This document shows, piece after piece, positions 1 through 64,000 of a stretch of 64,000 nt of DNA. Source of the DNA: Bacteriovoracaceae bacterium (GTDB taxonomy: Bacteria > Bdellovibrionota > Bacteriovoracia > Bacteriovoracales > Bacteriovoracaceae). Location of the stretch: positions 1 to 64,000 of the forward strand of contig JARXAH010000067.1 of the NCBI GenBank assembly GCA_029865945.1. Direction: 5' to 3'. How positions within the stretch are numbered: position 1 is the stretch's first letter; each line of letters opens with the position of its first letter. The position numbers and the translations under genes are program-made. The notes under the pieces were generated by a model. The model was given only the letters and a program-made list of their open reading frames with translations, made no database searches and was not told where the DNA came from.

Positions 1-83
1 ACGTTGAAAGGTCTCAAGAAGTTAACGAAGAAAAAATTAAAAAATATGTCGATGGATTCCAAAAAAATTCGCGGAATATTTAA
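1..83 (+). CDS. 3' end of an unidentified gene cut by the window edge
   Basis: An open frame enters from the left edge (first complete codon at base 3) and stops with TAA at 81-83. It gives about 26 residues rich in Glu, Lys and Asn, like the C-terminal tail of a soluble protein. The next gene starts 86 bases later on the same strand. Nothing in so short a tail identifies a family, and a chance open frame is possible. Confidence 0.4.
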   Translation, partial: VERSQEVNEEKIKKYVDGFQKNSRNI

Positions 84-169
84 GCGATGCGATAACTCAA
101 AACTCTATCTTAGCTGAAATTATTTTCGTTACGATCTATATTACTTATAAATTTGGCACGAAAAAAATC

Positions 170-1669
170 ATGAAAAAAATTCATAGCGATTTTGAAACGT
201 TAGATCTAATGATTAGAAGTAGTGATGCCGTAAATGCAAAAAAATATTTTTTTTCGCTTGTTGAAAAATACAAACATCGAGATTCTGCTGTTATCTTAGG
301 TTCTTATGCAAGGCGATTGAGAATGCCACAAGTTGGATTAGAGATCTTGCGGCCTTACGTACGACCCACTGTTAAAAATTATATAGAGGCCAATGAAGGT
401 GAGACTGCAGAGTATTCTGGGTCATTATTACTCGCAGGTCTAATAACAGAGGGTTTACAATTACTCGCAGACATTAAAAATCCTAATCGCTATCCAAAAA
501 TTTTCCTTATTCAGGCTTTGTCCCACATATCTAGGTGGGATTATCAATCTGCTTATTTTCCTTTGCAGCAAATGCTGAATAGTTTCGATATGGAAATTTC
601 AGATCACGATAGAATTGTTGCTAGTGTGAATTTGGCAGAAGTTTTTATTTTCTTGCATCAACCACATGAAGCCGAAAAATTGATAAACATATTAATTAAG
701 GAAGTTAAAAAACAAAATCTTGTTTTTACCTATTCTAAATGTCTTGAGCTACTTGCGGAGTGTGAATTTCATTTTGGTTCATTAACAACCGCCAAAAAAC
801 TAATTTTGCGATCGATGACGGAAGTAAAAGATACCTCGTCGCCTGGTTATTTTTTTAAATCTAAGTTACTCGCCATGATTGAATCCAGTATGTATCCAGA
901 AAATAATAATTATCAGTTAAATTTTAAACATAAAATTACAGAGGCCATGAATTTGGGGCATTTTGAAAGCGTTCGCGATCTATGGATTAATTGGGGGAGA
1001 ATATATAAAAATGAAAAAATCTTGGAGCAATCATTGTATGGAACTTCTTTGGAAGGTTTTTCCGCTTTCTATGAAAGAAAATATTCTTTAGAGAGTAAAA
1101 AAATGAAACAGAATTTAATTTTTCATCATCCTATAGTTGTCAATGTATGTTGTGATGAAACGTATTTGAAAACTTTTAGTGAAAACCAGACATCAATATC
1201 GAAGAATGTTCAATCTTTAACAACGAGTGTTCAGTTAATGATCTATCATCTCTCTAAAGATATTTTTAGGCCTCCCACTATTTATGACTTATTTAATTTG
1301 CAATATGGTGGAGAATATTTTTCAAAAGATACTTCTCTCAATAAAACTCAGCAAATGATTTATAGAGTTAGGGCCTCAATTGTTGAGGAAAATCTTCCGT
1401 TTGATTTACTCTGTGTTAAGGGAAGATATTTTTTGAAATCAAAAATTAAAAATAAAACTATAAAGTTTGAACTAAATACAGAGGAGGCGTTTGAATTACA
1501 AGTGAGAGGAAAATTTGGCACTCAAGAATTTTCAAGGAAATCATTGAAGTCTCTTTTTATTGATTTATCGTTAAGAACAATTAATCGTGAAATAGATAGC
1601 ATGCTAAAAAAAAATATTATTTCCAAAGTTGGTAGCTATAAAAAAACGAGATACGTATTCGCTGATTAA
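170..1669 (+). CDS. TPR-type protein with C-terminal winged-helix-like domain, probable transcriptional regulator
   Basis: I do not recognise a named family. Residues from about 40 to 310 are helical and repetitive, with paired helices such as VASVNLAEVFIFLHQPHEAE and YSKCLELLAECEFHFGSL, which is the look of TPR repeats. The last 140 residues change character. The segment IYDLFNLQYGG through VKGRYFLKS resembles an OmpR/BTAD-like winged helix. The final 50 residues (SLRTINREIDSMLKKNIISK) read as a second helix-turn-helix with a wing. There is no signal peptide, so a cytoplasmic location is expected. A TPR sensor joined to a DNA-binding end suggests a regulator, but this is inferred from shape only. 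The gene stands alone, with a minus-strand gene ending 158 bases downstream. Confidence 0.55.
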   Translation: MKKIHSDFETLDLMIRSSDAVNAKKYFFSLVEKYKHRDSAVILGSYARRLRMPQVGLEILRPYVRPTVKNYIEANEGETAEYSGSLLLAGLITEGLQLLADIKNPNRYPKIFLIQALSHISRWDYQSAYFPLQQMLNSFDMEISDHDRIVASVNLAEVFIFLHQPHEAEKLINILIKEVKKQNLVFTYSKCLELLAECEFHFGSLTTAKKLILRSMTEVKDTSSPGYFFKSKLLAMIESSMYPENNNYQLNFKHKITEAMNLGHFESVRDLWINWGRIYKNEKILEQSLYGTSLEGFSAFYERKYSLESKKMKQNLIFHHPIVVNVCCDETYLKTFSENQTSISKNVQSLTTSVQLMIYHLSKDIFRPPTIYDLFNLQYGGEYFSKDTSLNKTQQMIYRVRASIVEENLPFDLLCVKGRYFLKSKIKNKTIKFELNTEEAFELQVRGKFGTQEFSRKSLKSLFIDLSLRTINREIDSMLKKNIISKVGSYKKTRYVFAD

Positions 1670-1804
1670 TGGAATAAATTTGGTCTTCTGAGATTTAATT
1701 CCCAATTTATTAAATACCGTCTCTATTTGATCAAATGTCTACTGAGTGCTTGATTTAAAATTTTTTAAAAAAGTGATTCGGAGTCCATTCCGCTTTACTT
1801 AATT

Positions 1805-1830
1805 GTAAATCGGAGTCAACTCCGATTTAC
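1805..1830. terminator. Perfect 12-bp hairpin between convergent genes
   Basis: GTAAATCGGAGT and ACTCCGATTTAC form a perfect 12-bp stem around a 2-base loop. On the plus strand a T-rich stretch (TTTATTTG) follows, so it can end the upstream plus-strand gene. It also contains the TAA stop codon of the minus-strand gene (1827-1829). A looser copy of the motif (GATTCGGAGTCCATTCCGC) lies about 30 bases upstream. Confidence 0.45.
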
Positions 1831-2720
1831 TTTATTTGAGATAAAGGAAGCGCAATGATATCTCTCTGAAGCTTAATACCCAATTTACTAAGTTCTACCT
1901 CAGTCTCATCAAGTTGCATTCCTGGCATGGTAAAGGGAATTTTTGGCCAGCTAAGGAGAAACCAATCATAGTGAAGAGGCATAATCATCTTAGGCATCAT
2001 TTTTTTTGCGTAACCATTAATCCAATCCTCAGTGCTTTTTCGATTGGCCACACCCAAAATTGCTACATCGACTTTAGGAAGCGTATTCATGATAGATTCA
2101 ATTGGCTGTCCACCTTGATCCAAATAAATATTTCCACTTGGATGCTCAATTAAATAGCACCACGTATCACCCACGCGGTAGTCATAAAAATTTAGTTGAT
2201 TATTTTCACTCACCATTCCTTCTGCAAAATGCCAATCAATCCACTGGATGATCGCCGCGTGGGGGCGCAAGAAGGGAGTAACTTTGAATTCTCCTAAGAT
2301 AATGGGCGTATGATCCACCATATCTGTTAGAAAAACTGGACGATTCGTTATTGATTCGTATGCTTTAGATAACCTCTGTATCGAAGTTGTCCCGTAAATG
2401 GGAGCATGAAATTTAGCAGAAAACCATGGCACATCCACCGCGTGATCAAAGTGGGTGTGGCTAATAAATTGAGCATCAAGCTTTTTGATTTGAAACTCTT
2501 TTACTTTTTCTTCCAGAAGTTCATCATTAGGTAAAAATTGTTCATTAAATAGCCAATGTTTTAGTTGAGGTCTTGTAAAAGTTAAATCAAAACCAATGTC
2601 TGTTTTTCCATCAGAAATTAAGACGCCAGCAATGGAAGTCCATTTGATTGTGATAGCAAACGATTTCATTGAAGAAAATAAAATAAAAAAAAGAATCAAA
2701 AATGATTTATAAAAGTTCAT
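1827..2720 (-). CDS. Exported metallo-beta-lactamase-fold hydrolase
   Basis: This is an MBL-fold metallohydrolase of 297 residues. The zinc-binding signature HTHFDH is present, with later His/Asp positions in YLDQGGQ and MPLHYDWF. The frame is open 45 codons further upstream, but that part would overlap queC and looks non-coding. Starting at the ATG at 2718-2720 gives a clean signal peptide (MNFYKSFLILFFILFSS, then MKSFA), so I chose that start and expect a periplasmic protein. It lies 10 bases downstream of queC on the same strand, probably in the pgm-queC transcript. The substrate is unknown. The family covers lactonases, N-acyl-phosphatidylethanolamine-type phospholipases and UlaG-like enzymes. 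Confidence 0.8.
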   Translation of the reverse strand: MNFYKSFLILFFILFSSMKSFAITIKWTSIAGVLISDGKTDIGFDLTFTRPQLKHWLFNEQFLPNDELLEEKVKEFQIKKLDAQFISHTHFDHAVDVPWFSAKFHAPIYGTTSIQRLSKAYESITNRPVFLTDMVDHTPIILGEFKVTPFLRPHAAIIQWIDWHFAEGMVSENNQLNFYDYRVGDTWCYLIEHPSGNIYLDQGGQPIESIMNTLPKVDVAILGVANRKSTEDWINGYAKKMMPKMIMPLHYDWFLLSWPKIPFTMPGMQLDETEVELSKLGIKLQRDIIALPLSQIK

Positions 2721-2730
2721 GAAAATTTCT

Positions 2731-3432
2731 CTATTGTTGATAAGGAATAACATCTGATTTCTTAATCGCCTCGAACGCCTGCAAACGCAACAAACAAGAG
2801 TCACACTTGCCGCATGCTTCGCCCGAACTTTGGTAACAACTCCAGGTTTTATCAAGCGGCGCCTTCCAGTTAACTAAATCGTCCACGATTTTTTCTTTTT
2901 TGGCAGCAATTAAGGGAGTCACGATCTTAATTTTCCCTTCCCTCGATCCAAGCCGAATGAGTTCATTAAAGGATTGATAGTATTCTGGACGACAATCCGG
3001 ATAACCATGTCCATCTTCACTCACGGCCCCTATGTGGACCTCGTCGATATTTTCATTTTCCGCCCACGCGAGAGCTAGTGATAAAAAGATGGTATTCCTA
3101 AAGGGAACATAACTAGTCGGTAAGGTTTTACTTACGCTATCAATTCCACTTACGTTAACTTTCACGTCGTGAGAGGTGAGAGAAGATTTTGCAATTTGGG
3201 GAAGAAAATTTAAATTTAAGATTCGCCTCCGATCTATTCCAATTTGATAAAATTCACAACACTCCTTAAAAGATTTTTCTTCTTGTGCTTGAGTTTTTTG
3301 TCCGTATTGAAAATGGAGTGCAAAAACTTCACACTTCGGGTGCTCCATCATCACGCTGGCAATCAACCACAACGAATCCATGCCACCAGAAAATAAAACC
3401 AATACTCTTTTTGATTTAGTTTTTGATTTCAC
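2731..3432 (-). CDS. queC: 7-cyano-7-deazaguanine synthase QueC (copy 1)
   Basis: QueC converts 7-carboxy-7-deazaguanine to preQ0 using ATP and ammonia, on the way to queuosine in tRNA. The PP-loop motif SGGMDS is near residue 15. The substrate-site motif SEDGHGYPDCRPEYY is intact. The C-terminal zinc cluster is complete (SCYQSSGEACGKCDSC). Length (233 residues) is normal. It starts with GTG inside the stop of the upstream pgm gene (GTGA overlap), which implies translational coupling. A second, divergent QueC lies at 18966-19673, and no other queuosine-pathway gene is in the window. Of the two copies this one keeps the more canonical YPDCR substrate motif. Confidence 0.93.
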   Translation of the reverse strand: MKSKTKSKRVLVLFSGGMDSLWLIASVMMEHPKCEVFALHFQYGQKTQAQEEKSFKECCEFYQIGIDRRRILNLNFLPQIAKSSLTSHDVKVNVSGIDSVSKTLPTSYVPFRNTIFLSLALAWAENENIDEVHIGAVSEDGHGYPDCRPEYYQSFNELIRLGSREGKIKIVTPLIAAKKEKIVDDLVNWKAPLDKTWSCYQSSGEACGKCDSCLLRLQAFEAIKKSDVIPYQQ

Positions 3433-5177
3433 GATTGAAACCCCTTCATGATTTCATCAATCTTTGATTTATATTGCTTCGCCACCACCGCCAATTTTTC
3501 TTTTTTTATTTCAAGTTCATTATTCGTTTCATCTTTTAACATGAGGTAGAATTTTATTTTTGGCTCAGTCCCTGACGGCCGCAAATACAGCTCAACGCCG
3601 CCCCTAAATTCTAATTTGATTAAATCACTGGCCGGTAGTCCTAGTGTGCCCCCAGGTGCAAAATCCCAGATTTTTTCGATCTTAGAATCACCAAACCATT
3701 TTGCTAGTACACTTTTATCTCGAGATTGCTCCATGAGTTTTTGCATTAATTCCATGCCTTTAATCCCCGGAAGCGTATAGCTATAAACTTGGTCATAAAA
3801 ATATCCAAAAGTTTCATAAAGCAAATCGAGCGCAGCACGAACGTTTCGGCCATGAAACTGATGCCACAGCGCCATTTCTGCAAAAAGCGCAGCACTAGAT
3901 AACCCATCTTTATCACGAACATTTTTGTGAGACATGCTTCCAAAGGATTCTTCCGAAGCAAATAAAAAAGAAAAAACTTCTTTCTTGTCTTCCAGTTCCT
4001 TAATTTTTTTTGCCATCCATTTAAAGCCAGTTAGAGTTGAAAAAATCTGTACTCCAAAATGTTTACAGATTTTATCTTGCATCGTTGAACTAACTAACGA
4101 TTTAAGGACGATCCCACAGGTAGGCAAGCTTCCCAGTTTGGAGAGCTGATCAAGCTTATATTGAAGCATCAAATTATTTATTTCATTGCCGCTTAAAAAA
4201 ACCGCTTTTCCTCCATCATTAACAACTATGCCCATTCGATCAGCATCCGGATCATTGCCAATCGCAAAAGAGGCCTTCTTCTCAATCATGAGATCACTGG
4301 CCATCTTGAGTGCCGCAGGTTCTTCCGGATTGGGTTTGGGTGCCGTGGGAAAATTTCCATCGGGATTTTTTTGCACTTTTACAATCGTGTAATTTTTGAA
4401 ACCGAGCCTCTGCATAAGAGGTTCGAAAATTCTCGCCCCGGTCCCGTGAAGTGGTGTGTAAATAAAATTTAAATCACTTCCATGATTTTTAACTAATATT
4501 TTTTGAAGACACTCATCTTCAATCTTTTGAAAGTAGTGATTTTCAAGCGTTTCATTAATGATAATTTCTTTGGCGCCTTCCAATCGCTCAATTAAATTCC
4601 AATTTTCACTAATTTTTTCATAGTGCCTCATCATCAAATCATCGTAAGGATCAGTGACTTGTGCTCCATCATCCCAATAAACTTTGAGTCCATTATAATC
4701 TTTGGGATTGTGACTTGCCGTGATCATGATTCCTGCATCGGCCTGCATTTCTCGAATGGCAAAACTTAATAAGGGAGTAGGGGTTGGTTCACCAAACGCA
4801 AAACATTCAATCTCATTAGCACTCAGGACTTCCACACAAGCGGCCAATAAATCTCTCGAACTCAAGCGTGAATCAAACGACAGGACAACTTTGAGCTTAC
4901 TTTTTTTGCCCTTCGCTTCATGTAGACTGCTCGCCAAAGCCTGGGCAGCAATCCTTGCGTTGAAAATATTTAACTTATTGGGCCCAATTCCCACGATCCC
5001 TCTGAGCCCTGCCGTCCCAAAAGTGAGCTCCTTGCAAAAGGATTCAAGTAAATCTTTGCTATCGCCTCGCTCGGCCTTATCCAATAAATGTGCAATCTCG
5101 TCTTTACTTGATTGGCCTATGGAATTTTGCTTGAGCCAAAAGGCCGCCTTTTTTTGCGATATACTTAACAAATCCAT
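3429..5177 (-). CDS. pgm: Phosphoglucomutase / phosphomannomutase (alpha-D-phosphohexomutase family)
   Basis: This 582-residue enzyme interconverts hexose 1- and 6-phosphates, feeding sugar-nucleotide and glycogen metabolism in the cytoplasm. All four family motifs are visible: the phosphoserine loop TASHNPKDYNG, the metal loop GNDPDADRMG, the sugar-recognition loop ASEESFGSMSH and the phosphate-binding loop RPSGTEPKIKF. Length matches the long PgcA/PGM2-like subgroup rather than the 450-residue AlgC/GlmM group, so a phosphopentomutase side activity cannot be excluded. An AAGGA-type ribosome site lies just before the ATG. It is the first gene of a three-gene minus-strand unit with queC and the metallohydrolase. 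Confidence 0.9.
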   Translation of the reverse strand: MDLLSISQKKAAFWLKQNSIGQSSKDEIAHLLDKAERGDSKDLLESFCKELTFGTAGLRGIVGIGPNKLNIFNARIAAQALASSLHEAKGKKSKLKVVLSFDSRLSSRDLLAACVEVLSANEIECFAFGEPTPTPLLSFAIREMQADAGIMITASHNPKDYNGLKVYWDDGAQVTDPYDDLMMRHYEKISENWNLIERLEGAKEIIINETLENHYFQKIEDECLQKILVKNHGSDLNFIYTPLHGTGARIFEPLMQRLGFKNYTIVKVQKNPDGNFPTAPKPNPEEPAALKMASDLMIEKKASFAIGNDPDADRMGIVVNDGGKAVFLSGNEINNLMLQYKLDQLSKLGSLPTCGIVLKSLVSSTMQDKICKHFGVQIFSTLTGFKWMAKKIKELEDKKEVFSFLFASEESFGSMSHKNVRDKDGLSSAALFAEMALWHQFHGRNVRAALDLLYETFGYFYDQVYSYTLPGIKGMELMQKLMEQSRDKSVLAKWFGDSKIEKIWDFAPGGTLGLPASDLIKLEFRGGVELYLRPSGTEPKIKFYLMLKDETNNELEIKKEKLAVVAKQYKSKIDEIMKGFQS

Positions 5178-5248
5178 ATATATCCTTTATAAATCCCTTA
5201 TAAGTCTAAAATAAGATCCCATCATCCAATAGAGGTTCAATATAATAT

Positions 5249-5500
5249 ATGAGCAATCCAAAAAACAAACATCAGCAAAACATTCCCGGCCCATGGTACA
5301 CCACACATCCAGATGATGAGGATGGAGAAGGATGTATCGCCTGCAACGTATGTTATTCAGGTGCTCCAGATTTTTTTGCAGAGGACGATCAAGGAAATGC
5401 TTACGTAAAAAAACAACCGGTCACCGATGAAGATAAGGCATTATGTCAGGAACAAATGGACTGTTGCCCAGTAGGCTCCATCGGCAACAACGGCCAATAG
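5249..5500 (+). CDS. Small 4Fe-4S ferredoxin
   Basis: This 83-residue acidic protein has the ligand pattern of single-cluster ferredoxins: CIACNVC, followed by YSGAPDFF, and a distal cysteine in CCPVGSI. It would act as a one-electron carrier in the cytoplasm. No oxidoreductase partner sits beside it. It is transcribed divergently from pgm across a 71-base gap and convergently with the acyltransferase gene, whose stop is 10 bases away. The ribosome site (AGAGG) is unusually far from the ATG, so the exact start is not certain. Confidence 0.85.
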   Translation: MSNPKNKHQQNIPGPWYTTHPDDEDGEGCIACNVCYSGAPDFFAEDDQGNAYVKKQPVTDEDKALCQEQMDCCPVGSIGNNGQ

Positions 5501-5509
5501 CAAAATATT

Positions 5510-6250
5510 TTATGAAATCTCATTAAATTTTGCTAAGTGGGCCTTCTTTCGTTCTTCCAAGAATTCCACAAATCTCTTTTTAAAATTTCGATCGCCATCG
5601 CCAGTGAGTTGATCGCTGGCCATTTCATCTAAAAGTCTAGATTTTAGCTCCACGATATCAAAAATTTCCAGCGCCACTTGAATGCGCTTAAAAAGTTTGG
5701 GAATCAATTGTCCCGGACGCTGAATGTGATGGAGGCCACCACTAGTCACAATTAGAAATTGACCCTCGGGAATTTTAAAAATAACATCCGCAATTCCAGG
5801 CCGAATATCCATGGGACGGCCATGCTTATCTAAACCTTTGGACCTCATCATTCGCCCTTCAGGTAAAATGACGACCAGAGATTTATGGTCGATTTTGTTT
5901 AAAAAATGCTCCCACGACGAATCGCGCTTTCTGGAAATGGGAACAATATTTTGGCCAAGAAGTGAAAAAAAAATCCCCACTACTTTGCGATTCATGGTGA
6001 TGTCGGCCGCTGGCGCCACGGAATATTTTGCCACTCGCCACAGCTCCGAAAACGGATAAAGCGCCACAAAAATGGGTTCGTAGAGTGAAGTGTGGTTTAA
6101 GACCCCGATACATTTTATTTGTCTCCACTCATTTGGATACGGAGAAAGCCAGTGTTCCTCAAAGCGGAAAAAAATTTTGGCCAAAATCTTGGTAAGTGAG
6201 AGGGTCAAAAACACTAAAAATGTCTTGAATGTATGTTGATAAAAAGACAT
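5510..6250 (-). CDS. PlsC-like 1-acyl-glycerol-3-phosphate acyltransferase
   Basis: Members transfer an acyl chain to lysophosphatidic acid or a related lipid at the inner membrane. The glycine-rich block PEGRMMRS is the family's motif III. The catalytic block reads NHTSLYEP, which is HX4E where the family normally has HX4D; the acidic residue is kept but lengthened. An N-terminal hydrophobic segment (FLVFLTLSLTKILAKIFF) anchors it. I start at the ATG at 6248-6250 because a strong GGAGG lies 9 bases upstream; 14 further codons are open but lack this site. It is divergent from infA. Acting on another acyl acceptor, such as a lyso-ornithine lipid, is possible. Confidence 0.8.
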   Translation of the reverse strand: MSFYQHTFKTFLVFLTLSLTKILAKIFFRFEEHWLSPYPNEWRQIKCIGVLNHTSLYEPIFVALYPFSELWRVAKYSVAPAADITMNRKVVGIFFSLLGQNIVPISRKRDSSWEHFLNKIDHKSLVVILPEGRMMRSKGLDKHGRPMDIRPGIADVIFKIPEGQFLIVTSGGLHHIQRPGQLIPKLFKRIQVALEIFDIVELKSRLLDEMASDQLTGDGDRNFKKRFVEFLEERKKAHLAKFNEIS

Positions 6251-6324
6251 TAGGACTATTTCCTCCAATTGGTGTACAATTTCTAACACCAAATACTAAA
6301 ATTCGCGAAAAGGAAAGACCATTT

Positions 6325-6597
6325 ATGGCCAAAGAAGATCTCATTGAAGTTGATGGAGTGGTGACCGAAGTTCACGCTCATGGAAATTACACCGTAAAAC
6401 TTGATAACGGCCATACTCTTTCCGCAAAGTTATCTGGAAAAATGCGAAAATTTTTTATTAAAGTTATTCGAGGTGACCGAGTTACTATTGGTATTTCGCC
6501 CTATGATAAAACTCATGGTTTAATTATGTTTAGACATAAACCAGGTGGTTCCAGGCCTGGCCAGGATTCGGTTGGCGGAAGTGGTGGAAAGAATTAA
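6325..6597 (+). CDS. infA: Translation initiation factor IF-1 with Gly-rich tail
   Basis: IF-1 occupies the ribosomal A site during initiation. The protein begins MAKEDLIEVDGVVTEV, a typical IF-1 start, and holds one S1/OB fold with GNYTVKLDNGH and GDRVTIGISPYD. The ATG at 6325 follows an AGGAAAG ribosome site; the open frame further upstream is spurious. Canonical IF-1 ends near residue 72, whereas here about 17 extra residues rich in Gly and Ser follow (GGSRPGQDSVGGSGGKN). The next gene starts 16 bases downstream and may be cotranscribed. Confidence 0.93.
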   Translation: MAKEDLIEVDGVVTEVHAHGNYTVKLDNGHTLSAKLSGKMRKFFIKVIRGDRVTIGISPYDKTHGLIMFRHKPGGSRPGQDSVGGSGGKN

Positions 6598-6613
6598 GGA
6601 GCGTCAGTATTTT

Positions 6614-7576
6614 ATGAATCTAAATCTCAATTGGATGCATTGGATATTGTTTGCCCTCGTTTCCTCCTTTACCCTAAGTCATACCCTTTTTCCTATAACC
6701 ATGGCAGAGACATCCAAAGTTCAAACTACTACTACGACGAGCGCTCCATCGAATTGCGAGGAATGGTTATCTTTATTCCCAGGAACTTTTGACAAAGCGG
6801 AATTGAAGAAAGTTTGTGCCAATACTGCCCAGCTACCTAATTGTGAAAGTCAAGAAGGTCATCACCCCATCATTCATTTTGATCAAAATGGACTTCCCCA
6901 AGGTAAAAAAATTCTCGTCTTTTCTTTGTTTCATGGTGATGAGTATCCAGCAGGGTCCATGGCGCGAGATTGGATGTTAAGACTGAGTACCTTAAAAAAC
7001 GGAAGAAATAATTGGAGAATTATCCCTATCGTTAATCCTGATGGAGTACTTGCTAAAACAAGAGTGAACGCTCGTGGTGTTGACCTTAACCGAAATCTTC
7101 CGACAGAAAAATGGCAATCCGAAGCGGCCCACCGATGGGAGCAAATAGAGAAAAAAGATACAAGACGATTTCCTGGTGGCAATCAGGCCAGCGAGTTAGA
7201 AGTTAAATGTGTCATGAAACAAATTGAAGATTTTAAGCCAGATTTCATTGTGAGTATTCATACTCCTTACGGACTACTTGACTTTGATGGCCCTGAAAAA
7301 CAAAAAAATCCTCCGGTAAAAGATTTACCCTGGAAGCGTCTTGGAAATTATCCCGGAAGCTTAGGCAGATTTATGTGGGCCGAAAGAAGTATTCCCGTAC
7401 TCACGATTGAACTTAAAGGAAATAAATTTGATCAGACTCAAACCTATGTTTCTCACTTGCAAGATGTTATTGGAACTGTTGCGATTACCTCAGATAGTTT
7501 TGGTCCCAAAGAGAAGGCGATGGTGAAGCAAGCTGTTTTGGGTAGCGATTCAAATAGTAATAAAAAACTAGAATAA
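6614..7576 (+). CDS. Exported M14-family zinc carboxypeptidase, MpaA-like
   Basis: All M14 catalytic elements can be read: zinc ligands in FHGDEYPAGS (HxxE), the substrate-binding Asn-Arg in VNARGVDLNRNLP, a zinc His in SIHTPYG and the catalytic Glu in LTIELKGN. NPDG and NARGVDLNRN are typical of murein-peptide amidase MpaA relatives, so cleavage of a gamma-D-Glu-meso-Dap bond is a reasonable guess. I start at the ATG at 6614, after AAGGAG, which gives a signal peptide (MNLNLNWMHWILFALVSSF) and 320 residues. Unlike cytoplasmic MpaA this copy is therefore predicted to be exported, which would suit peptidoglycan turnover in the periplasm. Confidence 0.82.
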   Translation: MNLNLNWMHWILFALVSSFTLSHTLFPITMAETSKVQTTTTTSAPSNCEEWLSLFPGTFDKAELKKVCANTAQLPNCESQEGHHPIIHFDQNGLPQGKKILVFSLFHGDEYPAGSMARDWMLRLSTLKNGRNNWRIIPIVNPDGVLAKTRVNARGVDLNRNLPTEKWQSEAAHRWEQIEKKDTRRFPGGNQASELEVKCVMKQIEDFKPDFIVSIHTPYGLLDFDGPEKQKNPPVKDLPWKRLGNYPGSLGRFMWAERSIPVLTIELKGNKFDQTQTYVSHLQDVIGTVAITSDSFGPKEKAMVKQAVLGSDSNSNKKLE

Positions 7577-7585
7577 ATAACTTTC

Positions 7586-7615
7586 TTGTCCGAAAGATCC
7601 TATAGATCCTATCAA
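7586..7615 (+). promoter_or_regulatory. Possible promoter for lysS-leuS
   Basis: TTGTCC (7586-7591) and TATCAA (7610-7615) are separated by 18 bases, each matching four of six sigma70 consensus positions. It lies 24 bases before the lysS start in a gap that also has a direct repeat (GATCCTAT twice). This is suggestive only. Confidence 0.3.
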
Positions 7616-7638
7616 TCCATAAACTAGAGAAAAAAATT

Positions 7639-9147
7639 ATGAATGAGTATCAGCGAATTCGTTTAGAAAAAAGAAATGAATGGTCTCAGCGGCAAATTGC
7701 TTATCCTGGCAAATTTTTCAAGAAGTATCTTAGTGCAGAAGTGAAAGGCCTTGCTGATGGAACAGCTGACGTTTCAACGGCAGGTCGCTTGATGGCGATG
7801 CGAGTCATGGGGAAATTAACTTTTGCTCAACTACAGGATCACACGGGAAAAGTTCAAATTGCTTTTCAATCGGATTTATTAGGGGCAGAAGATTATAAAT
7901 TTTTTACCAAAAAATTAGACATTGGTGATTATATTGGAGTTGTGGGCGAAATGTTCACCACTCAAAAATTAGAAAAAACTTTGCAGGTGAAAAAATTGAC
8001 CTTGCTCTCCAAGAGCATTCGGCCGCTTCCAGAAAAGTTTCACGGACTACACGATCCCGAATTAAAGGCGCGCTACCGTTACCTTGATCTCATTATGAGC
8101 GAGGAGACCCGGGCAAAATTTGCGAAGCGATTAAAAACAATAAAATTCATTAGAAATTATTTGGACAATAATCAGTTTACAGAAGTAGACACTCCCATTT
8201 TACAATCCATTGCTTCTGGCGCCAGTGCCAGTCCTTTTGAAACTCATCACAACGCACTGAACATTCCTCTCTATCTTCGTATCGCTCCTGAAACGTACTT
8301 GAAGAGGCTTATTGCGGGCGGATACGAGCGCGTTTATGAATTAGGTAAATGTTTCAGAAATGAAGGGATTGATGCCTCTCACTTGCAAGAATTTACCATG
8401 CTAGAATTCTATGTTGCTTACTGGGATTACCTAGATAACATGCACTTTATTAAAGATTTAATTCAAAAAATGGTCATTGATGTCAACGGTAGTTCTATCG
8501 TGACCTATGAAGATCAGACCATTGATTTTGCGGGTGAATGGCCAGTCATGACTTATCGAGATCTCGTGCTTAAATACACAAAAGTTGATTTGGACCGAGT
8601 CCAAACTTTTGATGATCTCAAAGCGCAAATTAAAGAACTCAAACTAGAATTCCCAGTGGATAAATATGTTGGGTTGGGCGGACTTATTGATGGCCTTTAT
8701 AAACGATATTGTCGTCCACACTTAGTGCAACCCATTTTTATTACCAAGCATCACGTGGACCTTGTTCCGCTGGCAAGACGCAGCGATGAGAAGCCCCATG
8801 AACTCGATATGTTTCAATTAGTCATTAATGGCTGGGAAGTTGTAAAAGCGTATTCCGAGTTAGTCGATCCTACCGAGCAAAAACTACGCTTTGAAGAGCA
8901 AGCGAAGTTGGCCAAGGCCGGTGATGATGAGGCCATGATGATGGAAGAAGATTTCATTATGTGTATGGAGACGGGAATGCCACCGATCTCAGGACTTGGG
9001 CTTGGAGTCGAGCGCATGATTGCGCTACTCACTAATAGCTCAAATATTCGCGATATTATTTTCTTTCCAAGCTTAAGGCCTCCAAAAATAGAAGAAGCAG
9101 AGGCGCTGGAAGCGCCAGAGGGTGATGCAAGTGAAGGAAAAAAATAA
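7639..9147 (+). CDS. lysS: Lysyl-tRNA synthetase, class II
   Basis: This enzyme charges tRNA-Lys. It has an N-terminal OB-fold anticodon domain (about residues 45-150: AGRLMAMRVMGKLTFAQLQD) and a class II catalytic core with motif 2 (RCFRNEGIDASHLQEFTM) and motif 3 (GLGLGVERM). Length (502 residues) is normal for bacterial LysS. The last 20 residues form an acidic Glu/Ala-rich tail. leuS begins 2 bases after its stop, so the two synthetase genes are probably cotranscribed. Confidence 0.96.
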   Translation: MNEYQRIRLEKRNEWSQRQIAYPGKFFKKYLSAEVKGLADGTADVSTAGRLMAMRVMGKLTFAQLQDHTGKVQIAFQSDLLGAEDYKFFTKKLDIGDYIGVVGEMFTTQKLEKTLQVKKLTLLSKSIRPLPEKFHGLHDPELKARYRYLDLIMSEETRAKFAKRLKTIKFIRNYLDNNQFTEVDTPILQSIASGASASPFETHHNALNIPLYLRIAPETYLKRLIAGGYERVYELGKCFRNEGIDASHLQEFTMLEFYVAYWDYLDNMHFIKDLIQKMVIDVNGSSIVTYEDQTIDFAGEWPVMTYRDLVLKYTKVDLDRVQTFDDLKAQIKELKLEFPVDKYVGLGGLIDGLYKRYCRPHLVQPIFITKHHVDLVPLARRSDEKPHELDMFQLVINGWEVVKAYSELVDPTEQKLRFEEQAKLAKAGDDEAMMMEEDFIMCMETGMPPISGLGLGVERMIALLTNSSNIRDIIFFPSLRPPKIEEAEALEAPEGDASEGKK

Positions 9148-9148
9148 T

Positions 9149-11944
9149 ATGGAACATCAGTCCCCCAATCAATCCCAAAAAGAGGCACAAACTCCGAACC
9201 ATTATCCCTTTTCAAAATGGGAACAAAAGTGGCAAAAATTTTGGAAAGAAAATAAGACCTTTGAAGTCACCGAAGATAAGAACAAACCTAAATATTATAT
9301 CTTAGATATGTTTCCTTATCCTTCTGGTGCTGGATTGCATGTGGGGCACCCGCTCGGATACATCGCTTCTGATGTGCTGGCGAGGACGAAGCGTTTGCAA
9401 GGTTACAACGTTCTTCATCCCATGGGATATGATGCTTTTGGACTTCCTGCCGAGCAGTACGCCATTCAAACAGGACAACATCCGGCCATAACGACTAAAG
9501 AAAATCGTGAGCGCTACAGGGCGCAACTCGATGCCATTGGTTTTTCTTTCGATTGGTCGAGGGAAGTGGTGACGTGTGACCCAGAATATTATCACCATAC
9601 TCAAAGTGTCTTCATAGATTTATTTGAGAGTTGGTATGACAACGATCCAAAAGTAAATAAGGCCAGGCCAATCGTTGAATTAGTGAAACGTTTTGAAGCG
9701 CAAGATTTAAATTGGAAAAATTATTCTGAAAAAGAAAAATCAGATATTTTAATGAACTATCGTCTCGCTTATCTTTCAGAGGCGTCGGTTAATTGGTGCC
9801 CCCATTTGGGAACCGTGCTCGCCAATGATGAGATACAAGACGGAAGATCTGTTCGCGGGGGACATCCGGTAGAGCAAAAGAAAATGTGGCAGTGGCATTT
9901 AAGAATGACTGCCTATGCAGAGCGATTATTGAATGGTCTTACAGAAATTGATTGGCCACAGGCCGTTATTGATATGCAGCGCAACTGGATTGGAAAATCT
10001 GTCGGCGCGGAAATTGATTTTGCGATTGATGGGAACGCAGCACTCAAACTTAAAATTTTTACCACAAGACCTGATACCATTTTTGGATGTACCTTTATGG
10101 TCATCGCTCCTGAACATACAAATGCAAAAGATTTAGTAAAAGCGGAACAACAAAAAGCGGTGGATGATTTTTTATTGATTATGAAATCTAAGACCGAGCG
10201 CGATCGCCAAGAAAATATCATGGCGGCCCAAGGAATTTTCACAGGTAGTTATGCCATTCATCCTTTTTTAAAAACCAAAATTCCCATCTATATGGGCGAG
10301 TACGTTCTCGCAACGTACGGAACGGGCGCGATTATGGCGGTTCCGGGACATGATGAACGCGATTACCGTTTTGCAAAAAAACACGGACTCAAAATCGTTT
10401 CAATTTTGAAAGATGTGGACGTAAGTGAAGTGGCCAGTGAATCGAAGGAAGGCATTTTAAGTAATAGCGACTTTTTAAATGGTTTGCCGGTGAGTGAAGC
10501 GATTTCAAAAGTGATCGCAAAATTAGAAGAATTAAAAGTGGGAGTTGGCAAAACTCAATTCCGACTTCGCGACGCCATATTTGGGCGGCAACGATATTGG
10601 GGAGAGCCAATACCTGTTTATTTTGAAAATGGCATTCCAAAAACGATACCAAAAGACGAACTACCTTTGGTCTTACCTGATGTAGATAAATATTTGCCTA
10701 CCTCTACAGGAGAGCCGCCGCTGGCGCGTGCCAAAAATTGGAAGTACCAAGATAAATTTCCTATTGAGTACTCTACCATGCCTGGCTTTGCTGGTTCTTG
10801 CGCTTATTTTTTGCGCTACATGGATCCCAAAAATAAGAACACCCTCGTCGATAAATCTAAGGCCGATTATTGGGGACAGGTGGATTTTTATTTGGGTGGA
10901 TCAGAGCATGCTACCGGACATTTACTATATTCGAGGTTTTGGAATCACTTCTTATTTGATCTTGGAAAAATTTCCCACCGAGAACCATTTAAGAAATTAT
11001 TTAATCAAGGAATGATCTTAGGGCGTTCTCAATTTGTTTACCGACAAGTTGATAGTGGAAAATATGTTAGCTTTGATCGCTTGAAAGATTTTGGAGGCGA
11101 AGGAAAATTTACTAAAATTCACGTGGATGTGAAATTTGTAAAAAATGATATTTTGGATATCGAAAAATTTAAAAATTGGCGCGAAGAGTATAATAGTGCC
11201 GAATTTATTTTGGGCGACCATGGACAATATGTGTGTGGTAGCGCCATCGAGAAAATGTCTAAATCTTTTTATAATGTATTTAATCCCGATGACATTATTT
11301 CGGAATATGGTGCTGACGCCTTTCGTATGTACGAAATGTTTTTAGGGCCACTAGAACAGGCCAAGCCATGGAACATGAATGGGATTGAGGGTGTGTTTCG
11401 TTTTTTAAACAAACTCTGGCGCTTTTGGCATCAAGACGGAGAGTTAACGACTCCTAAGTGGTCGAGTGCACCTGCTACCGAAGAAGAACTAAAGGCGCTG
11501 CATACGCTCATCAAAAAATGTATGAGTGATATTGAAATTTTATCTATAAATACAATGGTCAGTAGTTTTATGATCGCGGGCCAAGAGTTGATGAAATTAG
11601 AATGCGATAAAAAAGATATTTGGGAAAAGTTTCTCATTTTACTTTCTCCGTTCGCTCCGCATTTTTGCGAAGAGATTTGGTCAACCATGGGGAAAGTTGG
11701 TTCCATTAGTTTTGCCAAATTTCCGGAGCTAAATGAAAGCTTTTTAGTGAGCAAAGTTTCTACGTACGCCATTTCTTTCAATGGAAAAACTAGGTTTACC
11801 GTGGATTTTCCGACGGAAATGGCGGCCACGGATGTGGAAGCCAAGGTAAAGGCGATGGATCAGACTACAAAATGGTGTGAAGGAAAAAATATTGTGAAAG
11901 TGATTGTAGTGCCCGGAAAAATTGTGAACCTAGTGTTAAAGTAA
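9149..11944 (+). CDS. leuS: Leucyl-tRNA synthetase
   Basis: This class I synthetase charges tRNA-Leu and edits mischarged tRNA. The HIGH region is FPYPSGAGLHVGHPLGY, the KMSKS loop is IEKMSKSFYN, and the CP1 editing domain has TTRPDTIFGCTFMV. Around residues 165-215 there is an extra segment (FESWYDNDPKVNKARPIVEL and onward) that E. coli LeuRS lacks and that resembles the longer Bacteroidetes-type LeuRS. I use the ATG at 9149, after GAAGG, rather than an open-frame start 27 bases upstream inside lysS. The gene ends 4 bases before the next one. Confidence 0.96.
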   Translation: MEHQSPNQSQKEAQTPNHYPFSKWEQKWQKFWKENKTFEVTEDKNKPKYYILDMFPYPSGAGLHVGHPLGYIASDVLARTKRLQGYNVLHPMGYDAFGLPAEQYAIQTGQHPAITTKENRERYRAQLDAIGFSFDWSREVVTCDPEYYHHTQSVFIDLFESWYDNDPKVNKARPIVELVKRFEAQDLNWKNYSEKEKSDILMNYRLAYLSEASVNWCPHLGTVLANDEIQDGRSVRGGHPVEQKKMWQWHLRMTAYAERLLNGLTEIDWPQAVIDMQRNWIGKSVGAEIDFAIDGNAALKLKIFTTRPDTIFGCTFMVIAPEHTNAKDLVKAEQQKAVDDFLLIMKSKTERDRQENIMAAQGIFTGSYAIHPFLKTKIPIYMGEYVLATYGTGAIMAVPGHDERDYRFAKKHGLKIVSILKDVDVSEVASESKEGILSNSDFLNGLPVSEAISKVIAKLEELKVGVGKTQFRLRDAIFGRQRYWGEPIPVYFENGIPKTIPKDELPLVLPDVDKYLPTSTGEPPLARAKNWKYQDKFPIEYSTMPGFAGSCAYFLRYMDPKNKNTLVDKSKADYWGQVDFYLGGSEHATGHLLYSRFWNHFLFDLGKISHREPFKKLFNQGMILGRSQFVYRQVDSGKYVSFDRLKDFGGEGKFTKIHVDVKFVKNDILDIEKFKNWREEYNSAEFILGDHGQYVCGSAIEKMSKSFYNVFNPDDIISEYGADAFRMYEMFLGPLEQAKPWNMNGIEGVFRFLNKLWRFWHQDGELTTPKWSSAPATEEELKALHTLIKKCMSDIEILSINTMVSSFMIAGQELMKLECDKKDIWEKFLILLSPFAPHFCEEIWSTMGKVGSISFAKFPELNESFLVSKVSTYAISFNGKTRFTVDFPTEMAATDVEAKVKAMDQTTKWCEGKNIVKVIVVPGKIVNLVLK

Positions 11945-11948
11945 ACTC

Positions 11949-13313
11949 ATGGAAACAAAACATCCAAAGTCTTTAGATGAATTAAAATCCCTCATCCTAA
12001 CCCAAGAAAAAATTCTACTTGCGAGCGCACAAACATCTACCGTGATCCCATGGTCGCAGCTTCAAAAATTAGCGCCTCAATATTTCGAAGACGGAAAATA
12101 CCCCTCTATTGTATCTCTCCAATCCCTTCCCTCAAAAATGGAATTAAGAAGTATCGAAGCTGAAAATGATTCGATCTATATTGAGGGCCCAGTGAGCTGG
12201 AGGGAGGCAGAGCAATTTGCCAGGTCTCATGGGCGGCGAATGATGACTATGCCGACGGAAGATTTGGCATCCGTCCTAGCTGGCCTTGCCACATCCTGTA
12301 CGGGTGAACATGCTTTCGGCTACGGGACGACCCGGGATCAAGTGGTATCGCTTTCTTACATGAATGACTTAGGGGAAGTCAATTTATTGGAAGCAAGTAA
12401 ATCCTTGAAGTCTATTTTGCCGGTAGGTTTCAATTTTGAAGCGCTTAGCGAATTTCAAAATTTTTATCAGCTAAATTACAAAAATTTCAAAAATGCCCCC
12501 TTTCAACGATTAAATAAAGCGACTGATTTACTAGTGGGATCTGAAGGACATTTCGGCCCAATTTTAAGTGCAACTCTTGAGACCACCAAGGCCGAAAGTG
12601 TAAGTCACTTATTTATCCCGTTGAAACACAAATGGTACGAAGATTTTTCTTCCCACCTGAAGTTGTTTCAATGGGGACAAAAGTTTCGAGGAAAGATCTT
12701 AGCGTTTGAGTTTTTAGATTGCGATAGCTTGAAGTTTGCATCAAAGATAGATGTGGGGGAGTCCCTAAATAATAATCAAGACTACTTATTCTTTGAAGTT
12801 CTAGAAAATTCAGTAGAGGAGTTATTTGAGTCGCTAAGTACCAATGCTATTGATTTTGAAATTGATGTTGATCAGATATTTAATATGGAGTCGGCCAAAT
12901 TTCAATTACTTCGAAAATCCATTCCTCGGGCAGTAGCGGAACATGTTGATCGTTTGAAAATTATTAAGCAAGGGACTGACGTGCAGGTGAGTCCTGATCT
13001 TTTTGGAAAGCTACTTGAGCAATATAAGATTTTTAAAAACAAGAACATCGAATCCATTTTGTTTGGTCATTTTGGCGATGCGCATTTGCACTATAATTTT
13101 TTTCCTAAGAACTCATGGGAAGCCAACAAAGTACAAATTGAACTCGAAGAGCTTTATAGTGCATTACCAAAATGGGGATCAGTTTCCCCATTTGCTGAGC
13201 ATGGCGTGGGTATGATTAAAAAGAAGTATATCGCTAATTTTAATTCAAGTTTAAATGAAGGAATCATTACAATTTTGAAGAATCGCTATGCAAAAAATAA
13301 ATTATTTTTCTAG
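11949..13313 (+). CDS. FAD-linked oxidase (GlcD / D-lactate dehydrogenase-like)
   Basis: The order of motifs matches the VAO/PCMH flavoprotein family. An FAD-binding half includes TSCTGEHAFGYGTTRDQVV and LLVGSEGHFGPILSATLE. A C-terminal cap follows with GHFGDAHLHYNFFP and EHGVGMIKKKY, which in GlcD and D-lactate dehydrogenases hold substrate- and metal-binding His/Glu residues. The usual PxxxxEV PP-loop near the N terminus is not clear, and at 454 residues it is shorter than Dld-type enzymes. It probably oxidises a D-2-hydroxy acid; the exact substrate is not readable. It follows leuS by 4 bases, perhaps as the last gene of that transcript. Confidence 0.75.
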   Translation: METKHPKSLDELKSLILTQEKILLASAQTSTVIPWSQLQKLAPQYFEDGKYPSIVSLQSLPSKMELRSIEAENDSIYIEGPVSWREAEQFARSHGRRMMTMPTEDLASVLAGLATSCTGEHAFGYGTTRDQVVSLSYMNDLGEVNLLEASKSLKSILPVGFNFEALSEFQNFYQLNYKNFKNAPFQRLNKATDLLVGSEGHFGPILSATLETTKAESVSHLFIPLKHKWYEDFSSHLKLFQWGQKFRGKILAFEFLDCDSLKFASKIDVGESLNNNQDYLFFEVLENSVEELFESLSTNAIDFEIDVDQIFNMESAKFQLLRKSIPRAVAEHVDRLKIIKQGTDVQVSPDLFGKLLEQYKIFKNKNIESILFGHFGDAHLHYNFFPKNSWEANKVQIELEELYSALPKWGSVSPFAEHGVGMIKKKYIANFNSSLNEGIITILKNRYAKNKLFF

Positions 13314-13688
13314 TATTATTATTTCAACATTAAATAAGTCAAAAATAACAAATTTTTTATCTGGCTTATTATACAGTGTAGCTATTGTTTTTTATTATTC
13401 ATTCACAAAAATCACTTAAGATAACCCTCAAGGGGCAAGGGATACTGGTAGGTTTCCTTGGTTTGTCTGTTTGTATTTACTCAATAGAGAGCAAAAAAAT
13501 TTTCTGCTCTAGAGGTAGGAATTATTGTTGCAAGCTTCTTTTATACATTTATACCCATTGAACTTTTGTTTTCAGGGTGCGTATTCGTCGTCGACGTATA
13601 TCCATACGTCTTCCTCCTCATCCACTACCTTGAAAACAAAATTTCCAATGATTATAGCGAATCTTTACTTGGATATAAGCTTAGTTAG
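13288..13688 (+). pseudogene. Frameshifted remnant of a membrane-protein gene
   Basis: Three consecutive reading frames carry plausible membrane-protein sequence. An ATG at 13288, overlapping the oxidase end, starts a 43-residue hydrophobic piece (FLSGLLYSVAIVFYYSF). A second frame continues with LKGQGILVGFLGLSVCIYS. After an A7/T4 run a third frame gives LEVGIIVASFLYTFIPIELL and ends at TAG 13686-13688. No single frame spans the region. The middle piece looks like a transporter helix, but I cannot name the family. A GC-rich block inside it (13575-13630) uses almost only C-ending codons, unlike its surroundings, and coincides with the repeat element listed separately. Positions 13689-13872 show nothing further. 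Confidence 0.4.
13564..13641. repeat. GC-rich hairpin repeat, copy A
   Basis: Imperfect inverted arms (TTTTGTTTTCAGGGT and its near complement ACCTTGAAAACAAAA) enclose a GC-rich core with a perfect 7-bp hairpin, GACGTAT-atcc-ATACGTC (13593-13610). Read on the minus strand it shares GTTTTCAAG, AGACGT-N8-ACGTCG and ACGCAC..TGRAAA, in the same order, with the element at 47436-47564. The two inner stems differ by paired changes (AT/AT against GC/GC). It sits inside a decayed gene and is much richer in GC than the flanks, which suggests insertion. Confidence 0.5.
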
Positions 13689-13872
13689 TTTAAATTAATA
13701 ATTCAGTTCATGCAGTATACGTTTGATTAAATAATTAGATTATGAAAACTAAATTTTAAGTTGAGTGTTTTTGTGTGAGAATTATTTTTAAACTCTTCTC
13801 GATATATTGGAAAAAATTTCTCTTTTCATGTTTAAATAAGAGTAAAGAGACAATTTAATAAAAGAAAATATC

Positions 13873-14610
13873 ATGAAAACGTTTGGGGTTTTAGTTCCTG
13901 TATATAATGAAGAGAATACAATACTAAAAATCATGGAAAAAATTGAATCCCTTGAATTTATCTATGAAGCCATTATTGTTGATGATGGTTCGACTGATTC
14001 AAGTTTTGAAATTATTCAAAAATTCAAATCCAATAAAATAAAATTCTTTAAGCTTGAATCAAATATGGGTAAAACAGCTGCAATTAATTTTGCTCTTAAG
14101 CAGTCTACTTGCGATATTGTCGCTATTCAGGATGCTGATCTCGAATATGATCCTGCTGAACTTGAAGAATTAGTAAGGCCCATATTCAATGGATTAGCGG
14201 ATGTGGTTTACGGAAGTAGATTCATGGTTAAGAAAGCATCTAGAGTTCTCTATTTTTACCATTTTTTAGCAAATAAATTTTTAACTTGTATGAGTAATTT
14301 TTTTACGAATTATAATATGACGGATATTGAAACATGTTACAAAGTATTTAGAAGGGAAATTTTATCTGAATACTCTTTTACAAGTAAAGGTTTTGGTATG
14401 GAAGTAGAGTTATCAGCTTTGTTTTCGTTCCTTAATTGCAGAGTCTATGAAGCTCCGATTTCCTACTATGGTAGAACATACGAAGAAGGGAAAAAAGTTT
14501 CTTACATTGATGGTGTTTGGGCAATCTATTACATTTTATATTTTAACTTAATCGCTCCAAAGACTAAAATTTTTAAATCCCAAAAAATGAAATGGCTTAG
14601 AAATAGGTAA
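13873..14610 (+). CDS. Family 2 glycosyltransferase (dolichyl-phosphate-mannose-synthase-like)
   Basis: The GT-A fold signature is clear: VLVPVYNEENTI at the start, IIVDDGSTDSSFE at about residue 40, the metal-binding QDADLEYDP near residue 90, and YGSRF. At 245 residues it has the soluble DPM1/GtrB catalytic domain without C-terminal membrane helices. Such enzymes transfer a sugar from a nucleotide donor to polyprenyl phosphate at the inner face of the membrane. Next door, convergent and with stops 2 bases apart, is a polytopic GT-C-like protein that could use a polyprenyl-linked sugar on the outer face. That pairing is an inference. Confidence 0.82.
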   Translation: MKTFGVLVPVYNEENTILKIMEKIESLEFIYEAIIVDDGSTDSSFEIIQKFKSNKIKFFKLESNMGKTAAINFALKQSTCDIVAIQDADLEYDPAELEELVRPIFNGLADVVYGSRFMVKKASRVLYFYHFLANKFLTCMSNFFTNYNMTDIETCYKVFRREILSEYSFTSKGFGMEVELSALFSFLNCRVYEAPISYYGRTYEEGKKVSYIDGVWAIYYILYFNLIAPKTKIFKSQKMKWLRNR

Positions 14611-14611
14611 A

Positions 14612-16762
14612 TTAAGGGGACATTCTATTTTTTAATATTTTTATATCTCTACCATTAAATTCATAAATATTCCATTTTTCATAATAAGAAATAGCATCCA
14701 TAATTCTCTCTGAATCCGCCCATTCTTTAATCTGAATGCTATTTGTAAATGATGGATCGAACACAAAAGACAATGCTAGTTGTCCCTGCCAGCCTTGATC
14801 TTTAAGTAAGATTAAACTTTTTTTGCCATTAATTATTTTAGCTTGTTCTTTTAGGTTACTTTTTACTCCATTGTAATCTACATAGCTAGGTAATACTTTG
14901 AAATCAAATTGAATCCAATAAACTAAAAGTATCAATATTGTAGCAATAAACAAATAGCCAATTGTTTTTGAGCTAGAATAGATTTTTTCAAAAAATAGCA
15001 CAATACCTGAGCATGAAAGCATGTATATCGCAAAATAAGATTCATACATAAACCTTGAGCCATATCCATGTAAACCTTGTGAATTGTATAAAGTGTGAGA
15101 TAAGGCCAATGTAAAAAACATTCCAAATAACGATATTTCTAGTTTCCCTCTTTTAATCAGTAGCGCAAATATTGCAAAACTACTAATAAGATAACCGAGT
15201 GGCCAAGCAGCAAGGGAACCAAAAATCTGATTTAGTGTAGCATCTTGGTAATTTAAACCATAGAAAAGATTATGTAATCCAATTGATAATCCTGATTTTG
15301 AATAAGGATTAAGAAAGAATGATCCACTTGTGAGTTTTTGATCAATTAACATTAAAATCATCACCAATCCAAACCCAAGAGAGGCCCAAAGATATTGCGA
15401 AATGTTCTTTTTCCAATGAAAATCATTTTTATAAACTAACAAGCAAAGCCATGGCGCAAATGAAATACCAGTTAAGGGGCGAATGGCTATGATTATTCCC
15501 CCCGCGATGCCGATAGTAATCAATTTTACAATTGGAAATTTTTCGCAATAGATTAAAAAAATAATTATAATAACCAATAATTGAGTGAAAATATGGTTCA
15601 TATAGTCACCACTTAAAAGAATACTAAGTGGTGACAAAGTTAACATCATCGAAAATAAAACAGCTTCCAAGTAACCATATTGCCTAAAAACAAAAACGGT
15701 TCCGAAAAATAGCCCAATAAGTGAATAGATTGGATTAGCAAGAAATTCTATTCCTAAACTTAAAAAAGGGACTATAAAAGCCGGCCAAAAATGAAGATAC
15801 TCTGTAAGAATTAATTTATTTTCTCGTTGCACTTCATGTAATACGTCAATCAAAGAATTCAAAATAGGTGGAACATCCATCTGAATCATACCGGCCATTA
15901 AAATTTTTGCTTGTTTGAGGTATATCGCTGAATCAGGGATATGGGGAATAGAGCCCAAAACATTTTCTTGAAAATAGACGCGTATAAAAATATGTAGAGC
16001 TGCAGTGGTTGCTAAAGATAATAAAATAAATTTTTTTTTTCTTTTTTTAACGTTTGTTTTATTTTCTAATTTATCGCTTGGAGTTAAGTTATAGAAGAAT
16101 AAAATGATTGTAGTAAGAATACAAAATTCAATAAAAAAATTGATTATTCTAAGAAAGTTTACTTTTATTGATTCGATGACGTATCCACCATCGCATTTTT
16201 CATTTACACATAAAAAGTAATCGTTATCAAGAAATCCATCTCTCGAAGTAAAAGTTACTGGTTTTAGGCCTTCCAGAACAATGGTATTATTTCCTCTCCC
16301 AATAAAGGTAAAATTAAGTGTTTGACTAGATCCTTTTTCAATTAATATATTTCTTTCTTCATTTGAAAAATCATCTGTATTAATTGACCAATCTTGAAAA
16401 TCAAGCTGTTTGCTATTGTTTTTAGTTTCTGATTTTTCAAATGTAAAAAATCTGCCAAATAGAAAAAAATTATTTCTTTCTAGAATGATTTCTTCATTTG
16501 TATTGTTTTTTTTATTTGTAATTTTTACTAATCCACTATGAGATAATGTACTTTGTTGAGATAAAATTTTAATTTTTGTAAATTCTTGTAATTTTTCATT
16601 TCTGGGAATGGATAATTTACTTTCATGGATGGAGAAAGTGATTCTATTCGGATCAATATCAATTTTTAAAACATTTTGAAACTTAAGAAATTGAGAAGTT
16701 ACAATTAAAATTAATAAAATAATAAAAAGTGTTGTTTGTTTGAATTGTAAAATTAATTTCAT
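14612..16762 (-). CDS. Polytopic membrane protein, probable GT-C-type glycosyltransferase
   Basis: The 716-residue protein starts with one hydrophobic segment, then about 180 mainly polar residues predicted to be periplasmic, then roughly ten membrane helices (for example IIGLFFGTVFVFRQYGYLEA and FAIFALLIKRG). The sequence IPHIPDSAIYLKQAKILMAG after the second helix resembles the acidic first loop of ArnT/PMT-like enzymes. HGYGSRFMYESYFAIYMLS is also typical of that class. The large N-terminal outer domain is unusual. It may glycosylate a lipid or protein on the periplasmic side using the lipid-linked sugar made by its neighbour. The family assignment is moderate and the substrate is unknown. 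Confidence 0.6.
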   Translation of the reverse strand: MKLILQFKQTTLFIILLILIVTSQFLKFQNVLKIDIDPNRITFSIHESKLSIPRNEKLQEFTKIKILSQQSTLSHSGLVKITNKKNNTNEEIILERNNFFLFGRFFTFEKSETKNNSKQLDFQDWSINTDDFSNEERNILIEKGSSQTLNFTFIGRGNNTIVLEGLKPVTFTSRDGFLDNDYFLCVNEKCDGGYVIESIKVNFLRIINFFIEFCILTTIILFFYNLTPSDKLENKTNVKKRKKKFILLSLATTAALHIFIRVYFQENVLGSIPHIPDSAIYLKQAKILMAGMIQMDVPPILNSLIDVLHEVQRENKLILTEYLHFWPAFIVPFLSLGIEFLANPIYSLIGLFFGTVFVFRQYGYLEAVLFSMMLTLSPLSILLSGDYMNHIFTQLLVIIIIFLIYCEKFPIVKLITIGIAGGIIIAIRPLTGISFAPWLCLLVYKNDFHWKKNISQYLWASLGFGLVMILMLIDQKLTSGSFFLNPYSKSGLSIGLHNLFYGLNYQDATLNQIFGSLAAWPLGYLISSFAIFALLIKRGKLEISLFGMFFTLALSHTLYNSQGLHGYGSRFMYESYFAIYMLSCSGIVLFFEKIYSSSKTIGYLFIATILILLVYWIQFDFKVLPSYVDYNGVKSNLKEQAKIINGKKSLILLKDQGWQGQLALSFVFDPSFTNSIQIKEWADSERIMDAISYYEKWNIYEFNGRDIKILKNRMSP

Positions 16763-16814
16763 TAAGAATAAGTGTAATTCATCTCATGTTGAAAAAAAAT
16801 GTTAATTGATATTA

Positions 16815-18194
16815 TCAGTGAATTAATTTTCTAATTAGTGAGACCTTATCCTTATACGGCGCATACCTTAACGGAACATCCATCCATGTAGATTTATTCA
16901 AAACTGGCTTCTTTTGTGAAAATGCTTCAAAACTGAAGCGTCCATGATAATTCCCAATACCTGCCGGTCCGACTCCACCAAAAGGCATTCTCGAATTTGA
17001 GATATGCATGAGGCAATCATTAATGCAGCCTCCACCAAAGTTAAGTTGGCCTAACCATTCTGATCCCTTCTTCATGTTTTCTGTAAAGATATAAATCGCA
17101 AGTGGCGAATTCTTATTTTTTAGGATGTTCAGTAATTGATCTCCGTCATCCCAAATATAGATGGGCAATATCGGACCAAAAATTTCATCTTCCCAAATGG
17201 ATCCCTTGGCCTCAATTATTTTTCCCAGAATCTCTATCTTAGGGGCCATGTACCGATTCTCACGATCAAGTTCTCCCTCATTCCAATTTCTACCATCTTG
17301 CTGCCACAAATTAACTAGGCGATCAAAATGTTGTTGATTAATAATTCTTCCATAGTCTCTCGATAACTTAGGGTTTATTCCATAAAATTCAACCACAATT
17401 TTTTTTATTTTTTCCTTAAAAATTTCCGCCACACTGCAATGGATAGCGACATAATCAGGAGCGATACAAGTTTGTCCAACATTCAAAAATTTTCCCCAAG
17501 CAATTCGCACCGCGGCCACTTCTAAATCAGCGTCATTAAAGACAATGGCAGGTGACTTCCCACCTAATTCTAAAACAACCGGAGTCAAGTTTGTTGCTGC
17601 CGCCTGATAGACCACTTTTCCAACCTGAGTACTGCCTGTAAAAAAGATAAAATCCCACTTTAAATCTAACAATTGTTGCGCCACCTTTTTATCACCATTA
17701 ATCACCCGGTAGCGCTTGAGATCAAAATGATCATTTATTAACGTTTCAATAAGCAAACTTGTATTCACTGAGTTTTCACTTGGCTTAATGATCGCCGGCG
17801 ATCCGCTACTGATAGCGCCAAGTAGTGGGCCCATACATAATTGAATGGGATAATTCCAAGGCGAAATGATCAGACTAACTCCTAATGGCGATTGATAGAT
17901 TTTTGAACTACCTGGCAAGTTGATGAAATCCGTCCTAACGGATTTTGGTTTCATCCATGATTTCAAATTTTTTTGAATTATGGTTATCTCTTTGATTATT
18001 GGCCCAATTTCAGTTGCGAAACTTTCAAATTCGGATTTTCCCAAATCTAATTTCAGCGCCCCAGAAATCTCTTTTTCCCACTTTATCAATAAATATCTAA
18101 GTAGGCCTAGGTGTTTCAATCTCTCATCATAGTCCATGGGGGAAGTAATCCAGTTGTGTCTCATTTCGATAACTTGGGAAGAGAAGGGATTCAT
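16815..18194 (-). CDS. Aldehyde dehydrogenase, ALDH3 / fatty-aldehyde type
   Basis: This NAD(P)-dependent enzyme oxidises aldehydes to acids. The NAD-binding FFTGSTQVGK, the general-base Glu in LELGGKSPAIV and the catalytic Cys in NVGQTCIAPDY are present. At 459 residues it is short, and the tail LRYAPYKDKVSLIRKLI resembles the class 3 / coniferyl-aldehyde group, which ends with RYPPY followed by a basic helix. Long-chain or aromatic aldehydes are the likely substrates. It stands as a single minus-strand gene, divergent from ribA. Confidence 0.88.
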   Translation of the reverse strand: MNPFSSQVIEMRHNWITSPMDYDERLKHLGLLRYLLIKWEKEISGALKLDLGKSEFESFATEIGPIIKEITIIQKNLKSWMKPKSVRTDFINLPGSSKIYQSPLGVSLIISPWNYPIQLCMGPLLGAISSGSPAIIKPSENSVNTSLLIETLINDHFDLKRYRVINGDKKVAQQLLDLKWDFIFFTGSTQVGKVVYQAAATNLTPVVLELGGKSPAIVFNDADLEVAAVRIAWGKFLNVGQTCIAPDYVAIHCSVAEIFKEKIKKIVVEFYGINPKLSRDYGRIINQQHFDRLVNLWQQDGRNWNEGELDRENRYMAPKIEILGKIIEAKGSIWEDEIFGPILPIYIWDDGDQLLNILKNKNSPLAIYIFTENMKKGSEWLGQLNFGGGCINDCLMHISNSRMPFGGVGPAGIGNYHGRFSFEAFSQKKPVLNKSTWMDVPLRYAPYKDKVSLIRKLIH

Positions 18195-18365
18195 GGAGTT
18201 TTATTCCTATAATTTGTTTAGGGTGGAGTGTTTAAGATTCGTTGCGATTGTAAAAAGATTATCTTTAAAATTTATGTAGGGCCAACTTTCTCATTTTTTG
18301 CTATAGATGATTTAGAATACAAAATTGACTCAAAAACCAACAAAAAAAATAAAATGATGTAGTTT

Positions 18366-18983
18366 ATGAATATTCCTGGGGCCCAAATAAGAAACAGAGT
18401 CTCTATCGACGTAAAATACGGTAAATCCGATTTTATCTCATTTACCAACTTAGAAGATAGTAAAGAACATATCGCCATCGTTTTTCCAGACACACTGAAT
18501 AAGGTAATTGCTAGAAAAGATACACCACTTGTTCGCGTTCATTCAGAATGTTTAACCGGTGACGTTTTTGGTTCAGCACGTTGTGATTGTGGTGATCAGC
18601 TTGATGATGCCTTGAAGCAGATTTCTCAAGAAGGTGGGATTCTCATTTATTTAAGGCAAGAAGGCCGTGGTATAGGCTTGTATAATAAATTGGATGCTTA
18701 CTCACTTCAAGACCAAGGACATGATACCTTTCAAGCAAATGTTCTCTTAGGTCATGGAGTAGATCAACGAAGTTATGTTGCTGCGGCACAAATATTAAAT
18801 GCACTCCATGTTGATAAGATAAAGCTTCTTACCAATAATCCAGATAAAGTAGATCAGCTCACAAAGTTGGGAATAACTATTGAAGAGGTGAGGCCAACCA
18901 AAGTTTTTTTAACTCCTCAAAATCATAATTATCTTTTAGCAAAAGAAAAAACGGCGAGACATACTTTAAATATAAATATTTAA
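18366..18983 (+). CDS. ribA: GTP cyclohydrolase II (riboflavin synthesis)
   Basis: RibA opens the imidazole ring of GTP, the first step to riboflavin. The zinc ligands follow the family pattern in [18 protein letters not shown] (C-x10-C-x-C). The GTP-binding [17 protein letters not shown] and the late [10 protein letters not shown] are intact. At 205 residues it is the stand-alone enzyme without a fused RibB domain, and no other rib gene is in the window. No strong ribosome site precedes the ATG. A TTGACT lies 17 bases before an AATAAA upstream, giving a possible very short leader. Its 3' end overlaps the end of the convergent second queC by 18 bases. Confidence 0.94.
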
Positions 18984-19673
18984 ATACTCTTTTATCCCTG
19001 CATTTCGAAGTTTACAAGCAGGGCACTTCCCACAACCTTTCTTCATGATTCCTTCGTAACAACTAACCGTATGATCAAGTAGGTAGGGAAGTACTCCCAA
19101 TTTATCTGCGACGCCCATCGTTTCTTTTTTCGTCATATTGATCAATGGCGTGTAAATGTTGAAACGCAAATTTCCGATATCAATACGGATAATATTTTCA
19201 ATCAATTTGATATACACAAGCGAGCAATCGCGGTAACCAGAATTAGCTCCTTCTAATCCCATGACTCCCATCCAAAGCGAGGTAGCTCCAACCTCATTGG
19301 CCACCATCGAACCTACCATAGCAAACAATCCGTTTCTTCCCATGACCATGGTATTGGGAGCAGACCCATGCATTCCAGACTTTATCTTCATCTTTTTATT
19401 TGTCAGTGCATTCACCCCAACTTTACCTAAGAAATCCAATTTCATAATTTTATGATCGACTCCTAAATATTTTGCAATTTTTTTGGATTGCTTCACTTCA
19501 ATTTGATGACGTTGGCCGTACATGTAAGTGAGTGCTAGCACCTTGGATGCACCAAATTTCTTCTTGGCCAGCGCTAAGCAAATGGAAGAATCCATTCCCC
19601 CTGAAAATATCACAATGGTGGAGTATTTTTTCTTTAAAATTTTTATGATTGACTCCAAAATTTTACGTTCCAT
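18966..19673 (-). CDS. QueC-family 7-cyano-7-deazaguanine synthase (copy 2)
   Basis: This is a second QueC-like PP-loop ATPase with [13 protein letters not shown], the GRN motif ([11 protein letters not shown]) and a complete C-terminal zinc cluster ([20 protein letters not shown]). The substrate-pocket motif has drifted to [10 protein letters not shown] where canonical QueC, including copy 1 here, has YPDCR. The zinc region looks closer to the enterobacterial form than to copy 1, so the two probably have separate origins rather than being a recent duplication. Its start overlaps the end of maf by 31 bases and it ends a minus-strand lipA-lipB-maf series. It may act on queuosine or on another deazaguanine product. 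Confidence 0.85.
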
Positions 19674-20266
19674 TTTTGAAGCACTGATCTCACAAATAAG
19701 AGCGGAACACCCTGAATAGCAGAGAAATCATTACTCTCAATTTTTGAAAATAAACTCATCCCACCAACTTCTATTTTGTAGGCACCTGCGCAATCGAGAG
19801 GATTAGCAAAATTAATATAATTGTTTATATCTTCAAGATGGAGAGGAACCATCGTAAGGGCCGTAATATTTTGATGTTCTAGCACTTCTCCTTCAAAAAA
19901 AAGTGAAATCGTGGTTATCAGTTCGTGGGAATTTCCTTGAAGTTGACTTAAGCAATCAATGGCCTTCTCTCTCGTTAAAGGTTTATCCCAAATTTTGCCC
20001 AATCCATAACAAACCTGATCACCACTAATAACAATATTGTTTCGATCTTTTTCTGCGACCGACTTCCCTTTTAAGTAAGAAAGCGTTTGTGACAGCTTAT
20101 AGGGATTTAGCTTTTTACTTTTTTCTTCTAATTTATATTCCTCCTCATTAAAGTGAGGGCCCTTCGCTACCAATCTAATTCCTAATCCCTCTTCAATGAG
20201 TTTTTTTCGGTATGTGGAGGTGCTGGCCAAAATGATCTTTGGTGGTTGAAGTAAATTAATATTCAT
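19643..20266 (-). CDS. maf: Maf-like nucleoside-triphosphate pyrophosphatase
   Basis: Maf proteins hydrolyse non-canonical or methylated nucleotides (dTTP/UTP or m7GTP classes) and in some bacteria affect septation. The N-terminal signature KIILASTSTYRKKLIEEG and the central SGDQVCYGLGKIWDKP are typical, as is CAGAYKIEVGG near residue 160. Length (207 residues) fits. The start overlaps the lipB stop by four bases (ATGA), so translation is coupled. Which substrate class it belongs to cannot be decided from the motifs alone. Confidence 0.9.
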   Translation of the reverse strand: MNINLLQPPKIILASTSTYRKKLIEEGLGIRLVAKGPHFNEEEYKLEEKSKKLNPYKLSQTLSYLKGKSVAEKDRNNIVISGDQVCYGLGKIWDKPLTREKAIDCLSQLQGNSHELITTISLFFEGEVLEHQNITALTMVPLHLEDINNYINFANPLDCAGAYKIEVGGMSLFSKIESNDFSAIQGVPLLFVRSVLQKWNVKFWSQS

Positions 20267-20991
20267 AGATGTTCTAGCTTACTTAAGACTTGTGTAAAGT
20301 GGATCACTAGTTTTTGCGCAATCGTATCACGTTTATTTTCATTCCCCTCTCCAAACAAGGGTGCGTAAGTATCACCTGGTAGGCCACAAGGATAATTTTG
20401 ATTTAGCATATCTTTCACTTTTTGATCAAATGCAAGATTAAGCGCCAATCCATGACATGTGACAAAATGATCGAGGGCCATTCCAATGGAAGCGATCTTT
20501 CTTTTGCTCGCACCCTGACTTAACCAAAGCCCAAGCGGTTCTTTTTTTACTTCAAGCAAATTGCCATCAAACACATAATCTTGCAGGTGATCTTGCACTG
20601 AGATTTTACAGGACTCGAGTAACAAAAACATAATTTTTGGTAAACTTATTTTTACAAAATTTAAATTTACTAAAGGATAGATAATAATTTGGTTGGGGTG
20701 GTGAAAGGTCATTCCTCCGGCCCTGGAACTTTTATAAAAAGGCCAATCGGGAAACTGCTGCTGTGTTTTTAATTCATCAAACTCGGTCAAGTTTTCTAAT
20801 ATTTCACCATCTTTTTTTTGCAACCCTCTTCCCATAGTAAAGCAGTGGGGATGGGATCCCACGAGTAAATATTTTTGCTTCGGATCAATCCTAAGCTTTT
20901 CAATGATTTTCTGTTGTAGGGATTCAACTTCAAGGTAGGGAGTGTTCCAAAAATATTCAAGGGACCAATCGGCGGAAAGTTGGTGCTTCAT
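20263..20991 (-). CDS. lipB: Octanoyl-ACP:protein octanoyltransferase
   Basis: LipB moves octanoate from acyl carrier protein to the lipoyl domains of 2-oxoacid dehydrogenases and GcvH. Family blocks are visible: SRAGGMTFHHPNQIIIYPLV (usually RGGxxTxHxPGQ), the catalytic Lys in KIASIGMALDHFVTCHGLAL and the catalytic Cys in NYPCGLPG. Length (242 residues) is normal. It overlaps lipA by one base upstream and maf by four bases downstream. Confidence 0.92.
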   Translation of the reverse strand: MKHQLSADWSLEYFWNTPYLEVESLQQKIIEKLRIDPKQKYLLVGSHPHCFTMGRGLQKKDGEILENLTEFDELKTQQQFPDWPFYKSSRAGGMTFHHPNQIIIYPLVNLNFVKISLPKIMFLLLESCKISVQDHLQDYVFDGNLLEVKKEPLGLWLSQGASKRKIASIGMALDHFVTCHGLALNLAFDQKVKDMLNQNYPCGLPGDTYAPLFGEGNENKRDTIAQKLVIHFTQVLSKLEHL

Positions 20992-21920
20992 TATTGAAGC
21001 GCTTCCACGAAATCTAAAAAATCTGCTGCCTTGTAGGAACTTCTTACCAGAGGCCCTGATGCCACAAATTTAAATCCCATTCTCATCGCCATTCTCTTGG
21101 CCTCTTCAAATTCTTCTGGCGTATAAAACTTCTTCACGTCTAAATGGTGCGACGTTGGCCTCAAGTATTGACCAAAAGTAACAATATCCACGCTTGCATC
21201 CCTCAAATCTTCCAGAGTCGCTTGCACTTCATCCCAACTTTCACCATGGCCAAGTTGAATAGAAGTTTTTGTGGAAATATGGGGATAATGGGTTTTATAA
21301 AATTTCAAACAATTTAAGGTTTTTTCGTATCCGGCCCTTCGATCTCTTACAACGTGAGTGAGCCGCTTAACAGTCTCAATATTTTGCGCAATCACAAAGG
21401 GCGCTGCTTCGGCGACCAAACGCATTCGCTCCTCACTTCCGTCAAAATCAGGAATAAGAACTTCTATTTTTGTGTTGGGGTGATCTAATTTTGCCCGCGC
21501 AATCACATCGGCAAAATGCTTTGCACCGTGATCAGGTAGGTCATCTCGGTCTACACTGGTGATGACGACGTACCTAAGTGTCATCATGCCAATTAATAAA
21601 GAAGTATCAGCAATTTCAGATTCATTTATGAAACCTTTAGGGTTTCCTGTTTTGACGTGACAAAACTTACACGCTCTCGTGCACGTGTCACCCAAGATCA
21701 TAATCGTCGCAGTTCCACCGGACCAACATTCGCTTAAATTTGGGCATTTTGCTTCTTCGCAGACCGTAAACAAACCCTTCTCTCGAAGTTTAGTTTTTAA
21801 GTGAAGATAGTTATCGCCCTTGGGGATACTGGCCTTGAGCCACAGGGGTTTGCGCTTCGATTCTGAAACGTCACGGCGTCCTAAAACGCCATCACTACTT
21901 TTTAGGATTATGTCTTTCAT
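20991..21920 (-). CDS. lipA: Lipoyl synthase (radical SAM)
   Basis: LipA inserts two sulfurs into protein-bound octanoyl groups. The auxiliary cluster motif CEEAKCPNLSEC and the radical SAM motif CTRACKFCHV are both intact, followed by VDRDDLPDHGA. I start at the ATG at 21918-21920 (309 residues). A TTG four codons upstream is open, but the ATG is the conventional choice. Its first codons lie inside the tail of a 40-residue ORF (21895-22017). With lipB immediately downstream the two genes make a lipoylation unit. Confidence 0.94.
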   Translation of the reverse strand: MKDIILKSSDGVLGRRDVSESKRKPLWLKASIPKGDNYLHLKTKLREKGLFTVCEEAKCPNLSECWSGGTATIMILGDTCTRACKFCHVKTGNPKGFINESEIADTSLLIGMMTLRYVVITSVDRDDLPDHGAKHFADVIARAKLDHPNTKIEVLIPDFDGSEERMRLVAEAAPFVIAQNIETVKRLTHVVRDRRAGYEKTLNCLKFYKTHYPHISTKTSIQLGHGESWDEVQATLEDLRDASVDIVTFGQYLRPTSHHLDVKKFYTPEEFEEAKRMAMRMGFKFVASGPLVRSSYKAADFLDFVEALQ

Positions 21921-22017
21921 CTTTTTTTCCAAGCCATATTAAGAGGGGGAATAGCAAAAAACCCGAAATTAAGGCCAAGGGTATTAAATAGGCCAGCCAT
22001 GAAGGTGTATTTTGCAT
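21895..22017 (-). CDS. Small single-pass membrane protein (40 residues)
   Basis: An ATG at 22015-22017 is preceded, after a short spacer, by GAGAGG, a good ribosome site. It opens a 40-codon frame: a short polar start (MQNTPSW), one strong hydrophobic helix (LAYLIPLALISGFLLFPLLI) and a basic polar tail (WLGKKDERHNPKK). The last 26 bases overlap the lipA start in another frame, so it would be translated just before lipA. I recognise no family. The helix and ribosome site make it better than chance, but a start-proximal leader ORF without function is possible. Confidence 0.45.
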   Translation of the reverse strand: MQNTPSWLAYLIPLALISGFLLFPLLIWLGKKDERHNPKK

Positions 22018-22059
22018 AATTTTTCCTCTCAATTTATTTTAAAGTAATTAGAAAATGTA

Positions 22060-22938
22060 TTAGCTAATTATGCCCTTATTTCGATTTCTTGTCATGACCC
22101 TCTCCCAAGTAAATACCAATAATCCACACCAGATGAGAAAAAAAGATAGGAAATGGAAAGTTTCTAAGTGCTCTCTAAAAATGATAACCGCCACAAGGAA
22201 CTGCAGCGAAGGTGCAATGTATTGATATAACGCTAAATGACTGAAGGGGATCTTTTGTGCACTTGCATTATAGAGGGCCAGAGGAACAAAAGTAATAAAA
22301 CCAGAAAGAGACATTACCCCCCATTGAAAGGCGCTTAACGGATGGGACGGAAGTTCATCAAAAATAAAATAGAGGGCAAAAGGTAATATTAACATCACTT
22401 CCATATTTAAGCTGGATTCTGGTGAAATTTTAACGCCCTTTTTAATAAGTGCGTAAATGGAAAATGACAAGGCCAGAAACAAACTAATCCAAGGAAGTGA
22501 CCCTAAATTCCCTACCATATTGATAATGGCCAAAAAGATAAATAGAGTCGCCACTTTTAAGGGTGTGCTTAATTTTTCTTTAAAAAATATGACCGATAAA
22601 AGAACGTTGAAGATTGGACTTAAAAAATAGCCAAGGCTTGCTTGCCACACCATCCCTCTTTGAAATGAAATGAGAAAGACTAACCAATTACTAATGATTA
22701 AAACGGAAGTGAAGCAGAGTTTCAAAAATAATTTTTTATCTTTTAATACCCTGAGAAAGTCACGACCTTGTTTTTTAGGATGAAAAATCACATTGAGGGT
22801 AATGACCGTAAATACAATTCTAAGCGAAGTATTTAAGTAAGCAGGGATATCATGTAGTAGATGCCAATAAAGAGGCACGAGCCCCCAGACTATAAAAGAA
22901 GTAATGGCCTGAGCATGGCCGTTCTGTAAATAATTCAC
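22060..22938 (-). CDS. rarD: RarD-type EamA/DMT transporter
   Basis: The 292-residue protein begins MNYLQNGHAQAITSFIVWGL and continues with about ten short hydrophobic helices, the two-EamA-repeat layout of RarD. YFLSPIFNVLLSVIFFKEKL matches the conserved end of the first repeat and LALYQYIAPSLQFLVAVII that of the second. RarD proteins are inner-membrane drug/metabolite exporters, often named chloramphenicol-sensitive protein; the physiological substrate is unknown. It stands 86 bases away from the exporter-like locus that follows and is not obviously part of it. Confidence 0.9.
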   Translation of the reverse strand: MNYLQNGHAQAITSFIVWGLVPLYWHLLHDIPAYLNTSLRIVFTVITLNVIFHPKKQGRDFLRVLKDKKLFLKLCFTSVLIISNWLVFLISFQRGMVWQASLGYFLSPIFNVLLSVIFFKEKLSTPLKVATLFIFLAIINMVGNLGSLPWISLFLALSFSIYALIKKGVKISPESSLNMEVMLILPFALYFIFDELPSHPLSAFQWGVMSLSGFITFVPLALYNASAQKIPFSHLALYQYIAPSLQFLVAVIIFREHLETFHFLSFFLIWCGLLVFTWERVMTRNRNKGIIS

Positions 22939-23024
22939 TTTTATTTTGTTATTAATGGAAGCCTACATGGGTTATGAAATTGGTATTGAATCATTATACC
23001 AATTTTTGAGATTTGATAAAGCGA

Positions 23025-24182
23025 TTAAATTTTTTTGCGGTAGAATTTTTCGTCTAGGAAATGATTCCAGGGAAGTTGATGTTGGAATTGATAAAAAATA
23101 TAGACTAGTGGTGCAAGAGGGCCCAATAAGATGATAAAGAAAGAAGCATCATTAAATGTTTCGATAAGATTGCTCAAGGGAATTTTTTGAAAGTAGATTT
23201 CAAAAATGAATTTATTCAAAACAAAGGTTAAGATAACGCTTAACAACGTAATTTTAAGAAATTTAAAATAAATATTTTTAAGAGTCTGATTTTTATTTCC
23301 AAATTTTAGAAGAAGCTTCATCAAAAATTTTGGATTTCTGGAGCAAAAGGATTTAAACAAAAAATAAGTAAGGATTAGCGAAAAAATGCTGCCCACACGT
23401 AATAAGTATTCGAGTACCAAAAGTTTGGAGTTCTTTTCAGAGTACAATTCAGAATTATCATTCATATTTACTGTCTCATAAGATACGGTAGCGGGAATAG
23501 TTCCATCGTAGCTCTGAGTTAAGTTGATTGCATTTTTTAATTCTGAAAAAGACGCCAATGATTTATTTTTCGTCATGAAGCTTTTAATTTTGGTATTGGC
23601 TTCCTCTCCGATTAATGAGTAGTTGGATATAGGCATAAAAATGGACTCATTTTCACTAAATTCATCTTCATTGAATTTCCACATGCCTTTAACCGAAAAA
23701 ATTTTTCCGTTAATGGAGAAGGGATAAAAGTCATTTTCGGAATGGAATAGTTTATTGGCAAAACCGGGAGTAATAATAACACGAGATTGGCCTTCAAGAA
23801 TTTCTTGGGAAGTAAAATTTTCTCCAAAGACAAATCCACCTTTAATGTAATCAAAAAATTTATCATCGATGAAATTCACTAAAGTCGTATACTTTATTTT
23901 CTTACCATGAATGAAAAAAGACAATTCCACATCTGCTTGGATAAAAGCTGAGATATCGGGAAATAAATCATGGATCAATCGGTAATTTTTAAAGGTGATG
24001 CCGCTTGGGTTTAATGTGTTATTTTTAGTCTTAAGTCGGTAAACACTCACTTCAGGATTAACAACTAAAGTAAAATTAGATACCAGGTGGTTTTGAGCAA
24101 TTTGATTTATTTTTGAAGAGAAAAAAGCGGATGCAACCACGCATTGTATAACGAAATAAAGATAGTAAAAACTATTCTTCAT
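23025..24182 (-). CDS. FtsX/MacB-like ABC permease without its own ATPase
   Basis: The topology is that of a MacB/FtsX-type permease: one N-terminal helix (FYYLYFVIQCVVASAFF), about 200 residues of periplasmic domain and C-terminal helices (IFSLILTYFLFKSF; LLSVILTFVLNKFIFEIYF; FIILLGPLAPLVYIFYQF). The periplasmic part shows MacB-PCD features such as GGFVFGENFTSQEILEGQSR, VIITPGFANKLF and FPFSINGKIFSVKGM-like spacing. In MacB an ATPase domain precedes this on the same chain or beside it. Here the adjacent upstream gene is a protein with that fold's outline but no Walker motifs. The sequence is diverged, so the assignment rests on topology and a few local matches. Its start overlaps the previous gene by 11 bases. 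Confidence 0.6.
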   Translation of the reverse strand: MKNSFYYLYFVIQCVVASAFFSSKINQIAQNHLVSNFTLVVNPEVSVYRLKTKNNTLNPSGITFKNYRLIHDLFPDISAFIQADVELSFFIHGKKIKYTTLVNFIDDKFFDYIKGGFVFGENFTSQEILEGQSRVIITPGFANKLFHSENDFYPFSINGKIFSVKGMWKFNEDEFSENESIFMPISNYSLIGEEANTKIKSFMTKNKSLASFSELKNAINLTQSYDGTIPATVSYETVNMNDNSELYSEKNSKLLVLEYLLRVGSIFSLILTYFLFKSFCSRNPKFLMKLLLKFGNKNQTLKNIYFKFLKITLLSVILTFVLNKFIFEIYFQKIPLSNLIETFNDASFFIILLGPLAPLVYIFYQFQHQLPWNHFLDEKFYRKKI

Positions 24183-24720
24183 GAACTGCTTTCTCTTTTA
24201 TTGTTTTTTCTTTCTTTTTTGGTTTTGCCCTATCTTTGTCTTGAAAAAAACTATGTCTAATAAAAATTTTGCTAATTTTGCTCGATTCTGGAATGGAAAT
24301 AATATCTTCGTTTTCACTGTAAATAACAAAAGACGATCGATTCCATTGAGCTGTTTTAGAACAAGTTTCGAAGAATTTGCTCAAATCACTTTGACTATAT
24401 TTTAAGTTTCCTAAAAATAGCAAAATTAATTGTGACTTTTTTGATTGTTGGTCGCAATATCTTTGAAAATCATAAACGTGGTTATTTTGATGATGAGAAG
24501 AAGGTATCCAAACGAGGGGGCGGATGATTCTTTTTTCTTGGTAATACTCAATTTTATCATAATTAATATTTTTCCATGGAAGAGCTAATTGAAAAGCATC
24601 AGTAATTAATAATTCCTGCAAAACTAGAGAGCAGCGACAAAAATAAATTCTTGCCCCCATGATCATTGTATTATTTTCTTGATGTTCAGATTTGAGCGCA
24701 GAAATTTTTAAACTAAACAT
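24172..24720 (-). CDS. Possible degenerate ABC-ATPase-like protein lacking Walker motifs
   Basis: I do not recognise a family by motif. The beginning, FSLKISALKSEHQENNTMIM, followed by GARIYFCRCSLVLQELL, follows the start of a LolD/MacB ATPase (beta strand, turn, IMG, helix), but the GxxGxGKS/T loop is absent. Later, QLILLFLGNLKYSQSDLSKF sits where Walker B and the D-loop would be, without Asp-Glu. SSFVIYSENEDIISIP sits where the switch-His strand is expected, without the His. The last 25 residues are very Lys/Glu-rich. It lies between an HlyD-like adaptor and an FtsX-like permease, exactly where MacB's ATPase belongs. A pseudo-ATPase is the inference; an unrelated protein remains possible. 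Confidence 0.4.
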   Translation of the reverse strand: MFSLKISALKSEHQENNTMIMGARIYFCRCSLVLQELLITDAFQLALPWKNINYDKIEYYQEKRIIRPLVWIPSSHHQNNHVYDFQRYCDQQSKKSQLILLFLGNLKYSQSDLSKFFETCSKTAQWNRSSFVIYSENEDIISIPESSKISKIFIRHSFFQDKDRAKPKKKEKTIKEKAVHEE

Positions 24721-24735
24721 AGTTATCTTTTGCTA

Positions 24736-26001
24736 TTAGTTTTTTTGACTATAGTGGACTATGGCCATGACATTTTTAAGTTCCTGGTTATTGACCCCAA
24801 TCCAATTTTTTGTGGTGGATGCAATTTCCACCTTAACTCTCACAATTTTTTTTTCAGTCGTGAGAATATAAAATATTCCCGTGGGAATTTCTTTAATTCT
24901 TGCGTCGTTCGCCAATTCTCGAGAAATAGAGCTTTCTTTTGTTTGCACATCTTTTTTATTAGATTCTGTATCTGAAATGAGAGACGGCGTTTTTTTCTTT
25001 GTTAGATCAAGGGTCTTACTAATTTGTTTTTCATTGAAATTAAGTTCAAATGCATTTTTAGGAATCCAAAATAAATTGTCTTGTTTCTTTTTGTAAATTT
25101 CAGCTTCTAATCTTATTTCAGCGGGAATCTCCATCCCAGATGGAATTTCTAAATCGATGATCGCTGCATAGTAGCGTGATTTTAGTTCGACCGTGGCCTT
25201 TTGATTAATGCTTCTCACTTTTCCCTTAAATTTTTGTCCGGTAAGATTGGATATTTCGACTAAGGCCTGGTTACCTTGCTCGATTTGATTGACTAAATAG
25301 TCAAAGAGCTCAACTTCTGCCACATATTTTTTCCCATTGAGGGGGGCGACCGAAAGAATCGGGAGGTCTTTAAATCCTAGAACCACATTTCCTGGCTTAT
25401 GAAAAACCGCTGTCACGATGCCATCTTCTTGAGCAAAAATTTTATACTCTCGTGTCTGGGAATTTAACTTATCAATTTCTTTTTGCAAGTTGAGCGTTGT
25501 TTGAATCGCATCAATAATTATCAACTTATTCTTTAAGTATTCATCATAGGAAATCATTTTATGTTTCAGATCTTTATTTAAACTTGCCAACCTTGACTCC
25601 AACAGAGGAAGGTCATTAAGTTTGTTTTTTAGCTTTTCATATTGATTGATAATGTCTTCTGTTTCCGGGGCGTTTTGCAATTTTGCTAAAAGATCTCCCT
25701 GTTTAACTTTGTCTCCAGGACGAAAATAGATTTGTTCAATAACGCCTCCATTGCCGGCAAAGAAATAATCGATCTCATTTTCTACAAGAATTTTACCAGT
25801 TAAGTTGATAGGAAAATTTTGCACATTTTCACTGATTACCTGTGTAATATAATCAAAATTATTCGTTGAATTTCCCTTTTTAATCCATGTCTGCAAAGTG
25901 ATACCAATGAAAATAATGAGACCAATGGCGAAAATAAATTTCCCGCTTTGATTGGAATTATGAACTAAAAATTTAATGACATTTTTATTTTTTGTTATCA
26001 T
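24736..26001 (-). CDS. HlyD/MacA-family periplasmic adaptor
   Basis: The protein has an N-terminal membrane anchor (FIFAIGLIIFIGITLQTWI) and a split biotinyl-lipoyl domain (GVIEQIYFRPGDKVKQGDLL; later FAQEDGIVTAVFHKPGNVV). Between them is a coiled-coil hairpin of about 80 residues (KLKNKLNDLPLLESRLASL and onward), then beta-barrel-like C-terminal parts. This is the layout of membrane-fusion adaptors that link an inner-membrane transporter to an outer-membrane channel. I start at the ATG at 26001, which overlaps the upstream stop as TAATG; a TTG nine bases upstream is less likely. At 421 residues its length is normal for MacA/HlyD relatives. Confidence 0.85.
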   Translation of the reverse strand: MITKNKNVIKFLVHNSNQSGKFIFAIGLIIFIGITLQTWIKKGNSTNNFDYITQVISENVQNFPINLTGKILVENEIDYFFAGNGGVIEQIYFRPGDKVKQGDLLAKLQNAPETEDIINQYEKLKNKLNDLPLLESRLASLNKDLKHKMISYDEYLKNKLIIIDAIQTTLNLQKEIDKLNSQTREYKIFAQEDGIVTAVFHKPGNVVLGFKDLPILSVAPLNGKKYVAEVELFDYLVNQIEQGNQALVEISNLTGQKFKGKVRSINQKATVELKSRYYAAIIDLEIPSGMEIPAEIRLEAEIYKKKQDNLFWIPKNAFELNFNEKQISKTLDLTKKKTPSLISDTESNKKDVQTKESSISRELANDARIKEIPTGIFYILTTEKKIVRVKVEIASTTKNWIGVNNQELKNVMAIVHYSQKN

Positions 26002-26363
26002 TAAAACCAATCTTGTTTAAGTCCAGCTTTAAGCCAATCCTGAGTGGAAATCTCAAATTCAATCCGAGGATTTTCGCAGAAATTAATTTCATTCTCGGAC
26101 TTACAAGTTTCTAGTTTATTGGGAACAAATACCATCAGATGACTTTTGTCAGACTTAACTAGGCAAAATTCGCGTTCATTTTTACAAATAAGCTTTTGCT
26201 TTTTTGCCAACTTCACTAACGCTACAATCGATCGACTATTGGACAAGAAGTGTACTACATAAGGAGGATAGAGCGAGACCTGTTCTTTTAATGTGAGCTT
26301 GAGCGGAATACCCATGACAATGGAAAATAAGAAGGCCAAACATAAAACGATAGTCACGTTCAT
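26001..26363 (-). CDS. Small exported protein of unknown function
   Basis: This 120-residue protein starts with a hydrophobic signal or anchor (MNVTIVLCLAFLFSIVMGI). The body contains four cysteines in two close pairs (LICKNEREFCLV and ETCKSENEINFCEN), a spacing that suggests two disulfides in the periplasm. No family is recognised. It is the first gene of the minus-strand unit and is coupled to the adaptor gene by a TAATG stop-start overlap, so it probably serves the same machine, as a cargo, accessory or inhibitor. Confidence 0.6.
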   Translation of the reverse strand: MNVTIVLCLAFLFSIVMGIPLKLTLKEQVSLYPPYVVHFLSNSRSIVALVKLAKKQKLICKNEREFCLVKSDKSHLMVFVPNKLETCKSENEINFCENPRIEFEISTQDWLKAGLKQDWF

Positions 26364-26480
26364 GCATTACTTTCGGCAGAGATAGTAAAATAATCAAGGA
26401 AATCTCCCAAAAAAAAATGCATGGTAGTTGAGGAAAATAATGCCTCCTTTCCTAGATTTTATGGTGTGTTTTAATTTCTT

Positions 26481-27740
26481 ATGATTAGTTTTTTTCAGTA
26501 TTTTATCCATTGTATTATTCTTAACCTGATATTTTCTTTCTTTTTTTTAAGTGATGCATTTATCTCTAAAGTTTGGGCCGATGTTTCGCAGAAGTGGAAT
26601 AAGGTCAGTCAGCTAAAAAAAATGACAGAAAGTTGTCCTAGCTTAGAAAAATTTTTTGAGGGATCCAATCAAATCAAGGATGCCTATCAAAGAGAAATTA
26701 AGAATTCTTTTATTGAAGATAGTGTGATGCCAAAACTTACCAATTCATTAACTGATAATGATTTTGGTTCTGGAAGCAAAAGATTTCGAATCGGTCTTAA
26801 AACAAGGTCTCTAAACCCCTACGTAATTAAAAATAATTGGCGCTTAACCAAGTATCGACTATTAAATGAAAAAAATACTCAGAAACAAGATCAAATTGAT
26901 TCACTGAGGAAATATTATGAATTTTTTTTGCAATACATCATATTGAGTAATTATTCACACTACCTTGCCCCATTAAAGGAGTACGTTGATAGCATTTCTC
27001 CCCTAAATTCCTTTGATAGCGATTCGAAAAATCAAGACTTAGATTTTTCAATGAATGATATTACGAAAGATTTAGATCTTTTCGCTATTAAAGAAACTTT
27101 GAGTGAGAAAATGGAGTTATTTAGTGATCTAAATAATCAATTTAAAGACTGCTCGCACTTATCAAAAAATATTGAAGAGTATATGTTATTTTTAAATGAT
27201 GAAGATTTGCTCCAGACAGACAAGTTGGAGAAAAATGAAGCGGAGTTCTATGACGCTTGCACTTATCAGAAACTATTTAATTACGAGAGGCTTGAAAGTA
27301 AAAAATGGTATGAGGCAGTGGACTTAACTTTTGCCTACAATAAAATTTATCCACTTAGTTCCGCGCAGCAGAACACTAAAGAGTGGGTCGTTGGGTTCGA
27401 ATTAGGTATTCCTTTTGGAGTAGGATCTATAAGTGATTCACTTAAAATGGGAGTCATGCGCAATGGATGTATCGTCGATAAAATGAAACGACAAAATGAA
27501 TTTAGTGAAATTAAGAATTTTTATGGCCTATATAAAGATAAGGCAAAGACCTTACTGAAAGAGCAAACTCGACTAAAAGGAATTATAAAATATTTAGCAA
27601 AAGAAAAAAAATTTTCAAGTCAGCTGCAGTATCTTGCTAATTTAGTTAAGGCAATTACACAAATGGATACTGTTTCTAAATATATTCTAAAAGGACAATC
27701 CGCAGCGCTAGGTATCTACTTGGAAACAGCGGATGAGTAA
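26481..27740 (+). CDS. Exported coiled-coil protein, TolC-like outer-membrane channel candidate
   Basis: A signal-like N terminus (ILNLIFSFFFLSDAFISKVW) is followed by 390 mostly helical, Lys/Glu/Ser-rich residues with two long coiled-coil stretches. Near residue 275 there is a barrel-like segment (WYEAVDLTFAYNKIYPLSS, then WVVGFELGIPFGVGS) between the helical halves. Alternating long helices with short amphipathic strands ending in PFG is the TolC-family pattern. The position, divergent from an adaptor/permease operon, fits the outer-membrane member of a tripartite exporter. No diagnostic motif is present, so this is inference from architecture and context. Its stop overlaps the next gene's start by 8 bases. 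Confidence 0.5.
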   Translation: MISFFQYFIHCIILNLIFSFFFLSDAFISKVWADVSQKWNKVSQLKKMTESCPSLEKFFEGSNQIKDAYQREIKNSFIEDSVMPKLTNSLTDNDFGSGSKRFRIGLKTRSLNPYVIKNNWRLTKYRLLNEKNTQKQDQIDSLRKYYEFFLQYIILSNYSHYLAPLKEYVDSISPLNSFDSDSKNQDLDFSMNDITKDLDLFAIKETLSEKMELFSDLNNQFKDCSHLSKNIEEYMLFLNDEDLLQTDKLEKNEAEFYDACTYQKLFNYERLESKKWYEAVDLTFAYNKIYPLSSAQQNTKEWVVGFELGIPFGVGSISDSLKMGVMRNGCIVDKMKRQNEFSEIKNFYGLYKDKAKTLLKEQTRLKGIIKYLAKEKKFSSQLQYLANLVKAITQMDTVSKYILKGQSAALGIYLETADE

Positions 27741-28533
27741 ATTTAATATTTTGGAAAATTTTACTTCCCGTCTGATGAAAATTAAGAATTTGTCCTTTAG
27801 TAATATTTATCTTTTATTATTGATCGTTTGTATCTTAGGTGTTTCCTCCGTGTTTTCACCAGTTATGCTTCGCGTGTTAATTGATGGTTTCTTATTGGAG
27901 CGAGACGAAGAGTTAATCTTTAAGGGTGCTGTTATCATTTTTTTTATTGAAGTTGTTAACTTGACCTTAAGTCACATTTTTAAATTAATGCTTGATAAAA
28001 CTTACAATCTTGATATTGGTGTGACTGGGGCCGATGGAACTTCGGATAGCTTTGATAAAATTAAAGCGAATTATTTTCCTTATATTAATTTTTGGTATTT
28101 TGTGAAAGATTCCGTCACTTTGTTTTTCTTACTCTTAGTAACGTGTATTATTTCTTTGCAAATTGGTATTACAACTTTTCTTTTTTTTCTTTTTTCTTTA
28201 TTTGTTGCCGACATCATTGAGAAACAAATTAGGTTCCACAAACATATTTACTACAAGAGCGATCTACCTGCTGTGAAAATGAAGTGTGAGTGGAAAATTC
28301 TACGATTAGAGTCCATGCATTTTGATATTCAAGGTGTCTTTAGAGTTCTACTTCTAATGACGATTCTATTTTATGGTTCCTATCAAATTATTAACAATCA
28401 ATGGGACATGGGTGTTATCTGGTCCAATTTATTTATCGTGTTTCGCGCTCAAGGCCCAATTAGAGGAATTATTAAAGGCATAATCACTAGCAAGAAACAA
28501 CGTAGTGAAGAAGAATCTCTTGGTCAGGAATGA
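27733..28533 (+). CDS. ABC exporter transmembrane domain without ATPase, internally shortened
   Basis: The helices match the type-1 exporter fold of HlyB/PrtD/MsbA. The opening block VSSVFSPVMLRVLIDGFLLE equals the conserved end of TM1. FFLLLVTCIISLQIGITTFL is TM3-TM4. VIWSNLFIVFRAQGPIRGI is the TM6 exit. The stretch that normally carries the LFxHLLxLPxxFF coupling helix is replaced by about 30 unrelated polar residues (LDIGVTGADGTSDSFDKIKA). The chain ends at residue 266, where a nucleotide-binding domain of about 240 residues should begin. It is therefore a reduced exporter domain or a derivative with a new role. It is cotranscribed with the TolC-like gene upstream. Confidence 0.6.
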   Translation: MSKFNILENFTSRLMKIKNLSFSNIYLLLLIVCILGVSSVFSPVMLRVLIDGFLLERDEELIFKGAVIIFFIEVVNLTLSHIFKLMLDKTYNLDIGVTGADGTSDSFDKIKANYFPYINFWYFVKDSVTLFFLLLVTCIISLQIGITTFLFFLFSLFVADIIEKQIRFHKHIYYKSDLPAVKMKCEWKILRLESMHFDIQGVFRVLLLMTILFYGSYQIINNQWDMGVIWSNLFIVFRAQGPIRGIIKGIITSKKQRSEEESLGQE

Positions 28534-28543
28534 GTGAGTGAAT

Positions 28544-28580
28544 GAAAAAAAAATAAAGGCAGCTTAGTGAAAAGCTGCCT
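28544..28580 (-). terminator. Rho-independent terminator reading leftward
   Basis: On the minus strand AGGCAGCTT-ttcact-AAGCTGCCT (perfect 9-bp stem) is followed by TTTATTTTTTTTTC, a textbook intrinsic terminator. On the plus strand the same hairpin has no T-run after it. The nearest leftward gene ends at 29057, about 480 bases away, so the terminator may serve an RNA made from the intervening non-coding region. Confidence 0.75.
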
Positions 28581-28603
28581 GAGATAGAAATCCTGGTTGC
28601 TTT

Positions 28604-28700
28604 AATATGGTTTTTTCCACATCTAATATGGTGACCATATCGAGTATGGCTTTCCATATCTACTATGGTTTACCATATTACTATGGTTCATGCCCCATAT
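28604..28700. repeat. Array of five TATGG...CCATA palindromes, period 18-21 bp
   Basis: Five successive dyads have TATGG left arms and CCATA or similar right arms, with 3-8 bases between: ATATGG-TGA-CCATAT is the most perfect (28626-28640). The others begin near 28605, 28644, 28663 and 28681. The right arm of the first is degraded to CCACAT. Centre spacing is close to two helical turns. The regularity suggests binding sites for a dimeric protein or a run of small RNA hairpins. Confidence 0.6.
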
Positions 28701-29056
28701 CCGCTCTCAGCATTACCTTGTTTAAGGGTCTCATCAGAGATAATGGTATAACGCAAGCGTCGTACCAAGCGAGCATTTACCAGGAAGGTAGAATGCTTAG
28801 TTCATACATTTATCATATCACGAAGATGATCAAAATCAGCTTTTTCACTATTGAAACGAAATAAGTCTAATGAATTTAATCTCTTGGAAGAAAAAAAAGC
28901 TAAGTTATATTTAAAATACTTTTGGGCCGTAACTTAAAAATTTGCAAATATTCGCCCACAATAATACCCAAAAAGTGACAAAAAGCGACGGAGATTAGCT
29001 TAGGATTTTTAGGAAGGTACTTATACTTATAAATTCGTAACACACTGAAGGGATTA

Positions 29057-30100
29057 TTAAACTTCCCTAATTAAATGTGTATAAGATTTAGGGTTCAAGA
29101 TTAAACTTAGTTCCTCATCGATATTATATTTGTCATCATCGTTTTTTTCTCGCGGCGATTTGCGAAGCAATTTTATTTTTCGCTGAGTTATTACTGACCT
29201 TGTTTCAATTATATTTTTGAAGTGTTCATGGTAGTGCTCTTTAATTTTAACCTTAATGCCTGATTCCGTTCCATTACTTTCAAATTGCATCCCTTCCGCG
29301 CTTTCACAGAGATCTTCTGGAAGAAGATATATGGCGATAGGTTTATCTGGAGTTCCAACATCATCACCAGTATTTAAATTGAGTTTCAATGTTCCTTCGT
29401 TCGCATAAAAGAGTTGATTTTTTACATATCCAACTAGCAAATTTCCAAAATCAACTGCCAATGCAACTTCAATCGTCGGTGGCCGATAAAGCATTTCTTC
29501 AGGTGTTCCATTAAAAATAATGTTTCCTCGCTGCATAAACAAAATTCGGTCGCTCCAACGGCAAGCAAATTCCAGATCATGAGTAGACCATAAAACAGAA
29601 CTTTCTTTTTCTCTTGTCCAGGATTTCAAATTTTCCATGATGGTAGCTTGGCCCAGTCGGTCCATGTGAGCGAAGGCCTCATCGAGCAACAATAGATTAG
29701 TATTTTCTAATTGCAGAAAATGCTCCATCTGTTGCCATTTATGAAAATTGCCAGTGGATAAATTTTGTAATTCGGTATCCCAAAATTGGGCAAGGTTCAT
29801 CCAGTTTGCAAACGATCTTTTTTCTTCTACATCAGCACTGGCTTCCATGTTGAAACGGCTTGCTACTTGAAAATGATAAGGTGGCTTCCATTTATTTCCT
29901 TTATAGATTTTTCCTTTTTGAGGAGAAATCTTTTCTGCAATCGTATTGAGTAAAGTCGTCTTACCTGAACCATTAACACCCATCAAGGCCACCACTTCGC
30001 CAGGGTACAATTCAAGATTAACCTGGTTTAGGCCGTGGCCTTTTCTTATTTGAAATAAATGAGAAATATTTTCGAGCTTGAGTAGAAAGTCGTCGGCCAT
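29057..30100 (-). CDS. Solo ABC transporter ATP-binding protein with C-terminal extension
   Basis: The nucleotide-binding domain (residues 1-230) has Walker A GVNGSGKTT, a signature reading LSTGN in place of LSGGQ, Walker B with catalytic Glu (NLLLLDEAFAHMD) and the switch His in WSTHD. It should therefore be an active ATPase with an altered signature. Residues 230-347 form an additional domain with IAIYLLPEDLCES and a long charged tail, resembling a TOBE-like regulatory domain. No membrane partner is adjacent in the same orientation; the nearest orphan membrane domains are at 27733-28533 and 23025-24182, on the far side of the non-coding block. A 58-residue gene precedes it by 48 bases. Confidence 0.82.
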   Translation of the reverse strand: MADDFLLKLENISHLFQIRKGHGLNQVNLELYPGEVVALMGVNGSGKTTLLNTIAEKISPQKGKIYKGNKWKPPYHFQVASRFNMEASADVEEKRSFANWMNLAQFWDTELQNLSTGNFHKWQQMEHFLQLENTNLLLLDEAFAHMDRLGQATIMENLKSWTREKESSVLWSTHDLEFACRWSDRILFMQRGNIIFNGTPEEMLYRPPTIEVALAVDFGNLLVGYVKNQLFYANEGTLKLNLNTGDDVGTPDKPIAIYLLPEDLCESAEGMQFESNGTESGIKVKIKEHYHEHFKNIIETRSVITQRKIKLLRKSPREKNDDDKYNIDEELSLILNPKSYTHLIREV

Positions 30101-30148
30101 TTTTTTGGTTTCACAATTGAAATTGATTTAATTTATTTTCTTAAAATC

Positions 30149-30325
30149 TTATGAATCTTGATTGAGTGGCAAAGTGTTTTCCACTAAGTGTTGTAATTTT
30201 TGCTTTAAATCATCCATGCTAATTGTGGATTGAGTGATTCCCAACTCATTTTTTATCATTGTAATCGGAAGCCCTGAGATCAAAGAGAGCTCTTTTAGTG
30301 AAATTTCGCTTGTAACATTTGTCAT
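30149..30325 (-). CDS. Small helix-turn-helix-like protein (58 residues)
   Basis: The frame is open further upstream, but that part crosses a TTTTAA hexamer repeat (giving Ile-Lys repeats) and the end of the dehydrogenase gene. I therefore start at the ATG at 30323-30325, with GAGGA about 11 bases before it. The protein reads as two or three short helices: ISLKELSLISGLPITMIKNE, then TISMDDLKQKLQHLVENTL. The first pair looks like a MerR/excisionase-type helix-turn-helix. It precedes the solo ABC ATPase on the same strand and may regulate it or partner with it. No family is recognised. Confidence 0.5.
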   Translation of the reverse strand: MTNVTSEISLKELSLISGLPITMIKNELGITQSTISMDDLKQKLQHLVENTLPLNQDS

Positions 30326-30342
30326 TTTAGTAACCATCCTCA

Positions 30343-30366
30343 TTTTAATTTTAATTTTAATTTTAA
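30343..30366. repeat. Tandem TTTTAA hexamers
   Basis: Four exact TTTTAA units lie directly downstream of the dehydrogenase stop codon and upstream of the small gene on the minus strand. It may be a slippage-prone spacer of variable length. Confidence 0.7.
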
Positions 30367-30369
30367 TTT

Positions 30370-31875
30370 TTATTTCGTTAATCCCGTAATCGCGTCCCAA
30401 TTTACCCCAGATTTCAAATTCATTTGCAAAGACGAAATCGCATGCACACAACTATCAATCATGGAAACCGCCGCAGGCCTATAATTTCCAGATTCTTTTA
30501 GCCCCCCAAAAGGCAAACGTCCACTAGCTCCCACGGTGGATTTATTTACATTGATGACCCCTGCATCAATATCCATTAAACAATGTTGGATAAAATGAGA
30601 ATCTTGTGAGAATACCGCCGCGGCCAATCCGTATTCTGTACTATTCGCTATCGCGATAGCTTCTTCCTCTTTATGAAAAGGAATGACTAAAGTATTGGGT
30701 GCGAAAATTTCTTTACCAATAAACGATTTGTTTTGCCAAGTACCTTCATACGTTAAAATGGAAGGAGAAGAAAAGTAACCTAATTTTTCTTTACAAAGAT
30801 TTTGCATTGGCAACCATTCCTTTGCCCCTTGCTCCTTGGCGAGGTCGATGTAATTTTGATAAAGCTGAACCGCATTTTCATCGATCAGTGGTCCCATGAA
30901 AGGAGTGGGATTTTGATGAGGAGCGCCAATGATAATTTTTTTAGTCCACGTCCTTAGTAAATCTAATAAATCGCCATAAATTTTTTGATGAACCACAACA
31001 AGAGAAGTACTCGTGCAGCGCTGTCCTGCCGTAAGAAAGCAAGCAGATAGGAGCTCCGATACCACATATTCTAAAGGAACATCTTTATCTACGATCGTGG
31101 TATTTTTCCCGCCCAATTCCAATGCCACCATTTTTCCTAAGTCCAGGTGGGTTGCCTGAAGAATCTTTTTCCCTACTTCTCTTGAGCCAGTAAAGAAAAC
31201 ACCTTTGATTCGCTTATCGCTCAAGATCTGTGCAACCGCCGCGCCATCACCTTGCAATAAATTGACAACTCCCACTGGAAATTCTGCTTCCACTAAAGCG
31301 TCCATCATCAGTTGTGGTGAAAATGCCGTCTTCTCGCTGGGCTTAAAAATGATGCTGTTTCCTGCAATCAGTGCGTTGACAATTTGCCCATTGGCCAAGT
31401 GGCAAGGAAAATTAAATGGGCCAATGACGAGGGAGGGCCCAATCGGCCGATGCAGCGTGGACCCTTTTGTCCCTGGCATAATTTGATCAATCGTTTTATC
31501 TGCCACTCTCGGCAGAGAGTCACTGATGGTGACATCCACCTTCGCCGCCAGTCCTTTTGCCTCTTGTCTCGCTTCCCAGAGCGGTTTTCCCGTCTCAAGC
31601 GCCAGCGCTTCTGTCATCTCATCTTCGCGTTTGATAAGGGCCGCCTTATATCTAAGCAACGCCTCAATTCTTTTTTCCAGAGGTACTTTTCTCCAAAGTT
31701 GATACCCACTAACTGCACTTTCCATGATTTTTATTCCATGGGAATGATCAACTGGCATCTCCCAAAGGATTTCATTAAAGGCCGAAGGATTCATTTTCAC
31801 AATTTTTTTATCACCTTGAAGCGAATGATACCTACCATTGTAAAAATTTCCTTTAAGTTCAAACTTGTTTTTCAT
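30370..31875 (-). CDS. astD: Succinylglutamate-semialdehyde dehydrogenase-like aldehyde dehydrogenase (AstD type)
   Basis: The ALDH core is complete: FKPSEKTAFSPQ, FFTGSREVGK, the Glu in ALELGGKNTTIV and the catalytic Cys in FLTAGQRCTSTS. The substrate-tunnel region IGPFNFPCHLANGQIVNALI is characteristic of AstD, the NAD-dependent fourth step of the arginine succinyltransferase pathway. At 501 residues length is normal. No astA, astB or astE is nearby, so the true substrate is less certain than the subfamily. An AAGGA site lies 5 bases before the ATG. The start overlaps the end of coaE by 17 bases, so mazG-coaE-astD read as one operon. Confidence 0.82.
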   Translation of the reverse strand: MKNKFELKGNFYNGRYHSLQGDKKIVKMNPSAFNEILWEMPVDHSHGIKIMESAVSGYQLWRKVPLEKRIEALLRYKAALIKREDEMTEALALETGKPLWEARQEAKGLAAKVDVTISDSLPRVADKTIDQIMPGTKGSTLHRPIGPSLVIGPFNFPCHLANGQIVNALIAGNSIIFKPSEKTAFSPQLMMDALVEAEFPVGVVNLLQGDGAAVAQILSDKRIKGVFFTGSREVGKKILQATHLDLGKMVALELGGKNTTIVDKDVPLEYVVSELLSACFLTAGQRCTSTSLVVVHQKIYGDLLDLLRTWTKKIIIGAPHQNPTPFMGPLIDENAVQLYQNYIDLAKEQGAKEWLPMQNLCKEKLGYFSSPSILTYEGTWQNKSFIGKEIFAPNTLVIPFHKEEEAIAIANSTEYGLAAAVFSQDSHFIQHCLMDIDAGVINVNKSTVGASGRLPFGGLKESGNYRPAAVSMIDSCVHAISSLQMNLKSGVNWDAITGLTK

Positions 31876-32506
31876 AAAAATCCTTATACTTAGTTAAAAA
31901 ATGATTGACGTTAATTTTTAGCTCTTCAAGCGTTGTTTCATTATTGATAATTTCATGACTCATGTTTTTCTTCTCATCGATGTCCCCTTGTTGGGAGAGT
32001 ATTTTTTCTGCCAGCTCCAAACTACAATTATCTCGCCTGATGATGCGCTCAATTTGCGTTTTTCTACTAGCATAGACAAGGACAATAAGATCAAATTTAT
32101 CTTGCAGATTTTTTTCAAACAAGAGAGGGATGTCATAAAAAAAATATTTTTGTTCTCCAGGCGTTTGCTTCGCCTCTTCCATGAAATACTTGGGCATTTG
32201 GGAGTAGATTTCGCTCTCAAGCCTTCCTTTAAAAGATGGATTTGAAAAAAAATGTTGCTTAAGTTTAGGGAAATCTATTTTTGATGGACCACTATCCCAG
32301 GCCTCAGGAAAATTTTTTTTGATCCACTCTTGAATTATGCTGTCTTGGTAGATTTTTTTGACCAACGCGTCCGCATCAATAATATGAAGCCCCTGCTCTC
32401 TAAGCAGCTGACAAACGGTGCTCTTTCCACTTCCGATTCCACCCGTCATTCCAATGATAGGCCTTGGCAATTCGTATAGGCGATTTTCCATCTTAAGTCT
32501 TTTCAT
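31859..32506 (-). CDS. coaE: Dephospho-CoA kinase
   Basis: CoaE phosphorylates dephospho-CoA in the last step of coenzyme A synthesis. The P-loop GMTGGIGSGKSTV, the IIDADALVKKIYQ motif (DAD, binding the substrate ribose) and a lid with RIIRRDN are all present. Length (215 residues) is normal. Two starts are possible, the ATG at 32506 inside the mazG end or another five codons later; neither has a clear ribosome site. It lies between mazG and the AstD-like gene with overlaps on both sides. Confidence 0.93.
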   Translation of the reverse strand: MKRLKMENRLYELPRPIIGMTGGIGSGKSTVCQLLREQGLHIIDADALVKKIYQDSIIQEWIKKNFPEAWDSGPSKIDFPKLKQHFFSNPSFKGRLESEIYSQMPKYFMEEAKQTPGEQKYFFYDIPLLFEKNLQDKFDLIVLVYASRKTQIERIIRRDNCSLELAEKILSQQGDIDEKKNMSHEIINNETTLEELKINVNHFLTKYKDFYEKQV

Positions 32507-33308
32507 GAGATTTTACTTCGCGCCATAAATTTTCTTTTTCACTCGATGATAAATCTTCCCACTGAATTTTCTTATCAACGCAAAGTTGCTCCATCGCTCT
32601 AAATCGTTTAATAAATTTTTGATTACTCAATTCCAGGGATTCTTCAGATGAAAAATTTAAATGTCTGGCAAGTTGTGCTAGCGAAAATAAGAGATCGCCC
32701 ATTTCTTCTTTGATGGAACTAGCTTCCTTTCTCGTTATAGCATCTTCCAGTTCCGCCAATTCTTCTCTTACTTTTTGCAAAACTTCTTGGGGCGTCGTCC
32801 AATCGAAATCTACTTGAGCTGACTTTTTCCCAATGCGCTCTGCGGATTCCAGCGGAGCATGGTAAAGCAATTTGTTTGGCATCATGGTTTCATGAATGAA
32901 ATGAGATTTTGTAGAATTTGTTTTCGCCTTAATTTCTATCCATTGTTTTTCCACTTGCTCTTTAGTTATTTTTTCTGTCCCAAGAATTTTTACATCCTTG
33001 AAAACATGAGGGTGCCTTTCGACAATTTTTTTTTGTAAATGATCGCACACATCATAAAAATGAAAACTATTTTTTTCGCTCGCAAGCTGCGAGTGTAAAA
33101 CTACTTGCAAAAGGATATCACCCAGCTCATTTTTTATTTCATCCCTATCGCCCAACTTCAGTGCTTCTTTAAATTCATAAGATTCTTCAAATAAATAGGG
33201 TAGAAGACTTTCATGCGTTTGTTCGAGATCCCAGGGGCACCCAGCAATGGGGTCACGCAATTTGGCAATCGTTTGAATTAATGAGTAAATAGATTGTTCG
33301 TCATTCAT
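32493..33308 (-). CDS. mazG: MazG nucleoside-triphosphate pyrophosphohydrolase
   Basis: MazG cleaves NTPs and dNTPs to monophosphates, removing aberrant nucleotides and, in E. coli, limiting (p)ppGpp. Two MazG repeats are visible: DPIAGCPWDLEQTHESLLPY with FEESYEFKEAL and ELGDILLQVVLHSQ, then VREELAELEDAI with EEMGDLLFSLAQLARHL. The EExxE and ExxD metal ligands are intact in both. I take the ATG at 33308; another in-frame ATG lies four codons upstream. It is divergent from ybeY across about 60 bases. Confidence 0.93.
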   Translation of the reverse strand: MNDEQSIYSLIQTIAKLRDPIAGCPWDLEQTHESLLPYLFEESYEFKEALKLGDRDEIKNELGDILLQVVLHSQLASEKNSFHFYDVCDHLQKKIVERHPHVFKDVKILGTEKITKEQVEKQWIEIKAKTNSTKSHFIHETMMPNKLLYHAPLESAERIGKKSAQVDFDWTTPQEVLQKVREELAELEDAITRKEASSIKEEMGDLLFSLAQLARHLNFSSEESLELSNQKFIKRFRAMEQLCVDKKIQWEDLSSSEKENLWREVKSHEKT

Positions 33309-33367
33309 AATTGGCCACATAGATTAGAAGTGAAAATATTTTTAAGATTAAGAAGGTATTAGAAAAT

Positions 33368-33919
33368 ATGGTATCAGTTTTTTCTCATAAACGAAGGGTC
33401 AAATTGCAATTTTTTCATCCTACCATCCCGCTTCCCATTTTAAAAAAATCCTTACAAACGACGTCAATCAGAAAACCTCTTAATTTCATTGCCGATTCGA
33501 TTGAGAAGTTTACAGAAAAAAATAAACTAATCCACCGGGCCAGTACTCTCGTGATACAAATAGAAATGTTAAGTGATCTGAAAATGAAATCCATCAACCA
33601 AAAGCACAGAAAAAAAAATAAAACAACGGATGTTCTGTCCTTTCCTCTGTGGGATTTTATCAATGGCTCCGAGATTTCTTTGCCACTTATGCCCGAGACG
33701 CCGCTGGGAGATATACTGGTTTCTTTAAATGTACTATTGTCACAATCAAATGAATTTCTTTTAACACCACTTGAAGAGTTCTACCATTTAGTGTTTCATG
33801 GATTCTTGCATTTAATGGGCTTTGACCATGAGAGGAGTAAAAAAGATGAAATCCTCATGGAAAAAAAAGAACGAGAACTCATTCGTACTTTAAAAAAAAT
33901 AAAAAATACAAATTTATGA
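33368..33919 (+). CDS. ybeY: Endoribonuclease YbeY (rRNA maturation, ribosome quality control)
   Basis: The catalytic zinc motif HGFLHLMGFDH (HxxxHxxxxxH) is intact near residue 140. The upstream block RKKNKTTDVLSFPLWDF and TPLGDILVS are also conserved. YbeY trims 16S rRNA 3' ends and removes defective ribosomes. At 183 residues it carries an N-terminal part somewhat longer than the 155-residue E. coli protein. The stop overlaps the next gene's start (ATGA), so an outer-membrane-type protein is translated in coupling with it. Confidence 0.92.
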   Translation: MVSVFSHKRRVKLQFFHPTIPLPILKKSLQTTSIRKPLNFIADSIEKFTEKNKLIHRASTLVIQIEMLSDLKMKSINQKHRKKNKTTDVLSFPLWDFINGSEISLPLMPETPLGDILVSLNVLLSQSNEFLLTPLEEFYHLVFHGFLHLMGFDHERSKKDEILMEKKERELIRTLKKIKNTNL

Positions 33920-35241
33920 ATCAAATGAAAATCCTCATCCTGTTTTTCTCCTTAAGTTGCAACTGCGTAATGGCTTCGGCCCTGAAACAATATTATGGGG
34001 ATATTTCTTTGCGCTACCAAGATTGGACCGATCAAATTGGTGGGTTAGAGGGAAACAAATATTGGGGTACTTTTAATTTCACCTATGATTATAAAGAGCC
34101 TTTTGTTGATAGCGAACGCAAAATTGATCTTACCATTTCTACCAATGATGCCGGCGGTTTCTTTTTTGCGGTGAAAGAAGCTCAGTTCACCACCATAGGC
34201 GTACAGCAAGAATTTAGTGCAGGTGTTCTCATTTTAGATTGGGTGGAAATTGATCGAGTCTGGGGCCTTGGGAAATTAAATAACCGGGTTAATATTGATT
34301 TTTTTAATCCTGGGCAAGCTGGTCTTCCAGGAGTTAGATACAAGTTTAATGTTTCAAAAAATATCAAATTTGATACGTTCGCTTCTTTTATCTATGTCCC
34401 TGAATTAAACCCCAGTTTAAAAATAAATAAAGACGCGGGAACAGTAACTTCCAGGTCTCCATGGGCAGAAGCACCTGCGGCCACAACGCAAGTGGGGGGG
34501 TTAGATAGGCAAATTTTTTACACTGTCCATATTCCTGACATCCAAGATATTGTATTACGGCCTCAAGCAGGCATAAATTTGCAATTTTCTTTGTTCGAAA
34601 ATCTCCACATTTCAAGCTATTACATAAAAAAACCAGAAAATAACTTATCAAATACGGCCACTTTAATCGTAGATAATATAACTTTTACCCCATACGTGGA
34701 TGTCTATCCTAAAATTTATTACCATGAGTTATGGGGTGGACAAGTAACTTTTGAAACGCCTGATCGAGATATCCAACTTTACGGGAGCTATTTAATGTCG
34801 CAGCCGGGCGATAAACCAGAAAACGATCAAGACATTATTAACTTAGGTTATGCCTTTCGTTTAGATAAAAAAAGTGAAGCCTACACTGGTGCAGGCATTA
34901 GATATTTGTTTCTCAATGGGGAATCTCATTTTGGATATATTGCAAGGCTTACTGATTATGATGAATCCAATTTGCTTGAAAGAAAACCAAGATGGAATCA
35001 GGCCTTAAATTTTGCTCTTGAATTTAAATTTTTTGAGTCCTTTGCTTTTGAAACAGAATTTTTTTACGATATGCTGAATTATGATCGCCTCGCAAGTGTC
35101 AAGCTTCGCTATGACTACAGTAGTTTTCTAGCAGCTTCACTTGGTTTAAATGCAGTAACCTCACCCGACGATGGAGTAGGTTACTGGGCAGACTTTAGAA
35201 ATAATGATGCTCTTTTTACTGAGGTGAGTATTCTTTTTTAG
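33916..35241 (+). CDS. Predicted outer-membrane beta-barrel protein
   Basis: I do not recognise the family. A signal peptide (MKILILFFSLSCNCVMASA) starts the chain. The rest is rich in alternating aromatic/polar strands separated by short turns (ISLRYQDWTDQI, YWGTFNFTYDY, LQFSLFENLHISSYYIK, AYTGAGIRYLFL), and the protein ends in Phe after a final strand (LFTEVSILF). Terminal Phe is the usual BamA recognition signal for barrels. Length suggests about 16-18 strands. It precedes two large paralogous lipoproteins on the same strand, which may make a surface complex. Confidence 0.6.
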   Translation: MNQMKILILFFSLSCNCVMASALKQYYGDISLRYQDWTDQIGGLEGNKYWGTFNFTYDYKEPFVDSERKIDLTISTNDAGGFFFAVKEAQFTTIGVQQEFSAGVLILDWVEIDRVWGLGKLNNRVNIDFFNPGQAGLPGVRYKFNVSKNIKFDTFASFIYVPELNPSLKINKDAGTVTSRSPWAEAPAATTQVGGLDRQIFYTVHIPDIQDIVLRPQAGINLQFSLFENLHISSYYIKKPENNLSNTATLIVDNITFTPYVDVYPKIYYHELWGGQVTFETPDRDIQLYGSYLMSQPGDKPENDQDIINLGYAFRLDKKSEAYTGAGIRYLFLNGESHFGYIARLTDYDESNLLERKPRWNQALNFALEFKFFESFAFETEFFYDMLNYDRLASVKLRYDYSSFLAASLGLNAVTSPDDGVGYWADFRNNDALFTEVSILF

Positions 35242-35297
35242 ACAGTCTTTGTTGTATGTACGTTGTGTCGTCTAAAAAAGTTTTTGGTGTTTTTTTT

Positions 35298-37847
35298 ATG
35301 ACGAATTTTCAGATCCCTTTACGCTGGTTTGTAAATATATCAATCCTATTTTTTCTATTTTCTTGTGGTGAACAAAAAAAAGGATCAAGCAAAGAAAAAA
35401 GTTTCACCCCCGGGGAAATCAAAACGAATTGCACCATTAACGGAAAAAATCTTGAGAAATTTTTTGAACAAGAAGTCCCTGCTGATATTGATTGTCTTGG
35501 AAGAAGTCTCAAACTTTTCGTTCGTATCGTTCAGCCAAGTGCGCCAGAGTATGCCGGATATCTATCAAGAGAAATTTTAGAGCGGTACATTAAAGCAGAT
35601 CCAACTCTTGGAAGCTTAGTCCCCAATTTAAAATATTTTGGACTTTTTTTTGAAGTGAGCAATCTTATTTTTGGTGATAGTGAAAATAAAGACTACCTAA
35701 ATTCTATTCGGATTGGTGATCTTACCGAATTTTTTAAACTAATTAATGTTCATGCCATTCAAATGAATATTCTGCTTAAAAAGGGAAAGAAGCTACACCG
35801 CGAAGCTTTGAGTGAATCCCAGCGACTAGAATATTTCAATCTTTACACATTTAAGAGAAAAGAAATCATTGAGCATACTGAGGCGATCAGCAATGAACTG
35901 TTAAAGCTTTTTGCAAAAGGCAGCAAGCGCTACACCAACTCCGTAAACTTGGAAAGTATTCTAGATACTTTTGGCGGAAACGTCGCAAAGTATAAGCCGC
36001 TTCTATTTGTAAAAAGAATTTTTTCTAGTGGAGATGATAAAAGTGTCTCCCAGAAAGAGCTAAGTTATTTAATCAAGGTTTCGCCAGATTTAATTTCCTT
36101 GTTTTACGATATTTCTCATTTTGGAGAAATCGTATTTGCTTCTCAAAATGCTCAATATGGATTTTATAAACAGATAGTGCAAAACTTTAAGCGACTACTT
36201 TATTACAGTGATAGTGATCCACAGGACCAAAATATCGTCCTTTTTTATATGAATCAACTCAATGAGGGTTTGAGGGCCATCAAAATTATTCAAGAAGATT
36301 TGGATATTGATATAGAAAAAATTATTCCTTTAATTCCAGAACTAAAGCAAGTCTTAATGATGACTGATAAAGATAAACTTCCTGGTTACGAAGTAGAATC
36401 ATTTACGTCCAAGGATTTTAATACGTTCATTTCTTTTTTGATGAATGTACTTAATGAGGCCACAGATTTTGCAAAACTTTTTCAAGCTAATAAAAATATT
36501 ATTTTAAGCACAAAACAATTATCAAAAGAAGATTTAGTTCCAAGTTCAGAGGTTAGTTCTAGCGCTTATGATAATTTTGTTAAAATTGCCACCAAGTATC
36601 GTTTTTTTAAAGGTGAGTTACGATTACCTATTTTTGGTGATCGGTATTTAAGAAGCGAATCTGGAATCATTGAGTTGGGGATTTTTGAAAAAGCTTACGA
36701 TCATATCGCTAAACATTATGAAAGAGAGATTCCATGTTTTAGTAAAGATCTCATTCGCAAACGAGCTGAGGGAAGGCCGGACCAACCATTAAATAAATGT
36801 TATGGGCAAAAAAATGGTGTTGAGGATGAAGATTACAAGGGAACACTAACTCAAGGTCAATTAGAGTACGTGATCTATAAATTAAGAGATCAATTAATCG
36901 ACTTAAATTTGGTGCTTGGTGGTCGAGAATTTGTTGCTGCGGAAAACGCTACATTATTGACAAGTCTTTTTCAATTTCAATCGGACGCTGATAATTTAAT
37001 CAATGCTAAAGAAGCAGTGGAATTTGCCCTTCAAATTTTGGCCTCTTTAAACATTAAAGAAGATTTGCTTAGTGGAATGAAACTTTTTTGTAAACCCATG
37101 ATCGATACTACAACGAAAGAAGAAGTTTACGATAGGGATTGTAGTCGCAATGCATTTGTAAAAATATTAAACCTTCCTTTTACAAGATACATAAATGAAA
37201 AAAATAAAATAGTAACCGTTCCTTCGGAATCTTATTCTCCAAATTCTGGAGATTATATTTTGGAAGATGGCCTCACCTATGCCAAATATATTCCAAGGTT
37301 TGCGAAATTCATAAATCCGTCTAATCAAGATACTAAAATTAAATTCGTAGCATCAATGGAAAAGTTTACTCGCTCCTGCTTTGACGTAGATGAAAAAAAT
37401 AAAGTGAAAAGGGCCTATACCGATGCTGACTTGATTGGTATCTTTGCTGGACTATTTAATATTGAATCTACGCTCGTTCGTTTTGATACTAATAATGACA
37501 ATATACTTACAGGTAATGAAGTTGATGCTACTTATCAGCACTTTAAAAAAGCTTTAGATGTGATTGTTAGCGATTTATTGGGAAGCAAGTTGATAAGAAA
37601 AATATATCTTGAACCCATTTTTTATTTTTTGATTAAAGAATTAAAAGTGCCATCTCTCAAAGATTGGAAAGGGATCGTTTCTCTTATTGTTTACCCTCTC
37701 AAGATGAAAAAATTAAAACGGGAAGCAAAGGTTAACCAACTAACTATTGCTTCGATTCTCTCCCAGATTAAATCAAGCTCCAAAAATGGAATGACGGATA
37801 AAGAAAAAGCTAACTTCTGTAAGATTCCTACTTATTCCATTCCTTAG
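35298..37847 (+). CDS. Large lipoprotein with one EF-hand-like loop (paralogue 1)
   Basis: The ATG at 35298 gives a lipoprotein signal peptide ending in ILFFLFSCGEQ; an ATG 42 bases upstream would bury it. The mature chain, about 825 residues, is mostly helical with no known domain that I can name. Near residue 730 there is an EF-hand-type calcium loop, DTNNDNILTGNE. Cysteines are few and mostly shared with the next gene product, to which it aligns along its length: AGYLSRE...LE, FGDSENKDYL, LTQGQLEYVIYKL and AENATLLTSLFQFQSDAD all recur there. The two genes look like an old tandem duplication. It is probably anchored to the outer membrane or the periplasmic face. Confidence 0.7.
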   Translation: MTNFQIPLRWFVNISILFFLFSCGEQKKGSSKEKSFTPGEIKTNCTINGKNLEKFFEQEVPADIDCLGRSLKLFVRIVQPSAPEYAGYLSREILERYIKADPTLGSLVPNLKYFGLFFEVSNLIFGDSENKDYLNSIRIGDLTEFFKLINVHAIQMNILLKKGKKLHREALSESQRLEYFNLYTFKRKEIIEHTEAISNELLKLFAKGSKRYTNSVNLESILDTFGGNVAKYKPLLFVKRIFSSGDDKSVSQKELSYLIKVSPDLISLFYDISHFGEIVFASQNAQYGFYKQIVQNFKRLLYYSDSDPQDQNIVLFYMNQLNEGLRAIKIIQEDLDIDIEKIIPLIPELKQVLMMTDKDKLPGYEVESFTSKDFNTFISFLMNVLNEATDFAKLFQANKNIILSTKQLSKEDLVPSSEVSSSAYDNFVKIATKYRFFKGELRLPIFGDRYLRSESGIIELGIFEKAYDHIAKHYEREIPCFSKDLIRKRAEGRPDQPLNKCYGQKNGVEDEDYKGTLTQGQLEYVIYKLRDQLIDLNLVLGGREFVAAENATLLTSLFQFQSDADNLINAKEAVEFALQILASLNIKEDLLSGMKLFCKPMIDTTTKEEVYDRDCSRNAFVKILNLPFTRYINEKNKIVTVPSESYSPNSGDYILEDGLTYAKYIPRFAKFINPSNQDTKIKFVASMEKFTRSCFDVDEKNKVKRAYTDADLIGIFAGLFNIESTLVRFDTNNDNILTGNEVDATYQHFKKALDVIVSDLLGSKLIRKIYLEPIFYFLIKELKVPSLKDWKGIVSLIVYPLKMKKLKREAKVNQLTIASILSQIKSSSKNGMTDKEKANFCKIPTYSIP

Positions 37848-37956
37848 ACCTAGGGCCCTTACCTTCTCAACCTCGATTAATAAATCAGCTCATGTTGCGT
37901 TGCGCAATCACCTTTTTCTTTACTTTACTTAGAATTTACCCTACTAAATAAAATTT

Positions 37957-40386
37957 ATGATGAAGTTGAGTGCCATTTTATTCATTGTTTGCCACCTGCT
38001 TTTTTCTTGCGGAGAAAACACCGGAAAAGTGGCCGAACTTAAGCCTAAAGACATTGACGTCACATGTGAAATTGTAGGGAGTAATTTAGAAAATTTTTTT
38101 ACTCGTCAAGCGACCAGCGACATAGACTGTCTTGGACAAAAACTAAAACTATTCACAAAAATTGTAGAGCCAGATTCATCATCCCATGCGGGTTATTTAT
38201 CGCGACAGACATTAGAGAATTTCATAAAGCTTGACCCTACCTTAAAAAGTCTCATTCCCAATCTAAAATTTATATCCTTGCTTTTTGATGTGACCAATTT
38301 AATTTTTGGGGACTCTGATAAACCCAATTATTTAAAGATGGAACGAATTGATGAAATTTCAGGCTTTCTTCAATTACTAAATTTAAATGTTATTGAAATG
38401 AATAAATTACTAGAACAAGGAGACAAGGTTTACCGAGATGCGATTACGGAAAGCGAGAGAATTCAGATTTATCAAAACTATATGAACCAACGGAATCAAT
38501 TAGTCGCCTATGCTGATTCTACTAAAGCGGCACTTCTGAAATTATTTGCTAAGGGTAAAATGAAGTATACCTTTCGTTTTAGTCTAGAGAAACTTCTTGA
38601 TACCTTAGAAGATGATGATGGCATTGATGATTTTTCTAAGTACAAAAATTTGCTGTTTGTTAAAAGAATTTTTTTAGGGGGAGATAATTCAGTCATTACT
38701 CAACCAGAATTATTCCGATTGGCGCAAAAAAGTTCAGAGTTTTTAGAGGCATACTATGATATTATCCATTTTAATGAGATTGTTTTTGCTGATGAATTAA
38801 CCCAATATCAATATTATCGAGAACTCGTCAAAAAAGTTGAAAATCTTTTTTATTTCAAAGATGATCCCAACGTTGTCCTTTTTACGATTGATAACTTGGA
38901 AGATGGTCTCAGTTCCGTCCAAACTAAAGATGGATTTGAATTTTCAAAATACTATGGACTCATCCCAGAGGTGAAGAGTGTATTTATGGATTCCATTTCC
39001 AACGAATTCAAGATGAAGGATTTTTTAGCTTTATTTTCTCATGCTAGAAATATTCTTTTAACCGCCGTCGATTTTTCTGAACTTTATCGTGCTAATGCTG
39101 ACCTGCTATCAAGTCCCCAAAAAATTTCCGAAGAATTTATTAGGCCGGCAAAAGGAACTGAAAAGTCCTTCGAGAGATTTAAAAAAGTGATTACTCATTA
39201 TCGATATTTTAAGGGCCATGAAAAAATGCCTTATTTTGGAGATACCTTTAAGCGCAGTGAGGCCGGCGTCATAGAAATAGGTATTTATGAAGTTATTTTT
39301 GAAATCCTTGCTGAACATTATGAAAAATTCATCCCGTGTACGAGTAGTGAATTAAGTCATTTTTCAAGACCAGTAAAAGAAGGCATCTTTCCTGACGGCA
39401 AAGCTAACATGACTTGCAATAAGGAAGACTATGCTAAAACTCTCACTCAAGGCCAATTAGAATACATTGTTTTAAAATTAAAAGATCCTTTGTTTGAGTT
39501 AGATCTTGTGACTAAAGATAGAGAATTTGGAACGGCAGAAAATGGAATATTAATGACCGATCTCTTCCAGTATCAATCCGATAGTAGTGTTACCATGAAT
39601 GCAGCTGAAGGTGTCGAGTTTGGGTTGCAATTAATCGCTGCGGTAGGAATGCGTGATGAGATCATGAAGGCCATTGATTTGCTTTGCAGGCCAATTTTTA
39701 ATCCAAGAACTAAGCTCAATGCTTATGAAGTCGGTTGTGTGAGGGAGAATTTTTTTAAAGTTTTGGGCCTAAATTACACTAGATTTGTAAGTGCTGAAAC
39801 GAAAGAAATTGAAGTCGCTCCCAACTATGAACTCAAGCCAGGTGATAAATTTGTTTCACAATTTACGTTTTATGATTTTCTTCCTAGGTTTAATAAATAC
39901 CAAGAAAAACTTAGCAAGGTTGGACGGGAAAAATTTCTCTATGAGATGGAGTTGTTTACCCGAACTTGTGCTGAGGTTGATCCTACCATTCCTTACGAGC
40001 GTCCTGATTTAGTAACTATTTTTGGTGCCATTTTCAATATTGAAGCGGCACTGGCGCGGTTTGATACAGACAATAGTAACGAATTGAGAGGGGAAGAAGT
40101 TCATCATGCTTACATGCACTACCGAGCTGGATTAAAAGCGATTGTTAAAATACCAGATGCCTTTGTAGAACCTGCCTTTTATTTATTAATAAAAGAAATG
40201 CATAAACCTTCTGCTTCACAAGTTTTGTGGAATAAGTATATTAAGGATTATAAAAAAAATGCCTTTATCAATCAAACAACAGTCGCATCCGTCTTGGCCG
40301 AAATAAAAATTAGTTCTGAAAATAAAATGACGCCCGCCGAGGAAAAAAAATATTGCAAAAATATCCTTCTTAATCGGCCCAAATAG
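37957..40386 (+). CDS. Large lipoprotein with one EF-hand-like loop (paralogue 2)
   Basis: The signal peptide ends in the lipobox region VCHLLFSCGE. The 809-residue chain is collinear with the upstream paralogue (HAGYLSRQTLENFIKLDPTL, FGDSDKPNYL, LTQGQLEYIVLKL, AENGILMTDLFQYQSDSS). The EF-hand-like loop near residue 703 reads DTDNSNELRGEE, so Asp/Asn ligand positions are kept in both copies although the surrounding sequence has diverged. Both chains end with a similar motif (QTTVASVLAEIK and SSENKMT here). The function is unknown. Calcium binding or structural use of the loop is inferred. prfB starts 16 bases downstream. Confidence 0.7.
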   Translation: MMKLSAILFIVCHLLFSCGENTGKVAELKPKDIDVTCEIVGSNLENFFTRQATSDIDCLGQKLKLFTKIVEPDSSSHAGYLSRQTLENFIKLDPTLKSLIPNLKFISLLFDVTNLIFGDSDKPNYLKMERIDEISGFLQLLNLNVIEMNKLLEQGDKVYRDAITESERIQIYQNYMNQRNQLVAYADSTKAALLKLFAKGKMKYTFRFSLEKLLDTLEDDDGIDDFSKYKNLLFVKRIFLGGDNSVITQPELFRLAQKSSEFLEAYYDIIHFNEIVFADELTQYQYYRELVKKVENLFYFKDDPNVVLFTIDNLEDGLSSVQTKDGFEFSKYYGLIPEVKSVFMDSISNEFKMKDFLALFSHARNILLTAVDFSELYRANADLLSSPQKISEEFIRPAKGTEKSFERFKKVITHYRYFKGHEKMPYFGDTFKRSEAGVIEIGIYEVIFEILAEHYEKFIPCTSSELSHFSRPVKEGIFPDGKANMTCNKEDYAKTLTQGQLEYIVLKLKDPLFELDLVTKDREFGTAENGILMTDLFQYQSDSSVTMNAAEGVEFGLQLIAAVGMRDEIMKAIDLLCRPIFNPRTKLNAYEVGCVRENFFKVLGLNYTRFVSAETKEIEVAPNYELKPGDKFVSQFTFYDFLPRFNKYQEKLSKVGREKFLYEMELFTRTCAEVDPTIPYERPDLVTIFGAIFNIEAALARFDTDNSNELRGEEVHHAYMHYRAGLKAIVKIPDAFVEPAFYLLIKEMHKPSASQVLWNKYIKDYKKNAFINQTTVASVLAEIKISSENKMTPAEEKKYCKNILLNRPK

Positions 40387-40401
40387 TTTTAATATCATTA
40401 G

Positions 40402-41563
40402 ATGTCATCACAAAATATCAATAAAGTATTAGAAACATTTTCTCAGTATAAAATCTGGCGTGAAACCTCTGACAACATTCGGAGGTCGCTTTGACATTGC
40501 AAAAAAATCCCACCGACTTTTAGAAATTAAAGATCTCGAATGTCTCGATGGCTTTTGGAGTGATGCGGACCACGCAACCAAAATTCAAAAAGAAAAAAAT
40601 TTACTCCAAGGTATTATTAAAAATTATCAGGAGATGGTTGATGCTCTTGATGAGTATGAAATCCTTCTCGACTATTCAAAGCAAGGCGATGAGAGCAGCG
40701 CCTTACAAGCTATTGAGCTCTTCAATCAATGCGAAGAGCTGGTTCAAAAACAAGAGCAAACAGTTTTGTTGGCCAATGAATTTGATGCGAACAATGCCAT
40801 AGTATCCGTCAATGCGGGAGCTGGCGGAACAGAGTCCTGCGATTGGGCCGCCATGCTAGTGCGAATGATTAAGCGGTGGGCAGAATCTAAAGGCCATCAG
40901 ATGAAAGTCTTTGATATTCAGCCTGGTGAAACGGCGGGAGTAAAGTCGGCCACGTTTTTAATTGAAGGTGCGTTTGCCTATGGAAATTTGCAGTCAGAAA
41001 GTGGTGTCCACCGACTGGTGAGAATTTCGCCCTTTGATTCTAATGCAAGAAGACACACTTCCTTTGCTTCGATTTTTGTTGGGCCAGAAGTTGATGACAC
41101 TATCGATATTCAAGTTTTAGACAAAGATTTGCGAATCGATGTTTACCGCTCTGGCGGATCAGGAGGACAATCGGTTAACACGACGGACTCCGCTGTTCGA
41201 TTTACTCACATACCAACTGGGATTGTCGTTACTTGCCAAAATGAAAGATCCCAGCTTCAAAATAAGTTGCAGGCCATGAAAATTTTGAAATCTCGTCTTT
41301 ACGAGCGTGCGATGGAAGAGAAGCGGGCCAAACAAAGTGAAATCGAGGCCAACAAGAAAGAAATTTCCTGGGGCGCACAAATTAGGTCTTATGTTTTGCA
41401 TCCCTACCAGATGGTCAAAGATCACCGAACACTTCATGAAAGCTCCCAGGCCCAAAGTATTTTAGATGGTGACTTGGATGAGTTCATGAAATCCTATCTG
41501 AAGTGGAAGGCCCTTGGGGGAATTTTACCAGACGATATTGATCATAACAGCAATCAGGATTAG
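40402..41563 (+). CDS. prfB: Peptide chain release factor 2, expressed by programmed +1 frameshift
   Basis: RF2 releases peptides at UGA and UAA. The gene is split in two frames: ATG at 40402 opens 30 codons ending in CTT TGA (40489-40494), and the rest, starting GAC ATT GCA, continues in the +1 frame to 41563. The anticodon tripeptide SPF (RISPFDSNARRHTSF) identifies RF2 rather than RF1. The catalytic GGQ lies in RSGGSGGQSVN. A downstream ATG at 40460 is in the second frame but would miss the true N terminus. It heads or joins the envelope operon that follows (5-base gap). Confidence 0.93.
40481..40495 (+). promoter_or_regulatory. RF2 programmed frameshift signal
   Basis: GGAGG, three bases (TCG), then CTT TGA C has the same spacing as the E. 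coli site (AGGGGG, TAT, CTTTGAC). The internal Shine-Dalgarno stimulates slipping from CTT to TTT when RF2 is scarce, so the factor controls its own synthesis. Confidence 0.93.
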
Positions 41564-41567
41564 TAAT

Positions 41568-42761
41568 TTGAAAATACCCTTTAGAGATTTACTTGCCATT
41601 TTTTTAGAGGGACGAAGTACTTGGTATTTTTTAGGATTTGCTATTTTTGCTCTCAGTGCCTCAATGGCGATTGTCATTTGTAATATTGGGTTGATGGATG
41701 GGTACGACGAGGCACTTAAAAAAGTCTTACGTACCGGCCAAGGGGATATCACCATTTTTTCTCAAAATGGTTTTTTTAGTTTGAAAGATGTAGATTTTAG
41801 AAGCGAAAAACTAGCTATCAAAATTGAAGCGAAAATAGGAATCATCCAGTCAGAATCTTTTGTTGTGAAAGAAGAGGAGGCGCGTGGTGTAATGGTTAAG
41901 GCCTTGAAGCTGCAAGATCTTCCTTACTTCCAACTTACTCCCTGGAAAGCTCGTAGCATTGTTATCGGTCAAGATTTGGCCAGTGAATTACAAATAAAAT
42001 TGCATGATAAAATCGCATTGGCCTTTGCAGAGGGAAATGTCCAAAGCAAGGGTTTGCCTAATGTGACTACTTATGAAGTCGGGGGGTTTTATAAGACCGG
42101 CCTCTATCGGTATGATTCCCGAGTTATTTACATCTATGAAAACGATTATCGTGTCGATCAAAATGTCAATTCGGATAGAATTAATAAAGTTCATTTTGTT
42201 CTTAAGAGTCAATACAGACAAATGGGCGATATTATCGATGTCGTTCAAGAAATGAAACGGGAATTATCTGGCCATTTTGTCGCAAGACCATTTTGGAGTG
42301 ACTATTTGAGCTTGTTTGAAGCTGTACAAGTTGAAAAAAAATCTATTTCCCTTGTCTTGCAACTCATTATCGTGATGGCGCTGTTTAATATTGTCGCTTT
42401 TGTTTATTACTTAACGGATAAAAAAGCTTCTGAATTTTTTATTTTAAGATCCCTTGGACTAAGTGGGAAAGGATTATTTAAATTTTTAACTCAAGTCATC
42501 ATTTTATTTTGGTTTTTTTCTTGTTTGGGGTCTTTGCTTTTTACCTGGTTTTTTGATTCCGTCATTTTAAAATGGACATGGCTGCAAATTCCCGGAAAGA
42601 TTTATGAGCTAGGTCAATTGGGCCTCTCCTTATCTGCAGGAGTTGTTATCCAAGTTTTTCTCGTAAGTTTTGTATGGGTATTTATCGTATCATTTTGGTC
42701 GTTACTTCGCCTCAAAAGAAAAAGCTTAGTGGCAGGCCTGAGAGAGGAGTTCGGAACGTGA
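41568..42761 (+). CDS. LolC/LolE-type lipoprotein-releasing permease
   Basis: The layout is one N-terminal helix (YFLGFAIFALSASMAIVIC), about 220 residues of periplasmic domain and three C-terminal helices (LIIVMALFNIVAFVYYLTD; FLTQVIILFWFFSCLGSLLF; VVIQVFLVSFVWVFIVSF), the FtsX-like LolC/E topology. DKKASEFFILRSLGLSGKGL matches the conserved coupling helix. The only start after prfB is a TTG at 41568 with AGGA upstream, giving 397 residues. Only one permease gene is present, so a homodimeric LolF-type exporter is likely. The ATPase gene overlaps its stop. Confidence 0.78.
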   Translation: MKIPFRDLLAIFLEGRSTWYFLGFAIFALSASMAIVICNIGLMDGYDEALKKVLRTGQGDITIFSQNGFFSLKDVDFRSEKLAIKIEAKIGIIQSESFVVKEEEARGVMVKALKLQDLPYFQLTPWKARSIVIGQDLASELQIKLHDKIALAFAEGNVQSKGLPNVTTYEVGGFYKTGLYRYDSRVIYIYENDYRVDQNVNSDRINKVHFVLKSQYRQMGDIIDVVQEMKRELSGHFVARPFWSDYLSLFEAVQVEKKSISLVLQLIIVMALFNIVAFVYYLTDKKASEFFILRSLGLSGKGLFKFLTQVIILFWFFSCLGSLLFTWFFDSVILKWTWLQIPGKIYELGQLGLSLSAGVVIQVFLVSFVWVFIVSFWSLLRLKRKSLVAGLREEFGT

Positions 42762-43417
42762 ATATGATTGTCTTAGAAAATATTAAAAAAGTTTATGGAA
42801 AACATACGGTGATTGAAAATTGTCAGCTTCAACTGAAATCTAGAGAACATTGTGCCCTGGTGGGGAGTTCTGGTTCAGGTAAATCAACGCTGCTCTATTT
42901 GATCGGTGGACTTGAAAAAGCTGATGCAGGGAGAGTGATTGTTAATCAGCAAGATTATTCGCAGCTAAATGATGATCAATTGGCGCAAACACGCAATGAA
43001 AATATTGGATTCATCTTCCAATTTCATTTTTTGCTCGCAACCCTCACGTGTTGGAAAAATATTTTACTTCCCATTAAAATTGGCAATCGCTCGACCAAAG
43101 ATTATGAAAGTAAAATTCGAGATTATGCCAAGCACCTTTCGGTTGAGCACTGTCTGGATTCTTATCCCTATCAACTTTCAGGTGGTGAGCAACAAAGAAT
43201 TAACCTCATTCGCGCAGTCATCATGCGTCCTAAAATTTTACTTTGCGATGAGCCTACCGGAAATTTGGACTCGACCAATTCAAAGAAAGTCATCGATTTA
43301 CTGAAAAATCTCGCCGACGAGTCGGGGGCCACATTGTTAGTGGTTACACACGATGAAAAAATAGCTGCAAGTTTCCCTCGAAAATTAATGATTGAAGATG
43401 GTCGTTTAATTGGCTAA
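42758..43417 (+). CDS. lolD: LolD-type ABC ATPase
   Basis: LolD powers extraction of outer-membrane lipoproteins from the inner membrane. Walker A GSSGSGKSTLLYLIGGLEK, signature QLSGGEQQRINLIRAV and Walker B ILLCDEPTGNLD are all standard for the LolD/MacB group, with the switch His in VVTHDEK. I choose the GTG at 42758: GAGGAG lies 8 bases before it and it overlaps the permease stop (GTGA). An ATG six bases later is less well placed. Length is about 219 residues. Confidence 0.88.
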   Translation: MNMIVLENIKKVYGKHTVIENCQLQLKSREHCALVGSSGSGKSTLLYLIGGLEKADAGRVIVNQQDYSQLNDDQLAQTRNENIGFIFQFHFLLATLTCWKNILLPIKIGNRSTKDYESKIRDYAKHLSVEHCLDSYPYQLSGGEQQRINLIRAVIMRPKILLCDEPTGNLDSTNSKKVIDLLKNLADESGATLLVVTHDEKIAASFPRKLMIEDGRLIG

Positions 43418-43461
43418 AATCGAAACTCGTTCCCACTATTAAATCAATCGGCCTAATTTTA

Positions 43462-45759
43462 ATGATCAGATGGATATTTTTCGCAATTATTTTTTTTAAC
43501 TCGTGTGCTTCGTTAGTACATGCGGCGATTGATTGGCCAAGCACAAAACAAATTGTGGTGGATACCATAACTTTTAAAGGCCTTCGCAAGGTTGAACCTC
43601 AGGCGTTACTTGAAAAAATGACCTCTGCTCCCAATCGACCGATTACCCCACAATCTCTGAGCACCGATATTAAAAATATTTATAATATGGGTTATTTCCA
43701 GGAAGTGGAGGCGTTTTATGATGATAACGCCGGCGGAAAGAAAACTCTCTTGATGAAAATTAAAGAAAAACCATTAATACGAAAAGTTCGCTTTGAAGGA
43801 AATGATGCGGAAGGGGAAGACGAACTTAAAAAAGTTGTAAAATCCAAAGAGTTTACGATTGTTGATATTAAACTTGTAAAATCAGATGCTCAGGCGATTC
43901 AAAAATTTTACGAGGACAAAGGATATTTTTTAGCAGATGTGAGTTACGAAATTAAAGATGCCGGCAATGAAAGCAATGAAGTAATTTTTAAGATCATGGA
44001 AAATGGTCAAGTCAAAGTAAAGGCCGTCACATTTCTTGGTAATAAAGAGCTTCCTGATGATGATTTAAAAAAATTCATGATGACGAAAGAAGATAGCATT
44101 ATGGGGGCAGTAGGAAGTGCGGGAACGTTTAGAGAATTTAACTTTCAAGCTGATGTGGAAAGACTGGGATATTATTATCGAACCAAAGGATTTTTACAGG
44201 CCAATATTTTTAATCCACTTGTAACTGTGAGTGATGATAAAAGATGGATATTTATTACGATTCAAGTAGAAGAAGGACCAAAGTTTTCTGTTAACAGTAT
44301 TGAGTTTCAGGGAGATTTGATTTTTACTGATGCGGAACTTCGGGAAAAACTTCAGTTGATAGAAGGGCAGACTTATAACGAAGAAACGCTAAGACAAGAT
44401 ATCTTGATGTTAACGGAAAAATATCAAGATGAAGGTTATGCTTTTGCCAACGTACTCAGGACTCTTGAGCCGGTGGAAGGCGAGAACAAGGTAAATATTA
44501 AATATTCATTCGAAAAAGGTAAGAAGGCTTACTTTGGAAAAGTTTCTGTGAAAGGAAATTCTAAAACAAGAGATAAAGTCATTCGCCGTGAATTGAAAAT
44601 TTATGAGGGCATGCTCTATTCAGGTACAAAACTTCGCGAGTCAAAAGAAAATGTGAATCGTTTAGGATTTTTTGATAAAGATAGCGTCATTTTTAATACC
44701 GTCAGTCCGAAAGGAAAAGATGATGTTCTCGACTTAGAAATAAGTGTGAAAGAACGTCAAACGGGACAAATTACATTGGGAGCAGGATACTCTTCCGCAA
44801 CCAGAGGTTTTTTGCAGGCGTCCATTAGACAAAATAACTTCCGTGGTTTAGGGCAAGATTTAAATTTCAGTTTAAATTTAGGATCTCAACAACAAACTTA
44901 TAGTTTAGGTTTTACTGAACCTTATTTCTTAGATACCCGATGGTTACTGGGTGGGATGGTTTATCGAACCGTTTCTCAATTTATTCGTTCCTTTGATTAT
45001 GAACGTACGGGGTTCGAACTGAGAGTGGGGCATCCCGTGTATGATTACACACGTTTTTTTACTACCTATAGTTTCAAAGATACTCAGCTTCAAAATGTTC
45101 GAAACCCAACGATCGATCGCAATGTGGAGAGTGGAATTGGATCTTCTGTCGAATTTTCACTCGTCACTGATAAACGCAATAACTCCTTTGAGCCGTCGAG
45201 TGGATACTGGACTTCGGGTGGTTTAGAGTATGTGGGGTTGGGAGGAGATTTTAGGTGGCTCAAAAGTGAAATTGAGGCGAGATATTTTAAAAAATTATTT
45301 GCTGACTTAGTCATGCGAACGCGTGTTCGCCATCAAAGACTTTATAAGTATGGAGTAACTTTCCCTCGTACAGAAAAATTTGCCATGGGTGGCCCTCGAA
45401 ATATGAGAGGGTTTGGTAATGAAGGAATCGGTCCTCGGGAAAGAAGAGTCGATAATGATGGGTTCGCAGGATTCTTTAATACCGGTGGTTTAGAATCTGT
45501 TTTGGGAACTTTGGAATTAGAGAATCCTCTCGTGGAAGAAGCGGGACTTAAGTGGGTCGCTTTTTATGATGTGGGTAACGTCTACAAAGAGAGTTATCGT
45601 AACTCTGAGACTTCTCCTCATTTAAGATCTAATTATGGTCTAGGGATGAGGTGGTTTTCACCGATTGGTATTTTGCGTTTTGAACTTGGTTTTCCCATTG
45701 CCAAAAAACAAGATGAGGCCGCGAGCCAGTTTTTCTTTGATATTGGACAGAATTTTTAA
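43462..45759 (+). CDS. bamA: Outer-membrane protein assembly factor BamA
   Basis: BamA folds beta-barrel proteins into the outer membrane. A signal peptide (IFFAIIFFNSCASLVHAA) is followed by five POTRA domains (about residues 25-410; boundaries seen at KQIVVDTITFKGLRKVEPQA, IRKVRFEGNDAEGEDELKK, VKVKAVTFLGNKELPDDDLK, FSVNSIEFQGDLIFTDAELR and AYFGKVSVKGNSKTRDKVIR). The barrel contains the loop 6 motif MRGFGNEGIGPR and ends in Phe (FFFDIGQNF). At 765 residues it is of normal size. It sits between lolD and the OmpH-type chaperone, the order common in Gram-negative genomes. Confidence 0.96.
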   Translation: MIRWIFFAIIFFNSCASLVHAAIDWPSTKQIVVDTITFKGLRKVEPQALLEKMTSAPNRPITPQSLSTDIKNIYNMGYFQEVEAFYDDNAGGKKTLLMKIKEKPLIRKVRFEGNDAEGEDELKKVVKSKEFTIVDIKLVKSDAQAIQKFYEDKGYFLADVSYEIKDAGNESNEVIFKIMENGQVKVKAVTFLGNKELPDDDLKKFMMTKEDSIMGAVGSAGTFREFNFQADVERLGYYYRTKGFLQANIFNPLVTVSDDKRWIFITIQVEEGPKFSVNSIEFQGDLIFTDAELREKLQLIEGQTYNEETLRQDILMLTEKYQDEGYAFANVLRTLEPVEGENKVNIKYSFEKGKKAYFGKVSVKGNSKTRDKVIRRELKIYEGMLYSGTKLRESKENVNRLGFFDKDSVIFNTVSPKGKDDVLDLEISVKERQTGQITLGAGYSSATRGFLQASIRQNNFRGLGQDLNFSLNLGSQQQTYSLGFTEPYFLDTRWLLGGMVYRTVSQFIRSFDYERTGFELRVGHPVYDYTRFFTTYSFKDTQLQNVRNPTIDRNVESGIGSSVEFSLVTDKRNNSFEPSSGYWTSGGLEYVGLGGDFRWLKSEIEARYFKKLFADLVMRTRVRHQRLYKYGVTFPRTEKFAMGGPRNMRGFGNEGIGPRERRVDNDGFAGFFNTGGLESVLGTLELENPLVEEAGLKWVAFYDVGNVYKESYRNSETSPHLRSNYGLGMRWFSPIGILRFELGFPIAKKQDEAASQFFFDIGQNF

Positions 45760-45793
45760 ATTTCTAATCTTTTAATTTTTTAGGAGTAGTCAT

Positions 45794-46318
45794 ATGAAAT
45801 GTTTATTGAAGGTTTTCTTAACTTTGTTTTTATTGTCAGCAGCTTTAGTTCGCGCAGAAGTGAGTATTGGTGTCATTGATCTTCAGAAAATTTTGGCAAC
45901 CGTCAAAGAAGGAAAAGATATTAATGATAAACTAAAAAAATCTTTTGAAGATAAGAAGGCCATCTTAAAGAAAGAAGAAGAAAAACTTAAAAAAGAACAA
46001 GAAGAATTTATTAAGCAAGCTGCTCTTCTAAGCAGTGATGCAAAAGTAAAAAAAGAAGTAGATCTACAGCAAAAAATTGGGGCCCTTCAGAAAAAGTCTA
46101 TGGACTATCAAAAAGAAATTTCAGATCAAGAAGCAAACTTAAAAAAACCATTGCTTGAAAAAATTAAAGTGATTATCGAAGACATTTCTGCCAAAGAGGG
46201 TGTTGACCTCACAGTTGAAGTAAGTGCTTCTCCCATCGTGTATGCTAAAAATAAGAAAAATTTAACTGATGCGATTATTAAGGCCTACGATACTTCAAAA
46301 GATTCTAAGAAAAAGTAA
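45794..46318 (+). CDS. skp: OmpH/Skp-family periplasmic chaperone
   Basis: The 174-residue protein has a signal peptide (FLTLFLLSAALVRA), then EVSIGVIDLQKILATVKEGK, the typical Skp strand. A long Lys/Glu coiled coil follows (KEEEKLKKEQEEFIKQAALL and onward), then the closing strands LTVEVSASPIVYAKNKKNLT. Skp trimers hold unfolded barrel proteins for BamA, which is encoded immediately upstream. An AGGAG ribosome site precedes the ATG. lpxD follows after 6 bases. Confidence 0.88.
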   Translation: MKCLLKVFLTLFLLSAALVRAEVSIGVIDLQKILATVKEGKDINDKLKKSFEDKKAILKKEEEKLKKEQEEFIKQAALLSSDAKVKKEVDLQQKIGALQKKSMDYQKEISDQEANLKKPLLEKIKVIIEDISAKEGVDLTVEVSASPIVYAKNKKNLTDAIIKAYDTSKDSKKK

Positions 46319-46324
46319 TAGATC

Positions 46325-47422
46325 ATGTTGAGTTGGAAGCATTTTGGGCCAAATTTTTTGAGTGATCAAAAATTATGGGGTGAAATTTCTTCCAACTTTC
46401 ATTTGGTTGGAATCTTAACTAAAGAGCATATCGCTGATTTTGTATCCGATACAAAGCCTAACTGGTGTCCCGAAGAATTAAGCGACCGTATCTTACTTAT
46501 TCAAAATTTAGATTATCTAAAAGAAATCAAGTCCTTGCTTGGAAAGATAAAAAACGACAATTTCATTAAAAATAACATTATTGTTTTGCAAGATTCCCTA
46601 TTAAGGCAAGAATGTGAGCGTTTCGATTTTGAAAAGTATTTCAGTGCGGCCTTTACTCATCCCCACGTACCTCAACTAAAGTGCCTTTTTTCAAAACTTT
46701 TTTTTGATAAAATTCAAGCTTCGTTTCAATGGCATTTAGATGGAAGACAAAATGGAACCTCTCTCGTTCATCCAACGGCGAAAATAGCACAGCAGGTTTT
46801 TATTGGAGAAAATAGTTCCGTCGGATCCCATGTTACTATTCTCCCAGGAGCTGTGATTGGGCCAAATGTTGTCATTGAAGAAGGCACAACCATTTTTCCC
46901 AATGTTACGATTTATCCTTTTACACGCATCGGAAAAAATGTACGAGTTCACAGCGGATCCATAATTGGGAGTGATGGTTTTGGCTATGAGTTTAATGGAA
47001 AAACCCACGAAAAAATTTGGCATTTTGGTGGTGTCATCATCGAAGACAATGTGGAGCTTGGCGCTGGTGTTTGTGTCGATATGGGAACTTTTTATCCTAC
47101 GATTATTCGCAGTGGTACAAAAATAGATAATCAAGTTCAAGTAGGTCACAATACCCAAATTGGAAATCACGTCATATTATGTGGCCAAGCGGGGACTGCT
47201 GGAAGTAGTAAAATTGGCAATTATTCTGTTTTAGGTGGACGTGTGGCCCTCGGGCCTCAATGTGAACTGGGTGATCAATGCCAAATTGCAGGCGGCGCCA
47301 TGGTGACAAAAAGTTGGCCGAGTAAATCCATATTGGGAGGCCATCCAGCAAGACCGCTAGATGAGTGGATGCGAGGAGTGGCGTATCTCAAGCGAATGGT
47401 TAACGAGAGAAAAAAAAATTAG
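46325..47422 (+). CDS. lpxD: UDP-3-O-acylglucosamine N-acyltransferase LpxD
   Basis: LpxD adds the N-linked hydroxyacyl chain in lipid A synthesis. The N-terminal uridine-binding part (1-110) precedes a left-handed beta helix of hexapeptide repeats (VHPTAKIAQQVFIGENSSVG, IGPNVVIEEGTTIFPNVTIY). The loop GSDGFGYEFNGKTHEKIWHF and the catalytic His in VQVGHNTQIGNHVI are intact. The tail ends LDEWMRGVAYLKRM, the usual LpxD C-terminal helix. Length 365 is slightly long. A hairpin repeat begins 13 bases after the stop. Confidence 0.94.
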   Translation: MLSWKHFGPNFLSDQKLWGEISSNFHLVGILTKEHIADFVSDTKPNWCPEELSDRILLIQNLDYLKEIKSLLGKIKNDNFIKNNIIVLQDSLLRQECERFDFEKYFSAAFTHPHVPQLKCLFSKLFFDKIQASFQWHLDGRQNGTSLVHPTAKIAQQVFIGENSSVGSHVTILPGAVIGPNVVIEEGTTIFPNVTIYPFTRIGKNVRVHSGSIIGSDGFGYEFNGKTHEKIWHFGGVIIEDNVELGAGVCVDMGTFYPTIIRSGTKIDNQVQVGHNTQIGNHVILCGQAGTAGSSKIGNYSVLGGRVALGPQCELGDQCQIAGGAMVTKSWPSKSILGGHPARPLDEWMRGVAYLKRMVNERKKN

Positions 47423-47435
47423 CAAGAAGGTTGTA

Positions 47436-47564
47436 TCTATACTGATGCAGGTTTGGTTTTCAAGAAGGAGAACGAGCGGTGAGACGCTGAGACGTGCTCC
47501 TGCACGTCGCAAGCGATGAATCCCGAAGTTCGACGCACTGGAAAATCAAAACCGCATCAGTATA
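47436..47564. repeat. GC-rich hairpin repeat, copy B, inside the lpx operon
   Basis: Long inverted arms, CTATACTGATGC...GGTTTTC and GAAAATC...GCATCAGTATAG (22 of 25 pairs), bracket a GC-rich core holding a perfect 7-bp hairpin GACGTGC-tcct-GCACGTC (47490-47507). Shared blocks and paired stem changes link it to copy A at 13564-13641. It fills the lpxD-fabZ gap, so it would be transcribed within the operon and could affect RNA processing or stability. There is no T-run, so it is not an ordinary terminator. The remaining gap up to 47618 is AT-rich and featureless. Confidence 0.6.
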
Positions 47565-47618
47565 GTTGATTAAGATTTAAAATATTAACAGCGCTTAATA
47601 TTGGATGTTATTTAATTT

Positions 47619-48122
47619 ATGCTTTATACAAAAAATGACGTCTTAAGTTTTCTTCCTCACCGCGATCCTTTTTTATTTGTCGATAGTATTGAATCGGTCG
47701 AGTTTCCTAATCCTACGTGGGTGAACGAAAATAGAAATCCAGAAGCAAAAGAACTTTTAGGTGGATTGGTCATTGGACATTATTTTCTCAAGCCAGAGCA
47801 TCCCATCTTGCAGGGCCATTTTCCTGGCAGACCTATCTTCCCTGGTGTTTTACAAATTGAATGTATGGCGCAAGTTTCAAGTTTCTTAACTTGTGAGATG
47901 AATAAAAATTTACCACTTGAACAGTTAAAAATAGAAGTGGCACTTTTGGGAGCAGATAAAGCTAAATTTAGATCGCCAGTTTTACCGGGAGATCATTTAA
48001 AAATTAAGAGTAAGTTAGTCAAAGTTAGGTCACTGATTATGAATTACGAATCAGAAATTTATCGAAATGAGGAACTAGTATCTGAGGTAACTTTTTTGGC
48101 CTCAATAAAATTTTTATTTTAA
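47619..48122 (+). CDS. fabZ: 3-hydroxyacyl-ACP dehydratase FabZ
   Basis: FabZ dehydrates hydroxyacyl-ACP, balancing fatty acid and lipid A synthesis from the shared hydroxyacyl pool. Signatures are LPHRDPFLFVDSI with the catalytic His, and GHFPGRPIFPGVLQIECMAQ with the catalytic acidic residue on the hot-dog helix. At 167 residues it carries an insert of about 15 residues (ENRNPEAKELLGG) between these two blocks compared with the E. coli enzyme. It lies between lpxD and lpxA in the standard order. Confidence 0.92.
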   Translation: MLYTKNDVLSFLPHRDPFLFVDSIESVEFPNPTWVNENRNPEAKELLGGLVIGHYFLKPEHPILQGHFPGRPIFPGVLQIECMAQVSSFLTCEMNKNLPLEQLKIEVALLGADKAKFRSPVLPGDHLKIKSKLVKVRSLIMNYESEIYRNEELVSEVTFLASIKFLF

Positions 48123-48131
48123 GGAATTTTT

Positions 48132-48938
48132 ATGTCTCACCATCCGGAATCTATCATTCATCCTAGTGCTCAAGTTTCCAAAGAATCAAAAATAGCGAAA
48201 GGCGTTAACGTTGGTCCTTTTTGCGTTATAGGGCCTCATGTTTCCATTGGGGAAAATACCGTTTTGAAATCCCACATATGCATCGAGGGACACACAGACA
48301 TTGGAAGCGATAATTATTTTTATTCGTTTGTCGTTGTGGGAAGTGAACCACAGGATTTATCTTATCATCAAGAGGCCACCAAGGTAATCATCGGAAATAA
48401 AAATACCTTTCGAGAATTTATTTCCATTAATCGTGGAACATTAAAGCAAGATGGAGTTACCAAAATTGGTAATGAGGGATTTTTCATGGCCTACAGTCAC
48501 ATGGGACACGATGTAACCATTGGCGATAAAGTGCGCATCGTTAACTCTTGTAACTTGGCAGGACATGTAACCATCGGAGACAGTGTCATTTTAAGTGGGG
48601 CGACCAACGTGGGACAATTTATCACGATTGGCAAGGCCGCATTCCTTGGGGGAGGTTCTGCTGTGGATAGGGACATACCTTGTTTCTCTACGGCCTTCGG
48701 AAATAGGGTCATGCTTAAGGGAATTAATATCGTGGGCCTTAAAAGAATGGGATACGATAAACAACATATTTCTGAGCTAGTAGAATTTTATCGGATGATG
48801 GAAATTTCCTCGATGAGTGCAAAATCTTATGCTGAACAAGCTCTCGATTTAGATGAGTATAAATACAATCCACTCGTAAAAGATTTCGCTTCTTTTATCA
48901 AAAATAGTAAGGCAGGGATTCCTTCTTTCATGCCTTAA
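48132..48938 (+). CDS. lpxA: UDP-N-acetylglucosamine (or GlcNAc3N) acyltransferase LpxA
   Basis: LpxA starts lipid A synthesis by adding a 3-hydroxyacyl chain to the UDP-sugar. Hexapeptide repeats run from IHPSAQVSKESKIAKGVNVG. The catalytic His is in FMAYSHMGHDVTIG, followed by NSCNLAGHVTIGDSVILSG. The C-terminal helical part (VGLKRMGYDKQHISELVEFY) is present. Length 268 is normal. AAGGAATTTTT precedes the ATG. The oxidoreductase gene that follows could supply a 3-amino sugar acceptor, in which case this enzyme would make an amide rather than an ester; the sequence alone does not decide this. Confidence 0.94.
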   Translation: MSHHPESIIHPSAQVSKESKIAKGVNVGPFCVIGPHVSIGENTVLKSHICIEGHTDIGSDNYFYSFVVVGSEPQDLSYHQEATKVIIGNKNTFREFISINRGTLKQDGVTKIGNEGFFMAYSHMGHDVTIGDKVRIVNSCNLAGHVTIGDSVILSGATNVGQFITIGKAAFLGGGSAVDRDIPCFSTAFGNRVMLKGINIVGLKRMGYDKQHISELVEFYRMMEISSMSAKSYAEQALDLDEYKYNPLVKDFASFIKNSKAGIPSFMP

Positions 48939-48975
48939 TGATGCATCTTTTTTTGTGAGCTAATTTGAGTAATTT

Positions 48976-49902
48976 ATGAAATCCATTCAAGTTGTTGTGA
49001 TAGGTTATGGGCATTTAGGTAAGTGGCATTGTCAAAAAGTTGATGCGTGCGAAGGGGCCAATCTGTTGGCCATTGTAGAAACGAGAGAAGAGGCGTCAGC
49101 AGCTGCAAAGCATGCCCACCCTCATGCAAAAGTTGTTGGTGATATAAGTGAAGTCATAGAAGATTGCGACGCCGTTTTTATTGTCACGCCTACTTCTACT
49201 CATTTTCAAATTTTAAAATCCATTATTCCTTTTCAAAAACACATTTTTTGTGAAAAACCCATTTGTCAAAACGAAGTTGAGTCTCAAGAAATCGTTGAAC
49301 TATTGAAACAGTTTCCAATAATTAAAATGCAAGTGGGGCACAGTGAAAGGTTTCATCCCTTGATGCCACTTCTCTTAGAAGAATTAAAGCAGAGTCCAGA
49401 AAAATTTTCTGTTTCCTTTCAGCGCGTAACATCTCCCAAGGGAAGAGCTCTTGATGTTCACGTATCTGACGACATTATGATCCATGACATTGATATTTTG
49501 CTTCATGTTTTAAAAAAATCCCCTCTCAATATCATGGCCAATGGTTTTTCCATGCATTCACAATTTTTAGATTACGTGGAAGTTAAAATGGAGCTGAAAG
49601 GGGGCGGATCGGCGCATTTTTTGACCTGCCGAGAGCAAATGGAAGAAAAAAGAATCATTGATTTTCACGGCAAACAAGGACACGTTCGATTTGATCTGAT
49701 GAGTTTGACCATGAGTAAGTTTGTTAATGGATCGATCAACCTGACAAGTGTTCCTAAACGTGATCATTTGTTGGAAGAGCATAAATCCTTTTACCATTCA
49801 ATCAGAAATGACAGCGAGACAATTGTGTCTGCGCAGGATGCACTTCGCAATGTTTCGCTCTTGAAGCAAATTCATGGATCGGTGGGATTGAAATCCAAAT
49901 GA
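48976..49902 (+). CDS. Gfo/Idh/MocA-family oxidoreductase, GnnA candidate
   Basis: An N-terminal Rossmann fold (VVVIGYGHLGKWHCQ, VFIVTPTSTHFQIL) is followed by the family motif CEKPI and a C-terminal substrate domain with MIHDIDILLHVL. These enzymes oxidise sugar hydroxyls with NAD. It sits between lpxA and lpxB and overlaps lpxB by four bases (ATGA), so it almost certainly works in lipid A synthesis. In bacteria with GlcN3N lipid A, GnnA oxidises UDP-GlcNAc at C3 before GnnB transaminates it. No gnnB-like aminotransferase is in the window, so the assignment is contextual. Confidence 0.8.
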   Translation: MKSIQVVVIGYGHLGKWHCQKVDACEGANLLAIVETREEASAAAKHAHPHAKVVGDISEVIEDCDAVFIVTPTSTHFQILKSIIPFQKHIFCEKPICQNEVESQEIVELLKQFPIIKMQVGHSERFHPLMPLLLEELKQSPEKFSVSFQRVTSPKGRALDVHVSDDIMIHDIDILLHVLKKSPLNIMANGFSMHSQFLDYVEVKMELKGGGSAHFLTCREQMEEKRIIDFHGKQGHVRFDLMSLTMSKFVNGSINLTSVPKRDHLLEEHKSFYHSIRNDSETIVSAQDALRNVSLLKQIHGSVGLKSK

Positions 49903-51026
49903 TAAAAGAAAAAAAATCCTTTTTCATTTTAGTGGGTGAGAGATCAGGGGAGGAACATTTTTTAAGTTTTTTTTCAAAATTAAAGTCTCTTTGCCCAGAA
50001 GTGGATTTTTGGGGAATTGGTGGCGACGATATGGCCGCTCAAGGAGTCGATCTTTTTACTCATTTCAGAGACTTGAGTACCATGGGATTTTCCGGTGTCG
50101 TTTCAAAATTGAAATTTTACTTAGACTTAAAAAAATCTCTAGTTAGCGAAATATTAAAAAGAAATTGCCAAGATGTTTTACTGGTAGACTACCAAGGACT
50201 TAATTACCAATTGGCCAAAGAACTTAAGCCCCTGGGAGTTAGGGTTCATTACTATGTGGCGCCTCAGGTGTGGGCGTGGAAACCATGGCGTGCAAAAGTG
50301 TTGGCCGAGAATTGTGTTAATATTTTTTCCATTTTGCCTTTTGAAAAATTATGGTGGAAGCAACGAGGCCTTGGTGATCATTTGACGACGGTGAATCATC
50401 CCTTGCTTAATTCCTTGAAAAATAAGGGTCAAATAAATTCTACCCGTAAATCTTCTGACGCAATTTCTATCGTTTTTTTACCTGGATCAAGAATGAGTGA
50501 AGTATCCCATCACCTTCCGATCTTTGAAAAAATGATTCGTATTCTAAAAGCGCAAAATTACAAAATAAAGACGACTTGTATTTTTGCTGATCATTTGCCG
50601 AAATCATGGAGTGAGGCCTATTGTTCCATTTTTGATACTTGTTTAGGCCAATCTCAATTGGAAGAAGTGTTGAGTGAATCTGATTTGTCAGTGGCATCAA
50701 GTGGTACGATCACACTCACCTTGGGTATTTTTCAGGTACCGACTATCGTTTGTTACCGCGTTTCTTGGATCAATGCCTTTATTTATCGAGCGATCGTGAG
50801 ATATGCTGGCCCAGCAAGTTTAACCAATATCATTCATAAGAAAATGATTTTTCCGGAATTACTACAAGAAAGCTGTGAGGCCAATAATTTAGTTTTAAAA
50901 GTGAAGGAGTGGATCGACGCCCCTGAGAAATTAGAACTTGTGCGACAGGAGTTAGTCACGACTCGAGATAAATTACTTGGCGAATTCACTGATCCCTGTG
51001 AAAAAATAATTGATAAAATGAAGTAG
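49899..51026 (+). CDS. lpxB: Lipid-A-disaccharide synthase
   Basis: LpxB (GT19) joins UDP-diacyl-GlcN and lipid X. Characteristic blocks are GERSGEEHFLSF (usually GExSGD), FWGIGGDDMAAQG, LSTMGFSGVVSKL, VDYQGLNYQLAKEL, HYYVAPQVWAWKPWRAK and VASSGTITLTLGIFQVPTIV. All are in the expected order in 375 residues. The GEE variant replaces the usual Asp in the first motif with Glu. lpxK starts 12 bases downstream. Confidence 0.95.
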   Translation: MIKEKKSFFILVGERSGEEHFLSFFSKLKSLCPEVDFWGIGGDDMAAQGVDLFTHFRDLSTMGFSGVVSKLKFYLDLKKSLVSEILKRNCQDVLLVDYQGLNYQLAKELKPLGVRVHYYVAPQVWAWKPWRAKVLAENCVNIFSILPFEKLWWKQRGLGDHLTTVNHPLLNSLKNKGQINSTRKSSDAISIVFLPGSRMSEVSHHLPIFEKMIRILKAQNYKIKTTCIFADHLPKSWSEAYCSIFDTCLGQSQLEEVLSESDLSVASSGTITLTLGIFQVPTIVCYRVSWINAFIYRAIVRYAGPASLTNIIHKKMIFPELLQESCEANNLVLKVKEWIDAPEKLELVRQELVTTRDKLLGEFTDPCEKIIDKMK

Positions 51027-51038
51027 AGATAAAATAAA

Positions 51039-52076
51039 ATGAATTTCTTGCAAAATTTAAAATATACCTTTTATCGGCCGATCTCCTTTCCTATTCAACT
51101 GATAATGAAAATGCGCAGGCAATTGAGTGATTGGGGTGTATCGACTACCTTTGACACTCCTTTGCCAAGTATTGTTGTGGGAAATCTTTCTACAGGCGGT
51201 ACGGGAAAAACACCCACAACGGCGTGGCTGATAGAGGCCTTACTTAAGCGAAACCTATCTCCCTTATTGATCACGAGAGGCTACCGAGGAAAATTAGAAT
51301 CAAAGAAATCCTTTTTTAAAAAAGAGGATTTGGTTTCGCCTTCAGAAGTAGGGGATGAACCCGCGATGCTTAAATCTAGATTTACTAATAAATTAGGCAT
51401 GTTCGTCGGAAAAGATCGTGTAGGCGTCTTGCAAAAATTTTTTCGAATTGGCCTTGGGGATGTTTTGATCTTTGATGATGGTTGGCAGTATCTAAAATTA
51501 AAAAAAACCATGGGGATTTTACTTTTTGATGCCACTCTTCCCGTTTCAAATTTGAAAGTTTTTCCTTCGGGTGATTTAAGAGAATCACTGGAAGGGGCCA
51601 ATGATGCTTCGGCTTTTGTTTTAACCAAGGCGAATTTGACATCAATCGAGCAAGTTGAAGAACTCCGTCAATTTTTGTTAAGAAAATTTCCTCACACGCC
51701 ACAATTTGTCGCACAGTACAAATTGAGTACGATTACCAACGCAAAAGGCAAGGTACTTTCAAAAGGGGAAGAAGTTTTGGCCTTTTGTGGCCTGGCCAAC
51801 AATGAGAGTTTTTACCAGCAATTAAAATTGTATGGCCATACCATCGGCCATTATGGTGATTACCCAGATCACTACCGATTTCCAAAGTCGGTCGTAAACT
51901 CCCTTGTTGAGCTGGCCCAGAAGAAGAATTATCAGTTGGTTTGTACGGAAAAAGATTGGGTGAAATTGCAAGGAAGAATGACAGATGACTGTTATGTAGC
52001 GAAGATGGAAGTAGATTTTGGAAATCAAACACAAGAATTAAAAAATTTAATATTTAAAAAATTGGGTAGGATGTGA
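51039..52076 (+). CDS. lpxK: Tetraacyldisaccharide 4'-kinase
   Basis: LpxK phosphorylates the lipid A disaccharide at the 4' position at the inner membrane. The P-loop NLSTGGTGKTPTTAWLIEAL, the LLITRGYRGK block and the Walker B-like VLIFDDGWQYLKLKK are all conserved. A hydrophobic N terminus (YRPISFPIQLIMKM) gives membrane association. Length 345 is normal. The stop overlaps the GTG start of the next gene (GTGA). Confidence 0.94.
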   Translation: MNFLQNLKYTFYRPISFPIQLIMKMRRQLSDWGVSTTFDTPLPSIVVGNLSTGGTGKTPTTAWLIEALLKRNLSPLLITRGYRGKLESKKSFFKKEDLVSPSEVGDEPAMLKSRFTNKLGMFVGKDRVGVLQKFFRIGLGDVLIFDDGWQYLKLKKTMGILLFDATLPVSNLKVFPSGDLRESLEGANDASAFVLTKANLTSIEQVEELRQFLLRKFPHTPQFVAQYKLSTITNAKGKVLSKGEEVLAFCGLANNESFYQQLKLYGHTIGHYGDYPDHYRFPKSVVNSLVELAQKKNYQLVCTEKDWVKLQGRMTDDCYVAKMEVDFGNQTQELKNLIFKKLGRM

Positions 52077-53209
52077 AAAAGACAATTAGCGAATGGAAAA
52101 AGTCGAACTATGCATTTCAAGTGATGGGATTAATATTGATCATCCTCTTTCATTTCAATTGTTCCACTCACCCTATTGCCGATATGGAAGATAGTTTGCC
52201 GAACTCTTCTGATGAGTCCATTTTAAATGACATGGACCAAGCGACGAAGCAAAGTTTTGAAGTTGCTCCTGCCGCTGCTCCCACTGCACCGGTGCTTACC
52301 AAAGAGATGGCGATTAAAGGTAAGAAGTACGCTCCCATGAAAAAAGAGGATGGATTAAAAGGGAAAAAGAAATCTGATGTCCCGGCCGTCATTGCTGCAG
52401 CAGAAGTTAATCCTTTTAAGCACCTTTCCCAGGATGAAAAATGGAAGGAAATCGATCAGAAATCTTACGCGCTTTGGTCGCAATTTTCCTCTGCTACTAT
52501 TGCCACCAGTGAAGTTCACAAAATGCAAGTAAGTTACCTTGGGGTGGTTGCGGCCACTACTGTTTTAACAGTGGAACCGGAAGCTTCTATTCAAGGAAGA
52601 GCGGTTTATCATTTTCGAACCCGGGCGAAAACTTCCGATTTCTATCGGTGGGTTTATTCCTTAGATGATGTCTTGGATAGTTTTGTGGATAAAGAATTTT
52701 TTGTTCCCATAAAATATTCACTCAAGCAAAGAGAAAAAAATAAAGATATTGATGACATTCAACTTTTTGATCGACAAAAATTAATGACCTATTTTCGCTA
52801 TAAAAAAATTCAAAATGGTAAGGAAACTAAGAATTCTAAAGACGCTCCTATTCCTTTTTACAATCAAGACTACCTATCCAGTTTTTTCTTTTTGCGTGGG
52901 CTACCCCTCAAAAATGGTGATCATTACCTTTTTCCCACTACCACCAAAGGTGAAACTTGGATGATGAGTATCAAGGTGGCGGCCCGTGAAAACATCGTCA
53001 TCAATTTGGGTAAATTTAAGGCGATCAAACTTGAAGTTAATAGTAAATATTCGAGTGACTTGGCCAAGCAAAGTACCATGATTTTTTGGTTATCTGATGA
53101 CGATCGGCGCATGTTTTTGCGAACCAACGCGGAAGTGAAATTTGGCTCAATAAAGTCGGAGCTCACTTTCTACTCTCATAACGGCAAAACATTATACGGA
53201 ACTCCTTGA
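52073..53209 (+). CDS. DUF3108-type lipoprotein
   Basis: A GTG start overlapping lpxK gives an N terminus with a hydrophobic segment and a cysteine that fits a lipobox (LIILFHFNCST). About 100 low-complexity Ala/Lys/Pro-rich residues follow. The C-terminal 250 residues show the DUF3108 pattern: a long beta-rich fold with YRWVYSLDDVLDSFVDKEFF, FFLRGLPLKNGDHYLFP and FWLSDDDRRMFLRTNAEVKF. Members are periplasmic proteins of unknown role, often in envelope operons. As the last gene of the lpx block it may assist outer-membrane or LPS assembly. Confidence 0.7.
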   Translation: MKKTISEWKKSNYAFQVMGLILIILFHFNCSTHPIADMEDSLPNSSDESILNDMDQATKQSFEVAPAAAPTAPVLTKEMAIKGKKYAPMKKEDGLKGKKKSDVPAVIAAAEVNPFKHLSQDEKWKEIDQKSYALWSQFSSATIATSEVHKMQVSYLGVVAATTVLTVEPEASIQGRAVYHFRTRAKTSDFYRWVYSLDDVLDSFVDKEFFVPIKYSLKQREKNKDIDDIQLFDRQKLMTYFRYKKIQNGKETKNSKDAPIPFYNQDYLSSFFFLRGLPLKNGDHYLFPTTTKGETWMMSIKVAARENIVINLGKFKAIKLEVNSKYSSDLAKQSTMIFWLSDDDRRMFLRTNAEVKFGSIKSELTFYSHNGKTLYGTP

Positions 53210-53235
53210 AGAATTTTTAGGAATTCTCTATAGCA

Positions 53236-53264
53236 TTGACTATTTTTTGATCCCCCACTATAAA
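53236..53264 (+). promoter_or_regulatory. Strong sigma70-type promoter for rpsA
   Basis: TTGACT (53236-53241), a 17-base spacer, then TATAAA (53259-53264): a near-consensus promoter. Transcription would begin near 53271, giving a leader of about 80 bases before rpsA. Confidence 0.75.
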
Positions 53265-53272
53265 GATACTTA

Positions 53273-53329
53273 CCTTTCCTTTGGAAAGGACAACTTCAAC
53301 CGCAAATTAAATACCATCGCATTTGGTAT
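53273..53329 (+). promoter_or_regulatory. Two hairpins in the rpsA leader
   Basis: CCTTTCC-ttt-GGAAAGG (53273-53289, perfect 7-bp stem) begins almost at the predicted transcript start. ATACCA-tcgcatt-TGGTAT (53311-53329) follows, 22 bases before the ATG and just before its AGGA ribosome site. rpsA is autoregulated through its leader in E. coli, so these could be the S1-binding structures here; that role is inferred. Confidence 0.4.
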
Positions 53330-53351
53330 CCAAAAAGGCAGGAACTGATCT

Positions 53352-55127
53352 ATGAGTAAAACCTCTACGTCCACAACAACCCCCAAAAAGAATGTCCCTC
53401 CAGTGACCAAAGGAATCCCATCCTGGGCAAAAGACTTTGATGTTGCAATGACAGACCTTGACGACGCAGGCATTGAGTCGGAATTCTCACAACTTCTTAA
53501 AGATAATCAGAAATACGCTGACTTCAAAGAAGGCGATGTGTTTAAAGGAACTATTATCAATATTACGGATGATTTCGTAACGGTTGATATTGGTTACAAG
53601 CAAGAAGGTTTAGTGTTTACACGTGAATTTAGAAATTATGACGGCTCTCTTAAAGTGAAGGCCGGAGATATCATTGAAGTTTATGTTGAGCGTTTAGAAT
53701 CTCAACTTGGAAACTTAGTACTTTCCAAAGATAAAGCTGAAATCATTAAAGCTTGGGATAGAATTTCTGAAGCTTGTGAAAAAGGTGAATCGGTTGAAGG
53801 AACAGTGATTTCAAAAGTGAAAGGTGGTCTTTCTGTTGATATCGGTGTGAAGGCATTTTTACCTGGATCGCAAATTGATATTCGCGCGACAAAAAATCTT
53901 GATAAATACATTGGTAAAACAATGGAATTTAAAGTGATCAAATTTAATAAGAAGCGTGGAAATATCGTTCTTTCACGTCGTGCGATACTCGCGGAAGAGC
54001 GCGGACGCTTGAAGGAAGAAACTCTTGGTCAAATCCAAGAAGGAATGGTGGTTAAGGGTGTTGTGAAAAACATTACTGACTACGGAGCATTCATTGATCT
54101 TGGTGGAGTAGACGGATTACTACACATTACTGATATGTCTTGGGGACGCGTGAAGCATCCAAGTACGATCTTAAATATTGGTGATGAGATAGATGTTAAA
54201 ATCTTGAAATATGATTCTTCTAAAGAAAGAGTTTCTTTGGGTCTCAAGCAAGTTCTTCCAAACCCTTGGGAAACGGCTAGCGAAAAATATCGTCCAGGAA
54301 CAAAAGTTAAGGGCGAAGTGGTATCGATTAAAGATTACGGTGTGTTCATTGAGCTTGCTGATGGAATCGAAGGCCTTGTACACGTAAGTGAAATGTCTTG
54401 GACGCAAAAATTAAAGTCACCTCCGAAAGACGTCAATGTGGGTGATAAACTTGAAGCAGTAGTCATTGAAGTAGATATTGAAAATAAAAGAATTTCTCTT
54501 GGCGTAAAACAACTTCTTCCTAATCCTTGGGATAAAATTGTTGAAAAATACAATGTTGGCCAATTGGTGGAAGGAAAAGTGAAAGCAGTGGTAGAGTTTG
54601 GTGTCTTCATCGATCTTAAAGATGATATCGATGCTCTCATTCACGTATCTGATTTTTCTTGGACACGCAAAAATATTAATCCAGCTGATGTTTACAAGGT
54701 TGGAGATAATGTGAAAGCGATCGTTCTTGCCGTTGATAGAGATAATCAAAAATTCAGCTTAGGTACTAAGCAGTTGGAAGAGGATCCTTGGAAGAAAATT
54801 GACGAACGTCATCCAGTGGGAACGTTGATCGAAGGTGACGTAACTCGATTAACTGAGTTTGGTGCATTCGTAGAAGTGGAAACGGGAATAGAAGGATTGA
54901 TCCATATCTCTGAACTTTCTGAGGAGCGAGTGGAAAAAGCATCAGATGTCGTTAAGGCCGGAGATAAAGTGAAAGTGATGGTGGTGGGAATTGATAAAGA
55001 AGCTAAGAAAATTTCTTTATCGGTAAAAGCAATCGATCGCGAAAATATGGAGCAGTACAATAAAGTAGATACTGTGAAAGCGGCGACACTTGGTGATAAG
55101 TTTAAAGGCATTGAAGTTAAGAAATAG
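53352..55127 (+). CDS. rpsA: 30S ribosomal protein S1
   Basis: S1 helps the ribosome bind structured mRNA. Six S1 repeats can be counted by their shared starts (GDVFKGTIINITDDFVTVDI, GESVEGTVISKVKGGLSVDI, GMVVKGVVKNITDYGAFIDL, GTKVKGEVVSIKDYGVFIEL, GQLVEGKVKAVVEFGVFIDL, GTLIEGDVTRLTEFGAFVEV). The 591-residue length equals that of six-domain S1 proteins in Gram-negatives. Extra N-terminal residues rich in Thr/Pro/Lys precede the first repeat. It has its own promoter and a strong terminator, so it is monocistronic. Confidence 0.97.
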   Translation: MSKTSTSTTTPKKNVPPVTKGIPSWAKDFDVAMTDLDDAGIESEFSQLLKDNQKYADFKEGDVFKGTIINITDDFVTVDIGYKQEGLVFTREFRNYDGSLKVKAGDIIEVYVERLESQLGNLVLSKDKAEIIKAWDRISEACEKGESVEGTVISKVKGGLSVDIGVKAFLPGSQIDIRATKNLDKYIGKTMEFKVIKFNKKRGNIVLSRRAILAEERGRLKEETLGQIQEGMVVKGVVKNITDYGAFIDLGGVDGLLHITDMSWGRVKHPSTILNIGDEIDVKILKYDSSKERVSLGLKQVLPNPWETASEKYRPGTKVKGEVVSIKDYGVFIELADGIEGLVHVSEMSWTQKLKSPPKDVNVGDKLEAVVIEVDIENKRISLGVKQLLPNPWDKIVEKYNVGQLVEGKVKAVVEFGVFIDLKDDIDALIHVSDFSWTRKNINPADVYKVGDNVKAIVLAVDRDNQKFSLGTKQLEEDPWKKIDERHPVGTLIEGDVTRLTEFGAFVEVETGIEGLIHISELSEERVEKASDVVKAGDKVKVMVVGIDKEAKKISLSVKAIDRENMEQYNKVDTVKAATLGDKFKGIEVKK

Positions 55128-55160
55128 TGATATAAAAAATTACATTTTGAAATGAGTCTG

Positions 55161-55198
55161 AAGGGGCAAAAGAGGAAACTTTTTTGCCCCTTTTTTTT
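55161..55198 (+). terminator. Rho-independent terminator of rpsA
   Basis: AAGGGGCAAAA and TTTTGCCCCTT form an 11-bp stem followed by a run of Ts, 33 bases after the rpsA stop codon. Confidence 0.9.
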
Positions 55199-55250
55199 GG
55201 TTATGGGAGGTTCTTGTAAAATCTGGCTTATGAAGCTATAATTTACAAGT

Positions 55251-55551
55251 ATGTGGATTCAAAGAGATATTTCGAAATTATTATTGGAATCAGAAGATCT
55301 TATCCAGGTTTTAATCGGCCCAAGACAGGTGGGGAAGTCATCACTTTTAGAACAAATTGTCTCAACAAGATTCCGAGCATCTCCTAGACCAATACAAGAA
55401 TCGCAAAATTATCATTAATGAAGCACAGTTGGCGTTGGAGCTTTTTTATTCATTGAAACTTAAGGCTAGAGTTTTACGGATTGCCAATTCCAATGCCCGC
55501 TTCTGTAGCTATAAATACTTTTTGAAGTCCATCATGAAAAGTAACACTTAA
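55251..55551 (+). pseudogene. Remnant of an AAA-type ATPase (DUF4143-type) gene
   Basis: An ATG at 55251 begins MWIQRDISKLL and LIGPRQVGKSSLLEQI, the unmistakable start of the ATPases that carry DUF4143, including the Walker A region. The frame stops after 56 codons. In another frame, overlapping it, the later family block appears (LLDQYKNRKIIINEAQLALE, FYSLKLKAR), corresponding to the Walker B strand. The sequence between them is missing and the rest of the protein, normally about 380 residues, is lost. It is a decayed fragment with a deletion and frameshift. Its 3' end overlaps the end of the convergent lipoprotein gene. Confidence 0.7.
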
Positions 55552-57708
55552 AGTTCGCCTTGTTGGTAATCCTTGGTTGTTTGAAAGTGTAATAAATGAT
55601 GTTCCTGAATTTGATGAATAAATTAAACCATTTTCAGTAGACCCATATAATTTACTATTATTAATTCCAGATACAAAAATTTCTTTAATTGGGATCGTGG
55701 AAGTATAAATAGAGCTATAATTGTTTCCGTTTTGTGATAACCAAATTTTAAATCCGGCAATATAAACATAGCCATTAGGGGCAATGAATATATCATTTAG
55801 TTCATTTGTAATGTTGGTTGGGAGAAAACTATTGTATGTTGTGGAGGTAAATAGTCCCGAAGAAGATGCAATATAGAGTTTATTATTAGAATCAATTTCA
55901 ATGTCTGTAATGATGCCGGCATCATAAATATTGTAATATTCACCGTTCTGGTTGCAACAAGTTTGTGTTTCAAATCTTAATTCATAAATCTCTACTCCTA
56001 GATTGAAAGAATTTTGCCCAGGGGAAGTATAGTAGATAATCGGTTGTTCATAAGTTCCACCAACACCATTATCTCTTGTGATTGTCGACGTGACGAAAAT
56101 TTGATCATTTGTAGATACGCCTATGGTGTTGATGACTTTGTTTGCTAGTGATACTGAAGTAACAATAAATGATGCATTAAATATGGCGATGCCTGAATTG
56201 GTCGCGACATAAAGCTTGTTATTTCTAACATATAAATCATTAATGTAAGCATTTGGCAGCCCAGAAGTTATTAAAGTGTAATTCACCCCATCGCTGGTAT
56301 ATGCAAGACCTTTCTCAGTTCCAACAACTAGTTTTTGTCCAAAAGAAACAACTTTATTGATGCGAGATGGAAGATTATAATTTGTAATATAATTGTCAAA
56401 ATCATTATATAAATTACTTGTAGAAACATAGATTCCCGGTGAAATACTTAAAAATGCTCGATAAGTATCATTAACAAATATAGAATCAATTGAAAGACCA
56501 TTAGCTGCGAAGTCAGCTAAGCTATAGCTAGCTCCAGAATTATTGGAAGAGTAAAAGCCTTGAGAGGCTGTTCCAGCTAAAACAGTAGAACCTTTTCCAT
56601 GAATTGATCTGATGTCAATATTTGATAATTTAGTATTGAATGAATTTCCTAACCCATCGCTCGAAAAAGCCACACCTTTTGATGTCGCTAAAAATAATGA
56701 ACCATCAATATCATAATAGATACCTCTTATTTCATTGCTGGGCATGCTTGGAACATTAGATTTATATTTGCGTGAAAAGTTACCCCCACTATTTGTGGAC
56801 ACTGCTATGCCTTCAGTTGGCGATGATATTGTTACGATTGTACTCGAATTTCCCCTAACGAAGTTTGTGTTTAAATAGTTACCTGGAAATCCTAAAGGTT
56901 TGATAGTGAAATTGTTTCCATTATCATCACTTATATATAGGCCATTATCAGTGGCTGCAAAAATTCTTGTGACACCGCTTGGTAATTTAAGAGCATAAAC
57001 GGATTTAACTTTATTACTTTCTGGATTGGAGATTGAAATTAATTTGTTGTTAAAAGTTTGTCCCCCATCAATAGAAATTGATAATCCATCAGAAGTTCCA
57101 ACATAAATTGTGTTTGCATCTAAAGCAAATATATCAAATAAGGAGTTTGATCCAAGACCATTAATTGTAGTTTTTGTTTGATAATTTAAATTATCAATTG
57201 TTGAAATTGAAAGTCCATGCATAGTGGCAGCAAAAATTTTATTTCCAATCACAGCTATTCTTCTTACGGTTGTTGAACCCATTTTTGAATAACAAGCACT
57301 ATTGGAAGGAGATGTAGAAAATTGAGGAGATGATGGAAAGCTACAATCAGGAGTGAATGTCGGAGTTGGCGTAAAAGTCGGTGTAGGTGTTGGTGTGTTT
57401 GTCGGCGTTGGAGTCTTGGTCGGAGTTGGTGTTGGAGATGGTGTAAACGTAGGAGTCAAATTATTCCAAGTGTTGATGGGTGTAGGAGTCGCACTCTGGC
57501 TACCACCTGTGCCGTTATTACAATTTGGATCACCAAAAAAGCAGTTAGTCGCTGTTGGAGTTGCCGTAGGCCCTTTGGAATTATTTAAACTATCCGTATC
57601 GCTTAGACTCTTGTTAAATTTGCGCTCTCCACTTTGTTGCATACAGGAAAATAAGAGCGTGAAAACTAAAAATAAAAAATATCTATATCGAAAATAGTTA
57701 GTCACCAT
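55474..57708 (-). CDS. Large surface lipoprotein: Thr-Pro stalk plus beta-propeller-like repeats
   Basis: A lipobox (FLVFTLLFSC, Cys22) anchors the protein. Residues 45-84 are low complexity, and 85-120 are an almost pure Thr-Pro repeat forming a stiff stalk. The remaining 620 residues consist of about a dozen repeats with the pattern hydrophobic strand, turn, G(L/I)xxSxDGGxxF (for example IYVGTSDGLSISIDGGQTF and IFAATDNGLYISDDNGNNF). This is typical of BNR/YCF48-like propellers, probably two propellers in tandem. Such proteins often bind surfaces or polymers. An AGAGG ribosome site precedes the ATG. The gene has no obvious partner and ends over the ATPase relic. Confidence 0.7.
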   Translation of the reverse strand: MVTNYFRYRYFLFLVFTLLFSCMQQSGERKFNKSLSDTDSLNNSKGPTATPTATNCFFGDPNCNNGTGGSQSATPTPINTWNNLTPTFTPSPTPTPTKTPTPTNTPTPTPTFTPTPTFTPDCSFPSSPQFSTSPSNSACYSKMGSTTVRRIAVIGNKIFAATMHGLSISTIDNLNYQTKTTINGLGSNSLFDIFALDANTIYVGTSDGLSISIDGGQTFNNKLISISNPESNKVKSVYALKLPSGVTRIFAATDNGLYISDDNGNNFTIKPLGFPGNYLNTNFVRGNSSTIVTISSPTEGIAVSTNSGGNFSRKYKSNVPSMPSNEIRGIYYDIDGSLFLATSKGVAFSSDGLGNSFNTKLSNIDIRSIHGKGSTVLAGTASQGFYSSNNSGASYSLADFAANGLSIDSIFVNDTYRAFLSISPGIYVSTSNLYNDFDNYITNYNLPSRINKVVSFGQKLVVGTEKGLAYTSDGVNYTLITSGLPNAYINDLYVRNNKLYVATNSGIAIFNASFIVTSVSLANKVINTIGVSTNDQIFVTSTITRDNGVGGTYEQPIIYYTSPGQNSFNLGVEIYELRFETQTCCNQNGEYYNIYDAGIITDIEIDSNNKLYIASSSGLFTSTTYNSFLPTNITNELNDIFIAPNGYVYIAGFKIWLSQNGNNYSSIYTSTIPIKEIFVSGINNSKLYGSTENGLIYSSNSGTSFITLSNNQGLPTRRTLSVTFHDGLQKVFIATEAGIGIGNP
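57349..57456. repeat. Thr-Pro coding tandem repeat
   Basis: This is a degenerate 6-base repeat encoding alternating Thr and Pro (residues 85-120 of the lipoprotein). On the opposite strand it produces a Gly-Val open frame that is not a gene. Repeat number is likely to vary between strains. Confidence 0.8.
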
Positions 57709-57847
57709 GTCTATTAACCTCTAATTCATTATCGGACAAAACGACTGAATTTTTGATCACCAACGGCAACAGGTGGAAATGTGGAAAGAAAGTTCCATTT
57801 GTTTGCAAAATTGATGACAATAATAGTTGGCAATTGATCGCACAGGG

Positions 57848-57877
57848 TTGACTAATCTCAGAACGAAACCATTTATT
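57848..57877 (+). promoter_or_regulatory. Possible promoter for clpS-clpA
   Basis: TTGACT (57848-57853) matches five of six -35 positions, and TTTATT lies 18 bases later (57872-57877). The leader would be very short before the clpS ribosome site at 57885. Positions 57709-57847 show nothing else. Confidence 0.35.
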
Positions 57878-57894
57878 AATCTACGGAGTTGAAT

Positions 57895-58329
57895 GTGTAT
57901 AATTTAAAGTCATTATTTCAAAAATTTAGAATTTTGTGGTCATTAAAAATTGCTCATACAGATAACGCACAACTTCCTCCCACAAGGAATTCGTCCGATC
58001 CCGATGAAGGAAATCCAAAATCTCCAGAACGCGGAGAAGAGACCGGCGTATTAACTGTCCAGCGAACCGAGCTTCGAAAGCCAAAAATGTATAAAGTAAT
58101 CATGCACAATGATGACTACACAACAATGGAATTTGTAGTGCATGTATTAAAGAAATTTTTTCTTAAAAATGAAGATGATGCCCACGCCCTCATGTTTAAA
58201 GTCCATGAGCAAGGATACGCGGTGTGTGGAATTTACACTCACGAAGTTGCAGAATCGAAAACACTAAAAGTAAATCGCTATAGTAAAGAGAAAGGCCATC
58301 CCCTTAAATGTTCCTGCGAACCAGAGTAA
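57895..58329 (+). CDS. clpS: Clp protease adaptor ClpS
   Basis: ClpS delivers N-end-rule substrates to ClpAP. The core block MYKVIMHNDDYTTMEFVVHV includes the N-degron-binding NDDYTTM site, and VHEQGYAVCGIYTHEVAESK completes the fold. The frame has no ATG upstream of the core. I choose the GTG at 57895 because GGAG lies 6 bases before it; a TTG at 57889 is in the ribosome site itself. The extra N-terminal 60 residues are polar and low complexity, longer than in E. coli ClpS. clpA follows after 45 bases. Confidence 0.9.
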   Translation: MYNLKSLFQKFRILWSLKIAHTDNAQLPPTRNSSDPDEGNPKSPERGEETGVLTVQRTELRKPKMYKVIMHNDDYTTMEFVVHVLKKFFLKNEDDAHALMFKVHEQGYAVCGIYTHEVAESKTLKVNRYSKEKGHPLKCSCEPE

Positions 58330-58374
58330 AATGAAAATAGGCCACATGGGCCTTCAAAAAAATGAGGAGTCGTT

Positions 58375-60747
58375 ATGATTAGCACTAATTTGGAAATTAT
58401 TTTAAATAATGCCATTCGCTTTGCTAATGAGCGCAAGCATGAGTTTCTCACCCTGGAGAGTGTCCTACTCGCCATGCTGGAAGATGAATTCGTGCACAGT
58501 GTGCTCAAAGATTGTGGCGCCAACACGGATCATTTAAAGCAAGCGCTTGAAGATTTTTTAAATGAGAAAACTCACTTTAGTATTTTAACCGAAGAAGAAA
58601 TTGAGCAACTCAACATTTCTCAATTTGCCAATGATCGCTTGCGAGAAATTGCATCCGAAAATGGAATCAAGTATCAACCAGAAATTAGTCAAGCACTGCA
58701 AAGAGTTATGCAACGGTCCGCGCTTCATGTGCAATCTTCCGGCAAGAAGGCCATTCAAGCAGTTAACTTACTTGTGGCGATCTTTAGTGAGAAAGATAGC
58801 CACGCTGTCTATTACTTAGAAAAAGAAGGAGTCACTCGCATCCAAGTAATCGAAAAAATTGCCCACACCGGAGATAAGGCCCAAACGAGTCAGCCAACCG
58901 AAAAAAAAGAATCCAAAGAAAATTTAAAGCGGGAAGAAAAATATGAGAAAGCGCTTCGCGAATTTACCGTCAATTTAAATGAATCGGCAAAACTTGGGCA
59001 AATTGATCCAGTGATTGGACGGGAGAGCGAAATTTCAAGAATGATACAAATACTTTCTCGTCGACGAAAAAATAATCCCATCTTGGTTGGGGACGCAGGT
59101 GTAGGTAAGACCGCGATTGCCGAGGGCCTAGCATTAAAAATTACCGAAGGAAAAGTTCCTTCTGAACTGCAAGATGCCATCGTTTACAGTTTAGATATGG
59201 CCTCACTCATGGCGGGAACAAAATTTCGCGGGGATTTTGAAGAGCGCTTAAAATTAGTTGTTGAAGCGATGACTGATGATAAAAAATCAGGAAAGAAGAG
59301 AATTCTTTTTATCGATGAAATTCATACCATCATTGGCGCCGGCTCCACTACTGGTGGAAGTTTAGATGCTTCCAATTTACTTAAGCCCGCACTAAGTAAG
59401 GGATTACTTCGTTGTATTGGAAGTACTACGTTTGATGAATACCGCAAAGTTTTTGAAAAAGATCACGCCTTAACCAGAAGGTTTCAAAAAATAGACGTTA
59501 ATGAACCTTCCTTAAGTGAATCGGTTCAAATTATTGAGGGACTCAAAGAAAAGTTTGAACTCCATCACGGTGTAAAATATCCTTCTGAAGTCATCAAACA
59601 TGCGGTTGAGTTATCAAACAAACATATTCATGATCGAAAACTCCCAGACAAGGCCATCGATATTATTGATGAAGTGGGAGCGATGGTTAAGTTGGATTTA
59701 AAGCGGCTTGAAGAGCGGGAAATAAAAATTCAAGATATCGAGGCCGTCGTGGCCTCATTGGCCAGAATTCCTGAGCGAAATGTGAGTATGAAAGAAAAAG
59801 ATCGTTTAAAATCATTGGAGCGCGATCTCAAACTTCTCATTTTCGGCCAAGATGCGGCCATCGAAAAAGTTTCGAATGCGATACTCATGTCGCGCTCTGG
59901 GTTGCGTGATGATGTAAAACCTGTGGCCTCTTTTCTTTTTATTGGGCCAACAGGAGTTGGAAAAACAGAACTAGCTAAACAGCTGGCCAGTACCATGGGA
60001 ATAAATTTCCTACGTCTCGATATGTCGGAGTACATGGAAAAACATAGTGTCGCTAAATTAATTGGAGCGCCTCCTGGTTACGTTGGGTTTGATCAAGGGG
60101 GAATTTTAACGGAAAAAATTAATCAAACTCCTTATACCATCTTACTACTCGATGAAATTGAGAAGGCCCACCCAGATCTCTATAATATATTGTTGCAAAT
60201 TATGGATCATGGAAAACTTACCGATTCTAATGGGCGGACCACTGATTTCAGAAATGTAATTTTAATTATGACCAGCAATGCAGGGGCGAAAGATTATGAA
60301 GCGGGTTCTATTGGATTTGCCCAAAATGCCCAAGAAAATCCAGTTAAGCGTGATCAATCGATAAAAAACACTTTTTCTCCAGAATTTCGCAATCGATTGG
60401 ATGGAATTGTGCATTTTAATAAACTCGCGATCGCTAATATTAATAAAGTTGTCGAAAAACTTCTGATGGAACTGGAAAATCAATTGTTAAGTAAGTCGAT
60501 TGATCTTCAATACACCAACGAAGTGATCACTTTTATCGCTGATCAGGCCTATGATTCGAAATTAGGAGCGAGACCAATCGCAAGATTCATCGATGAACAT
60601 GTGAAAAAGAAACTTGCGCACGAAATTTTATTCGGAAATTTAGAAAATGGTGGAATTGTGGAATTAGAAATTCATGATAAAGAGATTAAATGCAAAATTT
60701 CTCCGCGTGCAGAGAACAAATTATCATCAAAAATTGAAACTTTATGA
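58375..60747 (+). CDS. clpA: ATP-dependent Clp protease ATP-binding subunit ClpA
   Basis: ClpA unfolds substrates and feeds them to ClpP. The N-domain (residues 1-145) is followed by two AAA+ modules: Walker A1 [13 protein letters not shown] and B1 [14 protein letters not shown], then A2 [13 protein letters not shown] and B2 [13 protein letters not shown]. There is no ClpB-type middle coiled coil. The ClpP-docking loop is present in the form SIGFAQ (IGF), and PEFRNRLD follows. The gene pairs with clpS just upstream; clpP is not in the window. A run of Lys/Glu residues separates N-domain and first module. Confidence 0.96.
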
Positions 60748-60827
60748 GAAAAAGAGAAAAAAGAATTAAATTTCTCCAGAGAAGTGACGAATAGTGGTAG
60801 GAAAAGAATGAACATGAATTTTTTAAG

Positions 60828-60856
60828 TTGCATGAAAAAAATTTTATGTTTATTCT
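60828..60856 (+). promoter_or_regulatory. Promoter of the small Lys/Ala-rich protein gene
   Basis: TTGCAT (60828-60833) and TATTCT (60851-60856) are exactly 17 bases apart. The start of transcription would be near 60863, leaving a leader of about 30 bases with TGGAGG before the ATG. Confidence 0.6.
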
Positions 60857-60891
60857 AATTGTAGTGGACCAAACTTATTCTGGAGGAATCT

Positions 60892-60972
60892 ATGGTTGCA
60901 AAGAAAAAAAAGAAGACAGCGAAAAAAGCAGCAAAAAAAACTGCTAAGAAAAAAGCTTCTAAGAAGAAGTAG
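60892..60972 (+). CDS. 26-residue Lys/Ala-rich protein, histone H1-tail-like
   Basis: The product is MVAKKKKKTAKKAAKK followed by TAKKKASKKK, composed only of Lys, Ala and Thr/Ser apart from the start. This KKAAKK pattern is that of the C-terminal tails of bacterial histone H1-like proteins (AlgP, Hc1). The gene is complete: a good promoter, TGGAGG at the right distance from the ATG, and an intrinsic terminator 23 bases after the stop. It would bind DNA or RNA non-specifically in the cytoplasm. It is too small for most gene callers, and no longer version is visible. Confidence 0.75.
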   Translation: MVAKKKKKTAKKAAKKTAKKKASKKK

Positions 60973-60994
60973 TTTTTCTCTTTCCGTCTTTTAG

Positions 60995-61031
60995 GGCCTA
61001 CCGGCAGATCTTGGCCTGGTAGGCCTTTTTT
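60995..61031 (+). terminator. Rho-independent terminator after the small Lys/Ala-rich gene
   Basis: GGCCTACC and GGTAGGCC form a perfect 8-bp stem around a 15-base loop, directly followed by TTTTTTAT. Confidence 0.9.
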
Positions 61032-61125
61032 ATTTCAACTCCACTCAGAATCTCTTATCATCTAATTCAATGTTTAACTTTTCGATTCCATCTCAAATTG
61101 TGTCATTACTAAGGATTTCATCGCT

Positions 61126-61749
61126 ATGACTCTACTTCAGAAGCTTTTCGTTAAAGGACTTATCGTTGTTCTTCCCATTTCTCTCACCCTTTCACTTCTT
61201 CTTTGGGCAACTGTTGGTTTGGAAGGTTTATTCGGAGGATGGCTTAAAAATTTTATTGGTGAAGCGTACTATGTACCTGGTTTGGGAATACTCATCGTCT
61301 TTTTGCTGATCATTGCTTCCGGATTCTTAGTGGGCCACTATTTTATTGCGCAAATCTACTCGCTCATCAACCATATGTTGGAAAAAGTTCCTCTTCTTAA
61401 TGCTGTTTATCGCCCGCTTAGAGATTTAATTATGTTTTTAGGAAAAAAAGATAGCGAGATGGGACAAGGAAAAATTGTCCGGGTAGAATTAGCACCGCAA
61501 GTTTATACCGTGGGACTTTTAATGCGTGATGAGTTGTCAGAGATAGAGGGTTTGGGCGATATTCGTAAAAAATTAGTCGCGGTCTATGTTCCCATGAGTT
61601 TTATGTTGGGGGGATACACTATCTTAGTGGAGAAAGAAAAAATTCAAGAAACAACAATGAATGTGGATCAAACGATTAATTTGGCAATCACTGGTTGGGT
61701 AAAATCTAAGGAAAATATCAAAGAGCAAAATAATAATCATGAGTCATAA
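61126..61749 (+). CDS. DUF502 family membrane protein
   Basis: The 207-residue protein has two N-terminal helices (FVKGLIVVLPISLTLSLLLW; GLGILIVFLLIIASGFLVG) and a C-terminal soluble domain, the DUF502 layout. Conserved features include the PLLNAVYRPLRDLIMFLG linker and a VYVPMSFMLGGYTILV strand near the C terminus. The family has no settled function, although some members are linked to membrane stress. Its gene starts about 95 bases after the previous terminator and precedes two genes that may be cotranscribed with it. Confidence 0.85.
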   Translation: MTLLQKLFVKGLIVVLPISLTLSLLLWATVGLEGLFGGWLKNFIGEAYYVPGLGILIVFLLIIASGFLVGHYFIAQIYSLINHMLEKVPLLNAVYRPLRDLIMFLGKKDSEMGQGKIVRVELAPQVYTVGLLMRDELSEIEGLGDIRKKLVAVYVPMSFMLGGYTILVEKEKIQETTMNVDQTINLAITGWVKSKENIKEQNNNHES

Positions 61750-61772
61750 ATAATAAAGTAAAGGAGTAGGCC

Positions 61773-62096
61773 ATGTTGTATGAAATTTCAAAAGAGTCCT
61801 TTAAACAAAGATTAGAAGATCGACTTAATTTTAAAATGGTTGATGTGACGGATTATTCCAAGTCTAGTCATGAAAAATTTAAAGATGTGCTGCCCATTCC
61901 CTTCACAAATAATTTTGTATCGGAAGTGAAAGGAAAAGGAATCGGACCACTTAATAATTTAATTATTTTTTCTCTTGATAAACATTCTAAGGATGCTAAA
62001 AAAGCGGCGGACGCTTTAAAGGCCGAAGGATTTCAATTTATCTATTATTATATAGGGTCAGTAGAAGATTTAATTTTGGAAAAAGGACTTAACTAA
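61773..62096 (+). CDS. Rhodanese-like protein without the catalytic cysteine
   Basis: This 107-residue protein follows the rhodanese outline: an N-terminal ISKESFKQRLEDRLNFKMVDV strand-helix, a middle IPIPFTNNF-like segment and LIIFSLDKHSKDAKKAADAL, where active enzymes have a Cys in the loop after VVYC. Here the loop reads FSLDKHS, so sulfurtransferase activity is unlikely. GFQFIYYYIGSVEDLI matches the final GGxxxW strand-helix. It may be a binding or regulatory module. Its stop overlaps the pepD start (TAATG), so the two are translated together. Confidence 0.6.
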   Translation: MLYEISKESFKQRLEDRLNFKMVDVTDYSKSSHEKFKDVLPIPFTNNFVSEVKGKGIGPLNNLIIFSLDKHSKDAKKAADALKAEGFQFIYYYIGSVEDLILEKGLN

Positions 62097-63604
62097 TGAA
62101 TTTTACAAAAGAAATTACGGAAAAATTCCCAAAATCCCCGTTTCATTTATGGAACCACTTCTTCCAGTTAGCCCAATTCCCACGCCCATCAACTCATGAA
62201 GAAAAAGTTTCAGAATATATCGAGAAGTATGCCAAATCCAAAGGTCATCAGGTCGAACGTGATGAAGTGGGAAATGTCTTAGTCAGAATGGCGGCCAAAG
62301 GAAAATTTAAAAAGCTGGGTGAAAATTTAGTTGTGGCCATTCAAAACCATACAGATATGGTGACCGATGCTAGGCCATCAAAGCAAATTGATTTTCAAAA
62401 AGACCCCATCACCTGTTTTGTGGATCACGATTGGCTTCGCGCCCATGACACCACACTGGGGGCGGATAACGGAATTGGTTGTGCGGCCGCACTTGCCTTA
62501 ATGGATTTAGATGAAAATGTTGATCTTCCGTCCTTAGAATTATTATTCACGATTGATGAGGAGAGGGGCCTCAATGGAGCGAAAGGATTAAAATCGGGAT
62601 GGCTAAAATCTAAAATATTATTAAATTTAGATACCGAAGAGTGGGGAACTGCCACCGTTGGGTGTACGGGGGGACTCGATTTAGAGTTCGATTCAAAATT
62701 GAAGCTAACAAAAATTCCAGTTGGGTATCAATATTATCAAATTTCGATCTCCCATTTATGTGGAGGTCACTCTGGCATTGATATTCACTTACAGCGGTCA
62801 AACTCGATCCAACTTCTCTCTCAGCTCATCCTTGAACTGCCCGAATCTTCTTTTCTCACAGAATTTAAGGCAGGAAAGGCCCACAATATTATTCCCAGAG
62901 ATGCAACCTGTGTGATTGCGGTAAAAAGTGATTCAGAAAAACGAGCGATCGAGCAACAATTAGAAAAATGGACATCAACTTGGCGCAAACATATTAATAA
63001 GGAAGATCAAAACTTTGAATTGAAGTGGGAAGTTGCGGCCTCAAAAGTGGAAAGTGGTCTTGCGGCGTCTGAATGGATGCACATTTTCTCTGCTCTGAAT
63101 CTCTTTCCTCACGGCCCTTTAAGTTTTATTAAAGATGGCGGTGAAAAATTAAAAGATTTAGTGCAGGCCAGTTGTAATTTAGCAAAACTCATCATTAAAG
63201 GTGATCAACTTTATATTCAGAGTTCTTTGCGATCCTTTCGCAACTACGAAAGAGATTTATTGGTCGCAAAACTTAATTCCTTCGCTCGGGTTTTAAATCT
63301 CAATGTGAGAGAAGGGGTGGGTTATCCAGGATGGACTCCGGAATTTGAAAGCGAAATTATTAAATACACCAAAAACATTTTTCACGAAAATTTTGGCGGA
63401 GAAATTGAAATCATTGCCATTCACGCGGGCCTTGAGTGCGGCCTATTATTAGATAAGTATCCTGAGCTTAAGGCGATTTCCGTAGGCCCAACCATTAGAG
63501 GGGCCCATTCCCCAGATGAGCGAGTTCATATTCCTTCAGTCACGGACTTTTGGAAATTATTACTTTCTATGTTGAAAGATATCGATCAAGTGAAGTTGAA
63601 TTAA
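62096..63604 (+). CDS. pepD: Aminoacyl-histidine dipeptidase (M20 family)
   Basis: PepD is a zinc dipeptidase with broad specificity, including Xaa-His. The metal ligands and catalytic residues are in IQNHTDMV, TLGADNGIGCAAAL, FTIDEERGLNGAKGL and LNLDTEEWGTATVGCTGG, the last being typical of PepD among M20 enzymes. LCGGHSGIDIHLQRSNSI and AIHAGLECGLLLDKYPELKA are also conserved. Length 502 is normal. No signal peptide is present, so it acts in the cytoplasm on peptides taken up or released by proteolysis. Confidence 0.93.
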   Translation: MNFTKEITEKFPKSPFHLWNHFFQLAQFPRPSTHEEKVSEYIEKYAKSKGHQVERDEVGNVLVRMAAKGKFKKLGENLVVAIQNHTDMVTDARPSKQIDFQKDPITCFVDHDWLRAHDTTLGADNGIGCAAALALMDLDENVDLPSLELLFTIDEERGLNGAKGLKSGWLKSKILLNLDTEEWGTATVGCTGGLDLEFDSKLKLTKIPVGYQYYQISISHLCGGHSGIDIHLQRSNSIQLLSQLILELPESSFLTEFKAGKAHNIIPRDATCVIAVKSDSEKRAIEQQLEKWTSTWRKHINKEDQNFELKWEVAASKVESGLAASEWMHIFSALNLFPHGPLSFIKDGGEKLKDLVQASCNLAKLIIKGDQLYIQSSLRSFRNYERDLLVAKLNSFARVLNLNVREGVGYPGWTPEFESEIIKYTKNIFHENFGGEIEIIAIHAGLECGLLLDKYPELKAISVGPTIRGAHSPDERVHIPSVTDFWKLLLSMLKDIDQVKLN

Positions 63605-63650
63605 ATTAATTAAAATCATCTAAAAAGTAACAAGAACTAAAGGAGTTTAA

Positions 63651-64000
63651 ATGTTTTCTTACGAATTTTACAAAATTGCTCACTTACTTTGCTTAATGTT
63701 GTTTTTCACAACTTCCGCAATTCTTCTTTGGTATGGGGGGAGAGTGAGATCCTTAAGTATCATTGGTGGAATTTCCTCGATTTTAATTTTAGTAACCGGC
63801 ATGGGGTTGATGGCAAGATTAAACATAAGCCACAAAGAACCATGGCCACTTTGGATTAACTTAAAAATGGGTGTTTGGTTATTACTAACGATTGGTGCAC
63901 CAGTCATAAGTAAACGAGCACCAAAACTAGGAAAACTTTTCTATTTCTTGGGCATGATATTATTTTTTATCGTACTCTATGCGGTTATCTATAAAATAGA
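63651..64000 (+). CDS. Integral membrane protein, truncated by the window edge
   Basis: An ATG with AGGAG five bases upstream opens a frame with no stop before the end of the window (116 codons visible). Four hydrophobic helices can be seen: IAHLLCLMLFFTTSAILLWY, IIGGISSILILVTGMGLMA, LWINLKMGVWLLLTIGAPVI and FLGMILFFIVLYAVIYKI. The first two are joined by a basic loop. I do not recognise the family; a SirB/CopD-like four-helix protein is one possibility. It may follow pepD on the same transcript. Confidence 0.7.
   Translation, partial: MFSYEFYKIAHLLCLMLFFTTSAILLWYGGRVRSLSIIGGISSILILVTGMGLMARLNISHKEPWPLWINLKMGVWLLLTIGAPVISKRAPKLGKLFYFLGMILFFIVLYAVIYKI

Follow-up and report, generated by a model that had tools for sequence, protein, structure and literature searches.

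A MacAB- and type I exporter-like gene set lacking ATP-binding motifs in Bacteriovoracaceae and in another family of the phylum

MacB and the type I exporters are defined by the ATP-driven work that they carry out, and a locus that brings together parts of both with no recognisable ATP-binding motif in either raises the question of whether it encodes a working envelope system or the remains of one. Such a locus is found in the contig JARXAH010000067.1 (G000:C100) of a Bacteriovoracaceae bacterium, whose genome comprises 3.08 Mb in 103 contigs and is 96% complete. Within the stretch of 64,000 nucleotides that was analysed (the window), positions 23025-28533 hold six ORFs, all of them intact and closely packed, in two divergent groups:

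23025..24182, minus strand: MacB/FtsX-type permease (385 aa), with an N-terminal TM, a MacB-like periplasmic core and three C-terminal TMs
24172..24720, minus strand: pseudo-NBD (182 aa) at the position of the MacB ATPase, assigned by synteny and found free of Walker A/B, signature and H-loop in a motif scan
24736..26010, minus strand: HlyD/MacA-type periplasmic adaptor (424 aa), with one N-terminal TM and HlyD_D23 and RND_mfp matches
26001..26363, minus strand: small exported protein (120 aa), with an N-terminal hydrophobic segment and a Cys pair
26364..26480, no strand: divergent intergenic region (117 bp), presumed from sequence only to be the site of both promoters
26481..27740, plus strand: TolC-like (outer-membrane-factor-like) protein (419 aa), the weakest assignment of the six
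27733..28533, plus strand: type IV ABC exporter-like membrane domain without NBD (266 aa), with shortened cytoplasmic loops

The genes for the permease and the pseudo-NBD overlap by 11 bp, those for the small protein and the adaptor by 10 bp, and those for the TolC-like protein and the membrane domain by 8 bp. An ORF check confirmed the positions, the intact frames and the short overlaps that had been described in a sequence-only reading of the window. No sigma-70-like site was reported in the intergenic region (26364..26480). Past the membrane-domain gene, the intergenic positions 28600-28690 contain ATATGG/CCATAT runs, in which the repeat finder recognised no family. Elsewhere in the window, two paralogous neighbours encoding lipoprotein-like proteins of 863 and 809 aa are located at 35256-40386, and at 41514-43417, beside BamA and lipid A genes, an ordinary type VII ABC pair is encoded, namely a LolCE-like permease and a LolD-like ATPase whose Walker motifs are intact.

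When the permease was searched for in 369 genomes of the phylum, counterparts were obtained in four genomes besides that of the window (G131, G132, G335 and G071). The same five had been set apart in a first pass with a single permease sequence, and in the search with the five-member profile the members, which built the profile, scored at E<1e-128, while all other matches remained at E>=4.6e-9. Most or nearly all of the non-member matches that were inspected are MacB permeases that have an intact NBD, either fused to them or encoded next to them. The set is carried by four of the 369 genomes (those of the window, G131, G132 and G335), and in G071 the permease appears alone, at the start of a contig, the small protein and the membrane domain not being found in that genome. 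Thus, the locus is not the orphan that it had been taken for, and the search for its gene order in related genomes returned the same genes in the same order in G131, G132 and G335.

G131 (JAHDBN010000001) and G132 (JAHDHG010000070) are Bacteriovoracaceae MAGs of one genus (g32), and in both of them the six genes form a single operon, which runs from the TolC-like gene through a membrane domain with a degenerate C-terminus, the small protein, the adaptor and the pseudo-NBD to the permease. The arrangement in two divergent operons holds for the window and does not extend to these relatives. In G335, which belongs to another family, the same order is distributed over two short contigs, one with the TolC-like protein and the membrane domain (C259) and the other with the genes from the small protein to the permease (C244), which we infer to join. 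The operon of G131 and G132 is situated downstream of fusA; in G131 it is followed directly by tuf and rpsJ, and the contig of G132 terminates past the permease. Because fusA and tuf are adjacent in G002, G131 seems to have gained the operon. An empty-site comparison was attempted at tuf of G031, a genome of the same genus in which no system was found, and was abandoned as the contig ends inside tuf. Scans of other genome contigs returned G131 and G132 alone, and a plasmid search with the permease of G335 gave nothing. Between fusA and the TolC-like gene, G132 has a repeat-rich spacer (L021:1981-6501) that holds 92-93-bp tandem units and an exact 300-bp duplication and no sizeable ORF; related, degenerate repeat units are present in the corresponding spacer of G131.

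The assignments of the individual proteins differ in strength. A MacB-type periplasmic core and a four-TM layout are present in the permease, as judged from MacB_PCD matches and the TM pattern: the window copy is narrowly short of the Pfam cut-off for MacB_PCD (7.1e-6), whereas the relatives in L020 and L022 lie above it (2e-6 and 1.4e-10). The best matches of the permease profile in the PDB are MacB/YknZ, at weak values (E 0.014-0.52). The adaptor matches HlyD_D23 (1.5e-10), HlyD_3 (8.6e-8) and RND_mfp (6.5e-16) in Pfam and NCBIfam, and it is homologous to the adaptors of the relatives (z 16-45). The adaptors of G131 and G132 carry an exact RLS motif, through which adaptors bind TolC (PMC3391258); that of G335 carries it in part, and the window copy lacks it. 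For the small protein and the pseudo-NBD, no meaningful family match was obtained in Pfam or NCBIfam; the two Cys of the former are conserved in the alignment of all four carriers, and the clear members of its profile are confined to these genomes. Matches to the small protein in G074, G067 and G056 were judged to be due to chance, the two that were examined being placed in pilus/type II-secretion-like clusters. The TolC-like protein of the window resembles that of G131 weakly (z 3-4), and the sole family match, that of the G335 relative to OEP, is very weak (E 0.33); the gene occupies the same operon position in G131, G132 and G335. The adaptor and the small protein of the window are closer to those of G335, from the other family, than to those of G131, from its own, which may reflect lateral transfer.

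With regard to the membrane domain, the 266-aa protein of the window has no Pfam match when searched alone, but it is homologous to a relative of 547 aa (z 10-13), and its relatives match the models of the type I secretion exporters LssB (3.9e-6) and PrtD (1.6e-5). The family profile, compared with the membrane domains of type IV ABC exporters, reached a score of 53.6 against a local shuffle maximum of 29.7. The genome of the window supplied six of the seven intact ABC exporters in the comparison set. In the global-mode control one outlier shuffle exceeded the observed score, so that we rely on the local result. Nearly all of the top 50 Foldseek matches of the 547-aa relative have the ABC exporter fold, SbmA included, the model used being of low confidence (pLDDT 48). 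In G131, G132 and G335 the type I module retains a degenerate C-terminal domain, which in the window is gone; the suggestion that an exporter membrane domain had been cut off before its NBD is thus correct for the window and does not apply to the relatives. In addition, between hydrophobic segments 2 and 3 and again between 4 and 5, the window protein is approximately 30-40 residues shorter than its relatives, and in the alignment these deletions cover the coupling-helix regions of exporters. A frameshifted NBD past the stop codon of the window gene was considered and rejected, the room being too small (523 bp) and 28401-29200 containing no convincing remnant. Isolated charged residues are conserved in or near the hydrophobic segments (E73, D126, R204 and R238 in the window), a hint of possible proton coupling.

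The lack of a working ATPase in both modules, suspected from the window, was borne out in four genomes by a motif scan, in which the patterns for Walker A, the signature, Walker B and the H-loop were found in none of the four pseudo-NBDs and in none of the four membrane-domain proteins. When the scan was applied to 45 true NBDs, 37 of them showed the signature, 40 showed Walker B and 35 showed the H-loop; the presence of Walker A in all 45 is a matter of construction, since the set was gathered through a Walker A search. All four carriers have a pseudo-NBD where the ATPase of the MacB side would be expected. The ancestry of these proteins is more difficult to establish. The window pseudo-NBD has no significant similarity to its counterparts (z <= 1.9), and comparisons with NBD profiles by hhalign gave no signal for single pseudo-NBDs, for the G131/G132 pair or for four-sequence alignments. 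A profile of the three relatives aligned to true NBDs over 166 colinear columns with a score reached by none of 199 column shuffles, a test that ignores the fact that this profile and the wider NBD set were picked as a combination after several others; the hhalign probability of the same alignment is just 2.4%. The degenerate C-terminus of the relatives' type I module aligned to NBDs over 45 columns only, and six of 200 shuffles were equally good. An AlphaFold2 model of a 214-aa pseudo-NBD was discarded on account of its pLDDT of 35. What speaks for a descent of the pseudo-NBDs and of the degenerate C-terminus from NBDs is thus the place of the genes, the register of the motifs and a single profile test, with no strong score, and the identity proposed for the 182-aa protein of the window stands on weaker ground, namely its gene position and the alignment of the relatives' profile to NBDs.

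It might be argued that a locus of this kind is an exporter decaying towards loss, as its distribution is patchy (4/369 genomes), losses are greater in the window copy than in its relatives (the C-terminal domain, the loops and the RLS motif) and a frameshift near position 6890, either an assembly error or real, splits the TolC-like gene of G132 (L021:6502-7849). We regard decay as very improbable, given that all six frames are intact in the window, that the same dead NBD is common to lineages of two families, and that dN between G131 and G132 is low for the six genes. Between these two genomes, identity amounts to 91% for the membrane part, 85% for the adaptor, 82% for the TolC-like protein, 76% for both the pseudo-NBD and the permease and 72.5% for the small protein, compared with 77.5% for EF-G over the part compared, so that conservation of the proteins is roughly on a par with that of EF-G or higher, the membrane part and the adaptor being more conserved than EF-G. 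The dN per gene ranges from 0.107 to 0.209 (0.066 for the membrane part alone; 0.169 for fusA), and as dS is near or at saturation the ratios are rough, dN being low throughout. For the genus of G131 and G132, this comparison of coding sequences shows purifying selection and speaks against decay; for the lineage of the window, the case against decay is that of the intact frames only. The earlier argument against simple decay is hence upheld by the occurrence of the set in four genomes, the intact frames of the window and purifying selection in one genus.

Taken as a whole, the set would encode a trans-envelope complex that is conserved, has two catalytically dead ATPase modules and goes back to a composite exporter in which a MacAB-type pump and a type I exporter had a common adaptor and outer-membrane factor, a reading to which we give about an even chance. 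In such a complex, the adaptor would connect the proteins of the inner membrane to the TolC-like duct, the pseudo-NBDs may have been kept as structural or regulatory plates beneath the membrane domains, and the machine could move or gate something without ATP hydrolysis of its own. Two observations fit less well: in the relatives the type I module still has its degenerate domain, which SLiPTs lack, and the RLS motif is missing from the window adaptor. The set probably works either independently of ATP or with external power.

External power could come from an ATPase encoded elsewhere and acting in trans; the pseudo-NBDs would then function as adaptors for a shared NBD. Shared NBDs are known in some ABC systems, and there are candidates in the genome of the window, where the ABC_tran profile has 49 matches, 44 of them over the cut-off. 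We consider this explanation unlikely, however, taking into account that no ATPase is encoded in the operon of G131 and G132 or on the contigs of G335 and that the window membrane domain is devoid of the loops that would contact an NBD. The solo ABC protein beside the locus (29057-30100), previously put forward as a possible driver, is an unlikely motor because it is absent from the relatives, with no match at E<=1e-30 in 19 other genomes, including all other carriers.

It is also conceivable that nothing is transported, and that the complex is a passive trans-envelope scaffold or sensor in which the MacB-like periplasmic domain and the small Cys protein relay the state of the envelope. The work of MacB-type proteins consists in the transmission of movement, without passage of substrate through the inner membrane (PMC5985334), which would be in keeping with such a role, as would the loss of catalysis on both sides with conservation of the periplasmic parts and the fact that no substrate was recognised among the nearby genes. 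Nevertheless, the retention of the adaptor and the TolC-like protein, together with the exact RLS motif in G131 and G132, suggests a duct, and this role seems rather doubtful to us.

For a complex that moves or gates something, the energy source considered most likely is an ion gradient used through the type IV membrane domain, for which SbmA/BacA offer a precedent: these peptide transporters (SLiPT) lost both NBDs and coupling helices and use the proton gradient (PMC13316013). The locus may encode a trans-envelope export machine with two ABC-derived membrane modules, neither of them used as an ATPase, in which an ion gradient acts via an SLiPT-like domain that is coupled to a MacB-like periplasmic pump and a TolC-like duct, a possibility that we advance tentatively. 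The likeness to SbmA/BacA (a type IV exporter-like domain that has no NBD and whose coupling-helix region is lost or shortened) concerns the window copy only. A glutamate ladder and additional TM0 helices belong to SLiPTs, among which SbmA works as an importer (PMC13316013); the relatives of the window copy retain the degenerate C-terminal domain, and the set includes an adaptor and a putative TolC-like protein.

Other known systems resemble the set in part. With MacAB-TolC (type VII ABC) it shares the adaptor, the permease with a periplasmic core, the putative TolC-like partner and a gene in the NBD position adjoining the permease gene, but its NBD equivalent has no ATP-binding motifs and it adds a type IV ABC-derived membrane protein and the small Cys-pair protein. 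As in type I secretion (HlyBD-TolC, LssB, PrtD), there are an HlyD-type adaptor, a putative TolC-like protein and, in the relatives, a membrane domain that matches LssB and PrtD; in contrast, there is no functional NBD and no recognised substrate, and a MacB-type partner is present. Since an ATPase of the defining kind was found in neither module, the system was not filed as MacAB-TolC or as a type I exporter. The Aat composite secretion system likewise combines type I parts (a TolC-like protein and an adaptor) with a MacB/LolCE-type permease, but it has the ATPase AatC and the acyltransferase AatD (PMC7943197), neither of which was seen in these loci. In a literature search limited to open-licence papers, no description of such a gene set was found.

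A conserved system that keeps its envelope-spanning parts while both motors are inactive would demonstrate a use for these parts even in the absence of ATP. The carriers also form a natural series, in which a degenerate C-terminal domain is kept and then lost along with the coupling loops, and which would allow the study of ABC transporters turning into something else, as has been proposed for SbmA. If the use of an ion gradient proves true, this would be a tripartite system of a kind undescribed in the open-licence papers searched.
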